This document shows positions 1-64,000 of a DNA stretch of 64,000 nt, piece by piece; position 1 is the first letter of the stretch, and the number at the start of each line of letters is the position of its first letter. The stretch spans positions 1 to 64,000 of the forward strand of contig JAJDDX010000085.1 in the NCBI GenBank assembly GCA_029260055.1, read 5' to 3'. The notes under the pieces are model-generated. The model worked only from the letters and a program-made list of their open reading frames with translations. It made no database searches and was not told where the DNA came from. The DNA comes from Phycisphaerae bacterium (GTDB lineage: Bacteria > Planctomycetota > Phycisphaerae > UBA1845). The position numbers and the translations under genes are program-made.

Positions 1-2234
1 AAGGTCACCGCACCGGCCTGCTCGGCATCGTTCAACGTGCAGGTCATCGTATCAGCCACGCCGCTACCGGCGATGGTCGCCGTGAACGCACCGGCACCGG
101 CCGAGGTACCCGCACGCGTTCCCATGGTCACGCCGAGGCCGCTGGCCGCGTTCGTGATCGTACCGGCGTTCGATCCCATATCCAGAATCACGCCCGTGAT
201 CGAACCGAAGTGCGACACGTTCAGGCCTCCGGCAACGAGGGCATCCGACACGCGGAGCTGCTCGAAGTTGGTGACCTTGGTCTGTGCCACGGTGGTGCCA
301 TTGAGGACCCCCGCCGTGCCGCCGAGCGTATCCGTGCCGCCGGCACCGTCGAGGGTGTCGGTCGCGCCGGTCGTGTCGTACGTGGCACCCAGAATGATCC
401 TGTCATCGCCCGCACCACCGGTGTAGGTGAAGGTGCCGGCGTTGGTCTGCGTCAGGTTGACGTTACCCGTCGCACCGGTGCAGTCCACCGTCGTCACATT
501 CGCGTCGAGCGACGCGGTGTGCGTGAAGTTCGCGTCACCGGTCACGTTGACCGTCGTCAGGGTCGTGCCGTTCATGGCGATGTCGGCGACCGTGCTCGCG
601 GCGGTGCTCGAGGCGATGTTCAGCGTCTCGAAACCGTTGGTCGTGCCGCTGTTGAGCGTCAAGGTGCCGGCCGTCATGCCGTTGAACGACAGCGTCGTGG
701 CATCCGTGGCGCCGTTGGTCGCGGCCGTCGCGAACGTCAGCGTCGCGCCAATGGCCTGCTGCGTGATGCCCACATTGAGGGCATTCGGAATGCCCGTGAC
801 CACGAACGCGTTAGTGTTCGTGCTGTTGGCGAGATTGAGGTCAGTCGCGCCCGTCACGGTGTTACCAGCCAGCGTAGTCGCGGCCGTACCGAAGTCGGTA
901 ATGTTCAGGTTTTCAACGCTCGTGAGCGTCGGCGAAACCGTGGTCACGGCGCCGAAGTTGAACTGAGCGTTCAACGTATCCGTGCCGTCGCCACCGTTGG
1001 CGGAGTCGCCGGTCTGCAGCGAGGGAACGCTGGTGCCGGTCGGGGCATTGAAGAGCAGGTTGGCGTCGAAGCAGTCCGCGGCACCCGTGCCTACCAGGGC
1101 GTCCACGCCGAGCGTGAAGTCCTCGCACTCGACGATGACAATGTCGCAACTGTTCAGATCTTCGTTGCAGATCTCACCGGCGGCGGTGTCACAGGGATCG
1201 CCGCTCGATTCGCAGCAAAGCGTGGTCGCATTGCAGCTCTCGTCACCGTTGCAGAACAGGCCGTCATCGGCACAGTCGGCATCGACGGCACAAACGACGC
1301 AATCCACGCACTCGCCGGCGGCCTCGTCGCAGGTCTCGTCAGCCGCACAGGGGCTGGTACCCGCGGTGCAGGCGTCGGTCTCTTCGTCACAGGTCGCGGT
1401 GCCCGTGCAGAACAGGCCGTCGTCGCACGGATCGGTACCGGCCTCGCAAACGCCGTCGGCGTTGCAGGTCTCGGCACCGTTGCAGAAGTCACCGTCATCG
1501 CAATGCGTGTCGTCGGTGCAATCCGTCTCTACGCACGCGCCGGTGGCTTCATCGCAATCCTCGGTCGCACCCGTGCACTGCTCGGTTCCGTCGACGCAAA
1601 CGGCTTCGACGCAAGTCTCGGCACCGTTGCAGAACAGGCCGTCGTCACAGTCGGTGTCGGCAACACAGTCGACGCAATCGCCGGTGGCCGGGTCGCACAT
1701 CTGATCACCACAGTCGGTGTCGGTGTACTCGCAGGCACCAGCCACGCACGCATCCGCGGTACACTCGCTGGCGTCATCGCAGTCGGCGTCCTCCAGGCAG
1801 GCGACACAGGCCGCGTCCGCTTCGACGCAGAACTCGCCATCAGCACACGGCGCGGTGCCGTCGCCACAGGTACCAGCCGCTCCGCCTTCGGCTTCGCAGT
1901 CGGCCGTGCAGGTCTCTTCACCGTTACAGAAAACGCCGTCATCGCATTCGTTGTCCAGGCACGGGTCGACGCACGCGCCGTCCGTGTCCGAGCAGCACGT
2001 GCCCGCGTCGCACTCGACAGCGGTGCCATCGGCGCAGACCGCCTGGCCGCCGTCGGCGGTGCAAGTCTCGGCACCGTTGCACGCCAGTCCATCGTTGCAG
2101 GGGTTGTTCACGCAGGGATCGCAGCCCGTCGCAAAGACAAGCATGGCGGCCACACCACAGAACACGCCTAAGCGGGACACCACTCGCACAGCAGTGCGAA
2201 GCATCGTGTCACTTGAATCCTTCAAACCTAGCAT
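1..2234 (-). CDS. Large lipoprotein-like surface protein, C-terminus beyond the left edge
   Basis: The minus strand stays open from ATG 2234 to the left edge, about 744 codons, so the 3' end is missing. GGGAGG lies 9 nt before this ATG; a second in-frame ATG is at 2204. The N-terminus is hydrophobic and ends in FATGC, a plausible but imperfect lipobox. Residues about 40-365 are a cysteine-rich repeat region with recurring units such as CNGAETC and DDGLFCNG. From about residue 370 the composition changes to Thr/Ala/Asn/Gly-rich beta repeats (for example GNVNLTQTNAGTFTYTGG) with RTX-like GGAGDD and GAGGTD turns. This resembles large cell-surface beta-repeat proteins of planctomycetes. A surface or adhesive role is inference; no catalytic motif was seen. 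The long plus-strand ORF over this region is its antisense shadow. Confidence 0.8.
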   Translation of the reverse strand, partial: MLGLKDSSDTMLRTAVRVVSRLGVFCGVAAMLVFATGCDPCVNNPCNDGLACNGAETCTADGGQAVCADGTAVECDAGTCCSDTDGACVDPCLDNECDDGVFCNGEETCTADCEAEGGAAGTCGDGTAPCADGEFCVEADAACVACLEDADCDDASECTADACVAGACEYTDTDCGDQMCDPATGDCVDCVADTDCDDGLFCNGAETCVEAVCVDGTEQCTGATEDCDEATGACVETDCTDDTHCDDGDFCNGAETCNADGVCEAGTDPCDDGLFCTGTATCDEETDACTAGTSPCAADETCDEAAGECVDCVVCAVDADCADDGLFCNGDESCNATTLCCESSGDPCDTAAGEICNEDLNSCDIVIVECEDFTLGVDALVGTGAADCFDANLLFNAPTGTSVPSLQTGDSANGGDGTDTLNAQFNFGAVTTVSPTLTSVENLNITDFGTAATTLAGNTVTGATDLNLANSTNTNAFVVTGIPNALNVGITQQAIGATLTFATAATNGATDATTLSFNGMTAGTLTLNSGTTNGFETLNIASSTAASTVADIAMNGTTLTTVNVTGDANFTHTASLDANVTTVDCTGATGNVNLTQTNAGTFTYTGGAGDDRIILGATYDTTGATDTLDGAGGTDTLGGTAGVLNGTTVAQTKVTNFEQLRVSDALVAGGLNVSHFGSITGVILDMGSNAGTITNAASGLGVTMGTRAGTSAGAGAFTATIAGSGVADTMTCTLNDAEQAGAVT

Positions 2235-3192
2235 CAGTGTAAACCTCCCGAAAAAGAACTGTGGCGTGCTCCGTATCACACGCTTTGAGTCGTTCCCTTA
2301 AGAACTCGAAAACCAAGAAAGACCACAACCGCGCTACGCTCCACAGCGAAGCGCGAAAACGAGGGCGCGCAACCCTCGCGTTTAGTTCAGCAAACTGCTA
2401 CGAAAGAGCCGCAACCGGCGGCGTCCGAACGCATACACAGTTCCAAGTTGTACGCTCAACTCTCGAATTGGGGGCTCCCATCGTTCGGAAAACGCGCCAC
2501 GTCCGAAACGACTGCCTCCGTTCGCGCTGTCGAACCCGCGCCGGCGTGAGCCGACGATGGTCCGAAGTGCTTCAGCGGGCGAATTGTAGGAATTGCGAGC
2601 AGTCCGTCAACCGTCAATTCCACAAGTTTTCGACCGCCAACCGCCACCCGAGCAAACCGCTCGACGCGCGCTACGCGCGGTGGCTGCACTGGACAAATTA
2701 GTGCTTTCGTCATCGGTCCGATATGGGCCCGATCTTGAGGATTTGATACGGAAAAGGAACGCAAGCTGTTGAATCATTGGCAGTTATGCGACGCGGCCAA
2801 TAAAATCACATGAGAGGAAGCGACCTTAACCTATTGCCCGATAGTAAATTAGGGAACACCCGGAGGCGAACTTGTGGCAATTGCGGCTAAACGTAGCGAG
2901 TCGGACGCGGGGTTTCCCCCAGTCCGCCGCCGCTTGCCCCACAAGCCACCGGAACGGGAGGACGCGTGCACGTCTCTTCAGGTGCCGATACGTCGCGCGA
3001 CGCCGTCGTCGTACCGGATCGATTCCCTTCTCCGGCCCGCACCGCCGCGCATGCGCCTTCAAAGCGGGCGCGCCGGGCTATGCGCCGCCGCGCGCGATCG
3101 AGCGCTACCCATCGCTTGTAGAAAGTGCCACGACACGGCACGAGAGAGCTCGGCCTACACCGAGAAGGATATGTCGGCGGCGCGGCGGCGGA
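2235..3192. other. Intergenic stretch without a recognised gene
   Basis: About 960 bases lie between the start of the surface lipoprotein and the end of coaB. Several short ORFs on both strands overlap each other, lack Shine-Dalgarno sequences and have low-complexity Arg/Pro composition, so none is called. The part next to 2234 should hold the promoter of the lipoprotein gene, but I see no convincing -35/-10 pair. The segment 2700-2860 is locally AT-rich. Confidence 0.5.
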
Positions 3193-3825
3193 TCAGCCCG
3201 AACGACCGCCGGCGAGCGAATCGACCAGATCGACAACGACCGATGCGACCTGCGCCTTGGATCCGCTGAAAGGCCCGGACCAACCCGAGTCCACACGGAG
3301 GATTTCGATCCGCGCTTCGTCGGAACCGACGTTATCGATGCCGTTCAGGACGATCGCATCGCAGTTCTTCTTCGCAAGTTTCGCCTCGGCGTGGATCCTC
3401 GGATCGTGGTCCTCCATGGCGAAACCGATCACGACGCGATCGGCCTTGATGCCACCCAGGTGAGCGCAAATGTCCTTCGTCGGAACAAGGCTGATGTCAC
3501 GCCGTTTCGCCTCCTTCTTGAGCTTGAGCGCGAGTCGCTCGGCGGGCCGATAGTCGCACACGGCGGCTGTCATGACGGCACATCGACACTTCCGGAAGGC
3601 GGCGACCGAGGCCTCGAACATCTCCTCGGCGCTTTGCACGCGAACGAGTTCGACACCGGGCGGCGCGGCGAGGGTCGCGGGGCCGGAAATCAACACCACG
3701 CAGTGGTCGCGCCGGGCGGCCTCCGCGGCGATCGCATACCCCATTTTTCCGCTCGACGGATTCGAGATGAAGCGCACCGAGTCGAAGTACTCACGCGTCG
3801 GACCGGCTGTCACCAGAATATGCAT
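3193..3825 (-). CDS. coaB: Phosphopantothenate--cysteine ligase domain protein (CoaB)
   Basis: This 210-residue protein matches the CoaB half of CoaBC, which joins cysteine to 4'-phosphopantothenate in coenzyme A synthesis. Visible family signatures are AGPTREYFDSVRFISNPSSG with KMG (nucleotide-binding loop), AVCDYRP, and the lysine-rich LKLKKEAK segment. It is the last gene of a minus-strand housekeeping block, following coaC after 72 bases. The ATG at 3825 starts exactly at the CoaB core (MHILVTAGP). An upstream GTG at 3867 would add 14 residues, and the frame stays open right up to the coaC stop, so coaC and coaB are in the same frame with one TGA between them. The organism may therefore use split proteins where most bacteria have one bifunctional CoaBC. 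Confidence 0.85.
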   Translation of the reverse strand: MHILVTAGPTREYFDSVRFISNPSSGKMGYAIAAEAARRDHCVVLISGPATLAAPPGVELVRVQSAEEMFEASVAAFRKCRCAVMTAAVCDYRPAERLALKLKKEAKRRDISLVPTKDICAHLGGIKADRVVIGFAMEDHDPRIHAEAKLAKKNCDAIVLNGIDNVGSDEARIEILRVDSGWSGPFSGSKAQVASVVVDLVDSLAGGRSG

Positions 3826-3897
3826 GGCTTGTCGTTCGGGATGTCGCCCCGTTCTTACGAGCGGCACGGGGTCGGCGCGTGCCTCGGGCTCTTGTTT

Positions 3898-4500
3898 TCA
3901 GGCTCTCGCACGTTTCGGCGGAGCCGCCTTGAGCAACGCCGAGACCGCTTCCGTGATCTCCTGGGCTTCGACCATGCGGCCGGGCCCGACGCTCCTGCAC
4001 GCAAGCCAGCCCTCGCCGGGTCCCAGGAAGCGGTAGCCGTGCTCGGTCAGCCTGGCCACGTTGGATTGCACGATCGGGTTGGCCCACATGCGCTCGTTCA
4101 TGGCGGGCGCCATGATCACGGGGCTGCTGCCGCTGACGATCAACGTGCTGACGAGGTCATCCGCGATCCCCGACGCGACCTTGCCGATGATGTTCGCCGT
4201 CGCCGGCGCGACGACCATTACGTCGGCGGCGTCGGTCAGCGAGATGTGCTGCACGTCCTGCGGATGATCGGCTCGCCACAGGCTCGTGAGCACTTTCCTG
4301 CCGGTCAGCGCCTGGAAGGTAACGGGCCCGACGAACCGCCTGGCGGCTTTGGTCATGGCGACGGTGACGCCGGCGCCGCGCTGGGCGAGCCTGGAGACCG
4401 ATTCGCAGACCTTGTAGGCGGCGATTCCACCACATACCGCCACGATGACTTCATACGCGGCGAGATCGAGTGCCTCAGACGTGTCACTAGCCAGCTTCAT
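3898..4500 (-). CDS. coaC: Phosphopantothenoylcysteine decarboxylase domain protein (CoaC)
   Basis: A 200-residue flavoprotein of the HFCD family that decarboxylates phosphopantothenoylcysteine in coenzyme A synthesis. It shows the conserved histidine in DVQHISL, the APATANIIGK flavin-binding stretch, the PAMN motif (MAPAMNERMW) and the substrate-clamp cysteine in ACRSVGPGRM. The ATG at 4500 lies inside the end of rpoZ, overlapping it by 14 bases; an upstream extension to 4689 would only read the rpoZ sequence in another frame. It ends in TGA (3898-3900), after which the same frame continues without a stop into coaB. Its length matches the CoaC domain alone. Confidence 0.88.
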   Translation of the reverse strand: MKLASDTSEALDLAAYEVIVAVCGGIAAYKVCESVSRLAQRGAGVTVAMTKAARRFVGPVTFQALTGRKVLTSLWRADHPQDVQHISLTDAADVMVVAPATANIIGKVASGIADDLVSTLIVSGSSPVIMAPAMNERMWANPIVQSNVARLTEHGYRFLGPGEGWLACRSVGPGRMVEAQEITEAVSALLKAAPPKRARA

Positions 4501-4711
4501 CCTCGGGTTCTTCTTCCACAAGCAAGTCCATCTCGATCTTACCCTCGACGATTTCCTTGATGACGACTTCGAGGTCCGTAAGCCCCTCCGTCTCCACCAT
4601 GGGCCGTGCGCCTTGCAGTATTTGCAGCCAGCGCCGCTGGACCAGCGCGCAGAGCTTGAACCGCCCGCCGAACTGATCGATGATTTCATCGTTCTTCAGA
4701 GCTTCAATCAT
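4487..4711 (-). CDS. rpoZ: RNA polymerase omega subunit
   Basis: A 74-residue protein with the omega-subunit pattern: MIEALKNDEIIDQFGGRFKL followed by CALVQRRWLQILQGARP, the helix region that clamps the beta-prime C-terminus. It has an acidic C-terminal tail (EEEPEDEAG). Its ATG overlaps the gmk stop by 4 bases (ATGA) and its end overlaps coaC, the common gmk-rpoZ-coaBC order. Translational coupling is likely. Assignment rests on this position plus the short sequence. Confidence 0.82.
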   Translation of the reverse strand: MIEALKNDEIIDQFGGRFKLCALVQRRWLQILQGARPMVETEGLTDLEVVIKEIVEGKIEMDLLVEEEPEDEAG

Positions 4712-5313
4712 GATGGAGCCTTCTCTCGCTGAATAATACTTCTGACCTGCTCGATGGTCGTTTCCAGGTCGTCGTTGGTCACAAAATGTCCATAGCAGCC
4801 GCTGTCGCGTGCCAGCGCGATTTCGCCGTCCGCCGCAGCGAGTCGACGCGCCAGTTGGGCGGCGACTTCCGTGTTTCGTCCTTCGAGGCGTGCCGCCAGA
4901 GCCTCGCGATCGGGCGGCAGCACGAAGACCCGAATCGACTCGGGCACCTTGCCTGCAACCTGAACGCCGCCTTGCACGTCGATCTCCATGATGACGTTCG
5001 TGCCGGCGGCGAGTGCCTGCTCGACCGCGCCTCGCGGCGTGCCGTATCGGTGCCCCACATAGGTGGCACTTTCGAGCAGTTCGCCGGCCGCCTCGCGTCG
5101 ATCGAATTCCTCTTGGTCGACGAACTCGTAGCTTCTACCGCTCACGTCGCCGGGCCGCATGGGTCTCGTCGTGACCGACACGCTCCACTGGGTGTCCGGC
5201 ATGCGCTCCAACAGGGCGTCGCAGATCGATGTCTTGCCGGCACCCGACGGTCCCGAAATGACGATGAGCTTTCCGCGACCGCCCGAATGCGACTCGGAAG
5301 CGCTACTCGACAT
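4708..5313 (-). CDS. gmk: Guanylate kinase
   Basis: This 201-residue enzyme phosphorylates GMP to GDP with ATP. The P-loop GPSGAGKTS lies near residues 20-28. GMP-binding segments TTRPMRPGDVSGRSYEFV and the EIDVQGGVQV stretch with the catalytic Asp follow, then the lid region ARLEGRNTE and a C-terminal helix. Its length is typical for the family (about 200). The first 13 residues (Ser/Gly-rich) precede the core and are not conserved, so a slightly later start is possible. It overlaps yicC by 11 bases upstream and rpoZ by 4 bases downstream. Confidence 0.95.
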   Translation of the reverse strand: MSSSASESHSGGRGKLIVISGPSGAGKTSICDALLERMPDTQWSVSVTTRPMRPGDVSGRSYEFVDQEEFDRREAAGELLESATYVGHRYGTPRGAVEQALAAGTNVIMEIDVQGGVQVAGKVPESIRVFVLPPDREALAARLEGRNTEVAAQLARRLAAADGEIALARDSGCYGHFVTNDDLETTIEQVRSIIQREKAPS

Positions 5314-6187
5314 TCTGCACTTGTTCCTTCAAGCGGTCGATCAGCCCTTTGATCTCGACCACGCTTCGCGCGATCTCGGCGTCGTTGCTCTTCGAGGCGA
5401 TCGTGTTCGCCTCGCGCAACAACTCCTGGGCGAGAAAGTCCAACGTCCGACCCACCGGCTCCGACCGATCACACAACTCCGAAAACTGATCCAGGTGCGC
5501 GCCGAGCCGCGTCACTTCCTCGCTGATGTCGCACCGCTCGGCGTAGATCGCCACCTCGCGCATCAGGCCCTCGGCCTCGAGTTCGAAGCCGCCCTTCTTC
5601 ATCAGCGTGTCGACGCGGGTCCGCAAGCGCTCGTGGTATTCGTCCACGACCACCGGCGTCCGGGCCGCGACCGCCTCCAAGTGCGTTCGAACCTTCTGAC
5701 AGTAGGCCATGATGTCCGAACGCAGGGCCTGGCCTTCCTTGCGGCGCATCTCGAGCAACGCGTCGATCGCCCGGGCCGTCGCTTCTTCGATGGCCGCCAG
5801 CCGTCGAAGCTTGGCGTCCTCATCGGTCGCGGTACTCTGGCAGACACCGGGGAGCGTCGCTACCACACCGAGATCCACCGTCGCGGCGACCCCTTTCGGC
5901 AAGGTGACGCGCGCCATCTGGTCCAGATAGGACTGCAGAACCGCCGTATTCAGCGCGGCCTGCTCCTCACCGTTTTCGCTACGAAAGCGGAGCGTACAAG
6001 TGACGCTGCCGCGCGCCAGCCGCTCGCGAAGAAGCTTCTCGACCGTCGGCTCCGCGAATTGCAGATAGTCCGGAAGCTTCAGCGCAAGCTTGAGGTAACG
6101 GTGGTTCAGGCTCCGCAGCTCGACGGCATAGCAAGACCCGGCTTCGACATGCTCAGCCGCGCCGAAACCGGTCATAGATAAGATCAT
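5303..6187 (-). CDS. YicC/YloC family endoribonuclease
   Basis: A 294-residue protein starting MILSMTGFGAAE, the hallmark N-terminus of the YicC/YloC family. Family members from enteric bacteria and Bacillus act as endoribonucleases. The conserved body (ELRSLNHRYLKL near residues 25-36) and the C-terminal DUF1732-type end (EINT-like ANTIASKSNDAEI, VVEIKGLIDRLKEQVQNVE) are both present. Its usual length is about 290. It overlaps secG by 4 bases (ATGA) and gmk by 11 bases, and yicC next to gmk is a widely conserved pairing. Confidence 0.92.
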   Translation of the reverse strand: MILSMTGFGAAEHVEAGSCYAVELRSLNHRYLKLALKLPDYLQFAEPTVEKLLRERLARGSVTCTLRFRSENGEEQAALNTAVLQSYLDQMARVTLPKGVAATVDLGVVATLPGVCQSTATDEDAKLRRLAAIEEATARAIDALLEMRRKEGQALRSDIMAYCQKVRTHLEAVAARTPVVVDEYHERLRTRVDTLMKKGGFELEAEGLMREVAIYAERCDISEEVTRLGAHLDQFSELCDRSEPVGRTLDFLAQELLREANTIASKSNDAEIARSVVEIKGLIDRLKEQVQNVE

Positions 6188-6762
6188 GGAGTGGGCTGTC
6201 CCTCGGCGTCCTTGTTGTCCGTGTCCGCCGTGCCCGGGTCGGCGTCGGCTGCGCCTGATCCCGCGGGCTCGGTGGGCTTATCCTGCGGCGTCGGCGTCTC
6301 ATCGCCGGCGGCCGGAGGTGCGCTATCCGCACCGCCCACGGGCTGAATCGCGCCGGCCGGGAGTTCGATACGCTCGACCGGAATCTTCGTGGGCGTGCCG
6401 CCGACCAGCGGTGCCGGGGCGGTGCCTTGGCCCGTCGGTGCCGCGCCTTCCGCAGGCGCACTCGTGTCGTCGGCACTCGCCGGGGCTGCCGGCGTCGCAC
6501 TCGGAAGCGACTTATCCAGAGCGAAGCCGCCGACGACGGACAGAACCAGGAACACAGCCGCCACCACGACCGTGATCCACGTGAAGACGTCGCCGGTCTT
6601 GGCGCCGAACGCAGCCGATCCGCCACCGCCACCGAATGCGCCCGACAATCCGCCGCCGCGTCCCCGCTGGATCAGAATCACCAGCATCAACACGAGGCAC
6701 ACGAGGATGATCAAGGCAGCGACGGACCACTCGGGCCAAGTCATACTAGCAAACACGTTCAT
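6184..6762 (-). CDS. secG: Preprotein translocase subunit SecG with long C-terminal tail
   Basis: Residues about 1-75 match SecG, a small SecYEG component: a first membrane helix (VAALIILVCLVLMLVILIQ), the RGRGGGLSGAFGGGGG loop, the AFGAKTGDVFTWITV motif and a second membrane helix. Beyond this come about 110 extra residues rich in Ala, Pro, Asp, Glu and Thr, making the protein 192 residues against a typical 70-120. ATG 6762 is preferred because AAGG lies 8 nt before it; ATG 6768 is the alternative. It overlaps yicC by 4 bases and follows tpiA in the same block. The tail function is unknown. Confidence 0.88.
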   Translation of the reverse strand: MNVFASMTWPEWSVAALIILVCLVLMLVILIQRGRGGGLSGAFGGGGGSAAFGAKTGDVFTWITVVVAAVFLVLSVVGGFALDKSLPSATPAAPASADDTSAPAEGAAPTGQGTAPAPLVGGTPTKIPVERIELPAGAIQPVGGADSAPPAAGDETPTPQDKPTEPAGSGAADADPGTADTDNKDAEGQPTP

Positions 6763-6871
6763 GAACATACCCTTACCACTTCAATGGAACCCCGGCCAAG
6801 CCACAGAGTGGCGACAAGAAGTGCCTGAGGTTCTGTTTATCTCTTTCGTCTCCGCCGCCGCGTGCAGGCAC

Positions 6872-7639
6872 CTAGGACGCAGGCACCGCCGCGGCTGCGG
6901 CCGCTATAATAGCCAGAAAATCAGCGGCCACCAAACTTGCGCCGCCGACCAACGCTCCATCGATATCGGACTGACCCATCAGATCCGCCGCATTACCCGG
7001 CTTTACACTGCCTCCGTAGAGGATTCTGATGGTTTCCGCCGTCGTGGCGTCGTATATCTCAGCCAATTGGCCACGCAGGAAGGCGTGAACCTCCTGAGCC
7101 TGCTGGGGCGTGGCTGTCTTGCCCGTGCCGATCGCCCAGACCGGCTCGTAGGCGATCACGAGCTTGTCCGCCGGCACGTCCGAGCCGACCACCTCGTCCA
7201 TCTGCCGCCTGACGACATCCTTGGTCTTGCCGGCCTCCCGCTCTTCAAGCGTCTCGCCGACGCAATAGATAGCCGTCAGCCCACCACTTACGACCGCGCG
7301 GACCTTCTTGTTGAGCTGATCGCCCTTCTCCCCGAACACGTGACGCCGCTCGCTGTGCCCGATGATGACCTGCGTAGCGCCCGTCTCCGCAATCATCGGC
7401 ACCGAGACTTCACCCGTAAACGCGCCGTGCGTCGCCTCATGAGCGTTCTGGGCGCCCATCTGGATCGGCGTGTCCGCGATCGCCTTGGCCATCGGGAACA
7501 ACAACTGGAACGCGGGGCAGATCAGCACCTCGACCCCACACGCCGCGTCCAACCCCTCGACAAGGCCCGTGACCAGACTGCGGGCCTCCGACAGCGTATC
7601 GTGCATCTTCCAATTGCCAGCGATCAGCGGGGTCCTCAT
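6872..7639 (-). CDS. tpiA: Triose-phosphate isomerase
   Basis: A 255-residue TIM-barrel enzyme interconverting dihydroxyacetone phosphate and glyceraldehyde 3-phosphate in glycolysis. It begins MRTPLIAGNWKMH, carrying the catalytic Asn and Lys. The catalytic His is in IIGHSERR, the catalytic Glu in VIAYEPVWAIGTG, and the phosphate-binding loop in ILYGGSVKPGNAADL. Length is typical. It lies 109 bases upstream of secG in the minus-strand housekeeping block, and tpiA-secG is a frequent pairing in bacteria. Confidence 0.97.
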   Translation of the reverse strand: MRTPLIAGNWKMHDTLSEARSLVTGLVEGLDAACGVEVLICPAFQLLFPMAKAIADTPIQMGAQNAHEATHGAFTGEVSVPMIAETGATQVIIGHSERRHVFGEKGDQLNKKVRAVVSGGLTAIYCVGETLEEREAGKTKDVVRRQMDEVVGSDVPADKLVIAYEPVWAIGTGKTATPQQAQEVHAFLRGQLAEIYDATTAETIRILYGGSVKPGNAADLMGQSDIDGALVGGASLVAADFLAIIAAAAAAVPAS

Positions 7640-7703
7640 GGCGATCCATCCTTCCTACTGCGTGAGGCACATCTGAGATGCGCACGTCTTGGTTCAGGCG
7701 AGC

Positions 7704-8783
7704 CTACGTAGCCCAACCACCGGTCACCGGTCGTCGCGGCTGGGTCTCCTCTCGGCCCCACAGCGTTACCCGATGACCGACGATCTCAGCCACCTGCCGA
7801 ATCTGCTGCATCAGCGTGACGAAATTCCCCGGAAGCACCGCCTGGGGGCCGTCGCAAAGGGCCCGATCCGGACAACTGTGAACCTCGACGATGGCCCCCG
7901 CCGCTCCGGCAGCGATCCCGGCCAGTGCCAGCGCCGGCACCAGGTCACGCTTGCCGGCCGCGTGCGACGGGTCAATGAACACCGGAAGGTGTGACCGCTC
8001 CTGCAGCACGGGGACCGCCGAGATATCCAACGTAAAGCGAACCTCTTCCGAAAAGGTCCGGATGCCTCGTTCGCACATGATCACGCGGTGGTTGCCCTGG
8101 CTCAGGACATATTCCGCCGACATGAGCAGGTCGCTGATCGTGGCGGCCAGGCCGCGCTTGATGAAGACCGGCTTGTCCGTCTTGCCCACTTCCAGGAGCA
8201 AATTGAAGTTCTGCATGTTGCGAGCGCCGATCTGGAACATGTCGGCGTACTCGTATACGACCTCCACGTCGCGCGGGTCGACCACCTCGGTGATCGTCGG
8301 CATCTCCAACTCGGCGCCGGCCTCCTTCAGAAGCTCCAGCCCCTCGCGACCCCTGCCCTGGAACGAGTAAGGAGACGATCGAGGCTTGAACGCACCACCC
8401 CGAAGGATCGACGCGCCGGCGTCCTTCACCGCACGCCCCACCTCGAACAGGATTTCGCGACTTTCGATCGCACAGGGCCCGGCAATGATGTTCACGTGCG
8501 GCCCGCCGACCCGGATGCCTTTGATGTCGAGAATCGTGTCCGCTTCGTGGAACTCTCGCGACGCGAGCTTGTAGGGCTGGGTGATGACCATCACCTCATC
8601 GACGCCCGGAAGCTGCTCGAGCTGGTCCTGAGTCTCCGGGCTCTTCTCGCCGATCGCTCCGATGATGGTGCGGAACTCGCCCTTGGAGGGGTGCGGCACG
8701 AGCCCTAGCTCAGCCACACGGTCCACGACACGCTGCACGTCGTCAGCGGTCGCGCTGGCCTTCATGACTACAATCAGGTCCAC
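7704..8783 (-). CDS. aroF: 3-deoxy-7-phosphoheptulonate synthase (type I-beta DAHP synthase)
   Basis: This 359-residue enzyme condenses phosphoenolpyruvate with erythrose 4-phosphate, the first step of the shikimate pathway. Residues about 1-70 form the ferredoxin-like regulatory domain of the I-beta subfamily (MDLIVVMKASATADDVQRVV). The barrel carries the AGPCAIESRE motif (metal-binding Cys), ILRGGAFKPRSSPYSFQG, QIGARNMQNF, FIKRG and DPSHAAGKR. Its last 20 or so residues extend past the core. It is the first gene of the minus-strand housekeeping block and has a strong promoter match 120 bases upstream. aroA, a later enzyme of the same pathway, is at 62214-63521. The name aroF follows common usage for this subfamily. 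Confidence 0.94.
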   Translation of the reverse strand: MDLIVVMKASATADDVQRVVDRVAELGLVPHPSKGEFRTIIGAIGEKSPETQDQLEQLPGVDEVMVITQPYKLASREFHEADTILDIKGIRVGGPHVNIIAGPCAIESREILFEVGRAVKDAGASILRGGAFKPRSSPYSFQGRGREGLELLKEAGAELEMPTITEVVDPRDVEVVYEYADMFQIGARNMQNFNLLLEVGKTDKPVFIKRGLAATISDLLMSAEYVLSQGNHRVIMCERGIRTFSEEVRFTLDISAVPVLQERSHLPVFIDPSHAAGKRDLVPALALAGIAAGAAGAIVEVHSCPDRALCDGPQAVLPGNFVTLMQQIRQVAEIVGHRVTLWGREETQPRRPVTGGWAT

Positions 8784-9176
8784 GAAGCTGTTCTACCTGT
8801 GAATTCGCGTGGGGCTCAGGTGCGCCGCGGGGGCCACACCCGGAACGAAGAGCCGCGCAAGTATCTGAGAAACAAAGAGTTACGACAGAATACGGCAAAC
8901 GGGGCAGTATACATCCGCCTTGAGAGGATGTCAATTCGGCTGGGTGGCCCCGGCGAACCGGTCGCGCGACGGCTACGGTCGGTCGGCCCGCAGGATCGCG
9001 GTTTCCGGCCTGGAGACACGCCTCTGTGAAGAAACCCGGGAGAAACCGGATTTCGGGTGTAAGAGATCGGCCGCGAAACGGGACTACGGAGTGGATGTCT
9101 CTCCGCGCCCACACGGATCAGCGTGGGTGGGGTTCAGTGTGATCTGAGTGCGCGTCTGGAAAACGGAGCTGGAAAC
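8784..9176. other. Divergent intergenic region between aroF and the FG-GAP protein gene
   Basis: This 393-base space separates two divergent genes. It contains the aroF promoter at 8906-8934 and leaves an aroF 5' leader of roughly 115 bases. I see no complete -35/-10 pair for the plus-strand gene. Short ORFs here are not supported by start signals. Confidence 0.5.
8906..8934 (-). promoter_or_regulatory. Sigma-70-type promoter for the aroF housekeeping block
   Basis: On the minus strand TTGACA (8929-8934) is followed after exactly 17 bases by TATACT (8906-8911). This is a perfect -35 hexamer and a five-of-six -10 hexamer at ideal spacing, in AT-richer sequence than its surroundings. It points to aroF, 120 bases downstream, and probably drives the whole block down to coaB. 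Confidence 0.8.
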
Positions 9177-11276
9177 ATGTCAACACGGTTCGCCCTTTTC
9201 ATTTCGGTCGTGGCCTTTGTTCTTGCTGTACACGCCGTCCCCAGCCTGGGGCGGGGAACGGATTCGGGCGTCGCGGCCGAAGCAGCGCCGAACCGAACGA
9301 CAGCAGTATCGCTTTCGAAGCCAAACGGGAACGCCGACGACGTGCCCGTTGGCGAAGGCAAACTGCTCTATGCGAACAGTCGTTGCGACCAACCGGTCCC
9401 CTTCCCTCCCGGCGCACTGATCGCCGATGACCTCTGGACCGAGGTGGTTGGTTCCTGCCAGCTTGAGCGATACGAGGTAATGGTCACCGGCATGGGCGAC
9501 GGAACCGGCCCCGGCTTTCCGGTCGAAGGCGCGCTCTACGACGGATGCCCGAGCGACGGTGGCCAAACGCTCGACGGGACGGCATTCCAGGTAGACCTGC
9601 CTGACGACGGCGCCCACTTGGTCACGGTGGGTATCGCCGGTGCCGTGGTCGTGGCAGAGCGCCTATGGATCGGGATTCGTCTGCCAAGCGGAGGAGCTTG
9701 GTACCTCGGAAGCCAAGCGGAGATCGGACGGACCGAGGATGCCTATGACTCGATCTTCAGCCCCTGCACCGGCAGCTTCGCCGGGACACCGATTTACGCC
9801 GGCTTCTACGCTCGCCTCATCGGCAGCGCCGACTGCGAAGTGAGAACACCCGCGGCCCATCGACAGGATGTCATCGGACCGCCTGAGCTCGTCTATGGGC
9901 ACTCCGTGGCCATGACAGTAGACCGCGCGTTTATCGGCGCCCCGTCTAGCCTGTTTCCACGTGCGTCCACGGGCGTCGTATTCGTCCTCGGCAACAACAA
10001 CGGCGTCTGGGTCGAGGAAGCGCAACTCGTTAGCTCAGATGCGTCCGACGGCGGGTCATTCGGCCACGACGTGTTCGCCTACGGGGATCGGGTCGTGGTT
10101 GCCGCCCCGGGGAGCCCATTGGGGGCCACACCGGCAGCGTACGTGTTCCGGCGCAGCGGAGAAGCTTGGATTGAAGAGAGCAAACTGGAGCCGGTCGACG
10201 GGTTCTACTACATGGATTTCGGGTCCTCCATGTCCGGCGAGGGAAAGTGGCTGGCCATCGGCTCTCCCACCCGTGGAAACCCCGGTCGCGACGAGTCGCC
10301 AGGCGCGGTGTACCTGTACAGGCTCGACGACAATGACACACCGGCCGACCCCAGTGACGATCAATGGACCGAACATGCCAAGCTGACCGCGAGTGACGCG
10401 GCTCCGTGGGCTGCGTTCGGTTCCGCAGTGTCCGTCACTCGAGACGAGATCATTGTCGGTGCGGCTCGCGATGGAGGTGCCGGCGAGGAAGCAGGTGCAG
10501 TACACGTATTCCGACGAGACAACCACGGTACGCCCGAAGACCTCAGCGACGATCGCTGGCTTGAGGCCAGGAAGCTCACGGCATCAGACGCGTCGGCCGG
10601 AGCCCTGTTCGGAGTGAGTCTCGCCGTTGACGAACCTTGGATGGCTATTGGCACTGCGCGCGGTTATCCGCAACCGCACAGTAACGTCGTGTATCTCTTC
10701 CGGCGAGGCGAAACATCTACGCGAGGGAATTCCGGGTATGCCGCGGGTGATTGGATCGAGCATGCGGTGCTTTCGCCGCTGGATGCGAGCGCAGGACGTA
10801 CCTTTGGCCTGTCCCTCTCACTCGAAGACGGACGCTTGACCGTGGGTGCCAACGGCTGGAATTACTGGGCGGAGATCACAGGCTCTGTCCACCTGTTCCG
10901 GCAAGACGACAACGGGACACCGTCCGACCTGACGGACGACGTGTGGCTCGAAACCGGTATGCTACTTCCGCTAGACGTCACGGGGGACGACGGGTATGCG
11001 TACGGGCTGTCGACGCACGGCAATCGGGTGGTTGTCGGTGCGCCCCTGAAGAACCACGACTGCGATGGTCCCGACTACTGCGGTTCAGGCGTTGCATACT
11101 TCTACTCGCTCCATCCGGAGGAACTAATACTGGCCGACCATGCGCTTCTCCAGAACTGTCTGGGTAGGAGCGGTGGAACCATCGGGGCCGAGTGCGAGCC
11201 GTTTGATCTGGTTCCCGACGGACGGATCGATCTGACCGACTACTACGAATCCTACGCGCGGCTCCTGTGGCCGTGA
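9177..11276 (+). CDS. Exported FG-GAP (beta-propeller) repeat protein with dockerin-like tail
   Basis: A 699-residue exported protein. ATG 9177 has GGAG 8 nt upstream and opens a signal peptide (MSTRFALFISVVAFVLAVHA). Residues about 58-216 form a module also found in the metalloprotease at 47857, with shared IADD, GTGPG, LYD-CPS-GGQ and GTPIYAGFYAR signatures. Residues about 230-630 contain six or more FG-GAP/integrin-like propeller repeats (for example FGHDVFAYGDRVVVAAPGS; KLTASDASAGALFGVSLAV), typically used for extracellular binding. The C-terminus (about 650-699) is a single-sided dockerin-like segment with PDGRIDLTDYYESY. No enzyme motif is visible. Its ligand is unknown. Confidence 0.88.
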   Translation: MSTRFALFISVVAFVLAVHAVPSLGRGTDSGVAAEAAPNRTTAVSLSKPNGNADDVPVGEGKLLYANSRCDQPVPFPPGALIADDLWTEVVGSCQLERYEVMVTGMGDGTGPGFPVEGALYDGCPSDGGQTLDGTAFQVDLPDDGAHLVTVGIAGAVVVAERLWIGIRLPSGGAWYLGSQAEIGRTEDAYDSIFSPCTGSFAGTPIYAGFYARLIGSADCEVRTPAAHRQDVIGPPELVYGHSVAMTVDRAFIGAPSSLFPRASTGVVFVLGNNNGVWVEEAQLVSSDASDGGSFGHDVFAYGDRVVVAAPGSPLGATPAAYVFRRSGEAWIEESKLEPVDGFYYMDFGSSMSGEGKWLAIGSPTRGNPGRDESPGAVYLYRLDDNDTPADPSDDQWTEHAKLTASDAAPWAAFGSAVSVTRDEIIVGAARDGGAGEEAGAVHVFRRDNHGTPEDLSDDRWLEARKLTASDASAGALFGVSLAVDEPWMAIGTARGYPQPHSNVVYLFRRGETSTRGNSGYAAGDWIEHAVLSPLDASAGRTFGLSLSLEDGRLTVGANGWNYWAEITGSVHLFRQDDNGTPSDLTDDVWLETGMLLPLDVTGDDGYAYGLSTHGNRVVVGAPLKNHDCDGPDYCGSGVAYFYSLHPEELILADHALLQNCLGRSGGTIGAECEPFDLVPDGRIDLTDYYESYARLLWP

Positions 11277-11540
11277 CCTCGGGTGCCGAGATGCGACGCT
11301 GCCAGCAGGCCAGAGGCATGGTTGAAAGCGCGCACGCATACGAGTTGCCCCGGCGGGTTGACCTCGCTGATTACCGCGAGTTTCATTCGCGGTTCGTTGC
11401 GAGATGAGCTAAACCAAGCCCCGGCTACAACGAAGAACTCAGCACACACGTCGAGCGACCAGGAGGCACAGGGCGTTATCGTGAGCGAACCTGAAGTGGC
11501 GCCGACCGGAGGTGGCGTGCCACGAAAACGAGGCGTTGAG

Positions 11541-12320
11541 ATGTCGATTAGGAAGCTGTCCTTGCGTACCTGGGCCTGCTTGGCATGCGTTGCTGCGCTG
11601 ACTCTGTACCTTCTAGCCTCTCGGGAGCGCGGCGACGTTCGTCCGGTGGCGGCCCATATCGAGGCGCAGCGTGACTTGCTCGAAGCCCAAGGATTCCATT
11701 CGGACTCCGCCGGCAACGCCATTGGTGAGTATACCGCAGCGATCCGCGTACTTCAGGAGCACGGCTGGACACGAGAGAGGCTTCGCGAGTACCGGTCCGC
11801 TACGGCGCCCTTACCGGAAGCTGAGTCTATGGAGTCATTGGAGGCGGTCGCCTCTCTCGTTACGCGAGGTGCAGCGAAGCGTGATCTCGGAGTGGCTCGC
11901 GTGCCCATGTTCCGAACGAAAGCGCGTGGCAGCGCGGAGGCTATCGACTTGCACGACCTGACGCTGGTGCCAGCAGCGGCTATGATTACAGCCCGCTCCC
12001 GTCTACATCGCGATGACCGTGACGGCGCGGCTCGTCTCGCAACTGCAGTATTCGCCATGGGTCTGCATCTCACGGACGTGGACAATGATGTACTCTCTGC
12101 TGCCGGAATCGTGTATCGACAGAAGGCGCTGAGGTTCCTCAAGGCTATTGCGCTTGGCGATGATGGGCATGGGTCGGCTCGGGACTACGAGGTCATCCTC
12201 GCTACGCTTGAGAACGAACTCGATGGTCACAAGCGCGGTGGCCGCAGGCCCGGAGCAACGGAAGTGATCGACTACTTGCGCGATAAGCGAGGTTCGCCGC
12301 CGGCCTCCACCGGCGAATGA
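11541..12320 (+). CDS. Membrane-anchored or exported protein of unknown function
   Basis: A 259-residue protein starting MSIRKLSLRTWACLACVAAL with one N-terminal hydrophobic segment (about residues 10-27), so it is either anchored or exported. GAGG lies 7 nt before ATG 11541. A GTG at 11481, behind a perfect AGGAGG but with 14-nt spacing, would add 20 residues. The rest is helical, with Ala/Arg/Leu-rich segments such as LVPAAAMITARSRLHRDDRD. I recognise no family or catalytic motif. It sits 264 bases after the FG-GAP protein gene on the same strand and may share its transcript. Confidence 0.7.
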   Translation: MSIRKLSLRTWACLACVAALTLYLLASRERGDVRPVAAHIEAQRDLLEAQGFHSDSAGNAIGEYTAAIRVLQEHGWTRERLREYRSATAPLPEAESMESLEAVASLVTRGAAKRDLGVARVPMFRTKARGSAEAIDLHDLTLVPAAAMITARSRLHRDDRDGAARLATAVFAMGLHLTDVDNDVLSAAGIVYRQKALRFLKAIALGDDGHGSARDYEVILATLENELDGHKRGGRRPGATEVIDYLRDKRGSPPASTGE

Positions 12321-12589
12321 GGCCGCGGTCAGTGGCGCAAGCCGGGCAGGAGCGGCTGAGAGTTGCTCGCAGTGGGAGGTCCCCCGACGCGCGCTGTCAA
12401 CAGGGCCACACCGGCCGCCGACCCGAAGGAGTGCGTGTGTCGAGCACGCGCGCACTCCTCAGGTCGGGCATAGACCGGCCCTCCGTCAAGAGCCTTCCGC
12501 AAACGGCGGCGCGCGCAGACGCGCCGCACCTGCCGCTTGCCGTCACTCGGCTGCCGGACGCACGCGGTCGGCGTGCGGCCACCGCCAAG

Positions 12590-12712
12590 TTAGAGCGTCG
12601 CGACCGCGATCGTTCCGAACAACAGGATCGTCAGAAGGGACACGGCGGTAATCACGCCGCGCGTCCATCCGACCACGCGAAGTTCGAAGGATGTCAATGG
12701 GTATCGAATCAT
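12590..12712 (-). CDS. Putative 40-residue single-span membrane protein
   Basis: ATG 12712 to TAA 12590-12592 encodes a 40-residue peptide: a basic start (MIRYPLTSFELRVVGWTRG) followed by one strongly hydrophobic span (VITAVSLLTILLFGTIAVATL minus one residue at the boundary). AGGA lies close before the ATG, and GGAGG lies a little further upstream at the end of the preceding small ORF. The positive-inside charge pattern supports a real membrane peptide. It follows a 29-residue ORF by 10 bases. No homologue is recognised. Confidence 0.4.
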   Translation of the reverse strand: MIRYPLTSFELRVVGWTRGVITAVSLLTILLFGTIAVATL

Positions 12713-12722
12713 AGTCCTAACC

Positions 12723-12812
12723 CTACCCCTCCGATCCGAGAACCAGGATCGGAATCAAGTTCTCAAACATGTCCATGAAGTACTGCAGGCCTTCGATCAT
12801 GATGATTTGCAT
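12723..12812 (-). CDS. Putative 29-residue hydrophobic peptide
   Basis: ATG 12812 to TAG 12723-12725 encodes 29 residues, Met- and Ile-rich and amphipathic (MQIIMIEGLQYFMDMFENL), ending in acidic residues. GGGAG lies about 8 nt before the start. The ATG at 12827 is an alternative without a Shine-Dalgarno sequence. It lies 10 bases upstream of the 40-residue ORF, so the two could form a small two-peptide operon. Evidence is only start signal and composition. Confidence 0.3.
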   Translation of the reverse strand: MQIIMIEGLQYFMDMFENLIPILVLGSEG

Positions 12813-13422
12813 TTCCAACACTCCCATAAGAACCACGGAAACCGCGGGTATCCACAGGCAGGGAGACCGACTCCGCTGCCACCACGAACGGAAAACTCGG
12901 GGGCCGACGGGGCGACCCCGGCGCACAACACCGGCGCGCCCGAGCGGGGCTCGGGTCGAGATCGATGGCACGTTGGCGAGATTAGCGCCCCATGATGAAG
13001 CCTCTCTTGTGCCGCGTGTTTCGCAGCACCGATTGCGACCCACGCATGAGCGATTGGCTTTGGGCACCGGATTAGACACCCGCGGCCCGGACCGTATCAA
13101 GCTTGATAAACCTAGCGCGACGGCTTGCTAGCTACTGATTCATCGCAGAACACCCATTGTACCAAACGAAGGCACGCGAGTGTTAACTTAATATGGTTTC
13201 GGGAGGCATTTTGGGGGGCGGCTGGCTCGAAAATGGTGTGTTTGCCCAAGGGCGGTGTGAAATTGGGAAGTATGTGTTAGTCAGACCGGTTGGCGGCCCG
13301 ACGCACTTCAAGCGATGTTGGTAAATGAAACTCGCCCGCCGTCGCGGCGCCCAAGTGCCGGGCGCTGGCACCGGACGCTAGGCGCCGTGACGCGTGATCG
13401 ACAAGGCTGGGGCCGCACAGGG
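12813..13422. other. Intergenic stretch, no gene recognised
   Basis: About 610 bases. On the minus strand TACAAT occurs at 13155-13160 within a locally AT-rich patch (13130-13270) and could be a -10 element for the small ORFs at 12590-12812, though without a good -35. The rest is GC-rich with no start-signal-supported ORF. Confidence 0.4.
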
Positions 13423-14292
13423 CTATCTGAGGCGGCGGCGTGCTCGAATCGCCCAGATGGCCGGCAGCAGGAGCGCGAGCGACGAAGGCTCGGGCGTCAC
13501 GACGTATTCCAGGTGAAAATGGAACGGTTCGAGGAACCCCTGCGGCGCCGGGAGGCCGGCTACGTCCTCCGGGTTGGGGTTCAGGTTCAGCGCGACCTCT
13601 TCGAGGTGTTCGAGGATGTCGTAGGAGAAGGTGGCGCTCAGGTCGAGCTGGTTTGTGCCGTTGCCGGTGACGGTCACGTCCAACAGGGGATCGTCCAGGG
13701 TGTAGTTCGCGACCGGAACATCGAGGAAGACGCTCGGAAAGAAGCTGCCGAAGTCGCGGAACGGAGCGGCGAGCGTGTGGTGATTGTGGAGGTTGAAGTA
13801 GCCGTTCGTCAGACCCTGGACCTGGGAATCTTTCCACAGCGCGTGGAGCATCATGGTGCTCTCGTCGACGAAGACGGGCTGATCGAAGGTGATCGACGCT
13901 ACGTCGATCGTCACGTTGCCGCCTGCCACGATGCCCGGGAAGTAGTCATCGCCGACGCCGAGCTTGAAGAAGGCGTGGGTCACGAGCGATTCCGTCGCGT
14001 CGTTGATCACGTCCACGCCGCCGCTCTCTAAAAACATGCGGCGACCGAAGCTGTTGACCGAGTTGAACGAACTGATGTTCGGCGCCCCCGGAAGCGGGAC
14101 GGCGTCGCCCATGCTCTGTCCGGCGTAATTGATCGTCTCGCTGAAGCTCTGCGGACCGGCGGCTGTGTCGTACGAAACCGTGGTCGTACTTGAGCCGGTG
14201 GGCAGCGGCCGCGCCGAGGCGGGCGGCGTAGAGACCCACGTGCCGGCGACCGCCAATAAGAACGCAAACAAGTGCTGGCTTCGAATCTTCAC
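13423..14292 (-). CDS. PEP-CTERM sorting domain protein
   Basis: A 289-residue exported protein. Translation starts at GTG 14292, with AAGGAG about 8 nt upstream. It has a signal peptide (FAFLLAVAGTWVSTPPASA) and ends in the PEP-CTERM pattern: VTPEPSSLALLL, a short hydrophobic span and an Arg-rich end (RARRRLR). Such tails are substrates of exosortases, which release proteins to the cell surface in bacteria making exopolysaccharide. The middle is beta-rich with no known fold (for example GGNVTIDVASITFDQPVF). No exosortase is in the window. It follows the multiheme cytochrome gene by 51 bases and probably shares its transcript. Confidence 0.88.
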   Translation of the reverse strand: MKIRSQHLFAFLLAVAGTWVSTPPASARPLPTGSSTTTVSYDTAAGPQSFSETINYAGQSMGDAVPLPGAPNISSFNSVNSFGRRMFLESGGVDVINDATESLVTHAFFKLGVGDDYFPGIVAGGNVTIDVASITFDQPVFVDESTMMLHALWKDSQVQGLTNGYFNLHNHHTLAAPFRDFGSFFPSVFLDVPVANYTLDDPLLDVTVTGNGTNQLDLSATFSYDILEHLEEVALNLNPNPEDVAGLPAPQGFLEPFHFHLEYVVTPEPSSLALLLPAIWAIRARRRLR

Positions 14293-14343
14293 TGCTTCTC
14301 TCCTTTGCTCATCGATGTCGGTCTTCTTCCCTCGCCTTCGACG

Positions 14344-16224
14344 CTAGCCGGTCAGCACGAGCATGAACTCCGCTACGTCGTTGGCGTCGACATCGCCATC
14401 GTCATCAAAATCGAACACCGCACAGCCCGGTTCGGTATACACATCGTCCGGCCCCGTCAGGCAGGCCGGGAGTTCAGCATGATCTGCCAGGTCAATGACG
14501 CCATCGCCGGTATGGTCACCGTCGGCAAACGGCACTGCGACGATGGTCGAACTCGCCATGAGCACCGGCGGCGACTTGCCGGTGATTTCCCATTGGTCGA
14601 ACAGCGTTTGTCCCGTGGTATCAGTTATGTTCGCGTCACGTAGGAACGTGATGAATTCCTTGCTGGCGGTCTGGTAGTAGACGCTGACCGTCACGTCGCG
14701 GGTGCCTTGCGGCATGCGAAACGCGGTATCGTCCCAGTACTGTCCGTCCGCGTAGCTCACACCGGCCGGTGCCGCGCCGGCGGCTGCGAAGGCTGCGTTC
14801 GTGAACCCGCGCGGCGGAACCCGGTTATCCTTTAGCACTACGTTGGCGACGGCGAAGTGGAAGCCCTTGCCCTCGGGCAGTCCGGTGACCGCCGCCACCG
14901 CCGCATCGAGGCCCAAATGAACCTCATAGACTTTCGTGTCGGTCGTCGTCAGCTCGGCGTTCGACGTATCATAGTATCCGCGCTCGGCAAGGAGCGTCGC
15001 ACTGTCGTCATAGAACTTCACGCTGATCCACATGCGACGGCCTTCCGGGTAGCCGGTCGGCAGCTTGTGCCCCGTCTCGTTGGTGATCCGGACGTTGACG
15101 TGGTTGCCGGTCTGCGTCACTTCGAGCGTGGCTGCCCGTTGGAGCATAGCGACAGCCGCCGCTTTGCCCGCTTCGAGGTAGGCGGGGTTCAGTCCATCAT
15201 CGGGATAGAGATTGAGGACCATGTCCTGCACCCAGGCGTTTCCGCCGGCCAGTTCGTGTGACGCCAGCGTGTCGCGCACGGGATAACCGTCCAGATTGCA
15301 CGCCTTTCCCGGCGTGTCGGGCATGTGGCAGTCCTGGCAGGTGCGGACGACAAGCGGGCTCGGTCCGTAGCGCCCCGCCATATCGACGCCGGTCGCGGCG
15401 AACTCGCTGTTAAGCCATTCGCTGTAGGTTCGCTCGAGCGGGAACATGTCGTACTTGTTGCCGGTCGCGTGCGGCTGATCGAGGCTTTCCAGCGACACGG
15501 CGTAGGTGCCGTCCGGCTGACGCATAAAGACGGGGTTGCTTACGTCGTGGCACGTGGCGCACATCTCCGAGGTGCTGAAGAATGGCGCCACCTCGAACGC
15601 GTGAGGCGGTAGCGGCGAACTCTCGAACGTCGCCGGGCCGCGGCGTCGATCGAACGGGTCCATGACGAAGTTGCCGCCGCCGGGGCTGACCGGAAACGGA
15701 TCGACACTCGCGAGGATCCCCGCATCGGCGAACGGGCTCTGCTCCGAGAGCACGGGGTTGACCATCCGGTGGCACACGTCGCAACTGACGCCGTCGAAGT
15801 CGGTCGCGATCATGCTCGAACCGTCGGTCGGCTCGGATCGGCCGGCAAGCCAACCGCCGGCCATGTGGCAGCGGAGGCAGATGTCACCGGCGAACGCCGC
15901 ATCCTGGTTCGCAATCGCCACGGAGGCGAAGAAGAGCGGGTCGCGAGCCGCCTGCGCCATCATGCTGCCCTGCCACGGGGCGTAGATGTCCGTCAGCGGC
16001 GCGCCGCCGTGGACTCCCTGGCGCTCATGACAGAACTGACAAGTGTTGCTCGACACGAACTCCTCGTAGACCACGTCGCCGTTGGGCTGCGAGCCGGCCT
16101 GAAAGAAGTCGATCAGCGTCGTGGGCACCTGAGCAGCCGGCGCGAGCGCCACATGCGAAACCGTCAGCACGAGCGCCGACAATGCCGACCGAACCACACC
16201 GAAGTTGTTGGCTGTTCGCTTCAT
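14344..16224 (-). CDS. Exported five-heme c-type cytochrome with dockerin-like C-terminus
   Basis: A 626-residue exported protein with signal peptide (ALSALVLTVSHVALAPAAQ). Five CXXCH heme-c sites are visible: CQFCH, CLRCH, CDVCH, CATCH and CQDCH, all in the first half. The spacing resembles cytochrome c-554-like or nitrite-reductase-type multiheme proteins, but no catalytic site is identified. The second half is beta-rich (NHVNVRITNETGHKLPTGYP) and the last 60 residues form a two-part dockerin-like module (TGDGVIDLADHAEL and FDFDDDGDVDANDVAEF). Likely extracellular or periplasmic electron transfer. The gene lies between a PEP-CTERM protein and another dockerin-like protein on the same strand. 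Confidence 0.88.
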   Translation of the reverse strand: MKRTANNFGVVRSALSALVLTVSHVALAPAAQVPTTLIDFFQAGSQPNGDVVYEEFVSSNTCQFCHERQGVHGGAPLTDIYAPWQGSMMAQAARDPLFFASVAIANQDAAFAGDICLRCHMAGGWLAGRSEPTDGSSMIATDFDGVSCDVCHRMVNPVLSEQSPFADAGILASVDPFPVSPGGGNFVMDPFDRRRGPATFESSPLPPHAFEVAPFFSTSEMCATCHDVSNPVFMRQPDGTYAVSLESLDQPHATGNKYDMFPLERTYSEWLNSEFAATGVDMAGRYGPSPLVVRTCQDCHMPDTPGKACNLDGYPVRDTLASHELAGGNAWVQDMVLNLYPDDGLNPAYLEAGKAAAVAMLQRAATLEVTQTGNHVNVRITNETGHKLPTGYPEGRRMWISVKFYDDSATLLAERGYYDTSNAELTTTDTKVYEVHLGLDAAVAAVTGLPEGKGFHFAVANVVLKDNRVPPRGFTNAAFAAAGAAPAGVSYADGQYWDDTAFRMPQGTRDVTVSVYYQTASKEFITFLRDANITDTTGQTLFDQWEITGKSPPVLMASSTIVAVPFADGDHTGDGVIDLADHAELPACLTGPDDVYTEPGCAVFDFDDDGDVDANDVAEFMLVLTG

Positions 16225-16260
16225 GGTTCATCAACCGAGCGCACGGCGCCTCCGCAGACG

Positions 16261-17319
16261 CTACGGACTGGACAACAAGGCCAGTAACGCCGCAAAATCG
16301 AAGAGATCGACATCTCGATCCTTGTCGAAGTCAAACCGGTGGCACCCCGTCGCCAGCAGCACGAATATCTCGTCACCCGATCCGGTGAAACAGGTCTGGA
16401 ACCAGCGCAGGTCGTGCGTATCCACCTGGCCGTCGGCGTCGAAGTCGCCGGTCACCAGCGGTCGCACGTCAACGTCCTGATAGATGACACTCGGCGGGAT
16501 GATCGTCCCCGGGCCGCGCTGAGCGTGGACCATGTTTTGGCCAGTGGGTAGTGCCAACTCGCTGCCGTGCCAGGTGTAGACCTCGATTCCGGCGTACTCG
16601 TTGTGGTAGTTCTGCTGCGTCGGCGGATCTGGCTCGAGGTCCGCGTCGTATCGGTTGTAGTAGGTCACGCGGATCGGGAACATGCCGGCCGCTTCGCAGA
16701 TCGGGTTCTCGCGCCAAAAGAAGGTTGGTTCGCCGTCGATCATGAACATCTTGGGGAAGCGGTAGATCGTGGTCCCCACTTCCAGCCTGAAGCCGTCGTA
16801 ACCGATCGTGCCGAAATCGACCCAGATCGGCAGCCCGATACCCGAGGTCAGGTCCTCTTCGAACGTCACCTTGAGAAAACCTTCGAAGCGAATCAGGAAA
16901 CTACCGAACGGCGCATCGAGCTTCGACGGATCGGACACGTCGTAGATGTAGTCGTTCAGGAAGTCGCCCATGGTCGCAAAGGATGTATCGAGGTCGACGG
17001 CGGTCGGCCCGGCGGGGAAGTCGATCCAGTCGGTACGGAAGGTGAAGTCAGGCGTCGCCTTCGCGGCGTAATCCTCGGCCTGGTTCAGTGTTCCGAGGTC
17101 CGCGGCGGCGGGGTCGTCGGGTGGATCGGGAAGCGGCAGATCGAGGTAGACCTTGGCGACCCAGCCGCTGCCCTCGTACGGTGGATAGCCACCCTCGCGA
17201 AACATCTCGGGCACGAATACATGGCCGTGCGCCGCCTCCGCACTGAGGATAAGCGACACCGCGGCCAAGATTGCGAGGCTCGTAGCGCGCGCTAAGCTGG
17301 TAACTGGCAGCCGGAGCAT
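16261..17319 (-). CDS. Exported protein with C-terminal dockerin-like module, function unknown
   Basis: A 352-residue protein. ATG 17319 opens a signal peptide (ARATSLAILAAVSLILSAEA) ending near AHG. The body (residues about 35-280) is beta-rich and acidic, with no recognised enzyme motif. The C-terminal 60 residues are a two-part dockerin-like module: DFDADGQVDTHDLRWFQ, then FDFDKDRDVDLFDFAALL. The frame upstream of 17319 lacks start signals. A promoter match lies at 17386-17415. It is the first of three consecutive minus-strand genes, followed by the multiheme cytochrome (36 bases away) and the PEP-CTERM protein, suggesting one transcript for a surface-located set. Confidence 0.82.
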   Translation of the reverse strand: MLRLPVTSLARATSLAILAAVSLILSAEAAHGHVFVPEMFREGGYPPYEGSGWVAKVYLDLPLPDPPDDPAAADLGTLNQAEDYAAKATPDFTFRTDWIDFPAGPTAVDLDTSFATMGDFLNDYIYDVSDPSKLDAPFGSFLIRFEGFLKVTFEEDLTSGIGLPIWVDFGTIGYDGFRLEVGTTIYRFPKMFMIDGEPTFFWRENPICEAAGMFPIRVTYYNRYDADLEPDPPTQQNYHNEYAGIEVYTWHGSELALPTGQNMVHAQRGPGTIIPPSVIYQDVDVRPLVTGDFDADGQVDTHDLRWFQTCFTGSGDEIFVLLATGCHRFDFDKDRDVDLFDFAALLALLSSP

Positions 17320-17385
17320 CAGTGCGAAGTTCCCCTGGTTTTGCGAGTTAAGCCGGCCCGGCCCCGCATGCCCGATGAAGCAGTT

Positions 17386-17415
17386 ATTGTACTCAATCGC
17401 GGGCACAAAGGTCAA
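17386..17415 (-). promoter_or_regulatory. Putative sigma-70-type promoter for the dockerin-protein/cytochrome gene set
   Basis: On the minus strand TTGACC (17410-17415) is followed after 18 bases by TACAAT (17386-17391), five of six matches in each hexamer. It lies 67 bases before ATG 17319, in the correct direction for the three-gene set. Confidence 0.6.
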
Positions 17416-17552
17416 TCCAGAGGCACCCGCAAGCCCTGCTCCGAACCGGCGCGCCGCAGAAGCAGAGTCCGAGAACCTCACGGGAACCACAAATGATGAA
17501 AGCCTGCTTGAAGATGGGTGTGTGGGCTTTACGTATCGCCGGCGCGGGCCGG

Positions 17553-18491
17553 TTAGACAGGCTGAACGATGAAGAAACCGTCCGTGCCGAGCGACTGATA
17601 CAAAGGCAAGAGCACGCGTCCACCGACGGGTGCGACGATATCGCCGTGTCGATCACGTGCCAGAAGTTGTCCCGCTTCTACGGCTTGGAAGCTGGCGAAC
17701 CCGGGTCTCATCGAGAAGCCGTCAGCCTCGTCGATCTCATGGCGATAGCGCACGTCCAGGAAGCGTGGAATCGCGGTACTCGCGCGGGTGAGCGTGAGAC
17801 GGGCCGCTTCGACCTGCGGCGAATCCCCCTCGATGAGGTTGCCCGCGGCGCCCAGCGCCGCAAGGACCGCGGCCTCGTGCCTGTCGACGGAACCGGGGTC
17901 ATCATGACGTCCCCCCTCGAATGCCAGGGTAGCGGCACCCATCGTGTGAGCGTAATCCGTAAGCGTGCCCGCGATCTCGCCCACGAGGCCGAGGACCACA
18001 GGTACCGGAATGTGCTCCGCCAGCGCGCGATTCCGGGGCGAGTCACCGATGATCGCGAACGGGGCGGCCGAGCCCGATGTGGTGTGCAGATCGAGCAGGG
18101 ACGCGGGCTCGGCGGATCGATCGAGCGCGTCCAGAATGTGCTCGAGCAGTTCCTCCTGCTCTTTCGCTTCTTGTCCATCGAGCGTACCGGCACGAATCGC
18201 GTCGATCCGGTCGGCAAACCAGAGCCGGTTGATGTCTTCATCGATAAACCGAACGCCGCGGGCCGCCGCGCTGACGCTCCCGACAAGCCCGATGCACTCG
18301 CCGCGAAAGGCGGGCCTCGTCGCGTCCAGCCAATCGAACACCCTCTGCAGAGCTATGATTCCCGCCGGCTCGTTACCGTGCAGCCCGGCCACGCAAATCA
18401 ACATCGACCCCGGCGCGGCGCCTCTGTAATGGCCGATCAGACGTGTGACCTCCCGCAACCCCGCGGCTTCCCCCTTTCGGCTCGCACTCAC
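17553..18491 (-). CDS. Succinylglutamate desuccinylase/aspartoacylase family metallohydrolase
   Basis: A 312-residue protein of the M14-like AstE/AspA family, zinc enzymes that cleave N-acyl amino acids or related amides. Zinc ligands appear as His and Glu in VAGLHGNEPAG and His in LLDLHTTSG; a C-terminal beta domain with AGQLLARDRHGDIVAPVGG is also typical. GTG 18491 is chosen because GGAGG lies about 8 nt upstream; the frame above it is only the end of the GCS2-CBS gene in another frame. The stop of that gene and this start are two bases apart, so translation is probably coupled. The substrate may be the product of the neighbouring ligase, which is inference. Confidence 0.85.
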   Translation of the reverse strand: MSASRKGEAAGLREVTRLIGHYRGAAPGSMLICVAGLHGNEPAGIIALQRVFDWLDATRPAFRGECIGLVGSVSAAARGVRFIDEDINRLWFADRIDAIRAGTLDGQEAKEQEELLEHILDALDRSAEPASLLDLHTTSGSAAPFAIIGDSPRNRALAEHIPVPVVLGLVGEIAGTLTDYAHTMGAATLAFEGGRHDDPGSVDRHEAAVLAALGAAGNLIEGDSPQVEAARLTLTRASTAIPRFLDVRYRHEIDEADGFSMRPGFASFQAVEAGQLLARDRHGDIVAPVGGRVLLPLYQSLGTDGFFIVQPV

Positions 18492-18493
18492 GC

Positions 18494-20410
18494 TCAATGC
18501 CCCTCCAGATGGGTTTCGAGCAGGTTGGCCGCGACATCCATGAAGTCCCGTTCCGTCACGACGCCGACGAGGCGCTCTCCTTTGACCACCGGAAGGCACG
18601 CGACCTTGTCTTTCCGCATGATCTTGATCGCCTCGAGCGTCGGTGTATCGGGAGCGACGGTGATCGGTTCGCGCTGCATGATCGCTCGCGCCGGAACCGG
18701 GTCGTGCCTCCCGTGAGGAAGATCGTGCGCGAGGAAACGAAGCAGTCGGCGGTACGAGATGACGCCCACCAGGCGGTTCTGCTCGTCCTCGACCATCACA
18801 TGGCGGATGCCTTCCCAGTCCATCAGGTTCGCGACCAGGTCGATGACCTCGTCCTCATGGACGGTGAATGTATCGGTCTGCATGTACTGGTCGACCTGCG
18901 TGTAGCTCTTCTGCCAGCCGCCGGCTTCCTCCATTCTTGCCGGTTCCCAGGTATGAACAGGCTCGCCCTCGTTCTGCCGGGCCCACATCGCAGCCGTCAG
19001 CGCGGTCAGCCGCTCGCTCTGGCTCGCGCGTCCCTTCATGCCGTTGTACGAGTCGAGCATCCACTGGGCGCCGGTCTGGCCCGACGCCACGCGCTGATCG
19101 ATGATGCCGAGGTAGCGGTCGATGTCCTCGGAGCAAATCCCCGCCGTCGACAGCCCGGATTGGGCAAGCGGCAGGAGTTGCGCGCGGATCAGCTCGACCG
19201 CGGGAATCGTCTGATCCTCGGTCCAACCGAGTTGCGCATTGAGTCCCAACCGCGCAGCCGCCATGAAGTTCGCCTTAGCCACGTCGAAGTCGAGCACCTC
19301 GGTGATGTCGCCGTACTTCTGCGCAATCCCGCTGATCAAACCGAACCAGAACGCCGCGTTCGCGACTTCGTCGACAACGGTCGGCCCGGCCGGTAGCACC
19401 CGGTTTTCGATTCGTAGGTGCGCCTTCCCATCGCAGATACCGTAGCACGGACGCATCCACCGGTAGACGGTGCTGTTGTGCAGTTGCAGGGCGCTGAGCC
19501 GAGGTGCCTCGCCCCGTTCGATCGCTTCGAAGGGATCGTCCCCTGTCTCCATGCCGAGGATGACGCGGAATCTGGCGATATCCTCGCGCAGGATTTCGAC
19601 GACGGACTTGTCGACCCATGAGGTGCCGTAGCTGACGCGTCCTGGGCGTTCCTGTGGCTGATCGCCCGGCATGCGGGTGTCGACGGCCTGCTGGAACAGT
19701 GCGATCCTCGTCTCCCGCCACAGGCGCTTCCCGAAGAGTAGCGGCGAGTTGGCGGCGGCCGCCAGCACCGGGCCCGCGACGGCTTGGGCGATGTTGTAGA
19801 ACCGCGCGAACTCTTCGGGCCCGACCTGGAAATGAACCTGGCAACTCGTGTTGCACGCCTCGAGCATGACCGATTCGTGGCGGACGTGCAGTTCGTCCGC
19901 ACCGCTGAACTTGAAGTGAAACGCATCCCCGCGAAGACGACGCAGCGCATCGTTCAGAGCGAAGTAACGCGGCACCGGAGTCATGTTGCTCAGCTCGAGG
20001 TCGGACTTGCGTATCGTCGGAAGGATTCCTGTCAGCAGGACCTTGGTATCCGACGCCTCAGCCACGCGGCACACCTTCCGGAGCGCGTCAGAGAAGCTTC
20101 GTTCCAGGCGACTGAGGCAATCGCCCTCGAAAACCAGCGGGGCGAGGTTGAACTCGAGATTGAAGGCCGCCAGCTCGGTCGTGAACAGTGGATCGTCGAG
20201 CCGTTCGAGAAGGTCGACGGCCACCGGCGCCGGGCGCCACCGCGCGTCGGCAAGCACCAGTTCCTGTTCGGCCCCGATGCGCCGCACACCTGATTCGATC
20301 AAACCGCCCGAGAGCATATGCTCCAGCGCGCGCAGATCGTTGAGGAGGTCTTTCATGAAGACGCGCAGATGGTCAGGGTCGGCAAACTGTGTGACGTCCT
20401 GTTGGCCCAT
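18494..20410 (-). CDS. GCS2-family carboxylate-amine ligase fused to two CBS domains
   Basis: A 638-residue protein. Residues about 20-480 match the glutamate-cysteine ligase type 2 family (ATP-dependent carboxylate-amine ligases), with IGAEQELVLAD near the start, FNLEFNLAP, the MLEACNTSCQVHFQV core and HLRIENRVLPAGPTVVDEVA. Residues about 515-635 are two CBS domains (DTFTVHEDEVIDLVANLMDW; EPITVAPDTPTLEAIKIM), which usually bind adenosyl nucleotides and regulate the attached enzyme. ATG 20410 is the first sensible start; the open frame above it is Arg/Ser-rich shadow. It is followed two bases later by an aspartoacylase-family gene. Making glutathione is not established; the product may be another gamma-glutamyl or amide compound. 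Confidence 0.87.
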   Translation of the reverse strand: MGQQDVTQFADPDHLRVFMKDLLNDLRALEHMLSGGLIESGVRRIGAEQELVLADARWRPAPVAVDLLERLDDPLFTTELAAFNLEFNLAPLVFEGDCLSRLERSFSDALRKVCRVAEASDTKVLLTGILPTIRKSDLELSNMTPVPRYFALNDALRRLRGDAFHFKFSGADELHVRHESVMLEACNTSCQVHFQVGPEEFARFYNIAQAVAGPVLAAAANSPLLFGKRLWRETRIALFQQAVDTRMPGDQPQERPGRVSYGTSWVDKSVVEILREDIARFRVILGMETGDDPFEAIERGEAPRLSALQLHNSTVYRWMRPCYGICDGKAHLRIENRVLPAGPTVVDEVANAAFWFGLISGIAQKYGDITEVLDFDVAKANFMAAARLGLNAQLGWTEDQTIPAVELIRAQLLPLAQSGLSTAGICSEDIDRYLGIIDQRVASGQTGAQWMLDSYNGMKGRASQSERLTALTAAMWARQNEGEPVHTWEPARMEEAGGWQKSYTQVDQYMQTDTFTVHEDEVIDLVANLMDWEGIRHVMVEDEQNRLVGVISYRRLLRFLAHDLPHGRHDPVPARAIMQREPITVAPDTPTLEAIKIMRKDKVACLPVVKGERLVGVVTERDFMDVAANLLETHLEGH

Positions 20411-20470
20411 GGTCCCATGCCTCTCAAAAAGAGCCGGCCCGGCGCATAAAAGACCGAAGTGTGCATCCTG

Positions 20471-20476
20471 ATTGTA
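20471..20476 (-). promoter_or_regulatory. Putative -10 element before the GCS2-CBS gene
   Basis: TACAAT on the minus strand, 61 bases before ATG 20410. A convincing -35 hexamer is not seen, so this is a weak call supported mainly by recurrence of the same hexamer before other genes in the window. Confidence 0.3.
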
Positions 20477-20528
20477 ACGTTTCAGCGCGAAACCTGCGAG
20501 AGGATTCCGGCAAAGCCGCCGGGTGTGA

Positions 20529-21065
20529 TCAGATCGTGAACTGCCAGGCGCACGCGCAGGCGGAGTTGTCGACCTTGTCCGGCGGACACTGAAGGCAGCG
20601 CGTCTTGATCCGCGGATCGATGGTCTCGGCGAATTTAGAGTACTCCACGATGCCGACTGATTTGCACGGGAAATCGGCAAGCCCCTTACGCTGTCGGGCG
20701 GCCTGGACGCGACAATCGAGCATGCGGTACACCAGGGTTGTCGGATCAACCCGCTCGATCTGCTGCGTGTTGACGGCTGCGTAGAGACGGTATTTCAGCG
20801 CCCGTTCGAGGGCGTCGAGCCCGCCGCTAGCGGGAATATCGAAGGCCTGCATGATCCGCTTCGCCTCAGCCGGCGAAAAGCGCTCCCAGCAGCGGGCGTC
20901 CAGTTCCATCGCCGTCTCGAGTCCGTACTTCTCCTCCGCGGCGAGAAACCAGCAGCCGTCGAGCGCCAGCCAGTTCTTGGCGTAGACGTCGATCAGTGTC
21001 AGAAGTTCGTCACGTGACAGGTCTTGCAGGTGGTCCACAGCCGGTTCCTCGCTATGCATGGTCAT
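20529..21065 (-). CDS. Cysteine-bearing protein of unknown function (resembles DUF6125)
   Basis: A 178-residue soluble protein. ATG 21065 or 21059 both fit. It has an N-terminal helical part (LSRDELLTLIDVYAKNWLAL; DGCWFLAAEEKYG), RLYAAVNTQ, DCRVQAARQRKGL and a C-terminal cysteine group: FPCKSVG, CLQCPPD and CACAWQF. The pattern resembles the family I know as DUF6125, though I cannot confirm it. The cysteines may bind a metal. It lies upstream of the GCS2-CBS gene on the same strand, 118 bases away. No biochemical function is known to me. Confidence 0.7.
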   Translation of the reverse strand: MTMHSEEPAVDHLQDLSRDELLTLIDVYAKNWLALDGCWFLAAEEKYGLETAMELDARCWERFSPAEAKRIMQAFDIPASGGLDALERALKYRLYAAVNTQQIERVDPTTLVYRMLDCRVQAARQRKGLADFPCKSVGIVEYSKFAETIDPRIKTRCLQCPPDKVDNSACACAWQFTI

Positions 21066-21198
21066 CAGCCGAGCGCACCACCGGGGCACGCTAGCCGCAA
21101 CGCCCGCCAAGACTATGGCTAGCGCAGAAAAAAGCCAAGCCGGCGACGCGAACGTCACCGGCTCGGCATAGTCTCGACCACAATGTCGATCATGCGCC

Positions 21199-22977
21199 TT
21201 ACGGACAGACGGCCCCGGGGCAATCGCACGGCGCGGCATGCGGATAGGTTCCGCCCTGGAAGCCGGCAACAGCCGCGTTGATATCCGAGAAGCCGATGTC
21301 GGTAAGGTCGGGGAGCTCAGGCGTCGCCGTACCACCCTGCAGTTCGAGCCACACCTTCGGCTCGGTCTGTATGTTCTGGAACCCGCGCACGACGGAGGCG
21401 ATGTCGTTGAAATTCCGATTGCCGTCGGGCGGCGTGCCGACCGACTCGCCGACCACGTCGCCGTAGAAGGACGTCGTCGTCAGCACGAGCGGATCCGAGT
21501 AGGACGCCTCGTCGCCGACATTCGCCTCCCGGATGATCGCCTGAATGATGTAGGTCTGCCCCGGCGAGATGTGGCAATCACCCAGATGGACGGTCGCATC
21601 CGCGAACGGGACGCCCTGATCGTCGACGTTCCAATCCCGGAGGTGACGCGAGAAGAAGTTCACGATCGGAGCGACGAGTTTCGGCTCCACTTCGCCCGCC
21701 ACGGTCGTCGCCACGGGCTCACCGAGCCACCCCAGCAAGGCCGTCGTGCCACCGCCGAGATCCAACAGCACACGGCGCGCCGACAGCCGTCCGCCATTGC
21801 TCGGGTTCGGCGCGATCGACACGTACCGGTTCTTCGGCACGTAACAGATGCCGCCGACGCAAGTCGCGGTGTTGGCGCAGTGGGCGTCGGACGAGCAGAT
21901 GGCACCGAGGCTGTCTTCGGGCTGCGGCGTGGCGATCGAAAGCGGATCGAAGAGCCAGCCGGAAAGCACGTCGTCCGTCCAGCAATGGACTCTGCCGGCC
22001 TGTTGCGGCGTGAACTCGTTCCAGCAACCCGGTCCGCCGTAGCTCATGTAGTTCTGCGGATCGGTGGCGCCCCACGGTACACCGTTGCACGGGTCGGACC
22101 CGCCCTGTCCCCCGCAGGAATAGCTTACCGGCGTGGGGTCGGTGTCGGAGCAGCGATCGCCGGCGTTGTCATCCGAGGTTCCGGCCCGCTCATAACAGGA
22201 GCTGCACTGGTTGACCTCGGACACCCCGTGATGGGTGTGCCATAGCCCGAGGCAATGGCCCGCCTCGTGAGCCAGCACATCCTGTCCCACGGAGAAGTGG
22301 CCCTGGTCCATCACGATGCCGCCGCCGTTGCCTGTCGCATCTGAGTCCCATGGGAACGTGCCGAACGAGTAACCGCCGCTCACGGAGACGACGTACACGT
22401 TCAGCTTTTCGTTCGGTGCGTCGGCGTAGGCCGACTTCATCGCGTTCTCCTCACCCGAGGACCAAAACCGAAACGTCGAGTTGTTGTGGAAGGAGGTTTC
22501 GTAGGTGAAGTCGATCCGGGACGGGTCGTAGGCGCTGTTGAGCGAGTTCATCTGCCAGTCGACGGTCGACTGTGTCGCCGCGCAATTCGTCCCGTTGGAC
22601 GCGCAGAACACGTGAATGTGTATGCTGTAGGTCGACATCGGTGTGAAGCCGTTCGGGATGAAACCGTCGCGCACGGGGGCGTCATCGCATTGCCCGTCAA
22701 GCGGGCATCCGCCGAAAGCGTCCGATGAGCCGTCGCCGTATCCCTTGGCGATGTAGCGTTCGAAGGTGCCGCACCAACTACCCGGTTCGAGTGCCTGGTC
22801 CCACGAGCTGTCGTCGACCGGAGACGCGGCGGGTGGCGACGAAGCGGGTACCGGTTCAGCCGCAACCGCGAGGGCGGCGGGCAGGGCGAGCGCAGTCAAA
22901 ACTACAGCGACCGCACCTCGTCGGCGTGGGGCCTTCATGCGTGCGCACACAACGGCGCTTGCACGATCTAACATCAT
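21199..22977 (-). CDS. Secreted M43-like zinc metalloprotease
   Basis: A 592-residue exported protein. ATG 22977 has AGGAGGAA 7 nt upstream. A signal peptide (VVLTALALPAALAVAAE) is followed by a pro-region. The zinc site is HEAGHCLGLWH (residues about 237-247) and the Met-turn is NYMSYGG (about 309-315), the pattern of M43 (pappalysin/cytophagalysin-like) metzincins. Several paired cysteines surround the active site. The C-terminal 150 residues hold two short repeats of the type FNDIASVVRGFQN and FSDINAAVAGFQGG, ending in a Cys/Pro tail (CDCPGAVCP). It is a paralogue of the protease part of the protein at 47857. The substrate is unknown. Confidence 0.87.
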   Translation of the reverse strand: MMLDRASAVVCARMKAPRRRGAVAVVLTALALPAALAVAAEPVPASSPPAASPVDDSSWDQALEPGSWCGTFERYIAKGYGDGSSDAFGGCPLDGQCDDAPVRDGFIPNGFTPMSTYSIHIHVFCASNGTNCAATQSTVDWQMNSLNSAYDPSRIDFTYETSFHNNSTFRFWSSGEENAMKSAYADAPNEKLNVYVVSVSGGYSFGTFPWDSDATGNGGGIVMDQGHFSVGQDVLAHEAGHCLGLWHTHHGVSEVNQCSSCYERAGTSDDNAGDRCSDTDPTPVSYSCGGQGGSDPCNGVPWGATDPQNYMSYGGPGCWNEFTPQQAGRVHCWTDDVLSGWLFDPLSIATPQPEDSLGAICSSDAHCANTATCVGGICYVPKNRYVSIAPNPSNGGRLSARRVLLDLGGGTTALLGWLGEPVATTVAGEVEPKLVAPIVNFFSRHLRDWNVDDQGVPFADATVHLGDCHISPGQTYIIQAIIREANVGDEASYSDPLVLTTTSFYGDVVGESVGTPPDGNRNFNDIASVVRGFQNIQTEPKVWLELQGGTATPELPDLTDIGFSDINAAVAGFQGGTYPHAAPCDCPGAVCP

Positions 22978-23045
22978 TTCGCGTTCCTCCTCCGGCCTAT
23001 GGTGTGATTGACTTCTCGTGGGGCGACGACCATTCGAGAACCCGG

Positions 23046-23051
23046 ATTGTA
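23046..23051 (-). promoter_or_regulatory. Putative -10 element before the M43-like protease gene
   Basis: TACAAT on the minus strand, 69 bases before ATG 22977. No good -35 is seen at the expected distance. Confidence 0.35.
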
Positions 23052-23111
23052 CCAGCTCAGTCGGGTCTTGCACGGGAAAAAACCGGTCTGATCGGGCGAG
23101 TCTCACTTCAA

Positions 23112-24023
23112 TCAGGTCAACGCGGAAGCAGCGAGCAGCGCCGCACCGATGACTCCCGCATCATCGCCAAGCCGGGCCGGTAGGCATGACATGGTTCGGC
23201 CTGCCGAACCGGAGCCGGCTGGCCGTGGAGGATCAGCTAAGACGGCGTCGACAAGGCACGGCAAGTGCGCCACCACGCCGCCGCCCAAGCAGATCGCATC
23301 AAGGCCGAAGTGATCGTGAAGGTTTCGCAGGGCAGTGTCCAAGCCTGCGCGTGCCTCGTTGATGACTTCGATGGCCACCGGTTCGGCTCGTTGCCAGGCA
23401 GCCTGCAGGGCGTCCAGCCCGCCGGAATATCCCGCCTCGACGGACCGCTGCGCCAATGCGGCACCGGATGCGACCGTTTCCAGGCAACCATGCCGACCGC
23501 AACGACACAGCCGCGCCTTGTCACTCGTATCGACTACGAGCACTTCGAGATGGTTCGTGCGCCCCGCCGCCATGTCGGGCATGTGCCCGTCGATAACGAG
23601 CCCGCACGCCGCACCGGTGCCGATCCGGAGATGCGCGAAACGGGCGGGCCGCGGTTCGGCCGCGCTGAATTCGCCCCACGTGGCGGCTTCGGCGTCGGTA
23701 ACGCACGTGGTGATCGAACCCGCCTGATCAGCCACGTCGGCAGCAATGGGAAAGCCTTCGAGTTGCGGAAGATTGACGGCACGGAGGAGTCGCCGCCGCG
23801 GCGGATCGAGAATACCGGGCAGCGCGATCCCGATCGGGACCCGTGTATCGCCTGGGGATGAGCCGCTCATGCGGGCGGCCGCGCCAACGATCGCCGCGAC
23901 CAGTTCGACTCCCGTCACGTGGGGCGAGGTAGGACTCCGGGAAACGGAGGCCGTGTCACCCGCGTCGTCGATCAATCCGATGCGAGTTGTCGTAGCACCG
24001 ACATCGACGCCGATTGCGGTCAT
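23112..24023 (-). CDS. ROK family sugar kinase
   Basis: A 303-residue protein of the ROK family. It starts MTAIGVDVGATTTRIGLID, the phosphate-binding DxGxT loop. The catalytic Asp is in the VTDAEAATWGE region, and the ROK zinc cluster is CRCGRHGCLETVASG. The ATG at 24023 is preferred to GTG 24029. Family members phosphorylate glucose, N-acetylglucosamine, N-acetylmannosamine or similar sugars, or act as regulators; there is no DNA-binding domain here, so a kinase is likely. It follows a GHL10 lipoprotein and murQ, which suggests an amino sugar of cell-wall origin as substrate (inference). Confidence 0.85.
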   Translation of the reverse strand: MTAIGVDVGATTTRIGLIDDAGDTASVSRSPTSPHVTGVELVAAIVGAAARMSGSSPGDTRVPIGIALPGILDPPRRRLLRAVNLPQLEGFPIAADVADQAGSITTCVTDAEAATWGEFSAAEPRPARFAHLRIGTGAACGLVIDGHMPDMAAGRTNHLEVLVVDTSDKARLCRCGRHGCLETVASGAALAQRSVEAGYSGGLDALQAAWQRAEPVAIEVINEARAGLDTALRNLHDHFGLDAICLGGGVVAHLPCLVDAVLADPPRPAGSGSAGRTMSCLPARLGDDAGVIGAALLAASALT

Positions 24024-24072
24024 GGCCACGGATCACCGGTGGTATCGAGTCTCTGCGCGCGAACGCGCCGGG

Positions 24073-25317
24073 TCACCGTGCGGCGTGTCGCTGGGCCGCG
24101 GCGGCGAGTCGACGCACGTGCGGGATCACCGCTCGCCTCAACTCCGCTCGCGAGGCGCTCTGCGCGTCGCGCGTGATCTGGCCCGCTGCGTCGCGCCGTT
24201 CAAAGAGCGAGTTGTACGCAAACGCCGCGAAGTGCGAACCGGTTCTGGCGGACCGGTTCACCTGCTCGTTCACGGAGCGACTGTCTCGTTTGTCGAACAT
24301 GATGCCGGTGACCACGGGAATCCGGCATCTCATTTCCGACCACCGCGCCAGCTTTTGGCCGAAACCCGCCAGGTCGGCGTCGTAGTTCATCGGGTAGACC
24401 GCGTCGAGGAGATTCTGTGCGATCCAGCCGCGTGAGTCCTGGAAGTACGCTCGCTTTGCGCGGTCGGGATCGGCTGAAACCGCCGCGCTAAGTACGATGC
24501 CGGCCTTCTCGCGCCTGACAGCCGCACGGATGTCCTTAACCAGTTGCGTGACCTTCTCCGCTCGCCAGGCGTCCCACGCCGCGGGATCGGAGTTCGGGGT
24601 CTTGCCTCGCTCCTTGCGGAACATCGCGAGGGTGCGTCGATCGCGTGGATAATCGGGCACCTTGGCGCCCTGCGGGTAGGAGTTGTTCCACTCGTTCGGG
24701 AAACGGATGTAGTCCATGTGAATCCCGTCGACGGGGTACCTGCCGGCAATTTCGCGCATGACGTTGGACAGATAGCGCCTGACCTCTGGATAGCACGGGT
24801 TGAGGCTGTTGTACCACCCGAGCGGCTGTCGCCGTCCGGATGCATCGCGCCAGAACCAGTCGGGCCGCGCGTTGTAGAGCTGTCGCGGGTGACTCGGCGG
24901 CTGCTTGCCTCGCCAGCCCGGCATGACGTTGACCCACGCGTGCAGGTCCAGGCCGCGTTTGTGTGCTTCGCCGCAGGCGACCGCGAGCGGATCGAATCCC
25001 GGATCGCGCCCGCCGAACTCCTTGGCCCATGGCTCGATGCGTGATCGGTACGCGACGGTACCGTTTCCACGGACCTGGAAGAGCACGGTGTTGAAGCCGG
25101 CGGACCGGCAGTTGTCCATGATCTCCGTAATGTCGCGCTGAGACTTATAGTCCCACCGCGTCACCCAGATCGCGCGGATCGGGCCGGCGCCCTGCGGCCC
25201 CCACGCGGCACTCTTGTCACCGAGTTGGCAACCGGTCAGGGCGACAGCGCCGGTGATCGCGAGAAGTGCGCTGCTAAGAAGGCGCCCCGTCTTTCGAGTC
25301 GCGGCCGAACAAGTCAT
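24073..25317 (-). CDS. GHL10 (glycosyl hydrolase-like) family lipoprotein
   Basis: A 414-residue protein with signal peptide and lipobox VALTGC, so probably a lipoprotein. GAAGGGA lies 8 nt before ATG 25317. The body has GHL10 signatures: IRAIWVTRWDY, GFNTVLFQVRGNG, DLHAWVNVMPG, VDGIHMDYIRFP (acidic residues at the barrel strand ends), and NLLDAVYPMNYD. GHL10 includes E. coli DigH, described as cutting denuded peptidoglycan glycan strands. Fifty bases separate it from the ROK kinase gene and 79 from murQ. This context favours a cell-wall glycan substrate (inference). Confidence 0.88.
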   Translation of the reverse strand: MTCSAATRKTGRLLSSALLAITGAVALTGCQLGDKSAAWGPQGAGPIRAIWVTRWDYKSQRDITEIMDNCRSAGFNTVLFQVRGNGTVAYRSRIEPWAKEFGGRDPGFDPLAVACGEAHKRGLDLHAWVNVMPGWRGKQPPSHPRQLYNARPDWFWRDASGRRQPLGWYNSLNPCYPEVRRYLSNVMREIAGRYPVDGIHMDYIRFPNEWNNSYPQGAKVPDYPRDRRTLAMFRKERGKTPNSDPAAWDAWRAEKVTQLVKDIRAAVRREKAGIVLSAAVSADPDRAKRAYFQDSRGWIAQNLLDAVYPMNYDADLAGFGQKLARWSEMRCRIPVVTGIMFDKRDSRSVNEQVNRSARTGSHFAAFAYNSLFERRDAAGQITRDAQSASRAELRRAVIPHVRRLAAAAQRHAAR

Positions 25318-25396
25318 CCGTTAAGTCCCTTCGATCCAGCGGCGTCCGTTCCGCGGGTCCGCTCAGCGGCGGGCCGTGGTGATCGAGCACCTGTGC

Positions 25397-26314
25397 CTAT
25401 CGCTCCAGTTCCTTTTCGTCCTGCAATACCGTGGCGACGTGGCCGCCGGCCGTGTCGAGCAAGGCTTCGGCGGCGGCGCGGTCCACACCGCGCGTGTGCA
25501 TGACCAGCGCCGTCTTGACCCGCCCACCGGACGTGTCGAGCAAGCTGCGGCATACCTCGCGTGACTCGCCGGTGATCATGCCGATCATGCGGACGCCTCG
25601 GTCGACGAGTTTGGCGTTGGCCGCCGTGTTCACGTCGACCATCAGATTCTCGTAGACCTTACCGATGCGCACCATGGCGATCGTGGTCACGGTGTTGAGC
25701 ACCATCTTGGTCGCCGTGCCCGCGCGCATGCGCGTACTGCCGGTGAGCACCTCCGGACCCGTGACGACGCGGATCGACACATCGGCATCATCGGTCACTT
25801 CCGCCTGCGGCACGCAAGCAAAAAAAACCGTCTTGGCGCCCAGTTGCCGCGCGCGGCGCAATGCCCCGTGTACGAAGGGTGTGGTGCCGCCGGTCGCAAT
25901 GCCGAATACGACATCTTTGGGTCCGACGTCGAGTTGATCGACCGCAGTGGCTCCGCCATCGGGATGATCCTCGGCGCCTTCGATGCTGCGCGTCATGGCC
26001 TCGAGGCCGCCGGCGATAATGCCGCGTACCATGCCCGGGTCGGTCAGGAAAGTTGGTGGGCATTCGGCTGCGTCCAGCATGCCGAGCCGCCCACTGGTAC
26101 CGGCCCCGACGTAGATCAGCCGCCCGCCGGCTCGAAACGACTCCACGACGAGATCGACCGCGTGGCAAATGTCGGTCCGCGCATCGGCGATGGCCGCCGC
26201 GATGGTCGCGTCTTCGCTGTTGATCAGGTCAAAGGCCTCGGCGGTGGAAAGGACGTCGAGGGACATCGAGTGGGGATGGCGCTGTTCGGTCGTGAGATGG
26301 CCTCGATCCTCCAT
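25397..26314 (-). CDS. murQ: N-acetylmuramic acid 6-phosphate etherase
   Basis: A 305-residue SIS-domain enzyme that converts MurNAc 6-phosphate to GlcNAc 6-phosphate and D-lactate in cell-wall recycling. Signatures are LTTEQRHPHSMSLD at the start, the GRLIYVGAGTSGRLGMLDAAECPPTF block, AGGLEAMTRSIEGAED (catalytic Glu) and STRMRAGTATKMVLN. Its length is typical. ATG 26314 begins the conserved N-terminus; an earlier start at 26368 has no support. It heads a three-gene set with the GHL10 lipoprotein and the ROK kinase. No murP-type transporter or anmK is in the window. Confidence 0.95.
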   Translation of the reverse strand: MEDRGHLTTEQRHPHSMSLDVLSTAEAFDLINSEDATIAAAIADARTDICHAVDLVVESFRAGGRLIYVGAGTSGRLGMLDAAECPPTFLTDPGMVRGIIAGGLEAMTRSIEGAEDHPDGGATAVDQLDVGPKDVVFGIATGGTTPFVHGALRRARQLGAKTVFFACVPQAEVTDDADVSIRVVTGPEVLTGSTRMRAGTATKMVLNTVTTIAMVRIGKVYENLMVDVNTAANAKLVDRGVRMIGMITGESREVCRSLLDTSGGRVKTALVMHTRGVDRAAAEALLDTAGGHVATVLQDEKELER

Positions 26315-26416
26315 GATCGACCCTGTTATCCGCACGGACGGCGCGTGCGTCAAGCGGTGCTGGTGCATGCGCGGTTCGCGATCGGGAGTTGAAGGGTGGC
26401 AGGCCGGCTTGTCCGG

Positions 26417-28075
26417 TCAGGAACTGCTCGGCACGAAGCCATCGGCGGCGAGGTTCAGGCCTTCATCGCTCGGCAGGCGGGCGGCTCGAAGCGTGCCGCT
26501 AATCCGCTCCTCCCAGGCTGCTCGGTTCTGGGCGAAGCACTCGGTGAGCGCGCCCACGACCGTCGGGTCAAATTGCGTCCCGCCGAGACGATCCAACTCC
26601 GAGAGCGCCTCTTCGACGGGCTTGCGGGCACGATAGACCCGGTCGGTCGTCATGGCGTCGAAGGCGTCAGCCGCCAGGAGGATCCTGGAGCCGATGGGGA
26701 TCTGATCGTCCTTGAGGCCCGCCGGCACGCCGGAACCGTCGAAGTACTCGCGCTGATGGCGGATGATCTGGATTTCGGATTCGAGGATGCGCATGTGGTC
26801 GACGATGCGCGTGCCGATGAGCGGCACCTGTTCGATGACCATCTGTTCGAGCGGTGTCAGCGGGGTACGTTTGGTCAGAATCGTGTCCGGTACGCCAACC
26901 TTGCCGATATCGTGCAGTAGCGCGGCATTGTAGACGCTCTTACGCAACGCGCGGCTACATCCGATTTGCCCGGCCACCTCTTCGGCGTAGAACGCCACGT
27001 TCATCGAGTGCCGCGCGGCGTGTGGGTCCTTCTCATCCAGCGCCTTGAGCAGCGTCGCGACACTCTGCACGTACACATCACGCACGCGCGCACTGAGGAC
27101 GGCCAGCCGTCGACGCAGCCACTCGACTTCATCCGTCTCGATCGTCGCCTCCACGTCGGCTCGATCCGACAGGTCGCACGCCATGGCTGTCCTGTTCCGC
27201 CCACGACGCTTGGCCACGTAGAGCGCTCGATCGGCCAGGTCGACGAGATCAGCGGCGGTGGTCACGCGCGGGTCCTCCGAATCCGCAATGCCGAACGAAG
27301 CGGTCACGTCCTGGTTATGTTCGTGTCGAATGGAGAGCGATTTGGGCAACCTCGTTCGGATTCGCTCAGCCACCTGAAAGGCGTCAGACGTTCGCGCGAC
27401 CGGAAGGACGATGCCGAACTCCTCGCCGCCGAGCCGTCCGACGGTATCCACGTCCCGAACGCCCTCCGTCAGGATCGTCGCGAGTTCCTCCAGGACCTGA
27501 TTGCCGGTCAGGTGCCCGAACGTGTCGTTGACCGCTTTGAAGAAATCGAGATCGAGCATGATCAGGGCGAGGGGATGCCCGTAACGCCTCGATCGACCCA
27601 TCTCCGACTCGAGCACCCGGTGGAACTGCCCGTGGTTGGCCAGACCCGTCAGCGTGTCGGTGGTGGCTGCGCGACGCAACTGGTCGTGCATCGTCCACAT
27701 TCGAATTCCCACGCGGACGCGGGCGGCCAGCTCACGCAGGGGGATCGGCTTTTGAAGGTAGTCGTCGGCCACGGCATCCAGCGCGTGGGTGGCGAGATCG
27801 CTGCCGGCTGTCGCGCTGACCAGGATGCAGTAGGTGCCCGCGAGGTCGGCGTTCTTTCGGATCGCGCGAAAGAGCTGGACGCCGTCACCGTCCGGGAGCT
27901 CGTAGTCGCACACGACCACGCGAGACTGGTGGTTCATGACGCATTGGAGCCCCTCCTGCATGGTGCGCGCCACGGATGTGGTACATCCCGCGCGCTCGAG
28001 AACGCGAGCTATCAGCCTGCGCTGATCGCCGTCGTCCTCGACAATGGTCACGTCCGTAAGGTCTGAGGTGCTCAA
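26417..28075 (-). CDS. Response regulator with GGDEF and HD (degenerate HD-GYP) domains
   Basis: A 552-residue cytoplasmic regulator. Residues about 1-125 are a receiver domain (VEDDGDQ; phosphoacceptor Asp in VVVCDYELPDGDG; Lys in LQKPIP). About 140-300 is a GGDEF domain with intact active site RLGGEEFGIV and an RxxD inhibitory site (RDVD) five residues before it, so it should make cyclic di-GMP. About 340-525 is an HD domain with LLHDIGKVGVPD, but the GYP part reads RHQREYFDGSGVP and other metal ligands look changed. Translation starts at TTG 28075, with GGGGAA 8 nt upstream. The gene stands alone between murQ and an HNH gene. Confidence 0.9.
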   Translation of the reverse strand: MSTSDLTDVTIVEDDGDQRRLIARVLERAGCTTSVARTMQEGLQCVMNHQSRVVVCDYELPDGDGVQLFRAIRKNADLAGTYCILVSATAGSDLATHALDAVADDYLQKPIPLRELAARVRVGIRMWTMHDQLRRAATTDTLTGLANHGQFHRVLESEMGRSRRYGHPLALIMLDLDFFKAVNDTFGHLTGNQVLEELATILTEGVRDVDTVGRLGGEEFGIVLPVARTSDAFQVAERIRTRLPKSLSIRHEHNQDVTASFGIADSEDPRVTTAADLVDLADRALYVAKRRGRNRTAMACDLSDRADVEATIETDEVEWLRRRLAVLSARVRDVYVQSVATLLKALDEKDPHAARHSMNVAFYAEEVAGQIGCSRALRKSVYNAALLHDIGKVGVPDTILTKRTPLTPLEQMVIEQVPLIGTRIVDHMRILESEIQIIRHQREYFDGSGVPAGLKDDQIPIGSRILLAADAFDAMTTDRVYRARKPVEEALSELDRLGGTQFDPTVVGALTECFAQNRAAWEERISGTLRAARLPSDEGLNLAADGFVPSSS

Positions 28076-28358
28076 TCCGCCGTTCCCCAGTCGAGGCGGT
28101 TCATCCCTGGTACGCGCACGCGCGCCTCGTCCCTAAGCGACGGGGGAACGGCCCAAGGCGCGATCCACTCCCGTACCCGCACGTCGCTAGAACGAGCGCT
28201 GCGAACGCCCGAATCCTGTTGCTCGGTTCATCGGAGAGCCCGCGCGCCGGCTAAACGTCAAACCAAGCACGCCAAGCGCACGCCGGTATGGTTTTCGGAC
28301 GTTCGAGCGTCTCAGAAACGGGAAGAGTGAAGTGGCATGGAGTTACGCAATGCCGTAG

Positions 28359-28949
28359 CTATGTCAGCTCGACGTCCCAATACGCTTCATCGAGGAACTG
28401 CCTCCACGATGAATAGCGATGATCCGCGAGCTTGACGGTCACGACCGGGTTGCGGCGAGGCTTGACCGGGTGCTTGACGAGGCGCAAGTGAGCCTCGCGC
28501 GGCGTACGCCCGCCTTTTCGGACGTTGCATTCCACACAGGCGCACACGACATTCGCCCATGTCGTCGGCCCGCCACGAGAACGAGGTATCACGTGGTCCA
28601 AACTGAGCTGGGCTGTGTTGAAGCGCTTGCCACAATACTGACACGTGTTGTGGTCGCGAGCGAAGAGGTTACGGCGGTTGAACTTGACTTCCTGACGCGG
28701 CAGCTTAGCGAACGTCAACACCCGCACGATGCGCGGCACGGCGAGATCGAAACGAACCGTTCGCACCCAGTCGTGTTTGGTCGCCTCGAACTCGCGCTTG
28801 AACGCGCTGAGTTCAGTCCAGTCCGCGAAGTTGTAGGAAACGTAGCGGCCATCCTCCACGTCAACGACTTCGGCTATCGGATTGTGCCGGCGATCGAGTT
28901 TGAACAGGAGGCTGAACGCACGCCGTACGCTGATAACCCTCAAGGCCAT
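28359..28949 (-). CDS. HNH endonuclease family protein
   Basis: A 196-residue protein with a central HNH nuclease fold: zinc-binding pair CQYCGKRF, the catalytic LSLDHVIPRSRGG, WANVVCACVECNVRKGGR (second Cys pair), as in standalone COG1403-type proteins. The N-terminal 90 residues (VEDGRYVSYNFADWTELSAF) precede the nuclease. Standalone HNH proteins of this type are common in bacterial chromosomes, including planctomycetes, and their targets are mostly unknown. It has no restriction or toxin partner next to it and no visible Shine-Dalgarno sequence before ATG 28949. Confidence 0.85.
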   Translation of the reverse strand: MALRVISVRRAFSLLFKLDRRHNPIAEVVDVEDGRYVSYNFADWTELSAFKREFEATKHDWVRTVRFDLAVPRIVRVLTFAKLPRQEVKFNRRNLFARDHNTCQYCGKRFNTAQLSLDHVIPRSRGGPTTWANVVCACVECNVRKGGRTPREAHLRLVKHPVKPRRNPVVTVKLADHRYSSWRQFLDEAYWDVELT

Positions 28950-29206
28950 GTAGTGTGCGTTGAGGAGCAGAACACTTCCATCGAGGTGGGTTCTAGACTG
29001 AGCTGTAGCAAACGCCGCGAAGACAGGCCCTCCTTATGAACGGAAGTCTCTTGGGGCAACCTGCGTTTCTTCTCTATATTCTAGGCATTCACGAGGTCCA
29101 ACACAACAACAAGGACCGATAAGGCACCGCGAATTCTCCGGTGCTCGTTGCAGCCGCGCGAGATCGAATGGCCGCCGTGCGGCCGTCGGTGGATGGCTGC
29201 GCGGCC

Positions 29207-29977
29207 TCAGCGCAGCAGGTCGTCGAACGGGCCTTGACCGCGCGGTCGTTGCGGCTCACGCCCGGTGTAGGTGCCTTCGGCGGTCATCCTCCGCACCGGG
29301 TCCCGGGTTTCTCCGGTTCCTCCCGACGCCCGGTAGCGCTGCCCGATGTGCGCCGCGGCGGCTGCCACGTCGTCGGTCACTTCGAAAAGGTCGAGGTCGC
29401 CCGCGCTGATGTAGCCGTGTTGTTCAAGTTGTGCCGCGCGCATCCAATCGACCAGAGGCGACCAGAACTCGCTGCCCACAAGTACGACGGGAAACGGGTC
29501 GACCTTGTGCGTCTGGATGAGCGTCATCGACTCGAAGAACTCATCCATCGTGCCGAATCCGCCGGGGAAGCAGACGAACGCGACGGCGTACTTCACGAAC
29601 ATCACCTTGCGGCAGAAGAAATAGCGGAAGTCGAGCGACACCGTCTGGTATGGATTGGCGACCTGTTCCTCCGGGAGGAAGATATTGAGACCCACGCTCT
29701 GCCCGCCCGCTTGGGCGGCTCCCTTGTTGGCGGCCTCCATGATCCCGGGGCCGCCGCCGGTGATGACGGCAAAACCGTCCCGGACGAGTTCACCGGCGAG
29801 TTGCTCCGCCATGCCGTAGTAGGGGTCGGACGGGTCGGTCCGCGACGACCCGAAAACCGAGACGGCGGGCTGAATCGCCGACATCGTCTCGAAGCCGTCG
29901 ACAAATTCCGACATAATCCTGAATACTCGCCAAGTCTCCTCGGCGGGGCTGCGTGGGGCGGGTGACATGTCGGCCAT
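29207..29977 (-). CDS. LOG family (TIGR00730-type Rossmann fold) protein
   Basis: A 256-residue protein. AGGAGG lies 6 nt before ATG 29977. Family signatures are SVFGSSRTDP, VITGGGPGIMEAANKGA and the diagnostic PGGFGTMDEFFE motif with FCRKVMFVKYA before it. LOG proteins hydrolyse nucleotide 5'-monophosphates such as cytokinin ribotides; in most bacteria the physiological substrate is unsure. It extends about 40 residues past the core with an Arg/Pro-rich end. The open frame continues upstream far into the antisense of the next gene, but this is a GC-rich shadow. Confidence 0.9.
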   Translation of the reverse strand: MADMSPAPRSPAEETWRVFRIMSEFVDGFETMSAIQPAVSVFGSSRTDPSDPYYGMAEQLAGELVRDGFAVITGGGPGIMEAANKGAAQAGGQSVGLNIFLPEEQVANPYQTVSLDFRYFFCRKVMFVKYAVAFVCFPGGFGTMDEFFESMTLIQTHKVDPFPVVLVGSEFWSPLVDWMRAAQLEQHGYISAGDLDLFEVTDDVAAAAAHIGQRYRASGGTGETRDPVRRMTAEGTYTGREPQRPRGQGPFDDLLR

Positions 29978-30301
29978 CGTGGGTCCTCCTGTCGGGAATC
30001 GGCCCGGCGCCATGGCCGGTTTTGGCGTCTGATCTACGCCTGAAACCGGGTGTTTGATTGACAGAAGCGAATCATAGACGCTACGATCAATAGATAAAGG
30101 AGCCGTTATTGCCCCCGACTCTAAGGGTGGTGTGTGCGCGTATTCCGTTCGGACCGCGCTGGATTTCCTGCTAGTTCCATCCGGACACACGCCGGGCACA
30201 GGCGCCGGGGCACGGAATATCCGATTGATAAGTACGGTTCTTGTTTGAAGAGTGACTTCCAGGACATCGTTGCGGGTGCGAACCATTTGGGGATGGCAAT
30301 C
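29978..30301. other. Divergent intergenic region before the HtrA-like protease
   Basis: This 324-base stretch separates the LOG gene (minus) from the HtrA-like gene (plus). It includes the Shine-Dalgarno sequence of the LOG gene and the putative plus-strand promoter at 30058-30087. Nothing else is recognised. Confidence 0.45.
30058..30087 (+). promoter_or_regulatory. Putative sigma-70-type promoter for the HtrA-like protease gene
   Basis: TTGACA (30058-30063), a perfect -35 match, is followed after 18 bases by TACGAT (30082-30087), four of six matches. It points to the gene starting near 30302, giving a leader of about 210 bases. Confidence 0.5.
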
Positions 30302-32716
30302 ATGAACAGGTACGAGACAGCCACGCGGAACCGACGGGCATGCCTTCGCATGGAACGGACGCTCTTTCCGGGCCTGAGCCGGCTGCTTCCGGTCGTCCTC
30401 CTGGCGAGTGTGCTGGCGCTCCCGGCGACCGCGCAAGACATGAAGCCCGACACGGAGGAGCGCGTCAAGAACGCCACCGTCATGGTCTTCACCGCCAGAT
30501 CGGAGCAGGGCAAGGGCGACAAGCCCCAAGGCTCGGGATCGGGCTTCTTCATCAACAGCACAGGCCTGCTGATCTCGAACAACCACGTGGTCGACCCGGA
30601 GCACGGGAAGAGCTACTGGGAGAAGAACCGCGGAGCCTATAACGAGGGTAAGACGACTTGGACAGTCATCACCGACTCCGGCACGGACGACGAGAAGACG
30701 TTCGACGCGGAGGTCCTGTACCAGAACGAAACCGCCGATCAGGCGATTCTTCAGGCATTCACCGAGGACGGCGAGAAGCTCGAGTCGCCGAACTACCTTC
30801 GACTCATGCCCGATACGCGGCTCAAGGAAAGGTTGAAGGTCTTCGCCCTCGGCTTCCCGGGCGGCGATGGACAGAAGACCGTCAAGGACAAGCACCCGGA
30901 AGTGTCCATCACTGAGGGACACGTCCTCGGCATTCCCTATACGCCGGGCGGACGGATTCGGATGGTCTACACCGACGTCATCGCGCGCCCCGGCAATAGC
31001 GGTGGGCCGATGGTCAACCTCGATGGTTACCTCGTCGGCACGGTGACGCTCATGAAGGCGCCGGAAGGTCGAGAGGATTCGGGCGGAGCCAAGTACAGCG
31101 CCCTGGTACCCGCCGCCCTGAGCGGCGAAATGATCCGCAACGGATTCGTGCTGGGTAAGATGCCGGACGCATCGGATGTCACGCCGTTTATGGAGATGCT
31201 CACCGAAGAAGACGGGCACATGGACATCCCCGAGTTCAAGCGCCGCGAACGAGACGATGTGCTTCACTACGATGACGGCGATCGGATCTACGGAAGCGTC
31301 AAGACGGACACGATCACGTGGAACTCGCCGCTCGGCAAGCTCACCGTCTCGGCCTCCGCCGTCGCTTACGTCATGAATAACGAAGAGGGTGCTCACCTCT
31401 TCCTGGAAGGCGGCAACCGCATCGCGGCTGACGATTCCGGGTCGAATTTCAAGTTCGCGCCGATCGGCGGCGCCGAGATGGAGCAGGCTTTCGACGATGT
31501 CCAGGTGGTGGGCTTCCGTACCGGCGAGCGCAATGTCCGGCCCTACAAGGGTGACACGATCATCCTCGATTCGGATCTGACTCACCTGCGACTCGCCGAG
31601 GTCGAGGGCGCGGTGAAGTTCAAGACCAAGATTGGTGACATCGACCTGAAGCTCGAAGACATCGCCCGCGTGGACAGGAACGAAGACGACGAGCCTTTCG
31701 TCATTCTCAAGGACGGCCGGCGCATGACCGGCGAGTTCGGCGACCAGAAGTTCAAGGCCATCATCGCCGCGACGCGGACGCCGATCGAGTTCGGTCTGAA
31801 CGAAGTCACCACGGCCCTGATCGAACCGCTCACCTACCGGGAGGACCGGGTGGCGGGACTCGACATCGACGGCGTGCTGGCGTCGGCCGGGCGGGAAGTG
31901 CGGAGCATCGTCGAGTTGCTCGAGGTCAAGGGCGACGCCGCCGGAGCGCGAGCGAAGGTCGAGAAGGTCATGAGCGACACCAAGGCGTTCCGCCAGCGCA
32001 CGATCCCCGAGAAAGACGCGTTCAAGCTGCTGCGTGCGTACACCGCGCTGCGTGACGGGGACGGACCGGCCGCGGCGAAGTTCTTCCGCAAAGCGAGAAC
32101 ATCCGACGACCTCAATATCAGCGCATTCGCGACGGCCTGCTCGGCACTAGTCAAGCGATACGACGGGTACGAGTACGAAGGCAAGTCACTCAGTGACAAG
32201 CGCACCTTCATGGCCGCCGGCGAGGCACTCAGTCTCGAGCACATCGCCAAGGTCCGCGATGTCGTGAGCGACAACAAGAGGCTCGAAGGCAAGAACCGGG
32301 GCGAGTACTTCCGATGTCTCAGCGCCGCCAAGAAACACGAAGCCGACATGCGTGTGGCGGCTGTCTTTGCCGGCACGGTAGCGGAAGACGAAATGGTCCG
32401 GCTCTGGAAGCTGGGTCGCGACGCCGCCGTGAAGGAGATACGACGCATCGACCAGGCACTCGAAGAACAGGGTGTCCGCGGCGGGGGGCAGAACAACCGC
32501 CGCGGCAACAACCGTCGCAACGTCGGCGGTTCGCGCGAGGTCCAGGAGCTGAACGAGCACAGAGAGCAGACCATGGAGAAGTACTGGGAATTCAGGCTCA
32601 AACTGCGCGAGTACGGTTTCCGAATCGAAGACACGGACATCCAGGGCATGCGGGAGAAGGAAGCCGAACGCGGCGATGACGACAACGAGCCGGAAGAGGA
32701 ATCGGACGAGCCCTGA
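30302..32716 (+). CDS. Exported HtrA/trypsin-like serine protease with long C-terminal region
   Basis: An 804-residue protein with a basic N-terminus and signal peptide (LLPVVLLASVLALPATA). ATG 30302 is chosen; 30293 and 30350 are alternatives. The S1-type domain covers about residues 50-300 with His95 (SNNHVV), Asp146 (ETADQAIL) and Ser233 (RPGNSGGPM). After it comes a region of short beta motifs with the pattern DDGDRIYGSVKTD and LKDGRRMTGEFGD, then helical sequence (about 490-720) and a highly charged acidic end. There is no PDZ domain that I can see. A strong terminator follows at 32778-32814. It probably acts in protein quality control outside the cytoplasm (inference). Confidence 0.87.
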   Translation: MNRYETATRNRRACLRMERTLFPGLSRLLPVVLLASVLALPATAQDMKPDTEERVKNATVMVFTARSEQGKGDKPQGSGSGFFINSTGLLISNNHVVDPEHGKSYWEKNRGAYNEGKTTWTVITDSGTDDEKTFDAEVLYQNETADQAILQAFTEDGEKLESPNYLRLMPDTRLKERLKVFALGFPGGDGQKTVKDKHPEVSITEGHVLGIPYTPGGRIRMVYTDVIARPGNSGGPMVNLDGYLVGTVTLMKAPEGREDSGGAKYSALVPAALSGEMIRNGFVLGKMPDASDVTPFMEMLTEEDGHMDIPEFKRRERDDVLHYDDGDRIYGSVKTDTITWNSPLGKLTVSASAVAYVMNNEEGAHLFLEGGNRIAADDSGSNFKFAPIGGAEMEQAFDDVQVVGFRTGERNVRPYKGDTIILDSDLTHLRLAEVEGAVKFKTKIGDIDLKLEDIARVDRNEDDEPFVILKDGRRMTGEFGDQKFKAIIAATRTPIEFGLNEVTTALIEPLTYREDRVAGLDIDGVLASAGREVRSIVELLEVKGDAAGARAKVEKVMSDTKAFRQRTIPEKDAFKLLRAYTALRDGDGPAAAKFFRKARTSDDLNISAFATACSALVKRYDGYEYEGKSLSDKRTFMAAGEALSLEHIAKVRDVVSDNKRLEGKNRGEYFRCLSAAKKHEADMRVAAVFAGTVAEDEMVRLWKLGRDAAVKEIRRIDQALEEQGVRGGGQNNRRGNNRRNVGGSREVQELNEHREQTMEKYWEFRLKLREYGFRIEDTDIQGMREKEAERGDDDNEPEEESDEP

Positions 32717-32777
32717 GTCGGCAACACAGCCGGCGACGGCCTCGCAAGCTCGCCGAACTCACGACACGCAACTGCGA

Positions 32778-32814
32778 CGCGCCGCACGGTCTATCGTGCG
32801 GCGCGTTTTTTTTT
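32778..32814 (+). terminator. Rho-independent terminator after the HtrA-like protease
   Basis: A perfect 11-base-pair stem (arms 32778-32788 and 32795-32805) with a 6-base loop is followed by nine T residues (32806-32814). It lies 62 bases after the protease stop codon. Confidence 0.92.
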
Positions 32815-32917
32815 GCCTCCCCCACCACGTCCACTCGTTCAGGAAATAAAGGGTTATGCGCGGTTTCGCCGCCCCGGACCCCCTGTCGGAATCACGGCTG
32901 CCCGCCATGGGTAGCCG

Positions 32918-32946
32918 TTGCAGCAGCCGGGATCGCCCGTTACAAT
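32918..32946 (+). promoter_or_regulatory. Putative promoter for the exported protein at 33021
   Basis: TTGCAG (32918-32923) and TACAAT (32941-32946) are separated by exactly 17 bases, 75 bases before ATG 33021 and just after the terminator of the previous gene. The -10 is a five-of-six match, the -35 only three of six. Confidence 0.45.
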
Positions 32947-33020
32947 CCAGGTCGACTCGGCAGTCCGCACGGCCTCGAGCCGGCGTGACAGGCAGACGGC
33001 TCAATTCGAGGAGAAACGTG

Positions 33021-34430
33021 ATGCACATTCGGATCGTGGCTCTCTGTGTCGTCGTATGGCTCGGCGCTATCGCGTCGGTTCGGGCGGACAAGCTCCACCT
33101 CAAGAGCGGCGAGGTATTGTCGGGCAAAGTCACCAAGGAGAAGATCGACGGCGAATACACTTACACGCTGGTCACGGAGGATGGTGAGTCTCAGATCTTC
33201 TCGCGAGCGGAAGTCAAGAAGTGGGTCTACGAATCGAACCTCACCGACGTGGAAATCCAGAGGATGTTCGAGGCGTGGCGCAAGATCGTCGAGCCACCGC
33301 TGAAGGCGAGTGAACCGAGTCAGCGTGAGTTCTTCGTCGTCTGGCGCGGCTACTACGGTAGCCTGCGGTCGAACCTGTGGCTGGAGGCGCCATCGTCCGG
33401 CAGCTTCGTCGACCGATGGGCGCGGTATACGGCAGCGTTCCTATCCATCACCCGAGACCACGACTATAAGAAGCTCACGAAGACCAAGAAGGGCTGCAAC
33501 TCCCTGAAGGACTATGCGCTCTACCCGCCCGAAGGCAGAGAAGAAGTGGCGGCCGTACTCAAGGAGGCGCTCGCGAGCGTCGCCACCTGCGTCAAGATGG
33601 CCAAAGACACGCAGGCGATCGTGAAACGCATTCCGCAGGCACACGTCATACACCGGAAGGACATCCGGCGGCTCAACGATGAACTCGACAGATTGCGGCG
33701 CAAGTCGAGCAGAGCGAAAACCCCACAGCAGTCGCGGTCACGCGCGGGAGCGCAGGACGCAGTCCGAGACAAGCTCCGCAAGCGGATCAGCAGGATGCAC
33801 AGCGACCTCGAACTCACAACGCAGGCAGCCGACACGACCATCAACGACTTCGCGCGGGAGCGCCATGTCGCCCGAGAGCAAATCAAGGCGACCTGGGAGT
33901 ACCTGATGCAAACGGGCACGGGACCCAAAGATGACAGCGTGTTGCCCATGCCGAAAGCGGGTGCGACCGCCGCCGGCCCCACCATCCTTCCGGACGACGA
34001 GCTGACTCTCGAGTACAAAAAGCTCATCAACAACTACGTCACTAGCGCCGATGACCTGACTTCGATCGGTCGCCGGTTGCTGCGGGAAAAGACGGCATCC
34101 GGTATCGAACGCCTGTTCGTCGGGAAGCAGTTCCAGATCCACCTGGAGGTGAAGGATATCGAGGAGGCGGGGCCCGACGGCTTCAGGCTCATCGCCGACC
34201 ATCGCGCGGCAGCCTCCAGCCGCATCGTCGCGACCGCCGTTCTCCACTTCACCGGTGATCTGCGAGACGAATTGATCGGGTGTAAGCGCAGTGCGCGGGT
34301 TCACGTCATGGCGCAGGTTCGCAAGGTAGGACTGGATCCCGGCCTAGACGATGCCCTGAAATCGGATCAGCCGCCGGTCGTCCACGTTCGCGGAGATATC
34401 CTCAGCATCATCACAGGCTGCAAGCCGTAG
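33021..34430 (+). CDS. Exported coiled-coil protein of unknown function
   Basis: A 469-residue protein. ATG 33021 has GAGGAG 7 nt upstream and opens a signal peptide (IVALCVVVWLGAIASVRA). The mature N-terminus has the beta motif LHLKSGEVLSGKVTKE, similar in style to motifs in the protease upstream. Residues about 200-320 are strongly helical and charged (LNDELDRLRRKSSRAK), probably coiled coil. The C-terminal 120 residues are mixed alpha/beta (FQIHLEVKDIEEAGPDG), ending HVRGDILSIITGCKP. No known family. Its position after the HtrA-like gene suggests related surroundings, but it has its own promoter. Confidence 0.8.
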   Translation: MHIRIVALCVVVWLGAIASVRADKLHLKSGEVLSGKVTKEKIDGEYTYTLVTEDGESQIFSRAEVKKWVYESNLTDVEIQRMFEAWRKIVEPPLKASEPSQREFFVVWRGYYGSLRSNLWLEAPSSGSFVDRWARYTAAFLSITRDHDYKKLTKTKKGCNSLKDYALYPPEGREEVAAVLKEALASVATCVKMAKDTQAIVKRIPQAHVIHRKDIRRLNDELDRLRRKSSRAKTPQQSRSRAGAQDAVRDKLRKRISRMHSDLELTTQAADTTINDFARERHVAREQIKATWEYLMQTGTGPKDDSVLPMPKAGATAAGPTILPDDELTLEYKKLINNYVTSADDLTSIGRRLLREKTASGIERLFVGKQFQIHLEVKDIEEAGPDGFRLIADHRAAASSRIVATAVLHFTGDLRDELIGCKRSARVHVMAQVRKVGLDPGLDDALKSDQPPVVHVRGDILSIITGCKP

Positions 34431-34436
34431 GGAACG

Positions 34437-34841
34437 TTAGTCCGCCTCCGACGCCTCGACTCCGCCGGGCACGTCGACGTACTCGTTGCACCCAACGCAT
34501 TGCTGCGTCGTGCCGGCGAGTTCCGCGGCAAAGGCACTGACCTGCCCGCACGCGTCGCACTTGACCTCGATGTCGTCAGTGGTCGCAGCGTTCACCATGG
34601 CGAGGTCGCGCTGCCGGTCGTGCTCGACGAGCAGCGTCTTGCCCTTCTCGGCGACCGCCTCATCCGCGACACAGATGGCCACACCCTCGGCGTCAGTCAG
34701 GCCGAAGGCGAATACGCCGGGGTTGTCGCGGTCCATGACAGTCGCCTCGACGCCCTGATCCTCCAACCACGCCACGATTACGTCCGCCTCCTCGACCGTG
34801 GCCGTCCGACGAATGCAGTAGAGATTTTCACCCACAGCCAT
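34437..34841 (-). CDS. Small protein with DUF2007-like domain and zinc ribbon
   Basis: A 134-residue protein. ATG 34841 follows AGGAGG closely. Residues 1-70 resemble DUF2007 (YCIRRTATVEEADVIVAWLE; VAICVADEAVAEKGKTLL), a small signal-transducing-type fold of unclear role. The C-terminal part has two Cys pairs, KCDACG and QQCVGCNEY, consistent with a zinc ribbon. It is convergent with the gene ending at 34430, the two stop codons being six bases apart. Confidence 0.75.
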   Translation of the reverse strand: MAVGENLYCIRRTATVEEADVIVAWLEDQGVEATVMDRDNPGVFAFGLTDAEGVAICVADEAVAEKGKTLLVEHDRQRDLAMVNAATTDDIEVKCDACGQVSAFAAELAGTTQQCVGCNEYVDVPGGVEASEAD

Positions 34842-34988
34842 GTCCTCCTGCCGGCCCCGTCTACGTGCGACGGGGCGGGACCTGAAACGCGCCAATCGAA
34901 TGCGATGTCATTCCACGCGGTCTTTTCCAGCCTAGGGGGCAACCCCGCCTTGGCAAGGTCCGCCGCCACCACTATCCTACCGCCCATC

Positions 34989-36071
34989 ATGAGCGAGCCA
35001 AACAAAAACAAGAACCTCGCCCTTGTCACCGGCGGCACCGGGCTACTCGGAAGCCACTTCGCCGAGCAACTCCACCGGCAGGGTTTCCCGATCCGTGCCC
35101 TATGTCGCATCGGCAGCGACACGGCCTTCCTGAAGAGCCTGGGTGCCGAGATCGTCAACGGGGACGTGACCGACCGCGAATCACTTCGCCGAGCCTGCGA
35201 GGGTGTCGACACCGTCTACCACGCAGCCGCCAGGGTGGGTGACTGGGGTCCATGGCCGGAATTCGTACAGATTTCGATCCACGGCACGCAGAATCTGCTG
35301 GACGCCGCCGCCGACGCCGGTGTACGCCGATTTGTACACACCAGCTCGATCAGCACTTACGGCCACCCCAACGAGGCGGGCTTGGTGCTCGACGAGACGG
35401 CTCCTCCGGGCGTTAAGCTGCACAAATGGAGCTACTACAGCCGGGCCAAGGTGGAGGCGGACAAGCTCGTCTGGAAGATGCACGAGTCGGGCCGCCTTCC
35501 GGTGACCATCATCCGCCCGAGTTGGCTCTACGGTCCGCGGGACCGGGCGACGCTGCCGAGGCTGATTACGCGAATCCGCCAGGGCAAAGTCAAGCTCATC
35601 GGCGGGGGCGGCAACCGGCTCAACGTCGTTCATGCGGGTAACGTAGCCGAGGGCGCCATCATGGCCGCTCACAGCGACAAGGCCGTCGGGCAGGCCTACA
35701 ACATCTGTCACGACGGCATCCTGACCCAGCGGCAGTACTTCAACATGGTCGCCGAGGCGATCGGCGAACCCCCGATCAAAAAGACCGTCCCCTACGGCGT
35801 CGCCTATGGCGCGGCGTTCGTCATGGAGTGCTTCGGGCACTTCTTCAGGACGAAGAACCCGCCGCTGGTGACGCGGTACGCGGTGTGGCTCATAGGCCGG
35901 CTTTGCTTCTTCGAGTGCGACAAGATCAAGAAGGAACTCGGCTGGTCGCCGACGGTCAGTTACGAGGACGGCGTCCCCGCGGCTGTCGCTGAGCACCTGG
36001 GCACGTCGACCGACAAGCCGGATCAGCAGGCTGCGCCGTCTTCCCCGGAACCTGCTGAGGCCACGGCCTAG
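34989..36071 (+). CDS. NAD-dependent epimerase/dehydratase family protein
   Basis: A 360-residue extended short-chain dehydrogenase/reductase. It has TGGTGLLGSHFAEQL (NAD-binding GxxGxxG), NGDVTD, VYHAAARVGDWG, and the catalytic YYSRAK (YxxxK) with an upstream Ser in HTSSIST. It most resembles 3-beta-hydroxysteroid dehydrogenase-like or dihydroflavonol reductase-like members. The C-terminal 25 residues are a Pro/Ala/Glu tail. The plus-strand frame upstream of 34989 is antisense to the previous gene. The substrate cannot be told. Confidence 0.9.
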   Translation: MSEPNKNKNLALVTGGTGLLGSHFAEQLHRQGFPIRALCRIGSDTAFLKSLGAEIVNGDVTDRESLRRACEGVDTVYHAAARVGDWGPWPEFVQISIHGTQNLLDAAADAGVRRFVHTSSISTYGHPNEAGLVLDETAPPGVKLHKWSYYSRAKVEADKLVWKMHESGRLPVTIIRPSWLYGPRDRATLPRLITRIRQGKVKLIGGGGNRLNVVHAGNVAEGAIMAAHSDKAVGQAYNICHDGILTQRQYFNMVAEAIGEPPIKKTVPYGVAYGAAFVMECFGHFFRTKNPPLVTRYAVWLIGRLCFFECDKIKKELGWSPTVSYEDGVPAAVAEHLGTSTDKPDQQAAPSSPEPAEATA

Positions 36072-36268
36072 CCGCACTCGCCCCACACCACCCAAACCAC
36101 CCAGAATGGCGCACGCCGCTCTGCGCGCTGCTACCGAGACTCCGGTCGATCAGGCCGCGGCGAATCGACTTCTGAGTTTTTCGTTGGTCAACCGATAACA
36201 CGAACGGTGCCGGTTCCGGTGGGGCACGGATGCATCAACACGTCAGGATTCCTGTTGGAGAGCAAGCG

Positions 36269-36763
36269 ATGAACAACGGAACGTACGGTGGATTGGCGGG
36301 GCAGTCCCGAAGGGTTCGCCATCGCAATCGGGCGGATCGTCTCCACACGCAGCATCTCATTGAAGAGTACCTCGAGCCGGAAGACGAACCGGCTCGTGAC
36401 ATCCCGATAAGGGGTCGCAGCGACTTTCTGCCGACGGTGGCCGGCGGCCTTGTCGAAACGATGGTCGAGTCCGGCGCACAAATGGAATTACCCCTCGAGG
36501 AGACACGGGACGAACCCAAGACCGCGGCGGCTGAGGCTGCACCGACGGTTGCCAAATCGGAGCAGTCACACGACGGCGGGCGTCACGACCCACGACAATC
36601 AACCGCCAAGAGCGACGATACCGTACGGTGGGGAAGCCAGGACGTTACCGCGTTCTCCGAAACGCGAGGGAGCGACTTCGAAGTCGGCAAGTTTCTCTAC
36701 GGATGCCTGATCGGCGGGAGTGCAGCCGCCTTCGTGCTGGTCGTCTTGCAGCTGGTGATCTAG
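36269..36763 (+). CDS. Small tail-anchored protein of unknown function
   Basis: A 164-residue protein. ATG 36269 has GGAGAG about 7 nt upstream. It begins basic (QSRRVRHRNRADRL), has a charged, disordered middle (Glu/Asp/Pro-rich), and ends in one membrane helix (GGSAAAFVLVVLQLVI) at the very C-terminus. No conserved motif is recognised. It is a single gene between the epimerase and prfA. Confidence 0.65.
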   Translation: MNNGTYGGLAGQSRRVRHRNRADRLHTQHLIEEYLEPEDEPARDIPIRGRSDFLPTVAGGLVETMVESGAQMELPLEETRDEPKTAAAEAAPTVAKSEQSHDGGRHDPRQSTAKSDDTVRWGSQDVTAFSETRGSDFEVGKFLYGCLIGGSAAAFVLVVLQLVI

Positions 36764-37045
36764 GCGTCCATTCCTTCGACACCGAGCGGCAAGGACAGGC
36801 CGCTGGCGATCGTGGGCACCGGCTCGGCACTGGTTGCTTGCCGCCGGTGGCACCCGGCGCCGGGCCCGGCCGTCGCGGCCCCGGACAGCGGTCGCCTGTT
36901 TCCGTAAGACACGGGAAAATCCCGGCGCGCCGGGGCCCATGCCACCCATCCGGTTCTGTCGGAAATACCGACAATGGCACACCAAGCTCTTCACGAGCCC
37001 CCGCTTATGGCTGAGAGCTGACGGCTAATAGCTGATGGCTGACGG

Positions 37046-38140
37046 CTACAGATCCTTCAGCCGCTGCTCTTTGTCGTGGGTTTGGAGCGCCTCGACCAGG
37101 TCGTCCAGTTCGCCCTGCATGGCCTTATCGAGGCTGTAGAGGGTCAGACCGATACGGTGGTCGGTCAGTCGGTTTTGCGGGAAGTTGTAGGTGCGGATTC
37201 GTTGCGACCGGTCGCCGCTGCCGATCATCGTTTTGCGCGCGCTGTCGCGCTGTGCTGAACTCTCGCGGAGATGATGGTCATAGACCCTCGACAGGAGGAT
37301 CCGCCGGCCTTTGGCGCGGTTCTTGTGTTGGCTCTTCTCGTCTCGCATCGAGACGGTGATACCCGTTTCCTTGTGGACCAGGCGGATCGCGGACGAGACC
37401 TTGTTGACGTTCTGCCCGCCGGGTCCGCCGGAGCGGGAGACGAACTCCTCGACATCGGTGTCCCAGTTGATGTTAATGTTGATCTTCTCGGGCTCGGCCA
37501 GCACCGCGACGGTGGCCGCTGACGTGTGTACGCGCCCCTGGGCTTCGGTCTCGGGCACGCGCTGCACGCGGTGGCCTCCGCCTTCGTAGCCGAGCAGGCG
37601 GTAGACGTCGGGACCTTTGACGTTGAGGATGACCTCCTTCATGCCGCCCATGTCCGAACCGCTGGCGTCCAGCGTTTCGACGGTGAGGCCCTTCTTCTCG
37701 CAGAATCGGCGATACATCTCGTAGAGATCGCGGGCGAACAGAGCCGCCTCGTCGCCGCCGGTCCCCGCGCGAATCTCGATGATCACGGAATTGATCGCGG
37801 CGTCGTCATCGGTAACGATGGCCGCCTTGAGTCCGTCGAGCAATCCGTCGTGACGCGTCACCAACTCGCCGATCTCGGCTTCCGCGAGCTCGCGCATGTC
37901 GGGGTCCTGCGACTTGTCTTCGACGATGTCACGGGCCTCCTGCAGCTCATCACGGACCTTGCGAAACTCGTGATACGGCACGGTCAGCCGGCGGAGACGG
38001 CCCAGTTCCTGGTCGATGGGGCGGCGCAGGTTGGCGTTGCCCGCCACGTCCTGCTCAAGCAGTTGCCGGTTAAGGTCGTCCGATCGCTCGGACAGTTCCT
38101 GCAGCTTCGCGATGAGTCTCTCGTCAACGTTGTTCGACAT
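37046..38140 (-). CDS. prfA: Peptide chain release factor 1
   Basis: A 364-residue class I release factor. It has the GGQ peptidyl-transferase motif in RSGGPGGQNVNK, the RF1-type PxT recognition tripeptide region (HRVQRVPETEAQGRVHTSAAT) and the C-terminal EIDLILQ-like end (MQGELDDLVEALQTHD). The length is typical and it lacks the RF2 frameshift site. ATG 38140 begins the conserved N-terminus (MSNNVDERLIAKL). It follows rpmE by 168 bases, separated by a terminator hairpin at 38244-38285. Confidence 0.96.
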   Translation of the reverse strand: MSNNVDERLIAKLQELSERSDDLNRQLLEQDVAGNANLRRPIDQELGRLRRLTVPYHEFRKVRDELQEARDIVEDKSQDPDMRELAEAEIGELVTRHDGLLDGLKAAIVTDDDAAINSVIIEIRAGTGGDEAALFARDLYEMYRRFCEKKGLTVETLDASGSDMGGMKEVILNVKGPDVYRLLGYEGGGHRVQRVPETEAQGRVHTSAATVAVLAEPEKINININWDTDVEEFVSRSGGPGGQNVNKVSSAIRLVHKETGITVSMRDEKSQHKNRAKGRRILLSRVYDHHLRESSAQRDSARKTMIGSGDRSQRIRTYNFPQNRLTDHRIGLTLYSLDKAMQGELDDLVEALQTHDKEQRLKDL

Positions 38141-38243
38141 GGCCGTCCATCCCTGGCAATCTGAGTGTATCGTGTGATCGGTGTGGTAGCCATCGGCGTT
38201 TGCGCGTGCCGTAGCGCCGGGGCCTGGTAAGGTTCCACCCATG

Positions 38244-38285
38244 AAAAAACCACGCGCAGCACGTTCGGTAACGTCCGGCGCGTGG
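38244..38285 (-). terminator. Rho-independent terminator between rpmE and prfA
   Basis: On the minus strand an 8-base-pair GC-rich outer stem (arms 38278-38285 and 38250-38257) encloses an inner 5-base-pair stem (38270-38274 with 38261-38265) and is followed by six T residues (38249-38244). It ends the rpmE transcript. Confidence 0.85.
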
Positions 38286-38308
38286 CTTATGTATGTTCGA
38301 TCGCCGAG

Positions 38309-38554
38309 CTAACGGCGCTTGGAGCGGTCTTTCTTGGCGGTCTGCTTGAAGTAGTCGCCACCGAACTTCTTCGTGAAGCGGTCGACCCGCCCCATCGCGT
38401 CGACGAGTCGGTCGCCGCGTCCGGTATAGAATGGATGGCACGACGAGCACACCTCGACCTTGATCTCGGTGATGGTGCTCCGCGTCTGCCACGTGGTACC
38501 GCAACCGCACTTGACGGTGCAGTCGACGTATTCCGGATGAATGCCCTTCTTCAT
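38309..38554 (-). CDS. rpmE: 50S ribosomal protein L31, zinc-binding type
   Basis: An 81-residue ribosomal protein starting [19 protein letters not shown]. It has the zinc ligands of the C+ type (CGCG and [10 protein letters not shown]) and the FTKKFG end. The C-terminal Lys/Arg extension is short. AGGA lies before ATG 38554; the frame above is not supported. The rpmE-prfA order is common in bacteria. Zinc-free paralogues are often under Zur control, but none is seen here. Confidence 0.95.
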
Positions 38555-38682
38555 AGCTATCCTGCCTATCGAGCGCAAAAATCTGTCGAGCCCTTTAGTC
38601 TATCCAGAATGCGCCCATCATCAAGCCCCGTTTTCGGGCCAAGAACCGCGATTTCACGGTCCGGAGCGGCTGAGAGGCAGGC

Positions 38683-39399
38683 CTAGGGCGTCTGTCGCTC
38701 GGTCCGGGCCAGCGGGGGCAGTTTGCCCCGGGAGGTCAGTTCGCCGGCGACCCACTGGTCCCGCGGGTTAATGCGGTAGGCCTTCTGAAGGTGCCAGACG
38801 GCCGCTTCCTCGTTCTGATGGCGTAGCAGGAACTTGGCGATTTCGACGTGGGCGGTGGCGCTTCCGGGCTCGATGGCGACGGCCTGGCGGTACCGCAGGA
38901 GTGCGGCGTCGAGGTCACCCCGCTCTTCCAGTTCTTCCGCCAGGAATAGATGTTGCCTCGCGGCCGGCCCGATGATCTTGGCCGCCCACTCGGCGTGGGC
39001 GAGGGCCTGGTCGGGACGTCCCTTCAGTTCGAGCGCGAGGTTCTTGCCGACGGTGGCTGCGTAGTGCCCGGGATGCGAGTCGATCGCCCGGGTATAGAAT
39101 TCGAGGGCCAGGTCGAGTTCTCGCAGGGCGGCTGCCCGGTTACTCTGGTCAAACAGCTCCTTGGCAAGCATGAAGCTGCAGAACCCGAGGTCGTGGAGGT
39201 TCTCCGGTCGGTTTCGAGCGACCTTGTCGGCCTCTTCGAAGAAGTAGCGCGCGGGCATGTAGTCGGCCCGGAGCATGGCTCTTTGACCGTCGAGCCGGAG
39301 GTCGCGATAATTCGGTCCGCAGCCCGTCAGCGCTGCCAGAACAACAGAGGCGGCGACGATCGCCGCGCCCTGCCGTGCAGTCCTTTGCGGGTTGTTCAT
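38683..39399 (-). CDS. TPR-repeat lipoprotein
   Basis: A 238-residue protein. ATG 39399 opens a signal sequence with lipobox VLAALTGC, so it is probably lipid-anchored. The rest is helical with TPR-like pairs: DYMPARYFFEEADKVA, AALRELDLALEFYTRAID and DLDAALLRYRQAVAIEPGS. The last 40 residues contain WHLQKAYRINPRDQW, another TPR. TPR proteins are scaffolds; the partners are unknown. The gene lies alone, with rpmE 130 bases downstream on the same strand. Confidence 0.85.
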   Translation of the reverse strand: MNNPQRTARQGAAIVAASVVLAALTGCGPNYRDLRLDGQRAMLRADYMPARYFFEEADKVARNRPENLHDLGFCSFMLAKELFDQSNRAAALRELDLALEFYTRAIDSHPGHYAATVGKNLALELKGRPDQALAHAEWAAKIIGPAARQHLFLAEELEERGDLDAALLRYRQAVAIEPGSATAHVEIAKFLLRHQNEEAAVWHLQKAYRINPRDQWVAGELTSRGKLPPLARTERQTP

Positions 39400-39471
39400 G
39401 GTTGAGCACCTCGCAGCATTGTGATTATTCGCTCCCCGTAGCCGCCGCGCCATCGGTCGGCCAAGGTTCGC

Positions 39472-39828
39472 ATGATGCCTCGACGTTTCGTGATTTTACA
39501 TCATATCCTCGCCGATGGCGAGCACTGGGACCTGATGCTCGAAGGCGATACAGCCCTTTTCACGTGGCAGCTGCTGCGTGAGCCGAAATCCATGGCGAGC
39601 CTGCCGATTCCCGCCAAGCGGATCGGCGACCACCGGAAGGCCTATCTCGACTACGAGGGAGCCGTCAGTGGGAATCGCGGGCATGTCAGGCGTGTGGACC
39701 GCGGGGCCTGTGAAATAGAGACGAATGAACATGGGCTGGTGGCGGCTCGCCTCAGCGGCGCGCGGGTCGCGGGCCGAGTCAGCCTCACCGCCGATGGTGA
39801 TGAGTGGATCCTCGACGCAACGGAGTGA
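39472..39828 (+). CDS. Small LigD_N-like (3'-phosphoesterase-type) domain protein
   Basis: A 118-residue protein with the N-terminal pattern MMPRRFVILHHILADGEHWD and LMLEGDTALFTWQL. This resembles the DNA ligase D 3'-phosphoesterase (LigD_N) family, in which His and Asp residues bind metal to repair 3' ends. AAGG lies 5 nt before ATG 39472. There is no ligase or Ku gene nearby, and the domain is at the short end of the family. Whether all catalytic residues remain is unclear without an alignment. Confidence 0.7.
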   Translation: MMPRRFVILHHILADGEHWDLMLEGDTALFTWQLLREPKSMASLPIPAKRIGDHRKAYLDYEGAVSGNRGHVRRVDRGACEIETNEHGLVAARLSGARVAGRVSLTADGDEWILDATE

Positions 39829-39869
39829 TGCGCTGCGGCGTTCCCAACGGCGTTGAACCGGTTCTTGAG

Positions 39870-41123
39870 CTACCCGGGTGGGCATGATTCACAGCCGGAT
39901 ATGCTCTGAACGGCGGCGAAGTCGGCCATGTCCACGTCATTGTCAGCGTCGATATCCGCCGGTTCGCACGCCGGTGCCAGAGGCTGCCCAGGTCCGCTCA
40001 TGCAACCGGCGAAGTGGGAGAAGTTCATTGACGCACGTGCGGCCGCAAACTCCGGAGCGTCGATCCGCGAAAACCGGTTCCAGCACTCTTTGGCGTTACT
40101 GCACACCGACACGACCCCGATGATCTCGCCGTCGTGAAGCAGTGCGGAACCGGAGTTGCCGTTCATGATGTCCACCCAGCAATAGTAATCGTGAATATCG
40201 AGATGGAACAAGTGTCCGGTGCTGTGCTGTTGCGTTTGACTCCGGTCTCTGTCGTCGTTGTCCATGCCGTAGCCGAAGACTTCGACGGGGTCTCCCTGAC
40301 CTGCCGGAACGCTCGCGATCGGACGATAGACGCCGTAGCGCTCATACGGGGTCTCGCCCAGGTGGTTGGTTCCGACGGTCATGACCGACCAGTCCGTCAG
40401 AGGCTCGACCCTGGACCACCGGCACAGGTGACCGGTAATGGGAAACTGGTGTTCGGGACCCGGCGCGTTCATGGAGCAGGACCCCGGGTCGGACAGCGGG
40501 ACATTGAACTGAAGTATCTGGTCAAGGTCGCATGCGGAACAGTGTCCTGCGGTGACGGCGCTACTGGCGGTATTGTAGATCGACGCCGTGCAACCGGTGG
40601 GCATCAACCGGCCCGCCCATAGCTCGAACGACGGCACACGATCGTCAACGCCGCCGCATATCCCGCAGTCGGTTTCGTTGCAGGGTTCGCCCCGTCCGGC
40701 CTGCACGATCTTCACGGCAACCCGGTCGAAAGCGATCCGGTTATCGACCGATTTCGGGGCGGCGATCAGCTCCAGGTGAACCGATCCGCCGTTGAAGTAG
40801 GCCGACGTGTAGTTCCACATGGTAAGGCCATCGCCGTCGAGTTCCTGAGTCCCCCCGTCGAGCATCGAGGTCATTCGAACGGACGAGCCCGGACGCAGTT
40901 CGACCTCGGAGAAGTAGAGACGCATTCGCACCGCGTCGCGCACCGTGATCGTCTCTTCGAAGACGACCGAGGCGTCCCGTTCGGTGGTGCCGAGCTTCCC
41001 GCTGTCGAGCGTGTACGGGGCAAACTCGTCCGTTTGCAGGTCCGGTGTGTTCTGAGCGAAGCCGGGGGCTGCGAACAGTCCCAGGAACGTGATGAGAAGC
41101 CGTGATCGTAGCGTGTTCAGCAC
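39870..41123 (-). CDS. Exported trypsin-like serine protease with short dockerin-like tail
   Basis: A 417-residue protein. Translation starts at GTG 41123 (GGAG 8 nt upstream) followed by a signal peptide (LLITFLGLFAAPGFAQN). A beta-rich region of about 150 residues precedes the protease domain, which has His194 (VTAGHC), Asp244 (LTDWSV) and Ser324 (NGNSGSAL). Paired cysteines are many. The C-terminal 35 residues (ADIDADNDVDMADFAAV) form one half of the dockerin-like module. The long frame above 41123 lacks start signals. It is convergent with the LigD_N-like gene, 41 bases away. Confidence 0.85.
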   Translation of the reverse strand: MLNTLRSRLLITFLGLFAAPGFAQNTPDLQTDEFAPYTLDSGKLGTTERDASVVFEETITVRDAVRMRLYFSEVELRPGSSVRMTSMLDGGTQELDGDGLTMWNYTSAYFNGGSVHLELIAAPKSVDNRIAFDRVAVKIVQAGRGEPCNETDCGICGGVDDRVPSFELWAGRLMPTGCTASIYNTASSAVTAGHCSACDLDQILQFNVPLSDPGSCSMNAPGPEHQFPITGHLCRWSRVEPLTDWSVMTVGTNHLGETPYERYGVYRPIASVPAGQGDPVEVFGYGMDNDDRDRSQTQQHSTGHLFHLDIHDYYCWVDIMNGNSGSALLHDGEIIGVVSVCSNAKECWNRFSRIDAPEFAAARASMNFSHFAGCMSGPGQPLAPACEPADIDADNDVDMADFAAVQSISGCESCPPG

Positions 41124-41374
41124 TTTCCTACTCCCCAAGGTGAGGGCACCCCGTCGGCGCGGGTCTGCCGAGTTTGCGGTCAGGCTGATGAGAAGGCGGT
41201 CCCCGTTCCACGGGCGGGTGAACCTCTCCGAGGCTGACACACGGTCAATGGCATTATCCACAATCGGGCGCGCAAAGTCAATGAGAAATGCCACACCCAT
41301 GGCGTTCGCCCTGGGTTCACAACCGGTTCTTAGATTAGAGAAGCCGCGCACGGGTGCGCAATGGCGGTCGGAGA

Positions 41375-42394
41375 TCATGCATTCAGCAGACGGGCGAGCA
41401 CCTGCGTGACTTTGTGTTTCACATCTGCAAGCGAACCCTCGATCCGCGCTGCCGCCGCCCGGCGATGGCCACCGCCGCCGAACTCGTTGGCTACAGCGGA
41501 CACATCAATGTCGGGTGCGCCGTCGTCCAGTGGTGGTTTGCTGCGGAGGCTCACTCGAATAGGACCGCCCTTCTGCTCGACCAGGATCACCGAGACCGCC
41601 AAGGTGGCGATGCGCATCGGCTCGTTGACGATGTTCTCGGTGTCCGCCGGCCCGGCTCCGGCGGCTGCGTAGTCCGCGTCGGTCAGCGTCATGACGGCGA
41701 GACGTTCGTGTTCGAGCAGTTCCAGTGAGTGGATCGCGGCTCCGAGCAGCTTGACCCGGCCTGCGGTGTCATGCTGGAACAGTTGCTGGTGCAGTTCGTG
41801 CGGACGCACACCCTTCGAGGCCAGGTCGGCGGCGGCGGTGAGGATGCGGGTGTCGGCGTTGGAGAACCGGAACCACCCCGTGTCGGTGCCGATCCCGATG
41901 AAGAGTGCATCCCGCGTGACGGCGTTGATAGGCCAATCCATGGCTATGGCCCAATCGTAGAGGATCAGGCAGGCGGCACCGGCTGCTTCATCCACCACGT
42001 AGAAGTCGACGAGCTCGTCTCGATTGACGTGGTGGTCCACCGCGATCTTGGGCAAGCTGCTGGCGGCGAGCCAGTCCGCGATCGGCTCGATCTGCTTTTT
42101 AGAACAGGTGTCGAGCAGCATGACGCCGTCCACGGCGGCGAGGTCGCCTTCGGTCACATCGGAACCGAGGACGGGCAACGGGCCGGAGCGTTCGAAGACG
42201 GCGTAGCTCGGCGCGAGCGGGTCGAACATCAGCGCGATCGGGTCGGCCCCGCAGTGCCGCAGGAGCTCTCGGGCGGCTACGAGCGATCCCAACGCGTCGC
42301 CGTCGGGCTTGGTATGCGTGATCAGGAGGGGCCGGCGCCACTTCGAGACACGCTCAGTCGCTTCGAGGAAGACGGTTCGGTCGAGCCCGCTCAT
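41375..42394 (-). CDS. DHH/DHHA1 phosphoesterase (NrnA-like)
   Basis: A 339-residue protein with the DHH motifs THTKPDGDALGS, GVMLLDTC, AVDHHVNRDE (the DHH) and GIGTDTGWFRFSN, and the DHHA1 end GGGGHRRAAAAR. NrnA-type enzymes degrade short oligoribonucleotides and can dephosphorylate pAp. ATG 42394 has GGGAG about 10 nt upstream. It is six bases after ribF on the same strand, a pairing also known with rbfA and truB in other bacteria. Its length is typical. Confidence 0.92.
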   Translation of the reverse strand: MSGLDRTVFLEATERVSKWRRPLLITHTKPDGDALGSLVAARELLRHCGADPIALMFDPLAPSYAVFERSGPLPVLGSDVTEGDLAAVDGVMLLDTCSKKQIEPIADWLAASSLPKIAVDHHVNRDELVDFYVVDEAAGAACLILYDWAIAMDWPINAVTRDALFIGIGTDTGWFRFSNADTRILTAAADLASKGVRPHELHQQLFQHDTAGRVKLLGAAIHSLELLEHERLAVMTLTDADYAAAGAGPADTENIVNEPMRIATLAVSVILVEQKGGPIRVSLRSKPPLDDGAPDIDVSAVANEFGGGGHRRAAAARIEGSLADVKHKVTQVLARLLNA

Positions 42395-42399
42395 GGTCT

Positions 42400-43365
42400 T
42401 TACACTCCCTCGGTTGCAGGATCTGATCGGCCCGTCCCCACGCCGGCGCGGACCGCCTCGACATCGCGTCGAAGCTGGGCGGCGAGCGCATCGGCAGACG
42501 GAAACGCGCGTTGTCCGCGCAGAAAGTGCTCGAATTCGAGCCGCATCGGCTTTCCGTAGAGGTCGCCGTCGAAATCGAGGAGGTGGGCCTCGATGCGGCG
42601 CTGAGTTCCGTCGAATGTCGGCGTCGTGCCGATGCTGATTGCACACGTCCCACCGACATCCTCGACGGTCGCCCTGCCGGCGTAGACGCCCTCAGCCGGG
42701 ACCAGTTGATCGCCCGGCGACAGGTTGGCCGTGGGGAACCCGATGGTTCGGCCCCGTCGATCCCCTTCGACTACATCGCCAAACAGTGGATAAGCGCGGC
42801 CGAGGCACTTGGCAGCATCTTCGACCTTGCCCTCGTTCAAGAGACGTCTCACAAGCGAGCTGGAGACGAGCATGTCGGCATCGTCGATTCGCAGCGTAAT
42901 CGGTTCGACGATGCGGACGCCGCAGCCGAATCCCGCTGCGATCTTGGCGAGCAGTTCGGGGGTGCCGGCGCGTCGGTGGCCAAACCCGAAGTTCGGGCCC
43001 TCGACGATGTGGGTTGGGTGGAATCGCTTCTGGATGACATCGGTGACGAACCGCTCGGCCTCGAGGCCGAGCAGGGCCGGTTCACTGTGGGCGACGACGA
43101 CGATATCGGCTCCGATCTCTTCGAGTCGGCGCAGTTTCTCTTCGAGTGGGTAGAGGCGGGCCGGCGCCCGGGCGGGCGTGACGACGGACAGCGGGTGGGG
43201 TTCGAACGTGAGCACGACGACGGGCGCATCGCTTTGGGCGGCAAACCTGCGTGCCTGCGCAACCAGCTTGCGATGCGCGCGGTGTACCCCGTCGAAGTTT
43301 CCGATCGTGAGCACCGATCGCGATAGCGGCGGATCGACCGTTTCCAGGCCGTTGAAGACTTTCAC
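42400..43365 (-). CDS. ribF: Bifunctional riboflavin kinase/FMN adenylyltransferase
   Basis: A 321-residue protein making FMN and FAD from riboflavin. Residues about 15-190 are the nucleotidyltransferase domain (TIGNFDGVHRAHRKLV; VVLTFEPHP; VEGPNFGFGHRRAG; SSSLVRRLL). Residues about 195-310 are the kinase domain (GRTIGFPTANL, the PTAN motif; GVYAGRATV; IEAHLLDFDGDLYG). Translation starts at GTG 43365, with GAGAGG about 8 nt upstream. It is directly followed by the DHH phosphoesterase gene. Confidence 0.95.
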   Translation of the reverse strand: MKVFNGLETVDPPLSRSVLTIGNFDGVHRAHRKLVAQARRFAAQSDAPVVVLTFEPHPLSVVTPARAPARLYPLEEKLRRLEEIGADIVVVAHSEPALLGLEAERFVTDVIQKRFHPTHIVEGPNFGFGHRRAGTPELLAKIAAGFGCGVRIVEPITLRIDDADMLVSSSLVRRLLNEGKVEDAAKCLGRAYPLFGDVVEGDRRGRTIGFPTANLSPGDQLVPAEGVYAGRATVEDVGGTCAISIGTTPTFDGTQRRIEAHLLDFDGDLYGKPMRLEFEHFLRGQRAFPSADALAAQLRRDVEAVRAGVGTGRSDPATEGV

Positions 43366-43489
43366 CGGTAACGCCTCTCGCCTAGGCCCGACTTTCACCG
43401 GCGCTCGATCGGAACCGGTGGCACATGCGACAAGGATAGTGTTGAGATAGGTCGGTGGCAACGCGAGAGGCGATCGGACCCTTGAAGCC

Positions 43490-44635
43490 ATGTTCGCCGT
43501 TGACATCCGCTGTGGGCGGTGGTGTGATGCTTGCGTGGCGGATTCAGAGAAGAACTCTAGTCCACTGGCGGTCAACGTCGCGCTATGCCTCGATGGCGAC
43601 GTTTTCGATCGCTTCGGCGCGGTCCTGCGTCATCTCGTGGTCGGCCTGGTCGACCAGGCGGTTCAGGTTCGTCTGGTCAGTAGCGACGCGCGAATCGAGA
43701 GCCTCAAGCTCGGCCCGGTCCAGAGTGTGCTTCACCCGCGCGTCGTGTGGCCCGTTCGCGTCCGGCGTACCGAGCAGTTGATCGAGACGCTCGCGTCCGA
43801 TCCGCCGACGATCACCCACGCCCTGTCGGGGGGCTCTTACGCGATCGCCCTGGAGATCGCCGACGCGTTCGATACCGACGTAGCACTTCAAGTCACGTCG
43901 GTAGCTGACTGCGACCGGATCGCACAATTGGACGCATCGCGCGTCGGCGTCTGTATCGCCATGAGCGAGCCACTCGCCGACATCCTCACGACACAGCTCG
44001 GCATGCCCAGCGAACGGATCGTCCTGGTGCGCCCGGGCGTGCGTACCACGGCGGGCGGCGACCCGGGGCAAGGTAAGCCGACCGTTCTTTGCACGGCGCC
44101 GTTCGAGCCCGGCAGCGGCGTGGACAAACTCATCAAAGCCGCGCATATCCTGCACAAGCGCGAGCACGATCTGCTCCTGTTTCTGCTTGGCGAGGGGCCC
44201 AAGGAGAGCACGCTTCGTCGCCTCACGCGCGACCGGGGACTCGACACCCGCGTCATTTTTGCCCATCCGACGGGCGACTTGGTTCAGGCGATGCGGAGCG
44301 CGGACATCTTCGTCCATCCGTCGGAAGACACGGCGTTGAGTGCCGACGGGCTCCAGGCGATGGGTAACGGCATGGCGGTCGTCAGCTTCCCTAACGCCGT
44401 GTGCGATCACTACCGGCACGAGGAGACCGCCCTTGTCACAGCACATGCGACGGCCGAGTCACTCGCCGATTCGATCGAACGGCTCCTGGCGGATCGTGCT
44501 TTGGCGCAGCGCCTGTCCACGTCCGGCGTGGAGTATGTCCGCACGCACCACGCGTGGAGCGGCATGGCCGAGCGCACCGCGGCCACCTATCGACAATTCG
44601 CCCTCAACCGCGCGACTTTCTCGATGAAGGAGTAG
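43490..44635 (+). CDS. Glycosyltransferase family 4-like protein
   Basis: A 381-residue protein with a GT-B style fold. The first half holds VAMSEPLADILTTQLGMPS-like features and the second half VLCTAPFEPGSGVDKLIKAA, LLLFLLGEGP and the nucleotide-sugar site SADIFVHPSEDTALSADGLQ with the Glu-poor AMGNGMAVVSFPN. The Shine-Dalgarno sequence before ATG 43490 is weak, so the start may be later. It is seven bases before the FAD/Fe-S oxidoreductase gene on the same strand. The substrate is unknown. Confidence 0.8.
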   Translation: MFAVDIRCGRWCDACVADSEKNSSPLAVNVALCLDGDVFDRFGAVLRHLVVGLVDQAVQVRLVSSDARIESLKLGPVQSVLHPRVVWPVRVRRTEQLIETLASDPPTITHALSGGSYAIALEIADAFDTDVALQVTSVADCDRIAQLDASRVGVCIAMSEPLADILTTQLGMPSERIVLVRPGVRTTAGGDPGQGKPTVLCTAPFEPGSGVDKLIKAAHILHKREHDLLLFLLGEGPKESTLRRLTRDRGLDTRVIFAHPTGDLVQAMRSADIFVHPSEDTALSADGLQAMGNGMAVVSFPNAVCDHYRHEETALVTAHATAESLADSIERLLADRALAQRLSTSGVEYVRTHHAWSGMAERTAATYRQFALNRATFSMKE

Positions 44636-44641
44636 GCAGCG

Positions 44642-47584
44642 GTGGACAGCCGACCCGCGCCGTCAACCCCGGACCCGAGCACCATCCACAAACTCGAGGA
44701 TAAGCTCCGAGCCGAACTCGGCGCCGAGGCGATGTTCGACAATCTGACGCGCACGAACTACGCGTCCGACGCGAGCATTTACGAGCTGGTGCCGATCGGC
44801 GTCGTGCGTCCGACTTGTGTCGAGGATGTCGTCGCCGCCACGAAAGCCTGCCGCGACTTCGGCATACCGATCGTGGCCCGCGGTGCCGGCACGGGGCTCA
44901 CCGGCGGAGCTGTAACCCATGGCGTGGTGGTGGACCTGTCGCGGCATATGACGGAGGTCGGCGACCTCGATGTCGAAGCCCGCACCGTCGAGGTGCAGCC
45001 CGGCGTCGTGCTGGACCAACTCAACCGTGTGATCGCCGGAGCTGGATTGCACTTCGCACCGGACGTAGCCACATCCGATCGGGCCACGCTCGGCGGCATG
45101 ATCGCCAACAACTCATGTGGCGCCCATTCGGTCATTCATGGGCGTACCGTCGATCACGTCCTGGAACTCACGGTCGTGCTCGCCGATGGCGAGGTCGTGA
45201 CGTTCAAACGGGATGCCGTCGGACAGCACCGCGGCGCACCTTCCAACGACGATCGGTCACGCGCCGCGGTTATCGAACAGGCGCTCGCTCGGATCCGTGA
45301 CGACAACTTCGACGAGATTCAGCAGCGATTCCCCAAGGTCCTCCGCAGCAACGGGGGATACGGGCTGGATCGTCTCGGCGCGCGCGGCACCTCGGCTGAA
45401 GCCGTCAAGCTCCTGTGCGGCAGCGAGGGCACTTTGGGGATCGTCGTGGGGGCGAAACTCGCACTGACGCCGCTGCCGAGACATAAGGCACTAGCGGTGC
45501 TCCACTTCGATGCCCTGCTCGATGCGTTGAGCGTCGTGCCGGCGGCACTGGCGCACAAGCCGGCTGCGGTCGAGCTGGTGGACCGGATGATTCTGGCGGC
45601 GGCGCGGGACAACCCGACCATCCGTCGGCGGTGTGGCTTCCTTCAGGGTGATCCAGCCGCCTTGATCGTGGTCGAGTTCTTCGCCGACGACGTGGCAGCC
45701 CTGGCTTCGAAAGTCGAGGCACTTCTCAGCGACGACGATGCGCGTGGCACCTCGTACGCCGGTGTCGCGGTGCTCGGTCGAGAGGAGCAGCAGGACGTGT
45801 GGGAGGTGCGCAAGGCGGGCCTCGGGCTGCTGATGAGCAGGCCCGGCGACGCGCAGCCTTACGCCTTCGTCGAGGACACGGCCGTCGACCCGGCGCGATT
45901 GCGCGACTACATCGCACGGTTCAGGGACGTCCTCGTGCGTGAGGGGGCGGAGGCGGGCTACTATGCTCACGCAAGCGTCGGGTGCCTTCATGTCCGGCCG
46001 GTGTTGAACCTCAAGTCCGAGGCCGACATCCAGCGTATGCACCGCATCGCCGACGGCATCAGCGACTTGGCGATCGAATTCGGCGGCACGATGACGGGTG
46101 AACACGGCGACGGCATCGTACGATCCGGATGGCTTTTGAAGCTCTACGGCCCGAAGATCGTAGCCGCGTTCGAGTCGGTGAAACGGCTCTTCGACCCTGA
46201 TGGGCTGATGAACCCGGGCAAGATAGTCGAACCGTGGTCGATGACGGAACACCTTCGTCAGGGCGCGGGCTACGCGGAGTGCAACCCGTCGACTTGGCTG
46301 GGCTTCTCGGCGCACGGCGGCATGGCGCAACTAGCGGGCATGTGCAGTGGCGTGGGCAATTGCAGGCAACAGCTCACCGCGACGATGTGCCCGTCATTCA
46401 TGGCCACAAGCGAGGAACGGCACACGACGCGAGCGCGAGCCGCTGCGTTGCGCTCTGCGCTGTCGAACCGCGGACTCCTGACGGGCCTCGACGATCCGGC
46501 GCTCGACGAGGTCATGGACCTCTGTCTTTCATGCAAAGCGTGCAAGACGGAGTGCCCGACCGGCGTCGACATGGCGAAGCTCAAGGCGGAGTACTTGTCA
46601 CATCGCCATCTGCGCGAAGGCGCTTCGCGGCGAGCGCGGTTCGTGGCGGACATGGCCCGCCTGGCGTCGCGGGCCAGCCGTTTCCCGCGGGTCAGTAATC
46701 TCGTCGCGAGATCGCGCCCCTTTAGGGCTTGGATGGAGCGCCGGTACGGATTGGATCGCCGTATAGCGCCGCCTGCACTGGCGCACCAGACGTTCCGAGA
46801 GTGGTTCCGACGCCGCAGGCACGCAGAAGCGACGGCCGCGGCGCGTCATGGCCGGGTCGTCTATTTTGTCGACACGTGGACGAACTACTACACGCCGCAG
46901 GTCGGGATCGCGGCGGTCAAGCTGCTGGATTGGGCCGGCTATGAGGTCTGTTGCCCGCCCACGCAGTGCTCCGGCCGCCCGGCGATCAGCCAGGGGTTAC
47001 TGGCTGAAGCGAAGCAGTTGGCGGAAACGAACGTGCGGCTCCTCTCGCCATTCGCGGTGGAGGGCGCGGCGATCGTCGGGACGGAACCGAGTTGTATCTC
47101 CGCCCTTGTTGACGAGTATCCGCAACTCTTCCGGACGCGGTCGGCACGACGTGTCGCGTCGCGCAGCATGATGATCGAGAGCTTCCTGCTCCGGACGCTC
47201 GAATCGGAGTCGAGCGCCGCGGCGTTGGAGCGCCCGGCAGGCGCGCTGGTGTACCACGCACACTGCCATCAGAAGGCTCTTGTGGGCTCGGGTGACGCGG
47301 TCGAGCTGCTGCACCGCGTATGGGGGCCGCGAGCCACCGAGATCGATAGCGGTTGCTGCGGGATGGCGGGCTCCTTCGGGCATGAAAAGGAACATTACGA
47401 AGTATCGCGGGCGGTCGGCGAGCATCGTCTGTTTCCCGCCATTCGCGACCGAGCCGATGCGGACGTCGCGGTTTCGGGATTCAGTTGCCGGCAGCAGATC
47501 GAGCATCACACGGACGCGAAGCCCCGACACGTGGTGGAGTACCTCGCATCCCTGTTACCGACGACGCGGGAACCGCAGACCTAG
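44642..47584 (+). CDS. FAD- and Fe-S-binding D-lactate dehydrogenase-type oxidoreductase
   Basis: A 980-residue fusion. Residues about 40-270 are a PCMH-type FAD domain (VARGAGTGLTGGAV; TLGGMIANNSCG), about 290-540 the FAD-linked oxidase C-terminal domain (GGTMTGEHGDGIVRSGWL), followed by an iron-sulfur part with CSGVGNCRQ, MCPSF and CLSCKACKTECPTG, and two cysteine-rich CCG-type regions (CCPPTQCSGRP; DSGCCGMAGSFGHEKEHY). This matches large flavoproteins that oxidise D-lactate or D-2-hydroxyglutarate at the membrane. Translation starts at GTG 44642, with AAGGAG 9 nt upstream, seven bases after the glycosyltransferase stop. The substrate is not proven; D-lactate would also be a product of murQ. 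Confidence 0.9.
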   Translation: MDSRPAPSTPDPSTIHKLEDKLRAELGAEAMFDNLTRTNYASDASIYELVPIGVVRPTCVEDVVAATKACRDFGIPIVARGAGTGLTGGAVTHGVVVDLSRHMTEVGDLDVEARTVEVQPGVVLDQLNRVIAGAGLHFAPDVATSDRATLGGMIANNSCGAHSVIHGRTVDHVLELTVVLADGEVVTFKRDAVGQHRGAPSNDDRSRAAVIEQALARIRDDNFDEIQQRFPKVLRSNGGYGLDRLGARGTSAEAVKLLCGSEGTLGIVVGAKLALTPLPRHKALAVLHFDALLDALSVVPAALAHKPAAVELVDRMILAAARDNPTIRRRCGFLQGDPAALIVVEFFADDVAALASKVEALLSDDDARGTSYAGVAVLGREEQQDVWEVRKAGLGLLMSRPGDAQPYAFVEDTAVDPARLRDYIARFRDVLVREGAEAGYYAHASVGCLHVRPVLNLKSEADIQRMHRIADGISDLAIEFGGTMTGEHGDGIVRSGWLLKLYGPKIVAAFESVKRLFDPDGLMNPGKIVEPWSMTEHLRQGAGYAECNPSTWLGFSAHGGMAQLAGMCSGVGNCRQQLTATMCPSFMATSEERHTTRARAAALRSALSNRGLLTGLDDPALDEVMDLCLSCKACKTECPTGVDMAKLKAEYLSHRHLREGASRRARFVADMARLASRASRFPRVSNLVARSRPFRAWMERRYGLDRRIAPPALAHQTFREWFRRRRHAEATAAARHGRVVYFVDTWTNYYTPQVGIAAVKLLDWAGYEVCCPPTQCSGRPAISQGLLAEAKQLAETNVRLLSPFAVEGAAIVGTEPSCISALVDEYPQLFRTRSARRVASRSMMIESFLLRTLESESSAAALERPAGALVYHAHCHQKALVGSGDAVELLHRVWGPRATEIDSGCCGMAGSFGHEKEHYEVSRAVGEHRLFPAIRDRADADVAVSGFSCRQQIEHHTDAKPRHVVEYLASLLPTTREPQT

Positions 47585-47767
47585 TAAGCGTCCGAAAACA
47601 ACCGGCCGGCGGACCGCAGGCCGTCCGTCCCTGCCGGAGCCAGGCCAGAGCCGCCGGAGTTATCTCGCAGGCGTCCGATTTACAAGTGTGTCCGGAAATG
47701 GCTGCGGAATTCGGCTGAAACCGCCACGGCTGGCACGGCGACGCTTTCTTTCGGCGGCGCGCGCGGG

Positions 47768-47773
47768 TACAAT
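47768..47773 (+). promoter_or_regulatory. Putative -10 element before the chimeric metalloprotease gene
   Basis: TACAAT at 84 bases before ATG 47857, with only a poor -35 (TTTCTT) at 17 bases upstream. A weak call. Confidence 0.3.
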
Positions 47774-47856
47774 CGAGCGGCTGTCTAGGGGGCACGCCAA
47801 GGTTCCGAGCCGCGTTTGCGGCCGGCACCCATTCCGCACTGGGGAGGATATCTTCG

Positions 47857-50115
47857 ATGACTTTTGCCGCCGTTGAGGCTTGTGGGAAACTTGTAGCCAG
47901 CCGCCGTAGCTGGAGCGTCTCGGCCAATGTCGCGCTGATGTGGCTCGTTGCGGGCCTGCTTTGGGGCCAAGGCAGTAGCGCCGTGGCAGTCGAGCCGGAC
48001 ACGGCTACGTCTTCGGGAACGAACGATTCGGTACAGCCGCTCATCTCTACAATAGATCGCTCGATGGCGGTCACGCACCATGTGATCACGCCCGACGGCA
48101 CGTCGGTCAACGCCGGAGCGTTGGTGGGCGAGGTGGTGTACAGCAATACGACCGGCGGGAACCTGGTGGCATTGCCTCTTGCCAATGTCATGATCGGCGA
48201 CGACATTCGCACGACGACCGGGTGCGGATGCAATCTCGCCGGGTTCGAATTCCAGGTCTACGGTGGCGGTAGCGGCACCGGCCCGGGCCCCACAGTCAAC
48301 TACGCGCTGTACGACTTCTGTCCGAGTGGTGGTGGTCAGGTGATCGCCGGCACGGACGGTTCGTTCACGCTCGACAATGACGGGCTGAGCCTCGTGACGG
48401 TCGACACCTCGGGCACGGGGCTGGCGATCGGCCGGGCCTTCTGGCTCGGGCTAACATTCGATCGCGTCGGAGCCGGTTGGATCACGGGCGCCCCGGCTGA
48501 GGTCGGGCTCACGTTCGACCTCTACGATCTATACGCCACACCGTGCTCGGCCAGCTTCCAGGGTACCCCGCTGTATGCGGGGTTCTACGCGCGGGTCTTC
48601 TGCGAATCCGCCGGGGCACCGACCCCGGCGAACGGCGCGACGGATGTGCCGGTCGAGACCGACCTTGTTTGGAGCGGGTACGGGATTGACCCGACGGATG
48701 GCGGCAGCCCGAACCCGGGCCCGGGCGGCGGCGCGGCCGCGATCGATCCGTCGTGGGCGGACAACCTCGAGCCGGGGAACTTCTGTGCGACGCAGGCGCG
48801 TTACGAGGCCGGGGTGCAGGCGAGAGGTGGTGGTGCCGCAGCCGGCGGAGGATGCACCATGTTCGGCGGTTGCGATGAACCCAGCACACGCGACGTCTTC
48901 ATCCCGGACGCCGGCACGCCCATGAGCACCTACAGCATGTTCCTTCACGTGTTCTGCGAGGACGACGGATCGAACTGTGCGGCTTCGGTGGCCAGCGTCG
49001 ACGGGACAATGACCAGGGTCAACGCGGACTATGCACCGTATCGAATTCAGTTCGATTACGAGATGGCGTTTCACAACCACTCGGAGTACCTGCACTGGAG
49101 TTCGAACGAAGAGAACCCGATGAAGTCGGCTTTCTCGGTCTTTCCGGCGGAGTCGCTCAACGTCTTCGTCGTGGATGTCGGCGGGTATTCCTTCGGGACG
49201 TTTCCCTGGGACCCCGAGGCTCTGGAGTTCGGCGGCGGCATCGTCATGGACAAGGACATGTTCGGCCCGAATGACTCGACGCTCACGCACGAGGCGGGGC
49301 ACAATCTCGGGCTCTGGCACACGCATCACGGCGTATCGGAGGTCGGGGAGTGCAGCGCGTGCTGGGAGGAGCCTCAGAGCTACAGCAGCACGACGGGCGA
49401 TCGTTGCGCGGACACCGACCCGACGCCGACGAGTTGGTCGTGCAGCCCGCCCGGCGGTATCGACCCCTGCAGCACCTTGCCATGGGGGCAGACGGACACC
49501 GACAACTTCATGGGTTACGCCGGCAGCCCCTGTTGGGACAACTTCTCCGACATGCAGGCCGGCCGCATGCACTGCTGGACGGACGATCGCCTGATCGGCT
49601 GGCTCACGTCAGTGTGCGGCGCTACCTATGATGTCTACTTCGATGTGGACAGCCCGCCGACGACGTTGCTTTGCAGTGGCTCCGACACACCCTACTGCGA
49701 CCCGGGCGTCCTTACGCCGCAGACTACGTACTACTGGCGTGTGGTGGCCACGAACGAGATTGGCGTCGGCGAGGGCCCGATCTGGTCGTTCACGACGGCG
49801 GCCGTCCAGGACTGCAACCACAACGGCATCCCCGACTCGCAGGACATCGCCGTGGGTGCCAGTTTGGACTGCAACGGCAACCTCATGCCCGACGAGTGCG
49901 ACACGATCGCCGGCGGCGACTACTACCCCGACGGGAACGTGGATATGCTGGACCTGCCGGGCTTTATCGACTGCACAGCCGGGCCGGGCGCGACACCGGC
50001 TCCGACCGTGCCGGACTGCCTGAGCGCGTGCCTCGCCGCGTTCGACTTCGATTCCGACGGCAGTGTGGATCTGCGAGACTACAGTGCTTTCCTGCAGGCT
50101 GCGAGCGCGCCGTAA
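47857..50115 (+). CDS. Chimeric secreted metalloprotease: N-module, FN3-like domain split by M43-like protease, dockerin-like tail
   Basis: A 752-residue exported protein. GGGGAGGA lies 8 nt before ATG 47857, and a hydrophobic segment (VALMWLVAGLLWG) forms the signal. Residues about 90-250 are the module shared with the FG-GAP protein. Residues about 255-275 (PANGATDVPVETDLVWSG) start an FN3-like domain whose rest resumes at about 586-648 (TYDVYFDVDSPP; TTYYWRVVATNE; IWSFTT). Between them sits an M43-like protease with HEAGHNLGLWH (478-488) and Met-turn NFMGYAG, paralogous to the protein at 21199. Then come DCNHNGIPD and DCNGNLMPDECD linkers and a two-part dockerin-like tail ending QAASAP. 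The substrate is unknown. Confidence 0.88.
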   Translation: MTFAAVEACGKLVASRRSWSVSANVALMWLVAGLLWGQGSSAVAVEPDTATSSGTNDSVQPLISTIDRSMAVTHHVITPDGTSVNAGALVGEVVYSNTTGGNLVALPLANVMIGDDIRTTTGCGCNLAGFEFQVYGGGSGTGPGPTVNYALYDFCPSGGGQVIAGTDGSFTLDNDGLSLVTVDTSGTGLAIGRAFWLGLTFDRVGAGWITGAPAEVGLTFDLYDLYATPCSASFQGTPLYAGFYARVFCESAGAPTPANGATDVPVETDLVWSGYGIDPTDGGSPNPGPGGGAAAIDPSWADNLEPGNFCATQARYEAGVQARGGGAAAGGGCTMFGGCDEPSTRDVFIPDAGTPMSTYSMFLHVFCEDDGSNCAASVASVDGTMTRVNADYAPYRIQFDYEMAFHNHSEYLHWSSNEENPMKSAFSVFPAESLNVFVVDVGGYSFGTFPWDPEALEFGGGIVMDKDMFGPNDSTLTHEAGHNLGLWHTHHGVSEVGECSACWEEPQSYSSTTGDRCADTDPTPTSWSCSPPGGIDPCSTLPWGQTDTDNFMGYAGSPCWDNFSDMQAGRMHCWTDDRLIGWLTSVCGATYDVYFDVDSPPTTLLCSGSDTPYCDPGVLTPQTTYYWRVVATNEIGVGEGPIWSFTTAAVQDCNHNGIPDSQDIAVGASLDCNGNLMPDECDTIAGGDYYPDGNVDMLDLPGFIDCTAGPGATPAPTVPDCLSACLAAFDFDSDGSVDLRDYSAFLQAASAP

Positions 50116-50159
50116 GCGACGGCCGCCCAATGAGGCAGCCGGTACGTGACCTGAGAATC

Positions 50160-50200
50160 AACCGTGCATTCGTCGTGACAGACGGATGCACGGTTTCTTC
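50160..50200 (+). terminator. Putative terminator after the chimeric metalloprotease
   Basis: A 10-base-pair stem (50160-50169 with 50186-50195) is extended by an inner 4-base-pair CGTC/GACG stem and followed by a T-rich but interrupted tract (TTCTTCATT). It lies 45 bases after the stop codon. Confidence 0.5.
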
Positions 50201-50473
50201 ATTCCCGCGCCGGCTGGATAGCGTCACGCACAACCCCGACGGAGTCGGGCTCGGCCTTCCCGCCACACCCCGAGGCTGAAAACTACGATTTCGTAAGAAA
50301 GTGGGTTTTTGCGCGAACGATTACGCGACTCAGGCTACTAAACGCAGTAGACGAGGCAAGAAAGTGAGTCACTTGGCTCTTTCAGCGAGCTTCGCGAGCG
50401 AGGGCAGTCGGCTACAGAGCATGCTAATCCATCCTGACACCTGTTCTTCTGACACCCATTCTTCTCCTGATCT

Positions 50474-50497
50474 GGTGCGGCGGAGCCGCACCCTACG
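50474..50497. repeat. REP-like palindromic repeat, copy 1
   Basis: The 24 bases read GGTGCGGC, GGA, GCCGCACC and then CTACG. The palindromic GGTGCGGC/GCCGCACC core with a CTACG side is shared with 51623-51646 and, with changes, 59239-59263. Such short palindromes are typical of elements mobilised by REP-associated transposases; a remnant of one lies at 58909. Confidence 0.75.
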
Positions 50498-50575
50498 GGT
50501 AGATTTTAACGCGCAGCAGATCACCTACGTTCGCTCGAGTTCTGAGTTGGCCCAACACTAAAAGGAGCACTGCTC

Positions 50576-51556
50576 ATGGTTTTCAAGAGACTAGTCGTAA
50601 CCACGGCCGTCACGCAGATGGCGCTCCTGTCGCTGGCGCCGCCGTCGAATGCCGGCGAGCCGCCGCTCAGACTGTCGGCCTCACTGCATCAGCCCCGCGT
50701 CCTCGACCGCTGCCCGATCATCGTGAAGCTGGAGGTGACCAACACGAGTTCGACAGCTATCAAAGAGAGATTCTCTGCCGCACGGCCTGATTACCTGCGA
50801 AGCCATTGCGAGCTCAACCTCAAAGACGCCGATGACCGAGTCTACCTGCTGGACTGGGAAGGTGGGCAGCCTGATGAGGGCATGTATGGACCCGGGCTGA
50901 CGATCGCCGCAGGCGAAGTCGTCCGGGCGGACTGGGTCGTCATTGCCGTCATCCCGGTGCGGGACAAGCATCGCGGAAAGTCCTACAGCTTCCTCCCGCC
51001 CGGCGAATACACCGGGCGCGTGCGGCTTGGGGTCCTCGGCGGGATAATCGAGTCGGATGAGCTTTCGCTGACCATTCAGGAGCCGACGGGCGATGATGCC
51101 AGGGCCCGCGACTTGATTGCGATCAGACACGGCGCTTTCTTCCAAGGAAAGGGATCCGCCCTTGGTTACGCTGATTACCTTGGCGGTCGAGCACCCATGA
51201 AGGGCTCCACGCACGCTATCTTCGGCGAGATGGAGACGGTATTGCGATCGTATCCGGAATCGCCTTACGCCGAATGGATAGGCTTTCGCAAGCTCTTCTA
51301 CGGCCTCGATGGCGAGCACGCCACGAGTCGCGCGGATCGCTGTGCGGCCGCGCTCCGATACGTCAATGCGAATCCGGAATTCCCGCTCTCGGACAACCTG
51401 GGGTTTGAGGCCGCACGCCGGTTGATGCTGATCGGCGATTATGTGCGAGCACGCGACCTGACCGCCCGGCTCATCCGCGATTTCCCGAATGGCGACTACG
51501 TAGCCAAGGCGCAAGAGCTGCGCGGCAAGCTGACCAAGAAGTTTCCTCCGGAATAG
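50576..51556 (+). CDS. Exported protein of unknown function
   Basis: A 326-residue protein. AAGGAG lies 8 nt before ATG 50576. A signal peptide (VVTTAVTQMALLSLAPPSNA) is followed by a beta-sandwich-like part to about residue 165 (IIVKLEVTNTSSTAIKE; FLPPGEYTGRVRLGV) and a helical C-terminal part (about 175-326) with TPR-like spacing (ARDLTARLIRDFPNGDYVA). No known family is recognised. The following gene lies 64 bases downstream behind a REP-like repeat. Confidence 0.72.
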   Translation: MVFKRLVVTTAVTQMALLSLAPPSNAGEPPLRLSASLHQPRVLDRCPIIVKLEVTNTSSTAIKERFSAARPDYLRSHCELNLKDADDRVYLLDWEGGQPDEGMYGPGLTIAAGEVVRADWVVIAVIPVRDKHRGKSYSFLPPGEYTGRVRLGVLGGIIESDELSLTIQEPTGDDARARDLIAIRHGAFFQGKGSALGYADYLGGRAPMKGSTHAIFGEMETVLRSYPESPYAEWIGFRKLFYGLDGEHATSRADRCAAALRYVNANPEFPLSDNLGFEAARRLMLIGDYVRARDLTARLIRDFPNGDYVAKAQELRGKLTKKFPPE

Positions 51557-51620
51557 GACAGCACACACCGGGAGCGATTCGAAGAGGCGTCACAGGCGCG
51601 GCGCGCGACCGTACACCGGA

Positions 51621-53147
51621 TTGGTGCGGCGAGCCGCACCCTACCGCCTAAAGGAACTCGCTCCTCAGGACAGCTTCTGGAAGCTGGACTACGACAACGC
51701 CTACGTGGAGGTCTACGAGGACAACCGCACGACGATCGTCACGCCCGACCAGACCTCAGGCGGCCCGCTTTCACCCAATCCGAGCACCTTTTGGATCGAA
51801 GGCATCGCCCCAACGACGGCCGACGGGACGGAGATTACGTTTCATGTCGACTTGGACGGCGACGAGACCTTTGATTGTTCGGATGGCGTGCGCCTCACCG
51901 TAGCGGCTGTGAACCTGGAAATCGGCGGGGTGGCGGAGAACGAGGAGGAGACGCCGCCGGGTCTGAAAGTGGCGACGAACAACGACTTCGACGAGGGGAA
52001 GGCGAATGCCGGCGGTGTTCCCGTCGCCGACAAGGACGATGTATCTCCGGTGGCCGCGGATGGCGCCTCGATCGCGATGAATGGATTGATCGAGTGCAAC
52101 GCCTCCGTGCTTCCCGAGGATGACGACGTGCTGGCGGGTTCGACGATCACCATCGCCCAAACGGGGGGAACCGGTTCGGTTCGCTTGTTTGCGATCAATC
52201 CCGCCGCGGCGCCTCCGTTCGACGATGACTGGGTATCGGTCCCGCCGGGAGCGAATCTGCGCGATGATTACTATCTCTCGACCGGCGCCTATAATGACTT
52301 TGATTCGTGGGTCGAAGGGGTGACGGCCGGGCCGGTCGAACTGACTCTGTCGTTCAGCATGAACGGCCTGACCAGCCAGGACACGGTGTTGCTGAACATC
52401 GTCGAGTACGGCGTGGTCGAGATACGGTACATGGCGTTCATTGCGTGCAACGCGATTACAACAGGGGATTTACCCGGTGTTACGGACTACTTCGCGGGCG
52501 ACGAACGCAACTTTGCCTATGGCGCGTCATCGAGCCGCAGCTTCCAGTCCTACTACGTCAGCGTCAATCCCGAGATGGTGGCCGGTGAGATGACGAACGG
52601 CGTTCGAGGAACGCGGGAATTCTTCGGCCCTACGGCGGGCTACAATGACGAGCCCGCCAACATCGTGGCCTGTGGGCCGGGACAGGTCTGCCCGACGTTC
52701 TGCACGGACTGCATTACCGCCACGGCGGTGCCGGAATGCACTGCCACGGCCGTGGATGGCCAGGGAAACACACTCTCGGGCGTGCTGACCCACGTGACAG
52801 ACTCCCTCAGCGAATTGGCCCTGACGCTGGATGGCACCAACCCGTGCGAGTCACTGGCGCCGGCCATCAACGCGGAGATCACGTTCGAGTTCCGGCAGAG
52901 TTACGCCAACGGCGTTCTCGGACCGTTCGAGTGGCGCATCAAGCCCAGTAGCGGAAGCTGGCATGACGCGTTTCCATGGCACGAACTGTACCTCAACGGT
53001 TTCCCGGAATATAGATTTGATCCCGGCGCTGGTGGACGAACACCAGATCCATGGGATTTGTACCCCCTTGAGCTCGGTGGAGAAGACATATGGATACCTA
53101 CGCCAAATCACAGTCCATGGCTTGGTGAATGGCAGCCCGTACCGTGA
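51621..53147 (+). CDS. Large acidic beta-rich protein, probably 5'-truncated
   Basis: The frame is open for 508 codons from TTG 51621, but it has no signal peptide, no Shine-Dalgarno sequence and no ATG for about 150 codons; its first codons lie within a REP-like repeat (51623-51646). The body is acidic and beta-rich (TFWIEGIAPTTADGTEITFH; EEETPPGLKVATNNDFDEGK), like exported planctomycete proteins that normally have a longer N-terminus. The C-terminal third has several Cys (CGPGQVCPTFCTDC) and ends GEWQPVP. I infer that the 5' end was lost when the repeat inserted or through recombination. Real translation is uncertain. Confidence 0.5.
   Translation: MVRRAAPYRLKELAPQDSFWKLDYDNAYVEVYEDNRTTIVTPDQTSGGPLSPNPSTFWIEGIAPTTADGTEITFHVDLDGDETFDCSDGVRLTVAAVNLEIGGVAENEEETPPGLKVATNNDFDEGKANAGGVPVADKDDVSPVAADGASIAMNGLIECNASVLPEDDDVLAGSTITIAQTGGTGSVRLFAINPAAAPPFDDDWVSVPPGANLRDDYYLSTGAYNDFDSWVEGVTAGPVELTLSFSMNGLTSQDTVLLNIVEYGVVEIRYMAFIACNAITTGDLPGVTDYFAGDERNFAYGASSSRSFQSYYVSVNPEMVAGEMTNGVRGTREFFGPTAGYNDEPANIVACGPGQVCPTFCTDCITATAVPECTATAVDGQGNTLSGVLTHVTDSLSELALTLDGTNPCESLAPAINAEITFEFRQSYANGVLGPFEWRIKPSSGSWHDAFPWHELYLNGFPEYRFDPGAGGRTPDPWDLYPLELGGEDIWIPTPNHSPWLGEWQPVP
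51623..51646. repeat. REP-like palindromic repeat, copy 2
   Basis: GGTGCGGC, G-A, GCCGCACC, then CTACCG: the same palindromic core as 50474-50497 with one base fewer in the loop. It forms the 5' edge of the truncated-looking ORF that follows. Confidence 0.75.
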
Positions 53148-53172
53148 TTGAAGGCCCTGTGGAGATTATGAC

Positions 53173-54375
53173 ATGAGATTCCGGAACAAGCGCCAAGCCG
53201 CTGTCTGGCTGATCCCAGCTTCGGTCATACTGTTGGGTGGGGCGACACACATCGTTGCGCAACAGCCTCGCACGTCCGACGCGATTGCCGGGGCATTGGA
53301 CAAGTTGTGCGAGGAGGAGCACAGGCCTACCGGGTCGAACCTCCACACACAGATCATGAGCGCCCTCGACACACTGAAGCAGATGCCGGCCAGGGAGGTG
53401 ATCGCGGCGGCGGCTCGGGCCTTGACGGAAGACGAGAGGTTCCGCGCCGGACTTCAGCGGCGAACACTGTATGAGATCCTGAACCGGCTTGAAGTGCAGG
53501 ACGATGGGCAAGCGCTCGCCCTGTTCATGACTGGTCTGGTCGAAGAGGGTCGCGGCGTCGCAATGAGCAGCGCCAACGCGATCGCCAAGGCGAGCGAACC
53601 GGCTCGCGAGCAGGCCGCGGACCTGCTCATCGCAGAATGGAACCGCACCGACTTCAAGCCGCCGTCGCGGCCCGGCGTGTGGCGGGACGCGCGGTACCGG
53701 TACCAGACACTACTCAACTCGATTGCGGTCCTTGGGCCGTCGGCCCGTGGTTTCGTCGAGAGGGCTGTTCGCGTCTTTTGTTGCGAAGAGCTGGTGTTTG
53801 AAAGCGGCGTCGTGCGCCTGAGGGACGTTCTGCCTTTCCCGAAATCGGCGTTGAACGTAGGAGAAGGAAGAACCTCCAGATCCTCCGTAGCGTTTCATTT
53901 AAGGGCGGCGGCACTAGGGGTTGTTTACGGAGTTGAAGGGATCGAAGGAGTGATCAGACTGGCCGAACGCGACGACCTCGACGAGGACGCACACCACATG
54001 ATCATGGGAGGGTTTGCCGGCTGGGGCGCACGAACACGAGGAACCTATAACACCGACGACGCGCACCGCCAGCGCATCCGTCAGCTCGTGCTGAACGGCA
54101 TGACGAGCGGCTTCAAGAACGTGCGAAAGGCCGCATTGCAGGCATCGGTCCGGTCGTTCGGCGAGAACTGGGTAACGATTCGTTCTCGCTCGGACTACGA
54201 GATGAACCCGGAGCTGAAGGCTGCATTGGAGCGCATGGCAACGACCGCCCCCGAGGAAGACCTCCGGCGGCGGGCCGCAAGCGCCCTCTCGCAAATGCAG
54301 AGCCAGCTAGATCGAGCTGTCGAGAAGATCCTGCGAAAACGGCGAGAGAGCGAGGAAGCGAAGGCAACAGAGTAG
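53173..54375 (+). CDS. Exported helical (HEAT-like) repeat protein
   Basis: A 400-residue protein. GGAG lies 9 nt before ATG 53173. It has a signal peptide (VWLIPASVILLGGATHIVAQ), then mostly helical sequence with paired-helix periodicity (REVIAAAARALTEDERFRAG; FKNVRKAALQASVRSFGEN), reminiscent of HEAT-like or solenoid repeats. The end is very charged (ILRKRRESEEAKATE). No catalytic motif. It follows the truncated-looking ORF by 25 bases on the same strand. The function is unknown. Confidence 0.72.
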   Translation: MRFRNKRQAAVWLIPASVILLGGATHIVAQQPRTSDAIAGALDKLCEEEHRPTGSNLHTQIMSALDTLKQMPAREVIAAAARALTEDERFRAGLQRRTLYEILNRLEVQDDGQALALFMTGLVEEGRGVAMSSANAIAKASEPAREQAADLLIAEWNRTDFKPPSRPGVWRDARYRYQTLLNSIAVLGPSARGFVERAVRVFCCEELVFESGVVRLRDVLPFPKSALNVGEGRTSRSSVAFHLRAAALGVVYGVEGIEGVIRLAERDDLDEDAHHMIMGGFAGWGARTRGTYNTDDAHRQRIRQLVLNGMTSGFKNVRKAALQASVRSFGENWVTIRSRSDYEMNPELKAALERMATTAPEEDLRRRAASALSQMQSQLDRAVEKILRKRRESEEAKATE

Positions 54376-54606
54376 GTGTCTGGGCCCGTCTCGAAGTCAG
54401 GTAAGGCGGGCGATTCGCCGGCCTTTCTTGTACTGCTTCGCCAGTGTGGAGCCGCGCGGGTGCCACCTTGACTCGCGTTGGATGCTCGCTGTCGGGTGCC
54501 ACCCGGCATTCGAGCATCCCAGCACAGGTGCCTCGCACCCTCATCGCGACCGACGGCGTTCCCGGATGGACGGAGCGAGGCGGGCACATTGCCCGCTCTA
54601 GTCGGG

Positions 54607-54628
54607 TGCAGGCTGCGAGCGCGCCGTA
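54607..54628 (+). pseudogene. Remnant of a dockerin-type gene end
   Basis: 22 bases are identical to 50093-50114, the coding end of the chimeric metalloprotease, and in the same frame encode QAASAP followed by a stop. The sequence upstream does not continue the similarity. Confidence 0.45.
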
Positions 54629-54680
54629 GACACGCAGCGGCGTTCGAGCACGATGGCATGCCACCATCACAACACTATTG

Positions 54681-54726
54681 AGCCGCGTATCCGTCCACGA
54701 TCGGGCGGGTACGCGGCTTTTCTTTT
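54681..54726 (+). terminator. Putative Rho-independent terminator
   Basis: A 9-base-pair stem (54681-54689 with 54710-54718) with a partly paired interior is followed by TTTCTTTT (54719-54726). It lies about 300 bases after the stop of the helical-repeat protein gene and soon after the gene-end remnant. Confidence 0.6.
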
Positions 54727-54888
54727 GAGCGTCGGGCGAATTCTCCGGTTTGAGAAAACTGGGCCGCGCGATCGGCGCTCGCCGACCTTAATTTCGTCTA
54801 AGGAAGACCGGCGCGGGCCGATGCAGTGGTAACCTGAATTCCGTCGGCACCCCGGGCCGGGGCCGGCTGGAATCACGGAACAACCAGG

Positions 54889-54947
54889 GCGTAGGGTCCG
54901 CTGTGCGGACCTGCGTGCTTCCGCGGTCCGCACAGCGGACCCTACGC
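54889..54947. repeat. Perfect 23-base inverted repeat (REP-like pair)
   Basis: Arms 54889-54911 and 54925-54947 are exact reverse complements, separated by 13 bases. Each arm itself contains a smaller palindrome (GGTCCGC-ACA-GCGGACC) plus the CTACGC side, so this is a head-to-head pair of REP-like units of a second sequence variant. A single copy of the same variant is at 59861-59881. Confidence 0.8.
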
Positions 54948-55011
54948 AGACGGGAACTGATGAGTAGTTCGGTTTACTCCGTCGGCACTGGGCCGCGCTT
55001 GGGGAATCATC

Positions 55012-56382
55012 ATGAACATGCGACCTAACCTCTCCACTTTGGTTGTCGGCGCGCTACTTGCCTCGGCGACGATCGCTCACGCGCAGATCATCGGCTACAC
55101 GGAGGAGGCTGCGTTTATCAACGCGCTTTCCGCGCAGGGCTTCACGCCGGTCTACGAGAGCTTCGAAGACGACGCGGCGTGGGGCGCGGTTCGCTCTACG
55201 ATACCGGGCGGGTCGCAGACAGCGGCGAGCGTCAGCCATCTCGGGATCACGTGGGTATCGAGTAGCTCGAACAACGAGGTTACGACAAGCAGCGGCGCGG
55301 CGCGGACGGGAAACTGGGGCTTCTACTCCCTCCCGCACGGTGACTACGGCAACGGCATCGGGGACGGATGGCGCGGGACGAGTGGACAGCAATTCGTCGC
55401 TGTGGGCGGCTGGGTCGAGACCAATACGCCCTACGGGAAGCTCGGGCTTTTCCTCGACGGCGACGAACTCAATCCGGTCGACTTCGGCGGGGCGGACGTG
55501 CTGGACACCCAGCCTCGTTTCTTCGGCGTGGTCGCCCCGGCCGGCTTCTCGATGTTCGACTATCGTGAACTCGAAGGCGTGATGGAAGATCAGAAGCTCA
55601 TCTTCTGCGACGACTTCATCTTCGCATTCGACGGGGTCATCACGGACTGTAACGAGAACGGCGTAGCGGACGGTATCGATGTCAACAGCGCTTCCAGCCC
55701 TGACTGCAATCGGAATCTGATACCGGATGAATGCGAGATCGACGCGGGAAGCCAAGCGCCGGGCGGGCCGTTCTACTGCACCGCGAACTGTGCGGCTGAG
55801 TGCAACGACAACGGTATACTCGACGAGTGTGAGGTCGTTACCGCTGACGTCTATACGTCCGGACAGCTCGGACCGATCGGCTTCGGCTCGCCACAGAGCT
55901 TCACGATCGTCGCTGCCCCGACGACCCACGCGGACGTGCTTCTGGACTTCACAGCCTACGCCAATCTCGGCGGCGCGGGCGATCGGATTCTCGTGGACAT
56001 CAACGGCGTTGATGTCGGCGGCGTGTTCGGCCCGGACGGCGGCGACTGCCCCGAGGGGTTGCCGGACTCGACGCAACTGAGCGTGCCCGCGGAGGTCTTC
56101 AATGACGCCGTAGCTGCGGGCGGCGGCGACGCGGTGATCGGCATGGTCGCGACCGTGGAGGTGGACCCGTTCGGGTGCAATCTGCAGACCTACGTCACCG
56201 TCGAGGCCACGCTGTTCGTGCCGTCGGCTGCCGACGCGGACGCAAACGGCGTTCCGGACGAATGCGACGCTGCCGCGGCGCCGATTCCGACCGTGAGCCA
56301 ATGGGGGATGGTCGCTATGGTCATGCTCGTGCTTGCCGCGGGCACGTTGACGTTCCGGCGTCGCTGGTCGGTTCCCGCGTAG
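55012..56382 (+). CDS. IPTL-CTERM sorting domain protein
   Basis: A 456-residue exported protein. The signal peptide (LSTLVVGALLASATIAHAQ) leads to a beta-rich domain of about 180 residues (YESFEDDAAWG; GWRGTSGQQFVAVGGWVET), then cysteine linkers of the DCNENGVADG and DCNRNLIPDECE type, and a second beta region. The C-terminus is the IPTL-CTERM signal: PIPTVSQWGM, a hydrophobic span (VAMVMLVLAAGTLTF) and RRRW. Such tails are thought to be processed by an exosortase-type protease and surface-attached. No exosortase is in the window. Confidence 0.88.
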   Translation: MNMRPNLSTLVVGALLASATIAHAQIIGYTEEAAFINALSAQGFTPVYESFEDDAAWGAVRSTIPGGSQTAASVSHLGITWVSSSSNNEVTTSSGAARTGNWGFYSLPHGDYGNGIGDGWRGTSGQQFVAVGGWVETNTPYGKLGLFLDGDELNPVDFGGADVLDTQPRFFGVVAPAGFSMFDYRELEGVMEDQKLIFCDDFIFAFDGVITDCNENGVADGIDVNSASSPDCNRNLIPDECEIDAGSQAPGGPFYCTANCAAECNDNGILDECEVVTADVYTSGQLGPIGFGSPQSFTIVAAPTTHADVLLDFTAYANLGGAGDRILVDINGVDVGGVFGPDGGDCPEGLPDSTQLSVPAEVFNDAVAAGGGDAVIGMVATVEVDPFGCNLQTYVTVEATLFVPSAADADANGVPDECDAAAAPIPTVSQWGMVAMVMLVLAAGTLTFRRRWSVPA

Positions 56383-56857
56383 CTGTGCTCGGCAGGTCTC
56401 GCCCCTCGACCTGACCTACCGCCAGCGAAAGCAGCCGAATAGTTCATCTTTGACACCATTCCTGGGCCCTAACGCCATTCTGAACCGGCCCGCTGTGAGC
56501 ACCCGCTGCACACGAGCCTTCGTGAGGGCCTGAGAAACGAGATCAAAGTGATAAAACGCATCTCCTACGGGTACCGCGACGAAGAGTACGTCCTCCTAAA
56601 GGACCCGAGCGTGGTTTCCCGGGATTGGCAGTTGAGCCGAGAAACGCTCCGTAAGAAGTCGCTTTTCAGTTGCCCCGGGCGGTCCGCTCGGGTAGAATGA
56701 TACAAAGCCCGATAAATGGGGTCCTCGGGGTACCAGAGTGGTTCCTGTCTTCGCTCGCGCGAGGCATTCTCGCGTGTGCTCCAAGACGCGTCTTCGGCAT
56801 TGACTTGACGGTGAAATAGCAGTTCGGCCCTTGTTCCGTAATGGGGATCAGGTAGCC
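56383..56857. other. Intergenic stretch with transposase remnant
   Basis: These 475 bases include the ISL3-like coding remnant at 56500-56601. The rest has no supported ORF. The upstream part contains TGACACCATTCCT, similar to the TGACACC motifs at 50435-50465. Confidence 0.45.
56500..56601 (+). pseudogene. Remnant of an ISL3-family (IS204/IS1001-like) transposase C-terminus
   Basis: One frame reads HPLHTSLREGLRNEIKVI then KRISYGYRDEEYVLLK, the shape of the C-terminal part of ISL3-family transposases (E-G-x-N-x-x-I-K-x-I-K-R-x-x-Y-G-Y-R). No start, catalytic triad or ends remain. Identity is from motif recognition only. Confidence 0.55.
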
Positions 56858-57823
56858 ATGTCCACACCGTGCGGGGCTTTCGTATTCAGTTTGGACTTCG
56901 AGTTGGCGTGGGGATACCAGCACTTGCCGCACGCACCCGATCTGCGGCCGCTCTATAGGATCGTACCGCAGATTCTGGACATCTTTAAGACATATGATGT
57001 ATCCGCCACCTGGGCTGCGGTTGGTCATCTCATGCTATCTCATGAACAAGCCCAGTCCGAATACCCGAGGATCGACGGTGTGCCGTATCACGGCGAGGAA
57101 GGGACGGAGGTGTTCTACGCCCCCGCCCTCGTCCAATCGATCCTCGATTGCCCGACCCACCAGGAGCTCGCCTGTCACTCCTTTACCCATGCGCCCATCG
57201 GCAGTAGCCGGTGTCCAGCCGATGTCGCGCGTCAAGAACTGCAACGCTGTCAGGTTGCCGGCGAGAAGTGGGGGCGCCGAATGGAAAGCGTAGTGTTCCC
57301 ATGGAACGTGGTCGGCCGAGTCGATCTCCTAGAGGAGTGCGGGTACAAGTGCTATCGTGCGGAAAACTCAGAGTGGTATTGGTTCCGCCAAGTGCGCCGC
57401 TTTGCCAGTTGCGCACCGCGCACACTCCCTTGGCGAGTCGCTCAATACGCGATCAGGTCCTTGCGTCTTATCGACGAACTCGCCTGTCTCGCTCCGCCAC
57501 TGCCACGACCTCGACGGTTGGGTGACGTTTGGGAGATCCCGCACAGCATGTTCTTCCCGGGCTTCTCGGGTGTGTCTTCTCTCGTCCCTGCAGATTGGCG
57601 GCGAAGGCGAGCCGTTGTCGGGCTACGACGCGCAGCCGCGCGTAAGCGTATCTTCGGGATGTTCACGCACCCGCACAATTTACTGAGCGGCACGGAGCCG
57701 CTCCTCCGTGCTCTCGAGGGAATCTGTCGACAGGCGGCGGCGCTGCGTGACGCCGGCCGCTTGAAGATCCTGACGATGGCGCAAGCACGCGAGGCGCTCG
57801 AACGCGGTGAGTTCATCGAATAG
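56858..57823 (+). CDS. Polysaccharide deacetylase family protein
   Basis: A 321-residue protein with a NodB-like start (FVFSLDFELAWG, containing the metal-binding Asp and a second acidic position), ATWAAVGHLM, the metal-binding ELACHSFTHAPIG (HxxxH type) and VFPWNVVGRVDLLEECG. The end has FGMFTHPHNLL. These signatures fit zinc-dependent deacetylases of N-acetylated polysaccharides. ATG 56858 is chosen; ATG 56831 is an alternative. The methyltransferase gene starts 6 bases after its stop, so the two are likely a polysaccharide-modifying pair. Confidence 0.87.
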   Translation: MSTPCGAFVFSLDFELAWGYQHLPHAPDLRPLYRIVPQILDIFKTYDVSATWAAVGHLMLSHEQAQSEYPRIDGVPYHGEEGTEVFYAPALVQSILDCPTHQELACHSFTHAPIGSSRCPADVARQELQRCQVAGEKWGRRMESVVFPWNVVGRVDLLEECGYKCYRAENSEWYWFRQVRRFASCAPRTLPWRVAQYAIRSLRLIDELACLAPPLPRPRRLGDVWEIPHSMFFPGFSGVSSLVPADWRRRRAVVGLRRAAARKRIFGMFTHPHNLLSGTEPLLRALEGICRQAAALRDAGRLKILTMAQAREALERGEFIE

Positions 57824-57829
57824 GATGGC

Positions 57830-58789
57830 ATGACGCTCAATCTACTCTATTCCGTCCCCAAGGCATTGCTGTCCTACGTTCCATCTGCGCTCAATCCAGC
57901 ACGGCTCCGCAGCAAGCAGTGCGACGATTTGCGATACGGGTACTCAATCTGGATGCGGCATTTGGTGATGCGGGCTAAGGTCGGGATTCGTACCGTTCCA
58001 CGCGGCATCGTGGAGATCGGCCCTGGTCTGTCGCTCGGTGCGGGCCTGACGGCGCTGCTCTGTGGGACGCACCGATATGTGGCCATCGACACTGATCGTT
58101 CGGTCGACTTGCGACGGGCGGTCGCCATGCTGGATGAACTCGTCTGCCTGCTGAGGCGGCGCGCCGAAATCCCCGGCGAGCAGGAATACACGCGTCTGAA
58201 GCCGAAGCTGGAGTCGTACGCCTTTCCAGAAGACCTGCTTCCACCTGAGCATCTCGATGAATGCCTCCGGAGCGATCGAGTCGATTCCATACGCAAGCAC
58301 CTGCTGGACCCTGGTGCTCCGGATGACGCGGCCGCCCCGCTGGCGTATCTCGCACCGTGTGACGATCCAAGCCGCATCGGTGAAGGGTGGGCGGAGATGG
58401 TGTTTTCGCAAGCCGTCATGCAGGAGGTCGAAGATCTAGACGCGATGTATTCGGCGATATACCGCGCCCTCGCCCCCGGCGGATATGCAGCTCATCAGAT
58501 CGACTACAAGGTGCAGCAAACGACACGGGAATGGAACGGGCACTGGACTTGCTCGGATCGCACGTGGCGCATGTTACGCGGCCGACTGCCGTCGTGGCAC
58601 AATCGTCATCCGCACTCGACGCACATCGCGGCTCTGCGGCAGGTCGGTTTCGATATTCGTGCGGAGACGACGGTTCGTAGGGCGTCCGAGATCGCACGCG
58701 ACACGCTTGCGCCGCGCTTCAGGCACATGACGGACGAGGATCTCGTCACGTCGGGCGCGTTCATTCAGGTCATCAAGCCCGACTCGTGA
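57830..58789 (+). CDS. Class I SAM-dependent methyltransferase
   Basis: A 319-residue protein. The SAM-binding motif I is GIVEIGPGLSLGAGLTA, followed by an acidic residue in YVAIDTDRSVDL and motif IV-like MVFSQAVMQEVEDLDAM; IYRALAPGGYAAHQIDYK is the post-catalytic strand. The N-terminal 45 residues may be a lid. It directly follows the deacetylase gene on the same strand. Together they suggest cell-surface polysaccharide modification. The target is unknown. Confidence 0.82.
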   Translation: MTLNLLYSVPKALLSYVPSALNPARLRSKQCDDLRYGYSIWMRHLVMRAKVGIRTVPRGIVEIGPGLSLGAGLTALLCGTHRYVAIDTDRSVDLRRAVAMLDELVCLLRRRAEIPGEQEYTRLKPKLESYAFPEDLLPPEHLDECLRSDRVDSIRKHLLDPGAPDDAAAPLAYLAPCDDPSRIGEGWAEMVFSQAVMQEVEDLDAMYSAIYRALAPGGYAAHQIDYKVQQTTREWNGHWTCSDRTWRMLRGRLPSWHNRHPHSTHIAALRQVGFDIRAETTVRRASEIARDTLAPRFRHMTDEDLVTSGAFIQVIKPDS

Positions 58790-58908
58790 CTCGATGCACG
58801 CACATGGCCGAATCGTGTAGCGCCAAGGCGTACGGGCAGATGTAGGGGGTGGCTCTTCCGCACCATCCTATTCCCGGCCGGCGCTCGGCTGTTTATCGTC
58901 CAGGCATC

Positions 58909-59130
58909 ATGCCCGAATACCGACGGCCAATCGCGCGCGGCGCGGCGTGTGGCAGCGTCGTTTTCGGGATCACGTGATCCGGGATGAAGATGATCGCGCT
59001 CGCCACATGGATTACATCCATTACAATCCGGTGAAGGACGAAGTGGCGCAGTGCCCGCACGCTTGGCGGCATTCGAGCTTTGGGAAATGGGTGGGGCGTC
59101 GTGTGTATTCGCGCGATTGGATGCGTGCTT
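58909..59130 (+). pseudogene. Decayed REP-associated tyrosine (Y1/IS200-like) transposase
   Basis: The start MPEYRRPIARG (ATG 58909) matches the usual N-terminus of this family, and from 58947 another frame reads WQRRFRDHVIRDEDD, then HMDYIHYNPVK and WRHSSFGKWV, the typical C-terminal part. About 100 residues between, including the HUH metal site, are missing and the frames do not match, so it is an internal-deletion remnant. A REP-like repeat lies 110 bases downstream (59239), as expected for this family. Confidence 0.75.
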
Positions 59131-59238
59131 GTACGCGGCCGATCGAGGCACCGGATGCGGAGATTTCGAGCGCCGCGCCGGTGAGTAGAGACGGGCGACG
59201 TGGCCGATGGCTTGGCGTACAATCGTGGTCTCCGAATT

Positions 59239-59263
59239 GGTGCGTCGGAGCGGCACCCTACGG
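59239..59263. repeat. REP-like palindromic repeat, copy 3 (diverged)
   Basis: Reads GGTGCGTC-GGA-GCGGCACC-CTACGG. It keeps the REP-like layout of 50474-50497 with substitutions in the stem and lies next to the transposase remnant. Confidence 0.65.
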
Positions 59264-59358
59264 CTACTCTTCGTTGAAATGGATAGAGAAAGGCGAGCAG
59301 GCTGCCCGCCTTACATGGTCGCGATCGCGCTTAGACGAAGCCCCGTGTCGAGCCAGCG

Positions 59359-59559
59359 ATGAACAAGCTCACCAAAGTCAGCCCGATGGCCATCCTGCTG
59401 GATAAGAAGCCGGATGGCGTCCCCCTTGCCGTCTGGCGTTCTGTGGGTCGGTTGAAGTTGTGGGCGTTTCTTTACGTCGCCGGCTGGCTGGGATACGGCA
59501 TTACTTTTTTCATTTTCGCCGCGAACAAGGCCACCGTCGGAGTCTTTTTGCTTCTCTGA
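59359..59559 (+). CDS. Small membrane protein
   Basis: A 66-residue protein with one strongly hydrophobic region (LWAFLYVAGWLGYGITFFIF) and a second at the very end (ATVGVFLLL). No good Shine-Dalgarno sequence precedes ATG 59359. It is six bases before a small zinc-ribbon ORF, which suggests a pair. Pairs of tiny membrane and zinc-ribbon proteins are seen in planctomycetes, but I do not know their role. Confidence 0.5.
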   Translation: MNKLTKVSPMAILLDKKPDGVPLAVWRSVGRLKLWAFLYVAGWLGYGITFFIFAANKATVGVFLLL

Positions 59560-59565
59560 GGCCTA

Positions 59566-59787
59566 ATGATACTGCTGACCAATCTTGGGGGGCGCTCGGT
59601 GAACGGGAGGATGCGAAGGCACGTCCTGGACAATGAGTTTCGCGTCTGCATCGATTGCGGCTACTCCTTGCGCAACCTTGCGGAAGAGCATCGTTGCCCG
59701 GAGTGTGGTGTCCAATATGATGCCTCAGAATTGGAACGCGCATGGCGGGCTTGGTTCTCGTTGGACCCCGCATCCGCGGAGGCTTGA
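59566..59787 (+). CDS. Small zinc-ribbon protein
   Basis: Up to 73 residues with two Cys pairs 18 residues apart (CIDCGYSL and CPECGVQYD), a zinc ribbon. The N-terminal start is uncertain: ATG 59566, GTG 59599 (GGGGGG 7 nt before) and ATG 59611 are all possible. It may be coupled to the membrane protein before it. Confidence 0.5.
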   Translation: MILLTNLGGRSVNGRMRRHVLDNEFRVCIDCGYSLRNLAEEHRCPECGVQYDASELERAWRAWFSLDPASAEA

Positions 59788-59860
59788 TAGAAAGCGTGGT
59801 GTGCGTTCGTGGATTCGGGATTGAGCGGCAGAGCCGCACCCGAGACGGTCACGAGTCCGT

Positions 59861-59881
59861 GGTCCGCGGAGCGGACCCTAC
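59861..59881. repeat. REP-like palindromic repeat, second variant
   Basis: Reads GGTCCGC-GGA-GCGGACC-CTAC, the same variant as the arms of the inverted repeat at 54889-54947. It lies 52 bases before pilT, with a partial GGCAGAGCCGCACCC copy of the first variant at 59827-59841. Confidence 0.65.
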
Positions 59882-59918
59882 TGGAGATTCGACCCGCAAC
59901 TCGGCCGGCGTTTTGCTG

Positions 59919-59924
59919 TATAAT
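59919..59924 (+). promoter_or_regulatory. Perfect -10 element immediately before pilT
   Basis: TATAAT ends 8 bases before ATG 59933, so transcription from it would begin at or next to the start codon. No good -35 is seen, and there is no Shine-Dalgarno sequence before the ATG, which fits a leaderless mRNA. Confidence 0.5.
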
Positions 59925-59932
59925 CCCTCGAC

Positions 59933-61039
59933 ATGGAAACCCCAACGAACGACCCGGCCCCGCGTATCCACGAGAAGGTCGCCGCTTTGCTGCACGAGGC
60001 GGTGCGGCGTGAAGCCTCGGACGTGCACCTCGTGCCCGGCTTTCCGGTGACCTACCGCATTCACGGAGAGCTGAACACGGTCGGTGACGACGTTCTGTCT
60101 CCGGAAGCGTCCGAGGCGATCGCTCGATCCTTCATCTCGCCGCACATGGCGGAGAATCTCGGAGAAGAAAAAAGCATCGACTGTTCGCTGGAGATCGAAC
60201 ACGAGGACAAGCCCCACCGCTTTCGCGCCAACGTCTACATGGCTCAGCAGAAGTGGTGCGCGTGTTTGCGACACGTGCCGGACGCGATCCCGAGCTTCGA
60301 GTGGATGAACTTCCCGCAGGGCCTGGCCGAGCGGCTGATCTCACACACCAACGGGCTGGTCATCGTGACCGGCGTTACCGGGTCGGGCAAGTCGACGACG
60401 CTGGCGGCCATGATCAACATGCTGAACGAGCGAGGCGGCTACCGCGTCATCACGATCGAAGAGCCGATTGAATACGACCACAAGCGGGTCAGCTCGAGCA
60501 TGGTGACACAGCGTGAGGTCGGCCGGGATGTCGACTCCTTCTATGATGGCTTGAAATACGGGCTTCGGCAGGACCCGGACGTGATCCTGGTCGGCGAAAT
60601 TCGCGACATTGAAACGGCGAGAATGGCCCTCAGCGCGGCTGAGACCGGCCATTTGATCCTGGCGACGCTTCACACGAAGGACGCCAAGGGGGCGATTACG
60701 AGGTTCGTCGACCTGTTTCCGCACGACGCTCAGGACGATGTCCGCACCCAGCTAGCCTTGAGCCTGCGGTCGGTGGTCAATCAGCACCTGCTGCCCTGTG
60801 CCACGCCCGGCGAGAAGCGGGTCTTGGCTTTGGAGGTTCTCCACATCACGCAGCCCGCGCGGTTCGCGATCAAGTTCGGCAAAGTCGAGTCGATCGATTC
60901 GATTCTCCAGACGGGCGGCCGCGATGGGATGGTCACCCTCGATGACGACCTGCAACGGTTGCTGATGGCCGAGAGGATCTCTCTGGAAACCGCGCGACGC
61001 TTTGCCAAGGACCCGGAGCACCTGGTGACCGGTGGTTGA
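59933..61039 (+). CDS. pilT: PilT-like retraction ATPase
   Basis: A 368-residue type II/IV secretion-family ATPase. It has an N-terminal PAS-like domain (ASDVHLVPGFPVTYRIHGEL), Walker A GVTGSGKSTTLAAMI, the Asp box ITIEEPIEYDH, Walker B VILVGEIRDIETA, and the His box LILATLHTKDAKGAI. Such proteins power pilus retraction and twitching motility. The length is typical. The closest match may also be PilU; no pilB, pilC or pilin genes are in the window. Confidence 0.93.
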   Translation: METPTNDPAPRIHEKVAALLHEAVRREASDVHLVPGFPVTYRIHGELNTVGDDVLSPEASEAIARSFISPHMAENLGEEKSIDCSLEIEHEDKPHRFRANVYMAQQKWCACLRHVPDAIPSFEWMNFPQGLAERLISHTNGLVIVTGVTGSGKSTTLAAMINMLNERGGYRVITIEEPIEYDHKRVSSSMVTQREVGRDVDSFYDGLKYGLRQDPDVILVGEIRDIETARMALSAAETGHLILATLHTKDAKGAITRFVDLFPHDAQDDVRTQLALSLRSVVNQHLLPCATPGEKRVLALEVLHITQPARFAIKFGKVESIDSILQTGGRDGMVTLDDDLQRLLMAERISLETARRFAKDPEHLVTGG

Positions 61040-61052
61040 CGGAGATGCGGGT

Positions 61053-62054
61053 TTACAGCGGCTCTTCGACTTCGGCGCGGCGTGTGATCTTGATAGCCAG
61101 CGCGTCGGTGTGCCTTCCGAGTAAGCCCGCGAACTGGTTCTCCGACTCGACTTGAAGGATCATCTCGTCACCGACGAGTTTGGGCGTTTGAATGATGTCG
61201 CCCGCTTGGAGGGCCAACAGCTCGTCGACGGTAATGGTGGTTTCCGCGAGATAGGCATCCACATCCACGTGCGTCACGGACAGCCCCGAGGCGATTTCCG
61301 TGCTCTTGTCGTCTCGTACGGCTTGCCGCTGGTAGGCGAGCCACCCCTGCGTCACGAGTTTGGACATGACCGGCTCAATGACCTTGAACGGCAGGCAGAG
61401 GCTCATCGTTCCCGCACGGTTGCCGATCTTGATCTCGAAGCCGATGACGACCACGATCTCGTTTGGTGCGACGATCTGAACCAGATGCGGGTTGCTTTCG
61501 ACCTCGACGATCTTGAAGTTCACCTCGGTCATGTCGGACCATGCTTCGATGAGTGTCGTCAGGGCCCGATCGGTGATGCAGCCGACGAGTCGCTCTTCAA
61601 TCACGGTAAGCGGCCGCTGCGGGATGAAGAGTTCCGAGTTCGAGCCGCCCAAGAGACGATCGATGATCGGATAGATGATCAGCGGGCTGAGTTCGAGGCA
61701 AAGCTGGCCTTCGAGCGGTTCCGCCGTGAGCAGGTTGAAATTGGTGGGGTTCGGCAGCGAGTAGATGAACTCGCTGTAGGTCAGTTGCTCCGTCGTGGCG
61801 ACTCGGACCTCGACGATGGTTCGAAGGAAGCCGGACAACGACGCGCCGAGGTTTCGGGCAAAGGCCTCGTGGATGCCCTCGATCGCCCGCATCTGGTCCT
61901 TGCTGACGCGCTCGGGCCTCTTGAAGTCGTAGGCATGGACCTCCCTGGCCGACGGCGCCGCAAAGGGTGCGGTCTCGTCGGACCCCTCGACTCCGCCCTC
62001 GCTGACCGCCGCCAGTAGCGCATCCACTTCGTTTTGATCAAGAACGTCGGCCAA
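61053..62054 (-). CDS. fliM: Flagellar motor switch protein FliM
   Basis: A 333-residue protein of the flagellar C-ring. The N-terminal LDQNEVDALLAAVSEG is the CheY-binding peptide, then a central CheC-like domain with GSNSELFIPQRPLTVIEERLV and a C-terminal SpoA-like domain (ITVDELLALQAGDIIQT; FAGLLGRHTDALAIKIT). Translation starts at TTG 62054, with AGAGG 5 nt upstream. It is alone, with no other flagellar gene in the window, and convergent with pilT. Confidence 0.93.
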   Translation of the reverse strand: MADVLDQNEVDALLAAVSEGGVEGSDETAPFAAPSAREVHAYDFKRPERVSKDQMRAIEGIHEAFARNLGASLSGFLRTIVEVRVATTEQLTYSEFIYSLPNPTNFNLLTAEPLEGQLCLELSPLIIYPIIDRLLGGSNSELFIPQRPLTVIEERLVGCITDRALTTLIEAWSDMTEVNFKIVEVESNPHLVQIVAPNEIVVVIGFEIKIGNRAGTMSLCLPFKVIEPVMSKLVTQGWLAYQRQAVRDDKSTEIASGLSVTHVDVDAYLAETTITVDELLALQAGDIIQTPKLVGDEMILQVESENQFAGLLGRHTDALAIKITRRAEVEEPL

Positions 62055-62213
62055 GAAGCCTCTCCCGGCTGAGATAGGCGCGCGGCATCCTGCCGCTCGC
62101 GTGGTCTACAGACGTACGCCCTATTTATCGGGGTTTCGCACCGGCGGACTTGAAGGCGATGGATCGGCGTCTCAATGCTGGCAGCGGCGGTTTCGCACCC
62201 GGCGATACGTCGG

Positions 62214-63521
62214 TCATGTCGCGGCGCCAACAAGCCGCCCGAATCGCTCGAAGAAGTCGGGGAAGGTCTTGCGACAGCAGGCCGGATCGTTGATTTGAAG
62301 GCCATCGCACGCCATCCCCGCCACGGCGAAGCTCATGGCCATTCGATGGTCGTTGTAGGTATCGATCGAGGCAGGCCGGATCCCTTCCGGCGGATGCACC
62401 GTGAGCCCGCTCTGAGTTTCGTCCACGGCTGCCCCGAGTTTGGTGAGTTCTCGAGCCAGCGCGGCCAAGCGGTCGGTTTCCTTGACGCGGAGATTCGCGA
62501 CGTTTCGGATCGTCGTGGGTCCGGCGGCGAACAGCGCCACCACGGCGAGCGTCTGAACGGTGTCGGGCATCGCGTTGAGATCCACGTCGACGCCTCGCAG
62601 GCGTTTGCCTTCCGGCGGGCCAATGACCGTCGTTCGGTCGGGTTGCCGCTCAATCGCACATCCCATCTCCTCGAGCACATCCACGAAGTGCACATCACCT
62701 TGGATGCTCGCCGTTCCCAGTCCTTTCACCGTCACGCGACCACCCGCGACGGCCGGCGCGGCGAGGAAGTAGGTGGCGTTGGAGGCGTCCGGCTCCACGT
62801 GATACGACACGGCCTGGTATCGTTGCGGCGCCGGCACGATGAACTTGGCCTCTTTCGGGTGGTACTGCTCGATGACGGGTACGCCGAAGCGGTCCATCAC
62901 CGCGGTGGTCATGCGCAGATACGGGGCGCTCGGGACCGTGCCGGTCACGTCCACGAGCACGTCCCGCGTGGCATACGGAGCGGCAAGGAGCAGTGCGCTG
63001 ATGAACTGGCTTGACTCGCTGTCGTGAAAGGCCACGTGCCCGCCGCTGAGTCCGCCGGCGTGGATGGTCAGCGGCGGATACCCCTGCTCGCCGAGGTATT
63101 CGACCGCCACGCCGAGAGGCTTCAGCGCGTCGACCAAGCCGCTGATGGGGCGTTGTCGCATGCGCTGGACGCCGTCCAGTAGGTAGTGCCCGCAGCCTAG
63201 CGCCGATAGCGCGGCGCAGAACCGGATCGTCGTGCCGGAATTCCCGCAGAACAGTTCGGCCTCGCTTTCGGGGAGTTGACCGCGGCAACCGGTGACCTCC
63301 GCCGCGCACCCGGCTTCGTCTAGCGTGGTCCGAACGCCCAGTGCGGCTAGGGCATCGATCATGAGTCGGGTATCCTCGGCCACGAGGATCCCGGTCAGCA
63401 AGGAAGTTCCGTCGGCCAGCGCCGCGGCGGCCAGGGCACGGTTGGTCAGGCTCTTCGATCCGGGCAGTTCGGCCACGGCGTCGAGCGGGCCGACAGCGGC
63501 TTGGCAACGGTGTGATTCCAT
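62214..63521 (-). CDS. aroA: 3-phosphoshikimate 1-carboxyvinyltransferase (EPSP synthase)
   Basis: A 435-residue shikimate-pathway enzyme joining shikimate 3-phosphate and phosphoenolpyruvate. It has the PGSKSLTNRALAAAALADG start, CGNSGTTIRFCAALSAL, QRPISGLVDAL, SSQFISALLLA and DPACCRKTFPDFFE (with NDHRMAMS just before). Its length is typical. ATG 63521 begins near MESHRCQAAVGPLD. The glyphosate-related class cannot be told safely. aroF, another enzyme of the pathway, is at 7704-8783 and is not linked. Confidence 0.95.
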   Translation of the reverse strand: MESHRCQAAVGPLDAVAELPGSKSLTNRALAAAALADGTSLLTGILVAEDTRLMIDALAALGVRTTLDEAGCAAEVTGCRGQLPESEAELFCGNSGTTIRFCAALSALGCGHYLLDGVQRMRQRPISGLVDALKPLGVAVEYLGEQGYPPLTIHAGGLSGGHVAFHDSESSQFISALLLAAPYATRDVLVDVTGTVPSAPYLRMTTAVMDRFGVPVIEQYHPKEAKFIVPAPQRYQAVSYHVEPDASNATYFLAAPAVAGGRVTVKGLGTASIQGDVHFVDVLEEMGCAIERQPDRTTVIGPPEGKRLRGVDVDLNAMPDTVQTLAVVALFAAGPTTIRNVANLRVKETDRLAALARELTKLGAAVDETQSGLTVHPPEGIRPASIDTYNDHRMAMSFAVAGMACDGLQINDPACCRKTFPDFFERFGRLVGAAT

Positions 63522-63600
63522 GCGATCACGTTAACCGAGTCACAGGCGTCGGGCAAAAGTGCATGTGTGGCGACGAGATCAGGCGGACGGCTTCGCGACG

Positions 63601-63972
63601 TTAGGGTCCGGTTGCCCTGCGGTAGCGGTTTCTCACGAACTCGATGGCGAACCCGGCCGCCAGGCAGAGACATATGGAGGCGGACAGCATCGCTGCGCTG
63701 ACTCCCGCAGCACTGCGGGCGAACACCAGAACCACCGTACTCACGGCGGCCACGGTGAGCAGCAGCACAATGGCGCCCCACTTCATGCGAGCGGCACTGA
63801 AGACCGATCGTTCCGCGAACCTGGATGGGCACATGCAGGCCATGAAGGAAAAGAGAGCCACCGTGATGAATGTGACGAAGGTCATCGGCGTTTCGGAGTT
63901 CAGATGGCGATTGAGGAACATGCCTCGAATCGCGTCAGCCAGGACGTAGGCGCCGGGCACGTCGTCGATCAC
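63601..63972 (-). CDS. Membrane protein of unknown function, possibly incomplete at its 5' end
   Basis: A 123-residue frame from GTG 63972, open further to the right edge (RHRVRYGTK and so on), so its real start may lie outside. Hydrophobic spans are at TFVTFITVALFSFMACM, GAIVLLLTVAAVSTVVLVF and AMLSASICLCLAAGFAIEF. The C-terminus is basic. No family is recognised. It follows aroA 79 bases upstream on the same strand. Confidence 0.5.
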   Translation of the reverse strand: MIDDVPGAYVLADAIRGMFLNRHLNSETPMTFVTFITVALFSFMACMCPSRFAERSVFSAARMKWGAIVLLLTVAAVSTVVLVFARSAAGVSAAMLSASICLCLAAGFAIEFVRNRYRRATGP

Positions 63973-64000
63973 CTTCGTACCGTATCGAACGCGGTGTCTA

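Follow-up and report, generated by a model that had tools for sequence, protein, structure and literature searches.

In human pappalysin-1 (PAPP-A), module M1 is an FN3-type domain that is split into 30 + 60 residues around a looped-out second module, M2 (PMC9579167). In unicellular pappalysins, a Cys-Gly motif of the pro-segment blocks the zinc. These enzymes are zymogens with a cysteine in a short pro-segment; mirolysin, for which a cysteine switch is known, is cleaved at Ser54-Arg55, 32 residues past its Cys23 (PMC6949598). Beyond this family, the A1-B-A2 insertion topology, in which one domain interrupts another, occurs in ~20% of multidomain proteins. According to a survey of such events, the insert is smaller than the host in 77% of them (medians of 115 and 199 residues) and the insertion sites are evenly spread; fibronectin and immunoglobulin domains are unnamed in the main text of that survey (PMC13114784). 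Herein, we describe a planctomycete gene in which a pappalysin-type protease stands between the two parts of an FN3-like domain, together with related genes in which the same loop is occupied by other domains.

The gene lies in a window of 64,000 nucleotides, the whole stretch of DNA that was analysed, from a genome assembled in 500 contigs with an estimated contamination of 4.84%. It encodes, in an uninterrupted frame, a protein of 752 residues (P0001; Table 1), the N-terminus of which reads as signal-peptide-like, of the secretion type. The N-terminal domain that follows (residues ~91-250) received no name in a Pfam search. On contig C183 of the same genome (G000), at ~7700-30500 of the minus strand, at least seven closely spaced genes carry an N-terminal domain of this type, apparently as a tandem family. 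Downstream of this domain in P0001, PTPANGATDVPVETDLVWSG (residues ~255-274) belongs to the first part of the FN3-like domain and CGATYDVYFDVDSPP...TTYYWRVVATNE...GPIWSFTT (residues 587-647) forms the second. Between strands A/B and strands C-G there are ~310 residues, in which an intact pappalysin (M43) domain is preceded by a presumed pro-segment. A preliminary description of this DNA had proposed this order, an FN3-like strand, an M43-like stretch of about 310 residues and an FN3-like continuation. It is borne out by the translation, by a Peptidase_M43 match of the insert at 30.4 bits (curated Pfam cut-off 23), and by the adjacency of both flanks in a paralogue, considered below.

Table 1. 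Features of the gene for P0001 and of a free-standing paralogue of its protease (window coordinates).
Feature	Position	Strand	Basis
Complete gene for a secreted protein of several domains (752 aa) with nested pappalysin-type metalloprotease	47857..50115	+	Single open frame
N-terminal domain, residues ~91-250; recurs in at least 15 own-genome paralogues	48127..48606	+	Own-genome search
Strands A + B of the FN3-like domain (first part), residues 252-276, core Trp272	48610..48684	+	31.0 bits with the N-half HMM (controls 3.9 at most); conserved in C147, C48, G014
Start of insert, residues 277-344: linker rich in Gly/Pro, then presumed pro-segment with Cys310	48685..48888	+	Nested and free relatives aligned
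Pappalysin (M43) catalytic domain, residues 345-585	48889..49611	+	Pfam Peptidase_M43; PAPP-A match; AlphaFold2 core; Foldseek
Zinc-binding motif HEAGHNLGLWH, residues 478-488	49288..49320	+	Invariant residues in 27 relatives
Met-turn, Met552	49510-49512	+	Invariant in 27 relatives
Strands C-G of the FN3-like domain (rest), residues 587-647	49615..49797	+	C-half profile match 1.1e-29; strands at pLDDT mostly 70-89
Acidic DCNxNGxPD repeats	49807..49917	+	Read from sequence; similar stretches in many own-genome proteins
Dockerin-I-like C-terminus, weak	49915..50085	+	PF00404, 12.5 bits, under Pfam cut-off 22.9, E 0.18
Free-standing paralogous pappalysin, 635 aa, no flanking FN3 halves	21199..23106	-	Own-genome search, alignment; catalytic domain 54-55% identical to nested one

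The host domain of P0001 itself gives no call at the Pfam cut-offs, and its assignment to FN3 had at first been a matter of pattern. A profile (A5) of 19 natural, uninterrupted relatives now bears the assignment out: among solved FN3 domains it matches that of chitinase A1 (1k85) with an E-value of 1.5e-5 over profile positions 5-87, and 3mpc with 2.4e-4. Single uninterrupted members of the family also match Pfam fn3 (best E 6.7e-5), and an FN3-like identity of the host is supported by these sequence comparisons. In the alignment of A5 with 1k85, LSW (strand B) and YDVY (strand C) stand on either side of the B-C loop, and therefore the protease insert sits in that loop. An HMM of the N-half, trained on uninterrupted copies only, scored the N-half of P0001 at 31.0 bits, the maximum for reversed and shuffled controls being 3.9. 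This score and the adjacent flanks in a paralogue (C326, below) show that the split does not arise by chance.

As for the insert, it is matched by human PAPP-A with an E-value of 1.5e-28, and Foldseek with the AlphaFold2 model of P0001 returned PAPP-A, mirolysin and ulilysin. H478, E479, H482, G485, H488 and M552 are invariant in 27 relatives, which gives the HExxHxxGxxH motif and the Met-turn. Judged by its sequence, the insert is a member of the pappalysin family (M43, metzincin clan), of which proteolytic activity, with cleavage before Arg/Lys, would be expected. When planctomycete pappalysins were compared as a profile (alignment A3), the match to PAPP-A (E 9e-55) was followed by those to mirolysin (1.5e-10) and ulilysin (8e-06); in terms of these profile matches, they are far nearer to vertebrate PAPP-A than to bacterial/archaeal mirolysin or ulilysin. 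The alignment of the pro-segments places an Ala after Cys310, a presumed zinc-blocking residue, in P0001, and a Gly in two nested relatives of the same genome (C147, C48) and in the free-standing paralogue of the window. Because the mirolysin cut lies 32 residues after Cys23, and because Arg345 is invariant in 27 relatives and lies 35 residues past Cys310, Arg345 is the predicted P1' residue of an activation cut at Thr344/Arg345, which would fall inside the insert.

A search for homologues without the insertion, proposed in the preliminary description, was successful. Paralogue C326 of this genome, which shares the N-terminal domain, aligns with residues 91-277 of P0001 at C326:5197-4622 and with residues 585-686 at 4621-4313; it is without the protease, and both matched stretches abut to the base. 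Contiguous FN3 halves also occur in C43 and in many further homologues. On the other hand, the same nested protease with the same junctions is found in C147 and C48 and in a gene of another genus (G014; JACQXM010000050.1). The protease likewise exists outside the host. In addition to the paralogue in the window (Table 1), ~30 more free-standing pappalysins were found in Planctomycetota, Zixiibacteriota, Verrucomicrobiota and others, with no flanking FN3 halves among those read. The host without insert (C326) and the insert without host (free-standing pappalysins) are thus both at hand, as an A1-B-A2 domain insertion entails, and the insertion of the protease as a cassette, one of two readings in the preliminary description, is supported by the contiguous-halves homologues together with the protease homologues lacking FN3 halves. 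No direct or inverted repeats of at least 8 bases were seen at the two insert junctions in the stretches compared, and hence no trace of a mobile-element mechanism. Nor does the insert have a distinct base composition, GC3 being ~79-85% in the N-terminal domain, the insert and the FN3 C-half alike. As a separate observation, the free-standing paralogue at 21199-23106 (minus strand) has a C-terminal domain similar to the one that ends L025, the nested protein of G014, and not to that of P0001.

The interruption is not confined to these genes. With the uninterrupted FN3 domain of C326 as query, several matches elsewhere start only near strand C; upstream of it stands another domain, which the FN3 N-half precedes in turn. 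The C-half was then searched as a profile (A2), its best matches were taken with ~2.6 kb of upstream sequence, and the N-half was scored with an HMM from 46 uninterrupted copies. In the class, 93 FN3 copies with distinct C-halves were read. The B-C loop is short in 58 of them, at 5-9 residues (15 in two); 56 of these scored with the N-half directly in front, and two (L126, L127) were added on reading. In the remaining 35 the B-C loop is replaced by ~200-500 residues, a proportion of 35/93 that is no class frequency, as the profile by which the copies were picked was itself made mostly of interrupted ones. For 29 of these 35 interrupted copies, the N-half found upstream reaches 4.3-33.5 bits, above the control maximum of 3.9, two being marginal (4.3, 4.4); in the other six it scores below that maximum and was placed by close relatives and reading. 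By our count, the core Trp of strand B is retained in 32 of the 35, as would be expected if both halves still share a core. A full-length FN3 profile of uninterrupted copies was also run over 114 genomes of the order. Among ~160 matches listed, 16 are incomplete on the N-side, starting at profile position 18-32, and all 16 large interruptions are cases read as B-C interruptions, although short fragments from breaks in other loops could escape such a scan. Only two of the matches listed are incomplete on the C-side, one at a contig end and one covering 3-80.

The domains in this loop, here called passengers, are diverse. They were named by Pfam, fold or motif, several of the names being weak, below cut-off or given by eye. 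The M43 pappalysin is the passenger in four genes. An S1 trypsin-like passenger with the pattern TAGHC...D...GNSGSP occurs in eight genes, spread over four families within the class (Trypsin_2 59.9 bits; elastase and factor D by Foldseek), and one further S1-looking nested case (L213) lies outside the class. The passenger of L118 is metallopeptidase-like, with HEFEHRFG and no Pfam match. GATase1-like, DUF4350 or similar-looking passengers were read in L116, L119, L120, L121, L125, L134, L117, L166, L189 and L194, propeller-like ones in L122 and L124, NIDO-like ones in L171, L181, L182, L185 and L197, and MAM-like and other ones in L161, L128, L137, L199 and L117. Since pappalysin, trypsin, DUF4350 and MAM pass the curated cut-offs in the members tested, four mutually unrelated passenger families are firm. 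The subtilase-like L117 (G097:C15:609000-618000, minus strand) has two consecutive split FN3 domains with different inserts. The window also holds, at 39870-41378 of the minus strand, a 502-residue secreted-looking protein with TAGHC and GNSGSA, apparently a trypsin-like protease that is un-nested as far as read.

Taken together, the adjacency to the base of the flanks in C326, the junctions shared by C147, C48 and G014, and the free-standing pappalysins elsewhere make the insertion real. We consider it likely that P0001 represents a genuine, conserved domain insertion, in which a zymogen-type pappalysin occupies the B-C loop of a planctomycete FN3 subfamily that repeatedly accepts passengers, the halves closing as a clamp. 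The two FN3 halves may co-fold at the termini of the passenger: strands A/B and C-G would close into one sandwich around its ends, and this sandwich would fasten both ends of the enzyme to an extracellular protein of several domains. A cut of the pro-segment at Thr344/Arg345 would nick the chain between FN3 strands B and C. As the cut lies inside the insert, retention of the N-terminal domain would depend on continued packing of the FN3 halves, and the nicked protein may be held together through the FN3 beta-sheets. The clamped display of a secreted enzyme is the function proposed for the host.

How the various passengers came to share one loop is a further question. One hypothesis is exchange rather than repeated fresh insertion: after the FN3 domain had once been split, unrelated domains would have been swapped by recombination through its conserved halves. 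We regard this as a tentative reading, less probable than its opposite. It is favored by C147 and C48, whose FN3 C-halves are 99.3% identical (152/153 nt), as against 74% for the protease and 82% for the N-terminal domain; identity thus jumps near the insert/FN3 boundary, as though a breakpoint lay close to that junction. Their last 138 bases are identical (L016 2-139 and L017 2-139), and the two contigs break off at one and the same base within the FN3 C-half; the collapse of a longer shared repeat during assembly would have this effect. No contig with the downstream part was found. However, this evidence comes from a single gene pair that a contig break cuts short, and gene conversion following duplication would account for it just as well. 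The protease tree also speaks for exchange. The four nested genes, the free-standing paralogue of the window and a free-standing G078 gene form one clade (96/87) in which nested and free genes are mixed. A single origin of the nested M43 state, with the four nested genes held together, is rejected at the borderline by this tree (AU p 0.044); grouping the three nested genes of the same genome is not rejected (p 0.57). Against it, the tree of the FN3 C-half intermingles interrupted and uninterrupted copies; with only 61 columns and weak forks, it does not give the order of the insertion events. With similar reserve, the B-C loop could be viewed as a dedicated, reusable socket for whole, unrelated enzymes, which would occupy one fixed position in a beta-sandwich far smaller than themselves, with the FN3 halves acting as homology arms for the exchange of passengers between genes. 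For such a socket, M43 and S1 are firmly identified protease families and the HEFEH type is probably a third.

Alternatively, the FN3-like stretches might be separate elements, the first linker-like and the second a beta domain that is either truncated or self-sufficient, with the protease merely standing between two modules. Structure prediction, which the preliminary description had put forward as a check on whether the halves pack together, did not settle the packing. The AlphaFold2 model of P0001 (27 rows) has a confident protease core and a folded C-half, the strands of which are mostly at pLDDT 70-89. The N-half was left unplaced, residues 252-334 being below pLDDT 50; as only four rows cover that stretch, this outcome does not count against co-folding. 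An S1-type nested case (eight rows) came out much the same, with the N-half unplaced, and Foldseek on the whole models reported the enzyme and not FN3. A folded C-half beside a disordered N-half is what separate elements would predict. However, the halves are contiguous in C326, in C43 and in the 58 copies with a loop of 5-9 residues as a rule, and the N-half of ~25 residues is too short to fold alone, yet keeps its FN3 strand A/B features across unrelated passengers. We therefore judge separate elements to be improbable. Finally, a local recombination chimera or assembly error fusing a protease gene to an FN3 gene, the other reading of the preliminary description, might be suspected from the 500 contigs and the contamination estimate, but it is hardly credible: four independent genes in two genera have common junctions (C147, C48 and G014 exclude a chimera limited to one contig, and the G014 orthologue refutes it), the frames are open, no shift in GC3 is seen at the junctions, and the same FN3 site is interrupted in many other genomes.

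The insertion in the B-C loop, as we prefer to read it, has several implications. Passengers two to five times the size of the host at one loop offer a natural set for testing what lets domains accept inserts, and they provide a precedent from nature for the display of enzymes on FN3 loops. They also open a route to enzymes that escape annotation owing to the split of their host. Moreover, the family gains bacterial pappalysins that resemble human PAPP-A more than they do ulilysin or mirolysin. No published report of FN3 B-C loop passengers was found in the literature, most subscription journals lying outside the search.

Among known systems, mirolysin and ulilysin, the lower pappalysins, share with P0001 the metzincin fold, HExxHxxGxxH and a short pro-segment with a Cys (PMC6949598), but they are single-domain, un-nested proteins, and their sequence match is much weaker than that of PAPP-A. 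Cytophagalysin is a bacterial secreted pappalysin that, as P0001, has FN3-like (Ig/FN3-like) domains; these follow its catalytic domain in tandem, and no nesting is reported there (PMC11674741). Metallopeptidase flagellins do carry a metallopeptidase nested inside the variable region of another protein, although peptidase, host and purpose are different, and there is a single kind of passenger (PMC5595980). In comparison with the surveyed insertions, a host of ~90 residues that takes unrelated inserts of ~200-500 residues at one loop departs from the trends in both size and site (PMC13114784). Human PAPP-A has the nearest solved catalytic domain to the P0001 protease, by sequence and by fold, and its M1, split 30 + 60, is much like the P0001 host, split 25-30 + 61 (PMC9579167). 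Judged from residue counts rather than from structural superposition, the two domains may be split at the same loop. In PAPP-A, however, M1 comes after the catalytic domain and has M2, of the C2-like/F5-8 type C, nested in it, whereas in P0001 the protease itself is nested.
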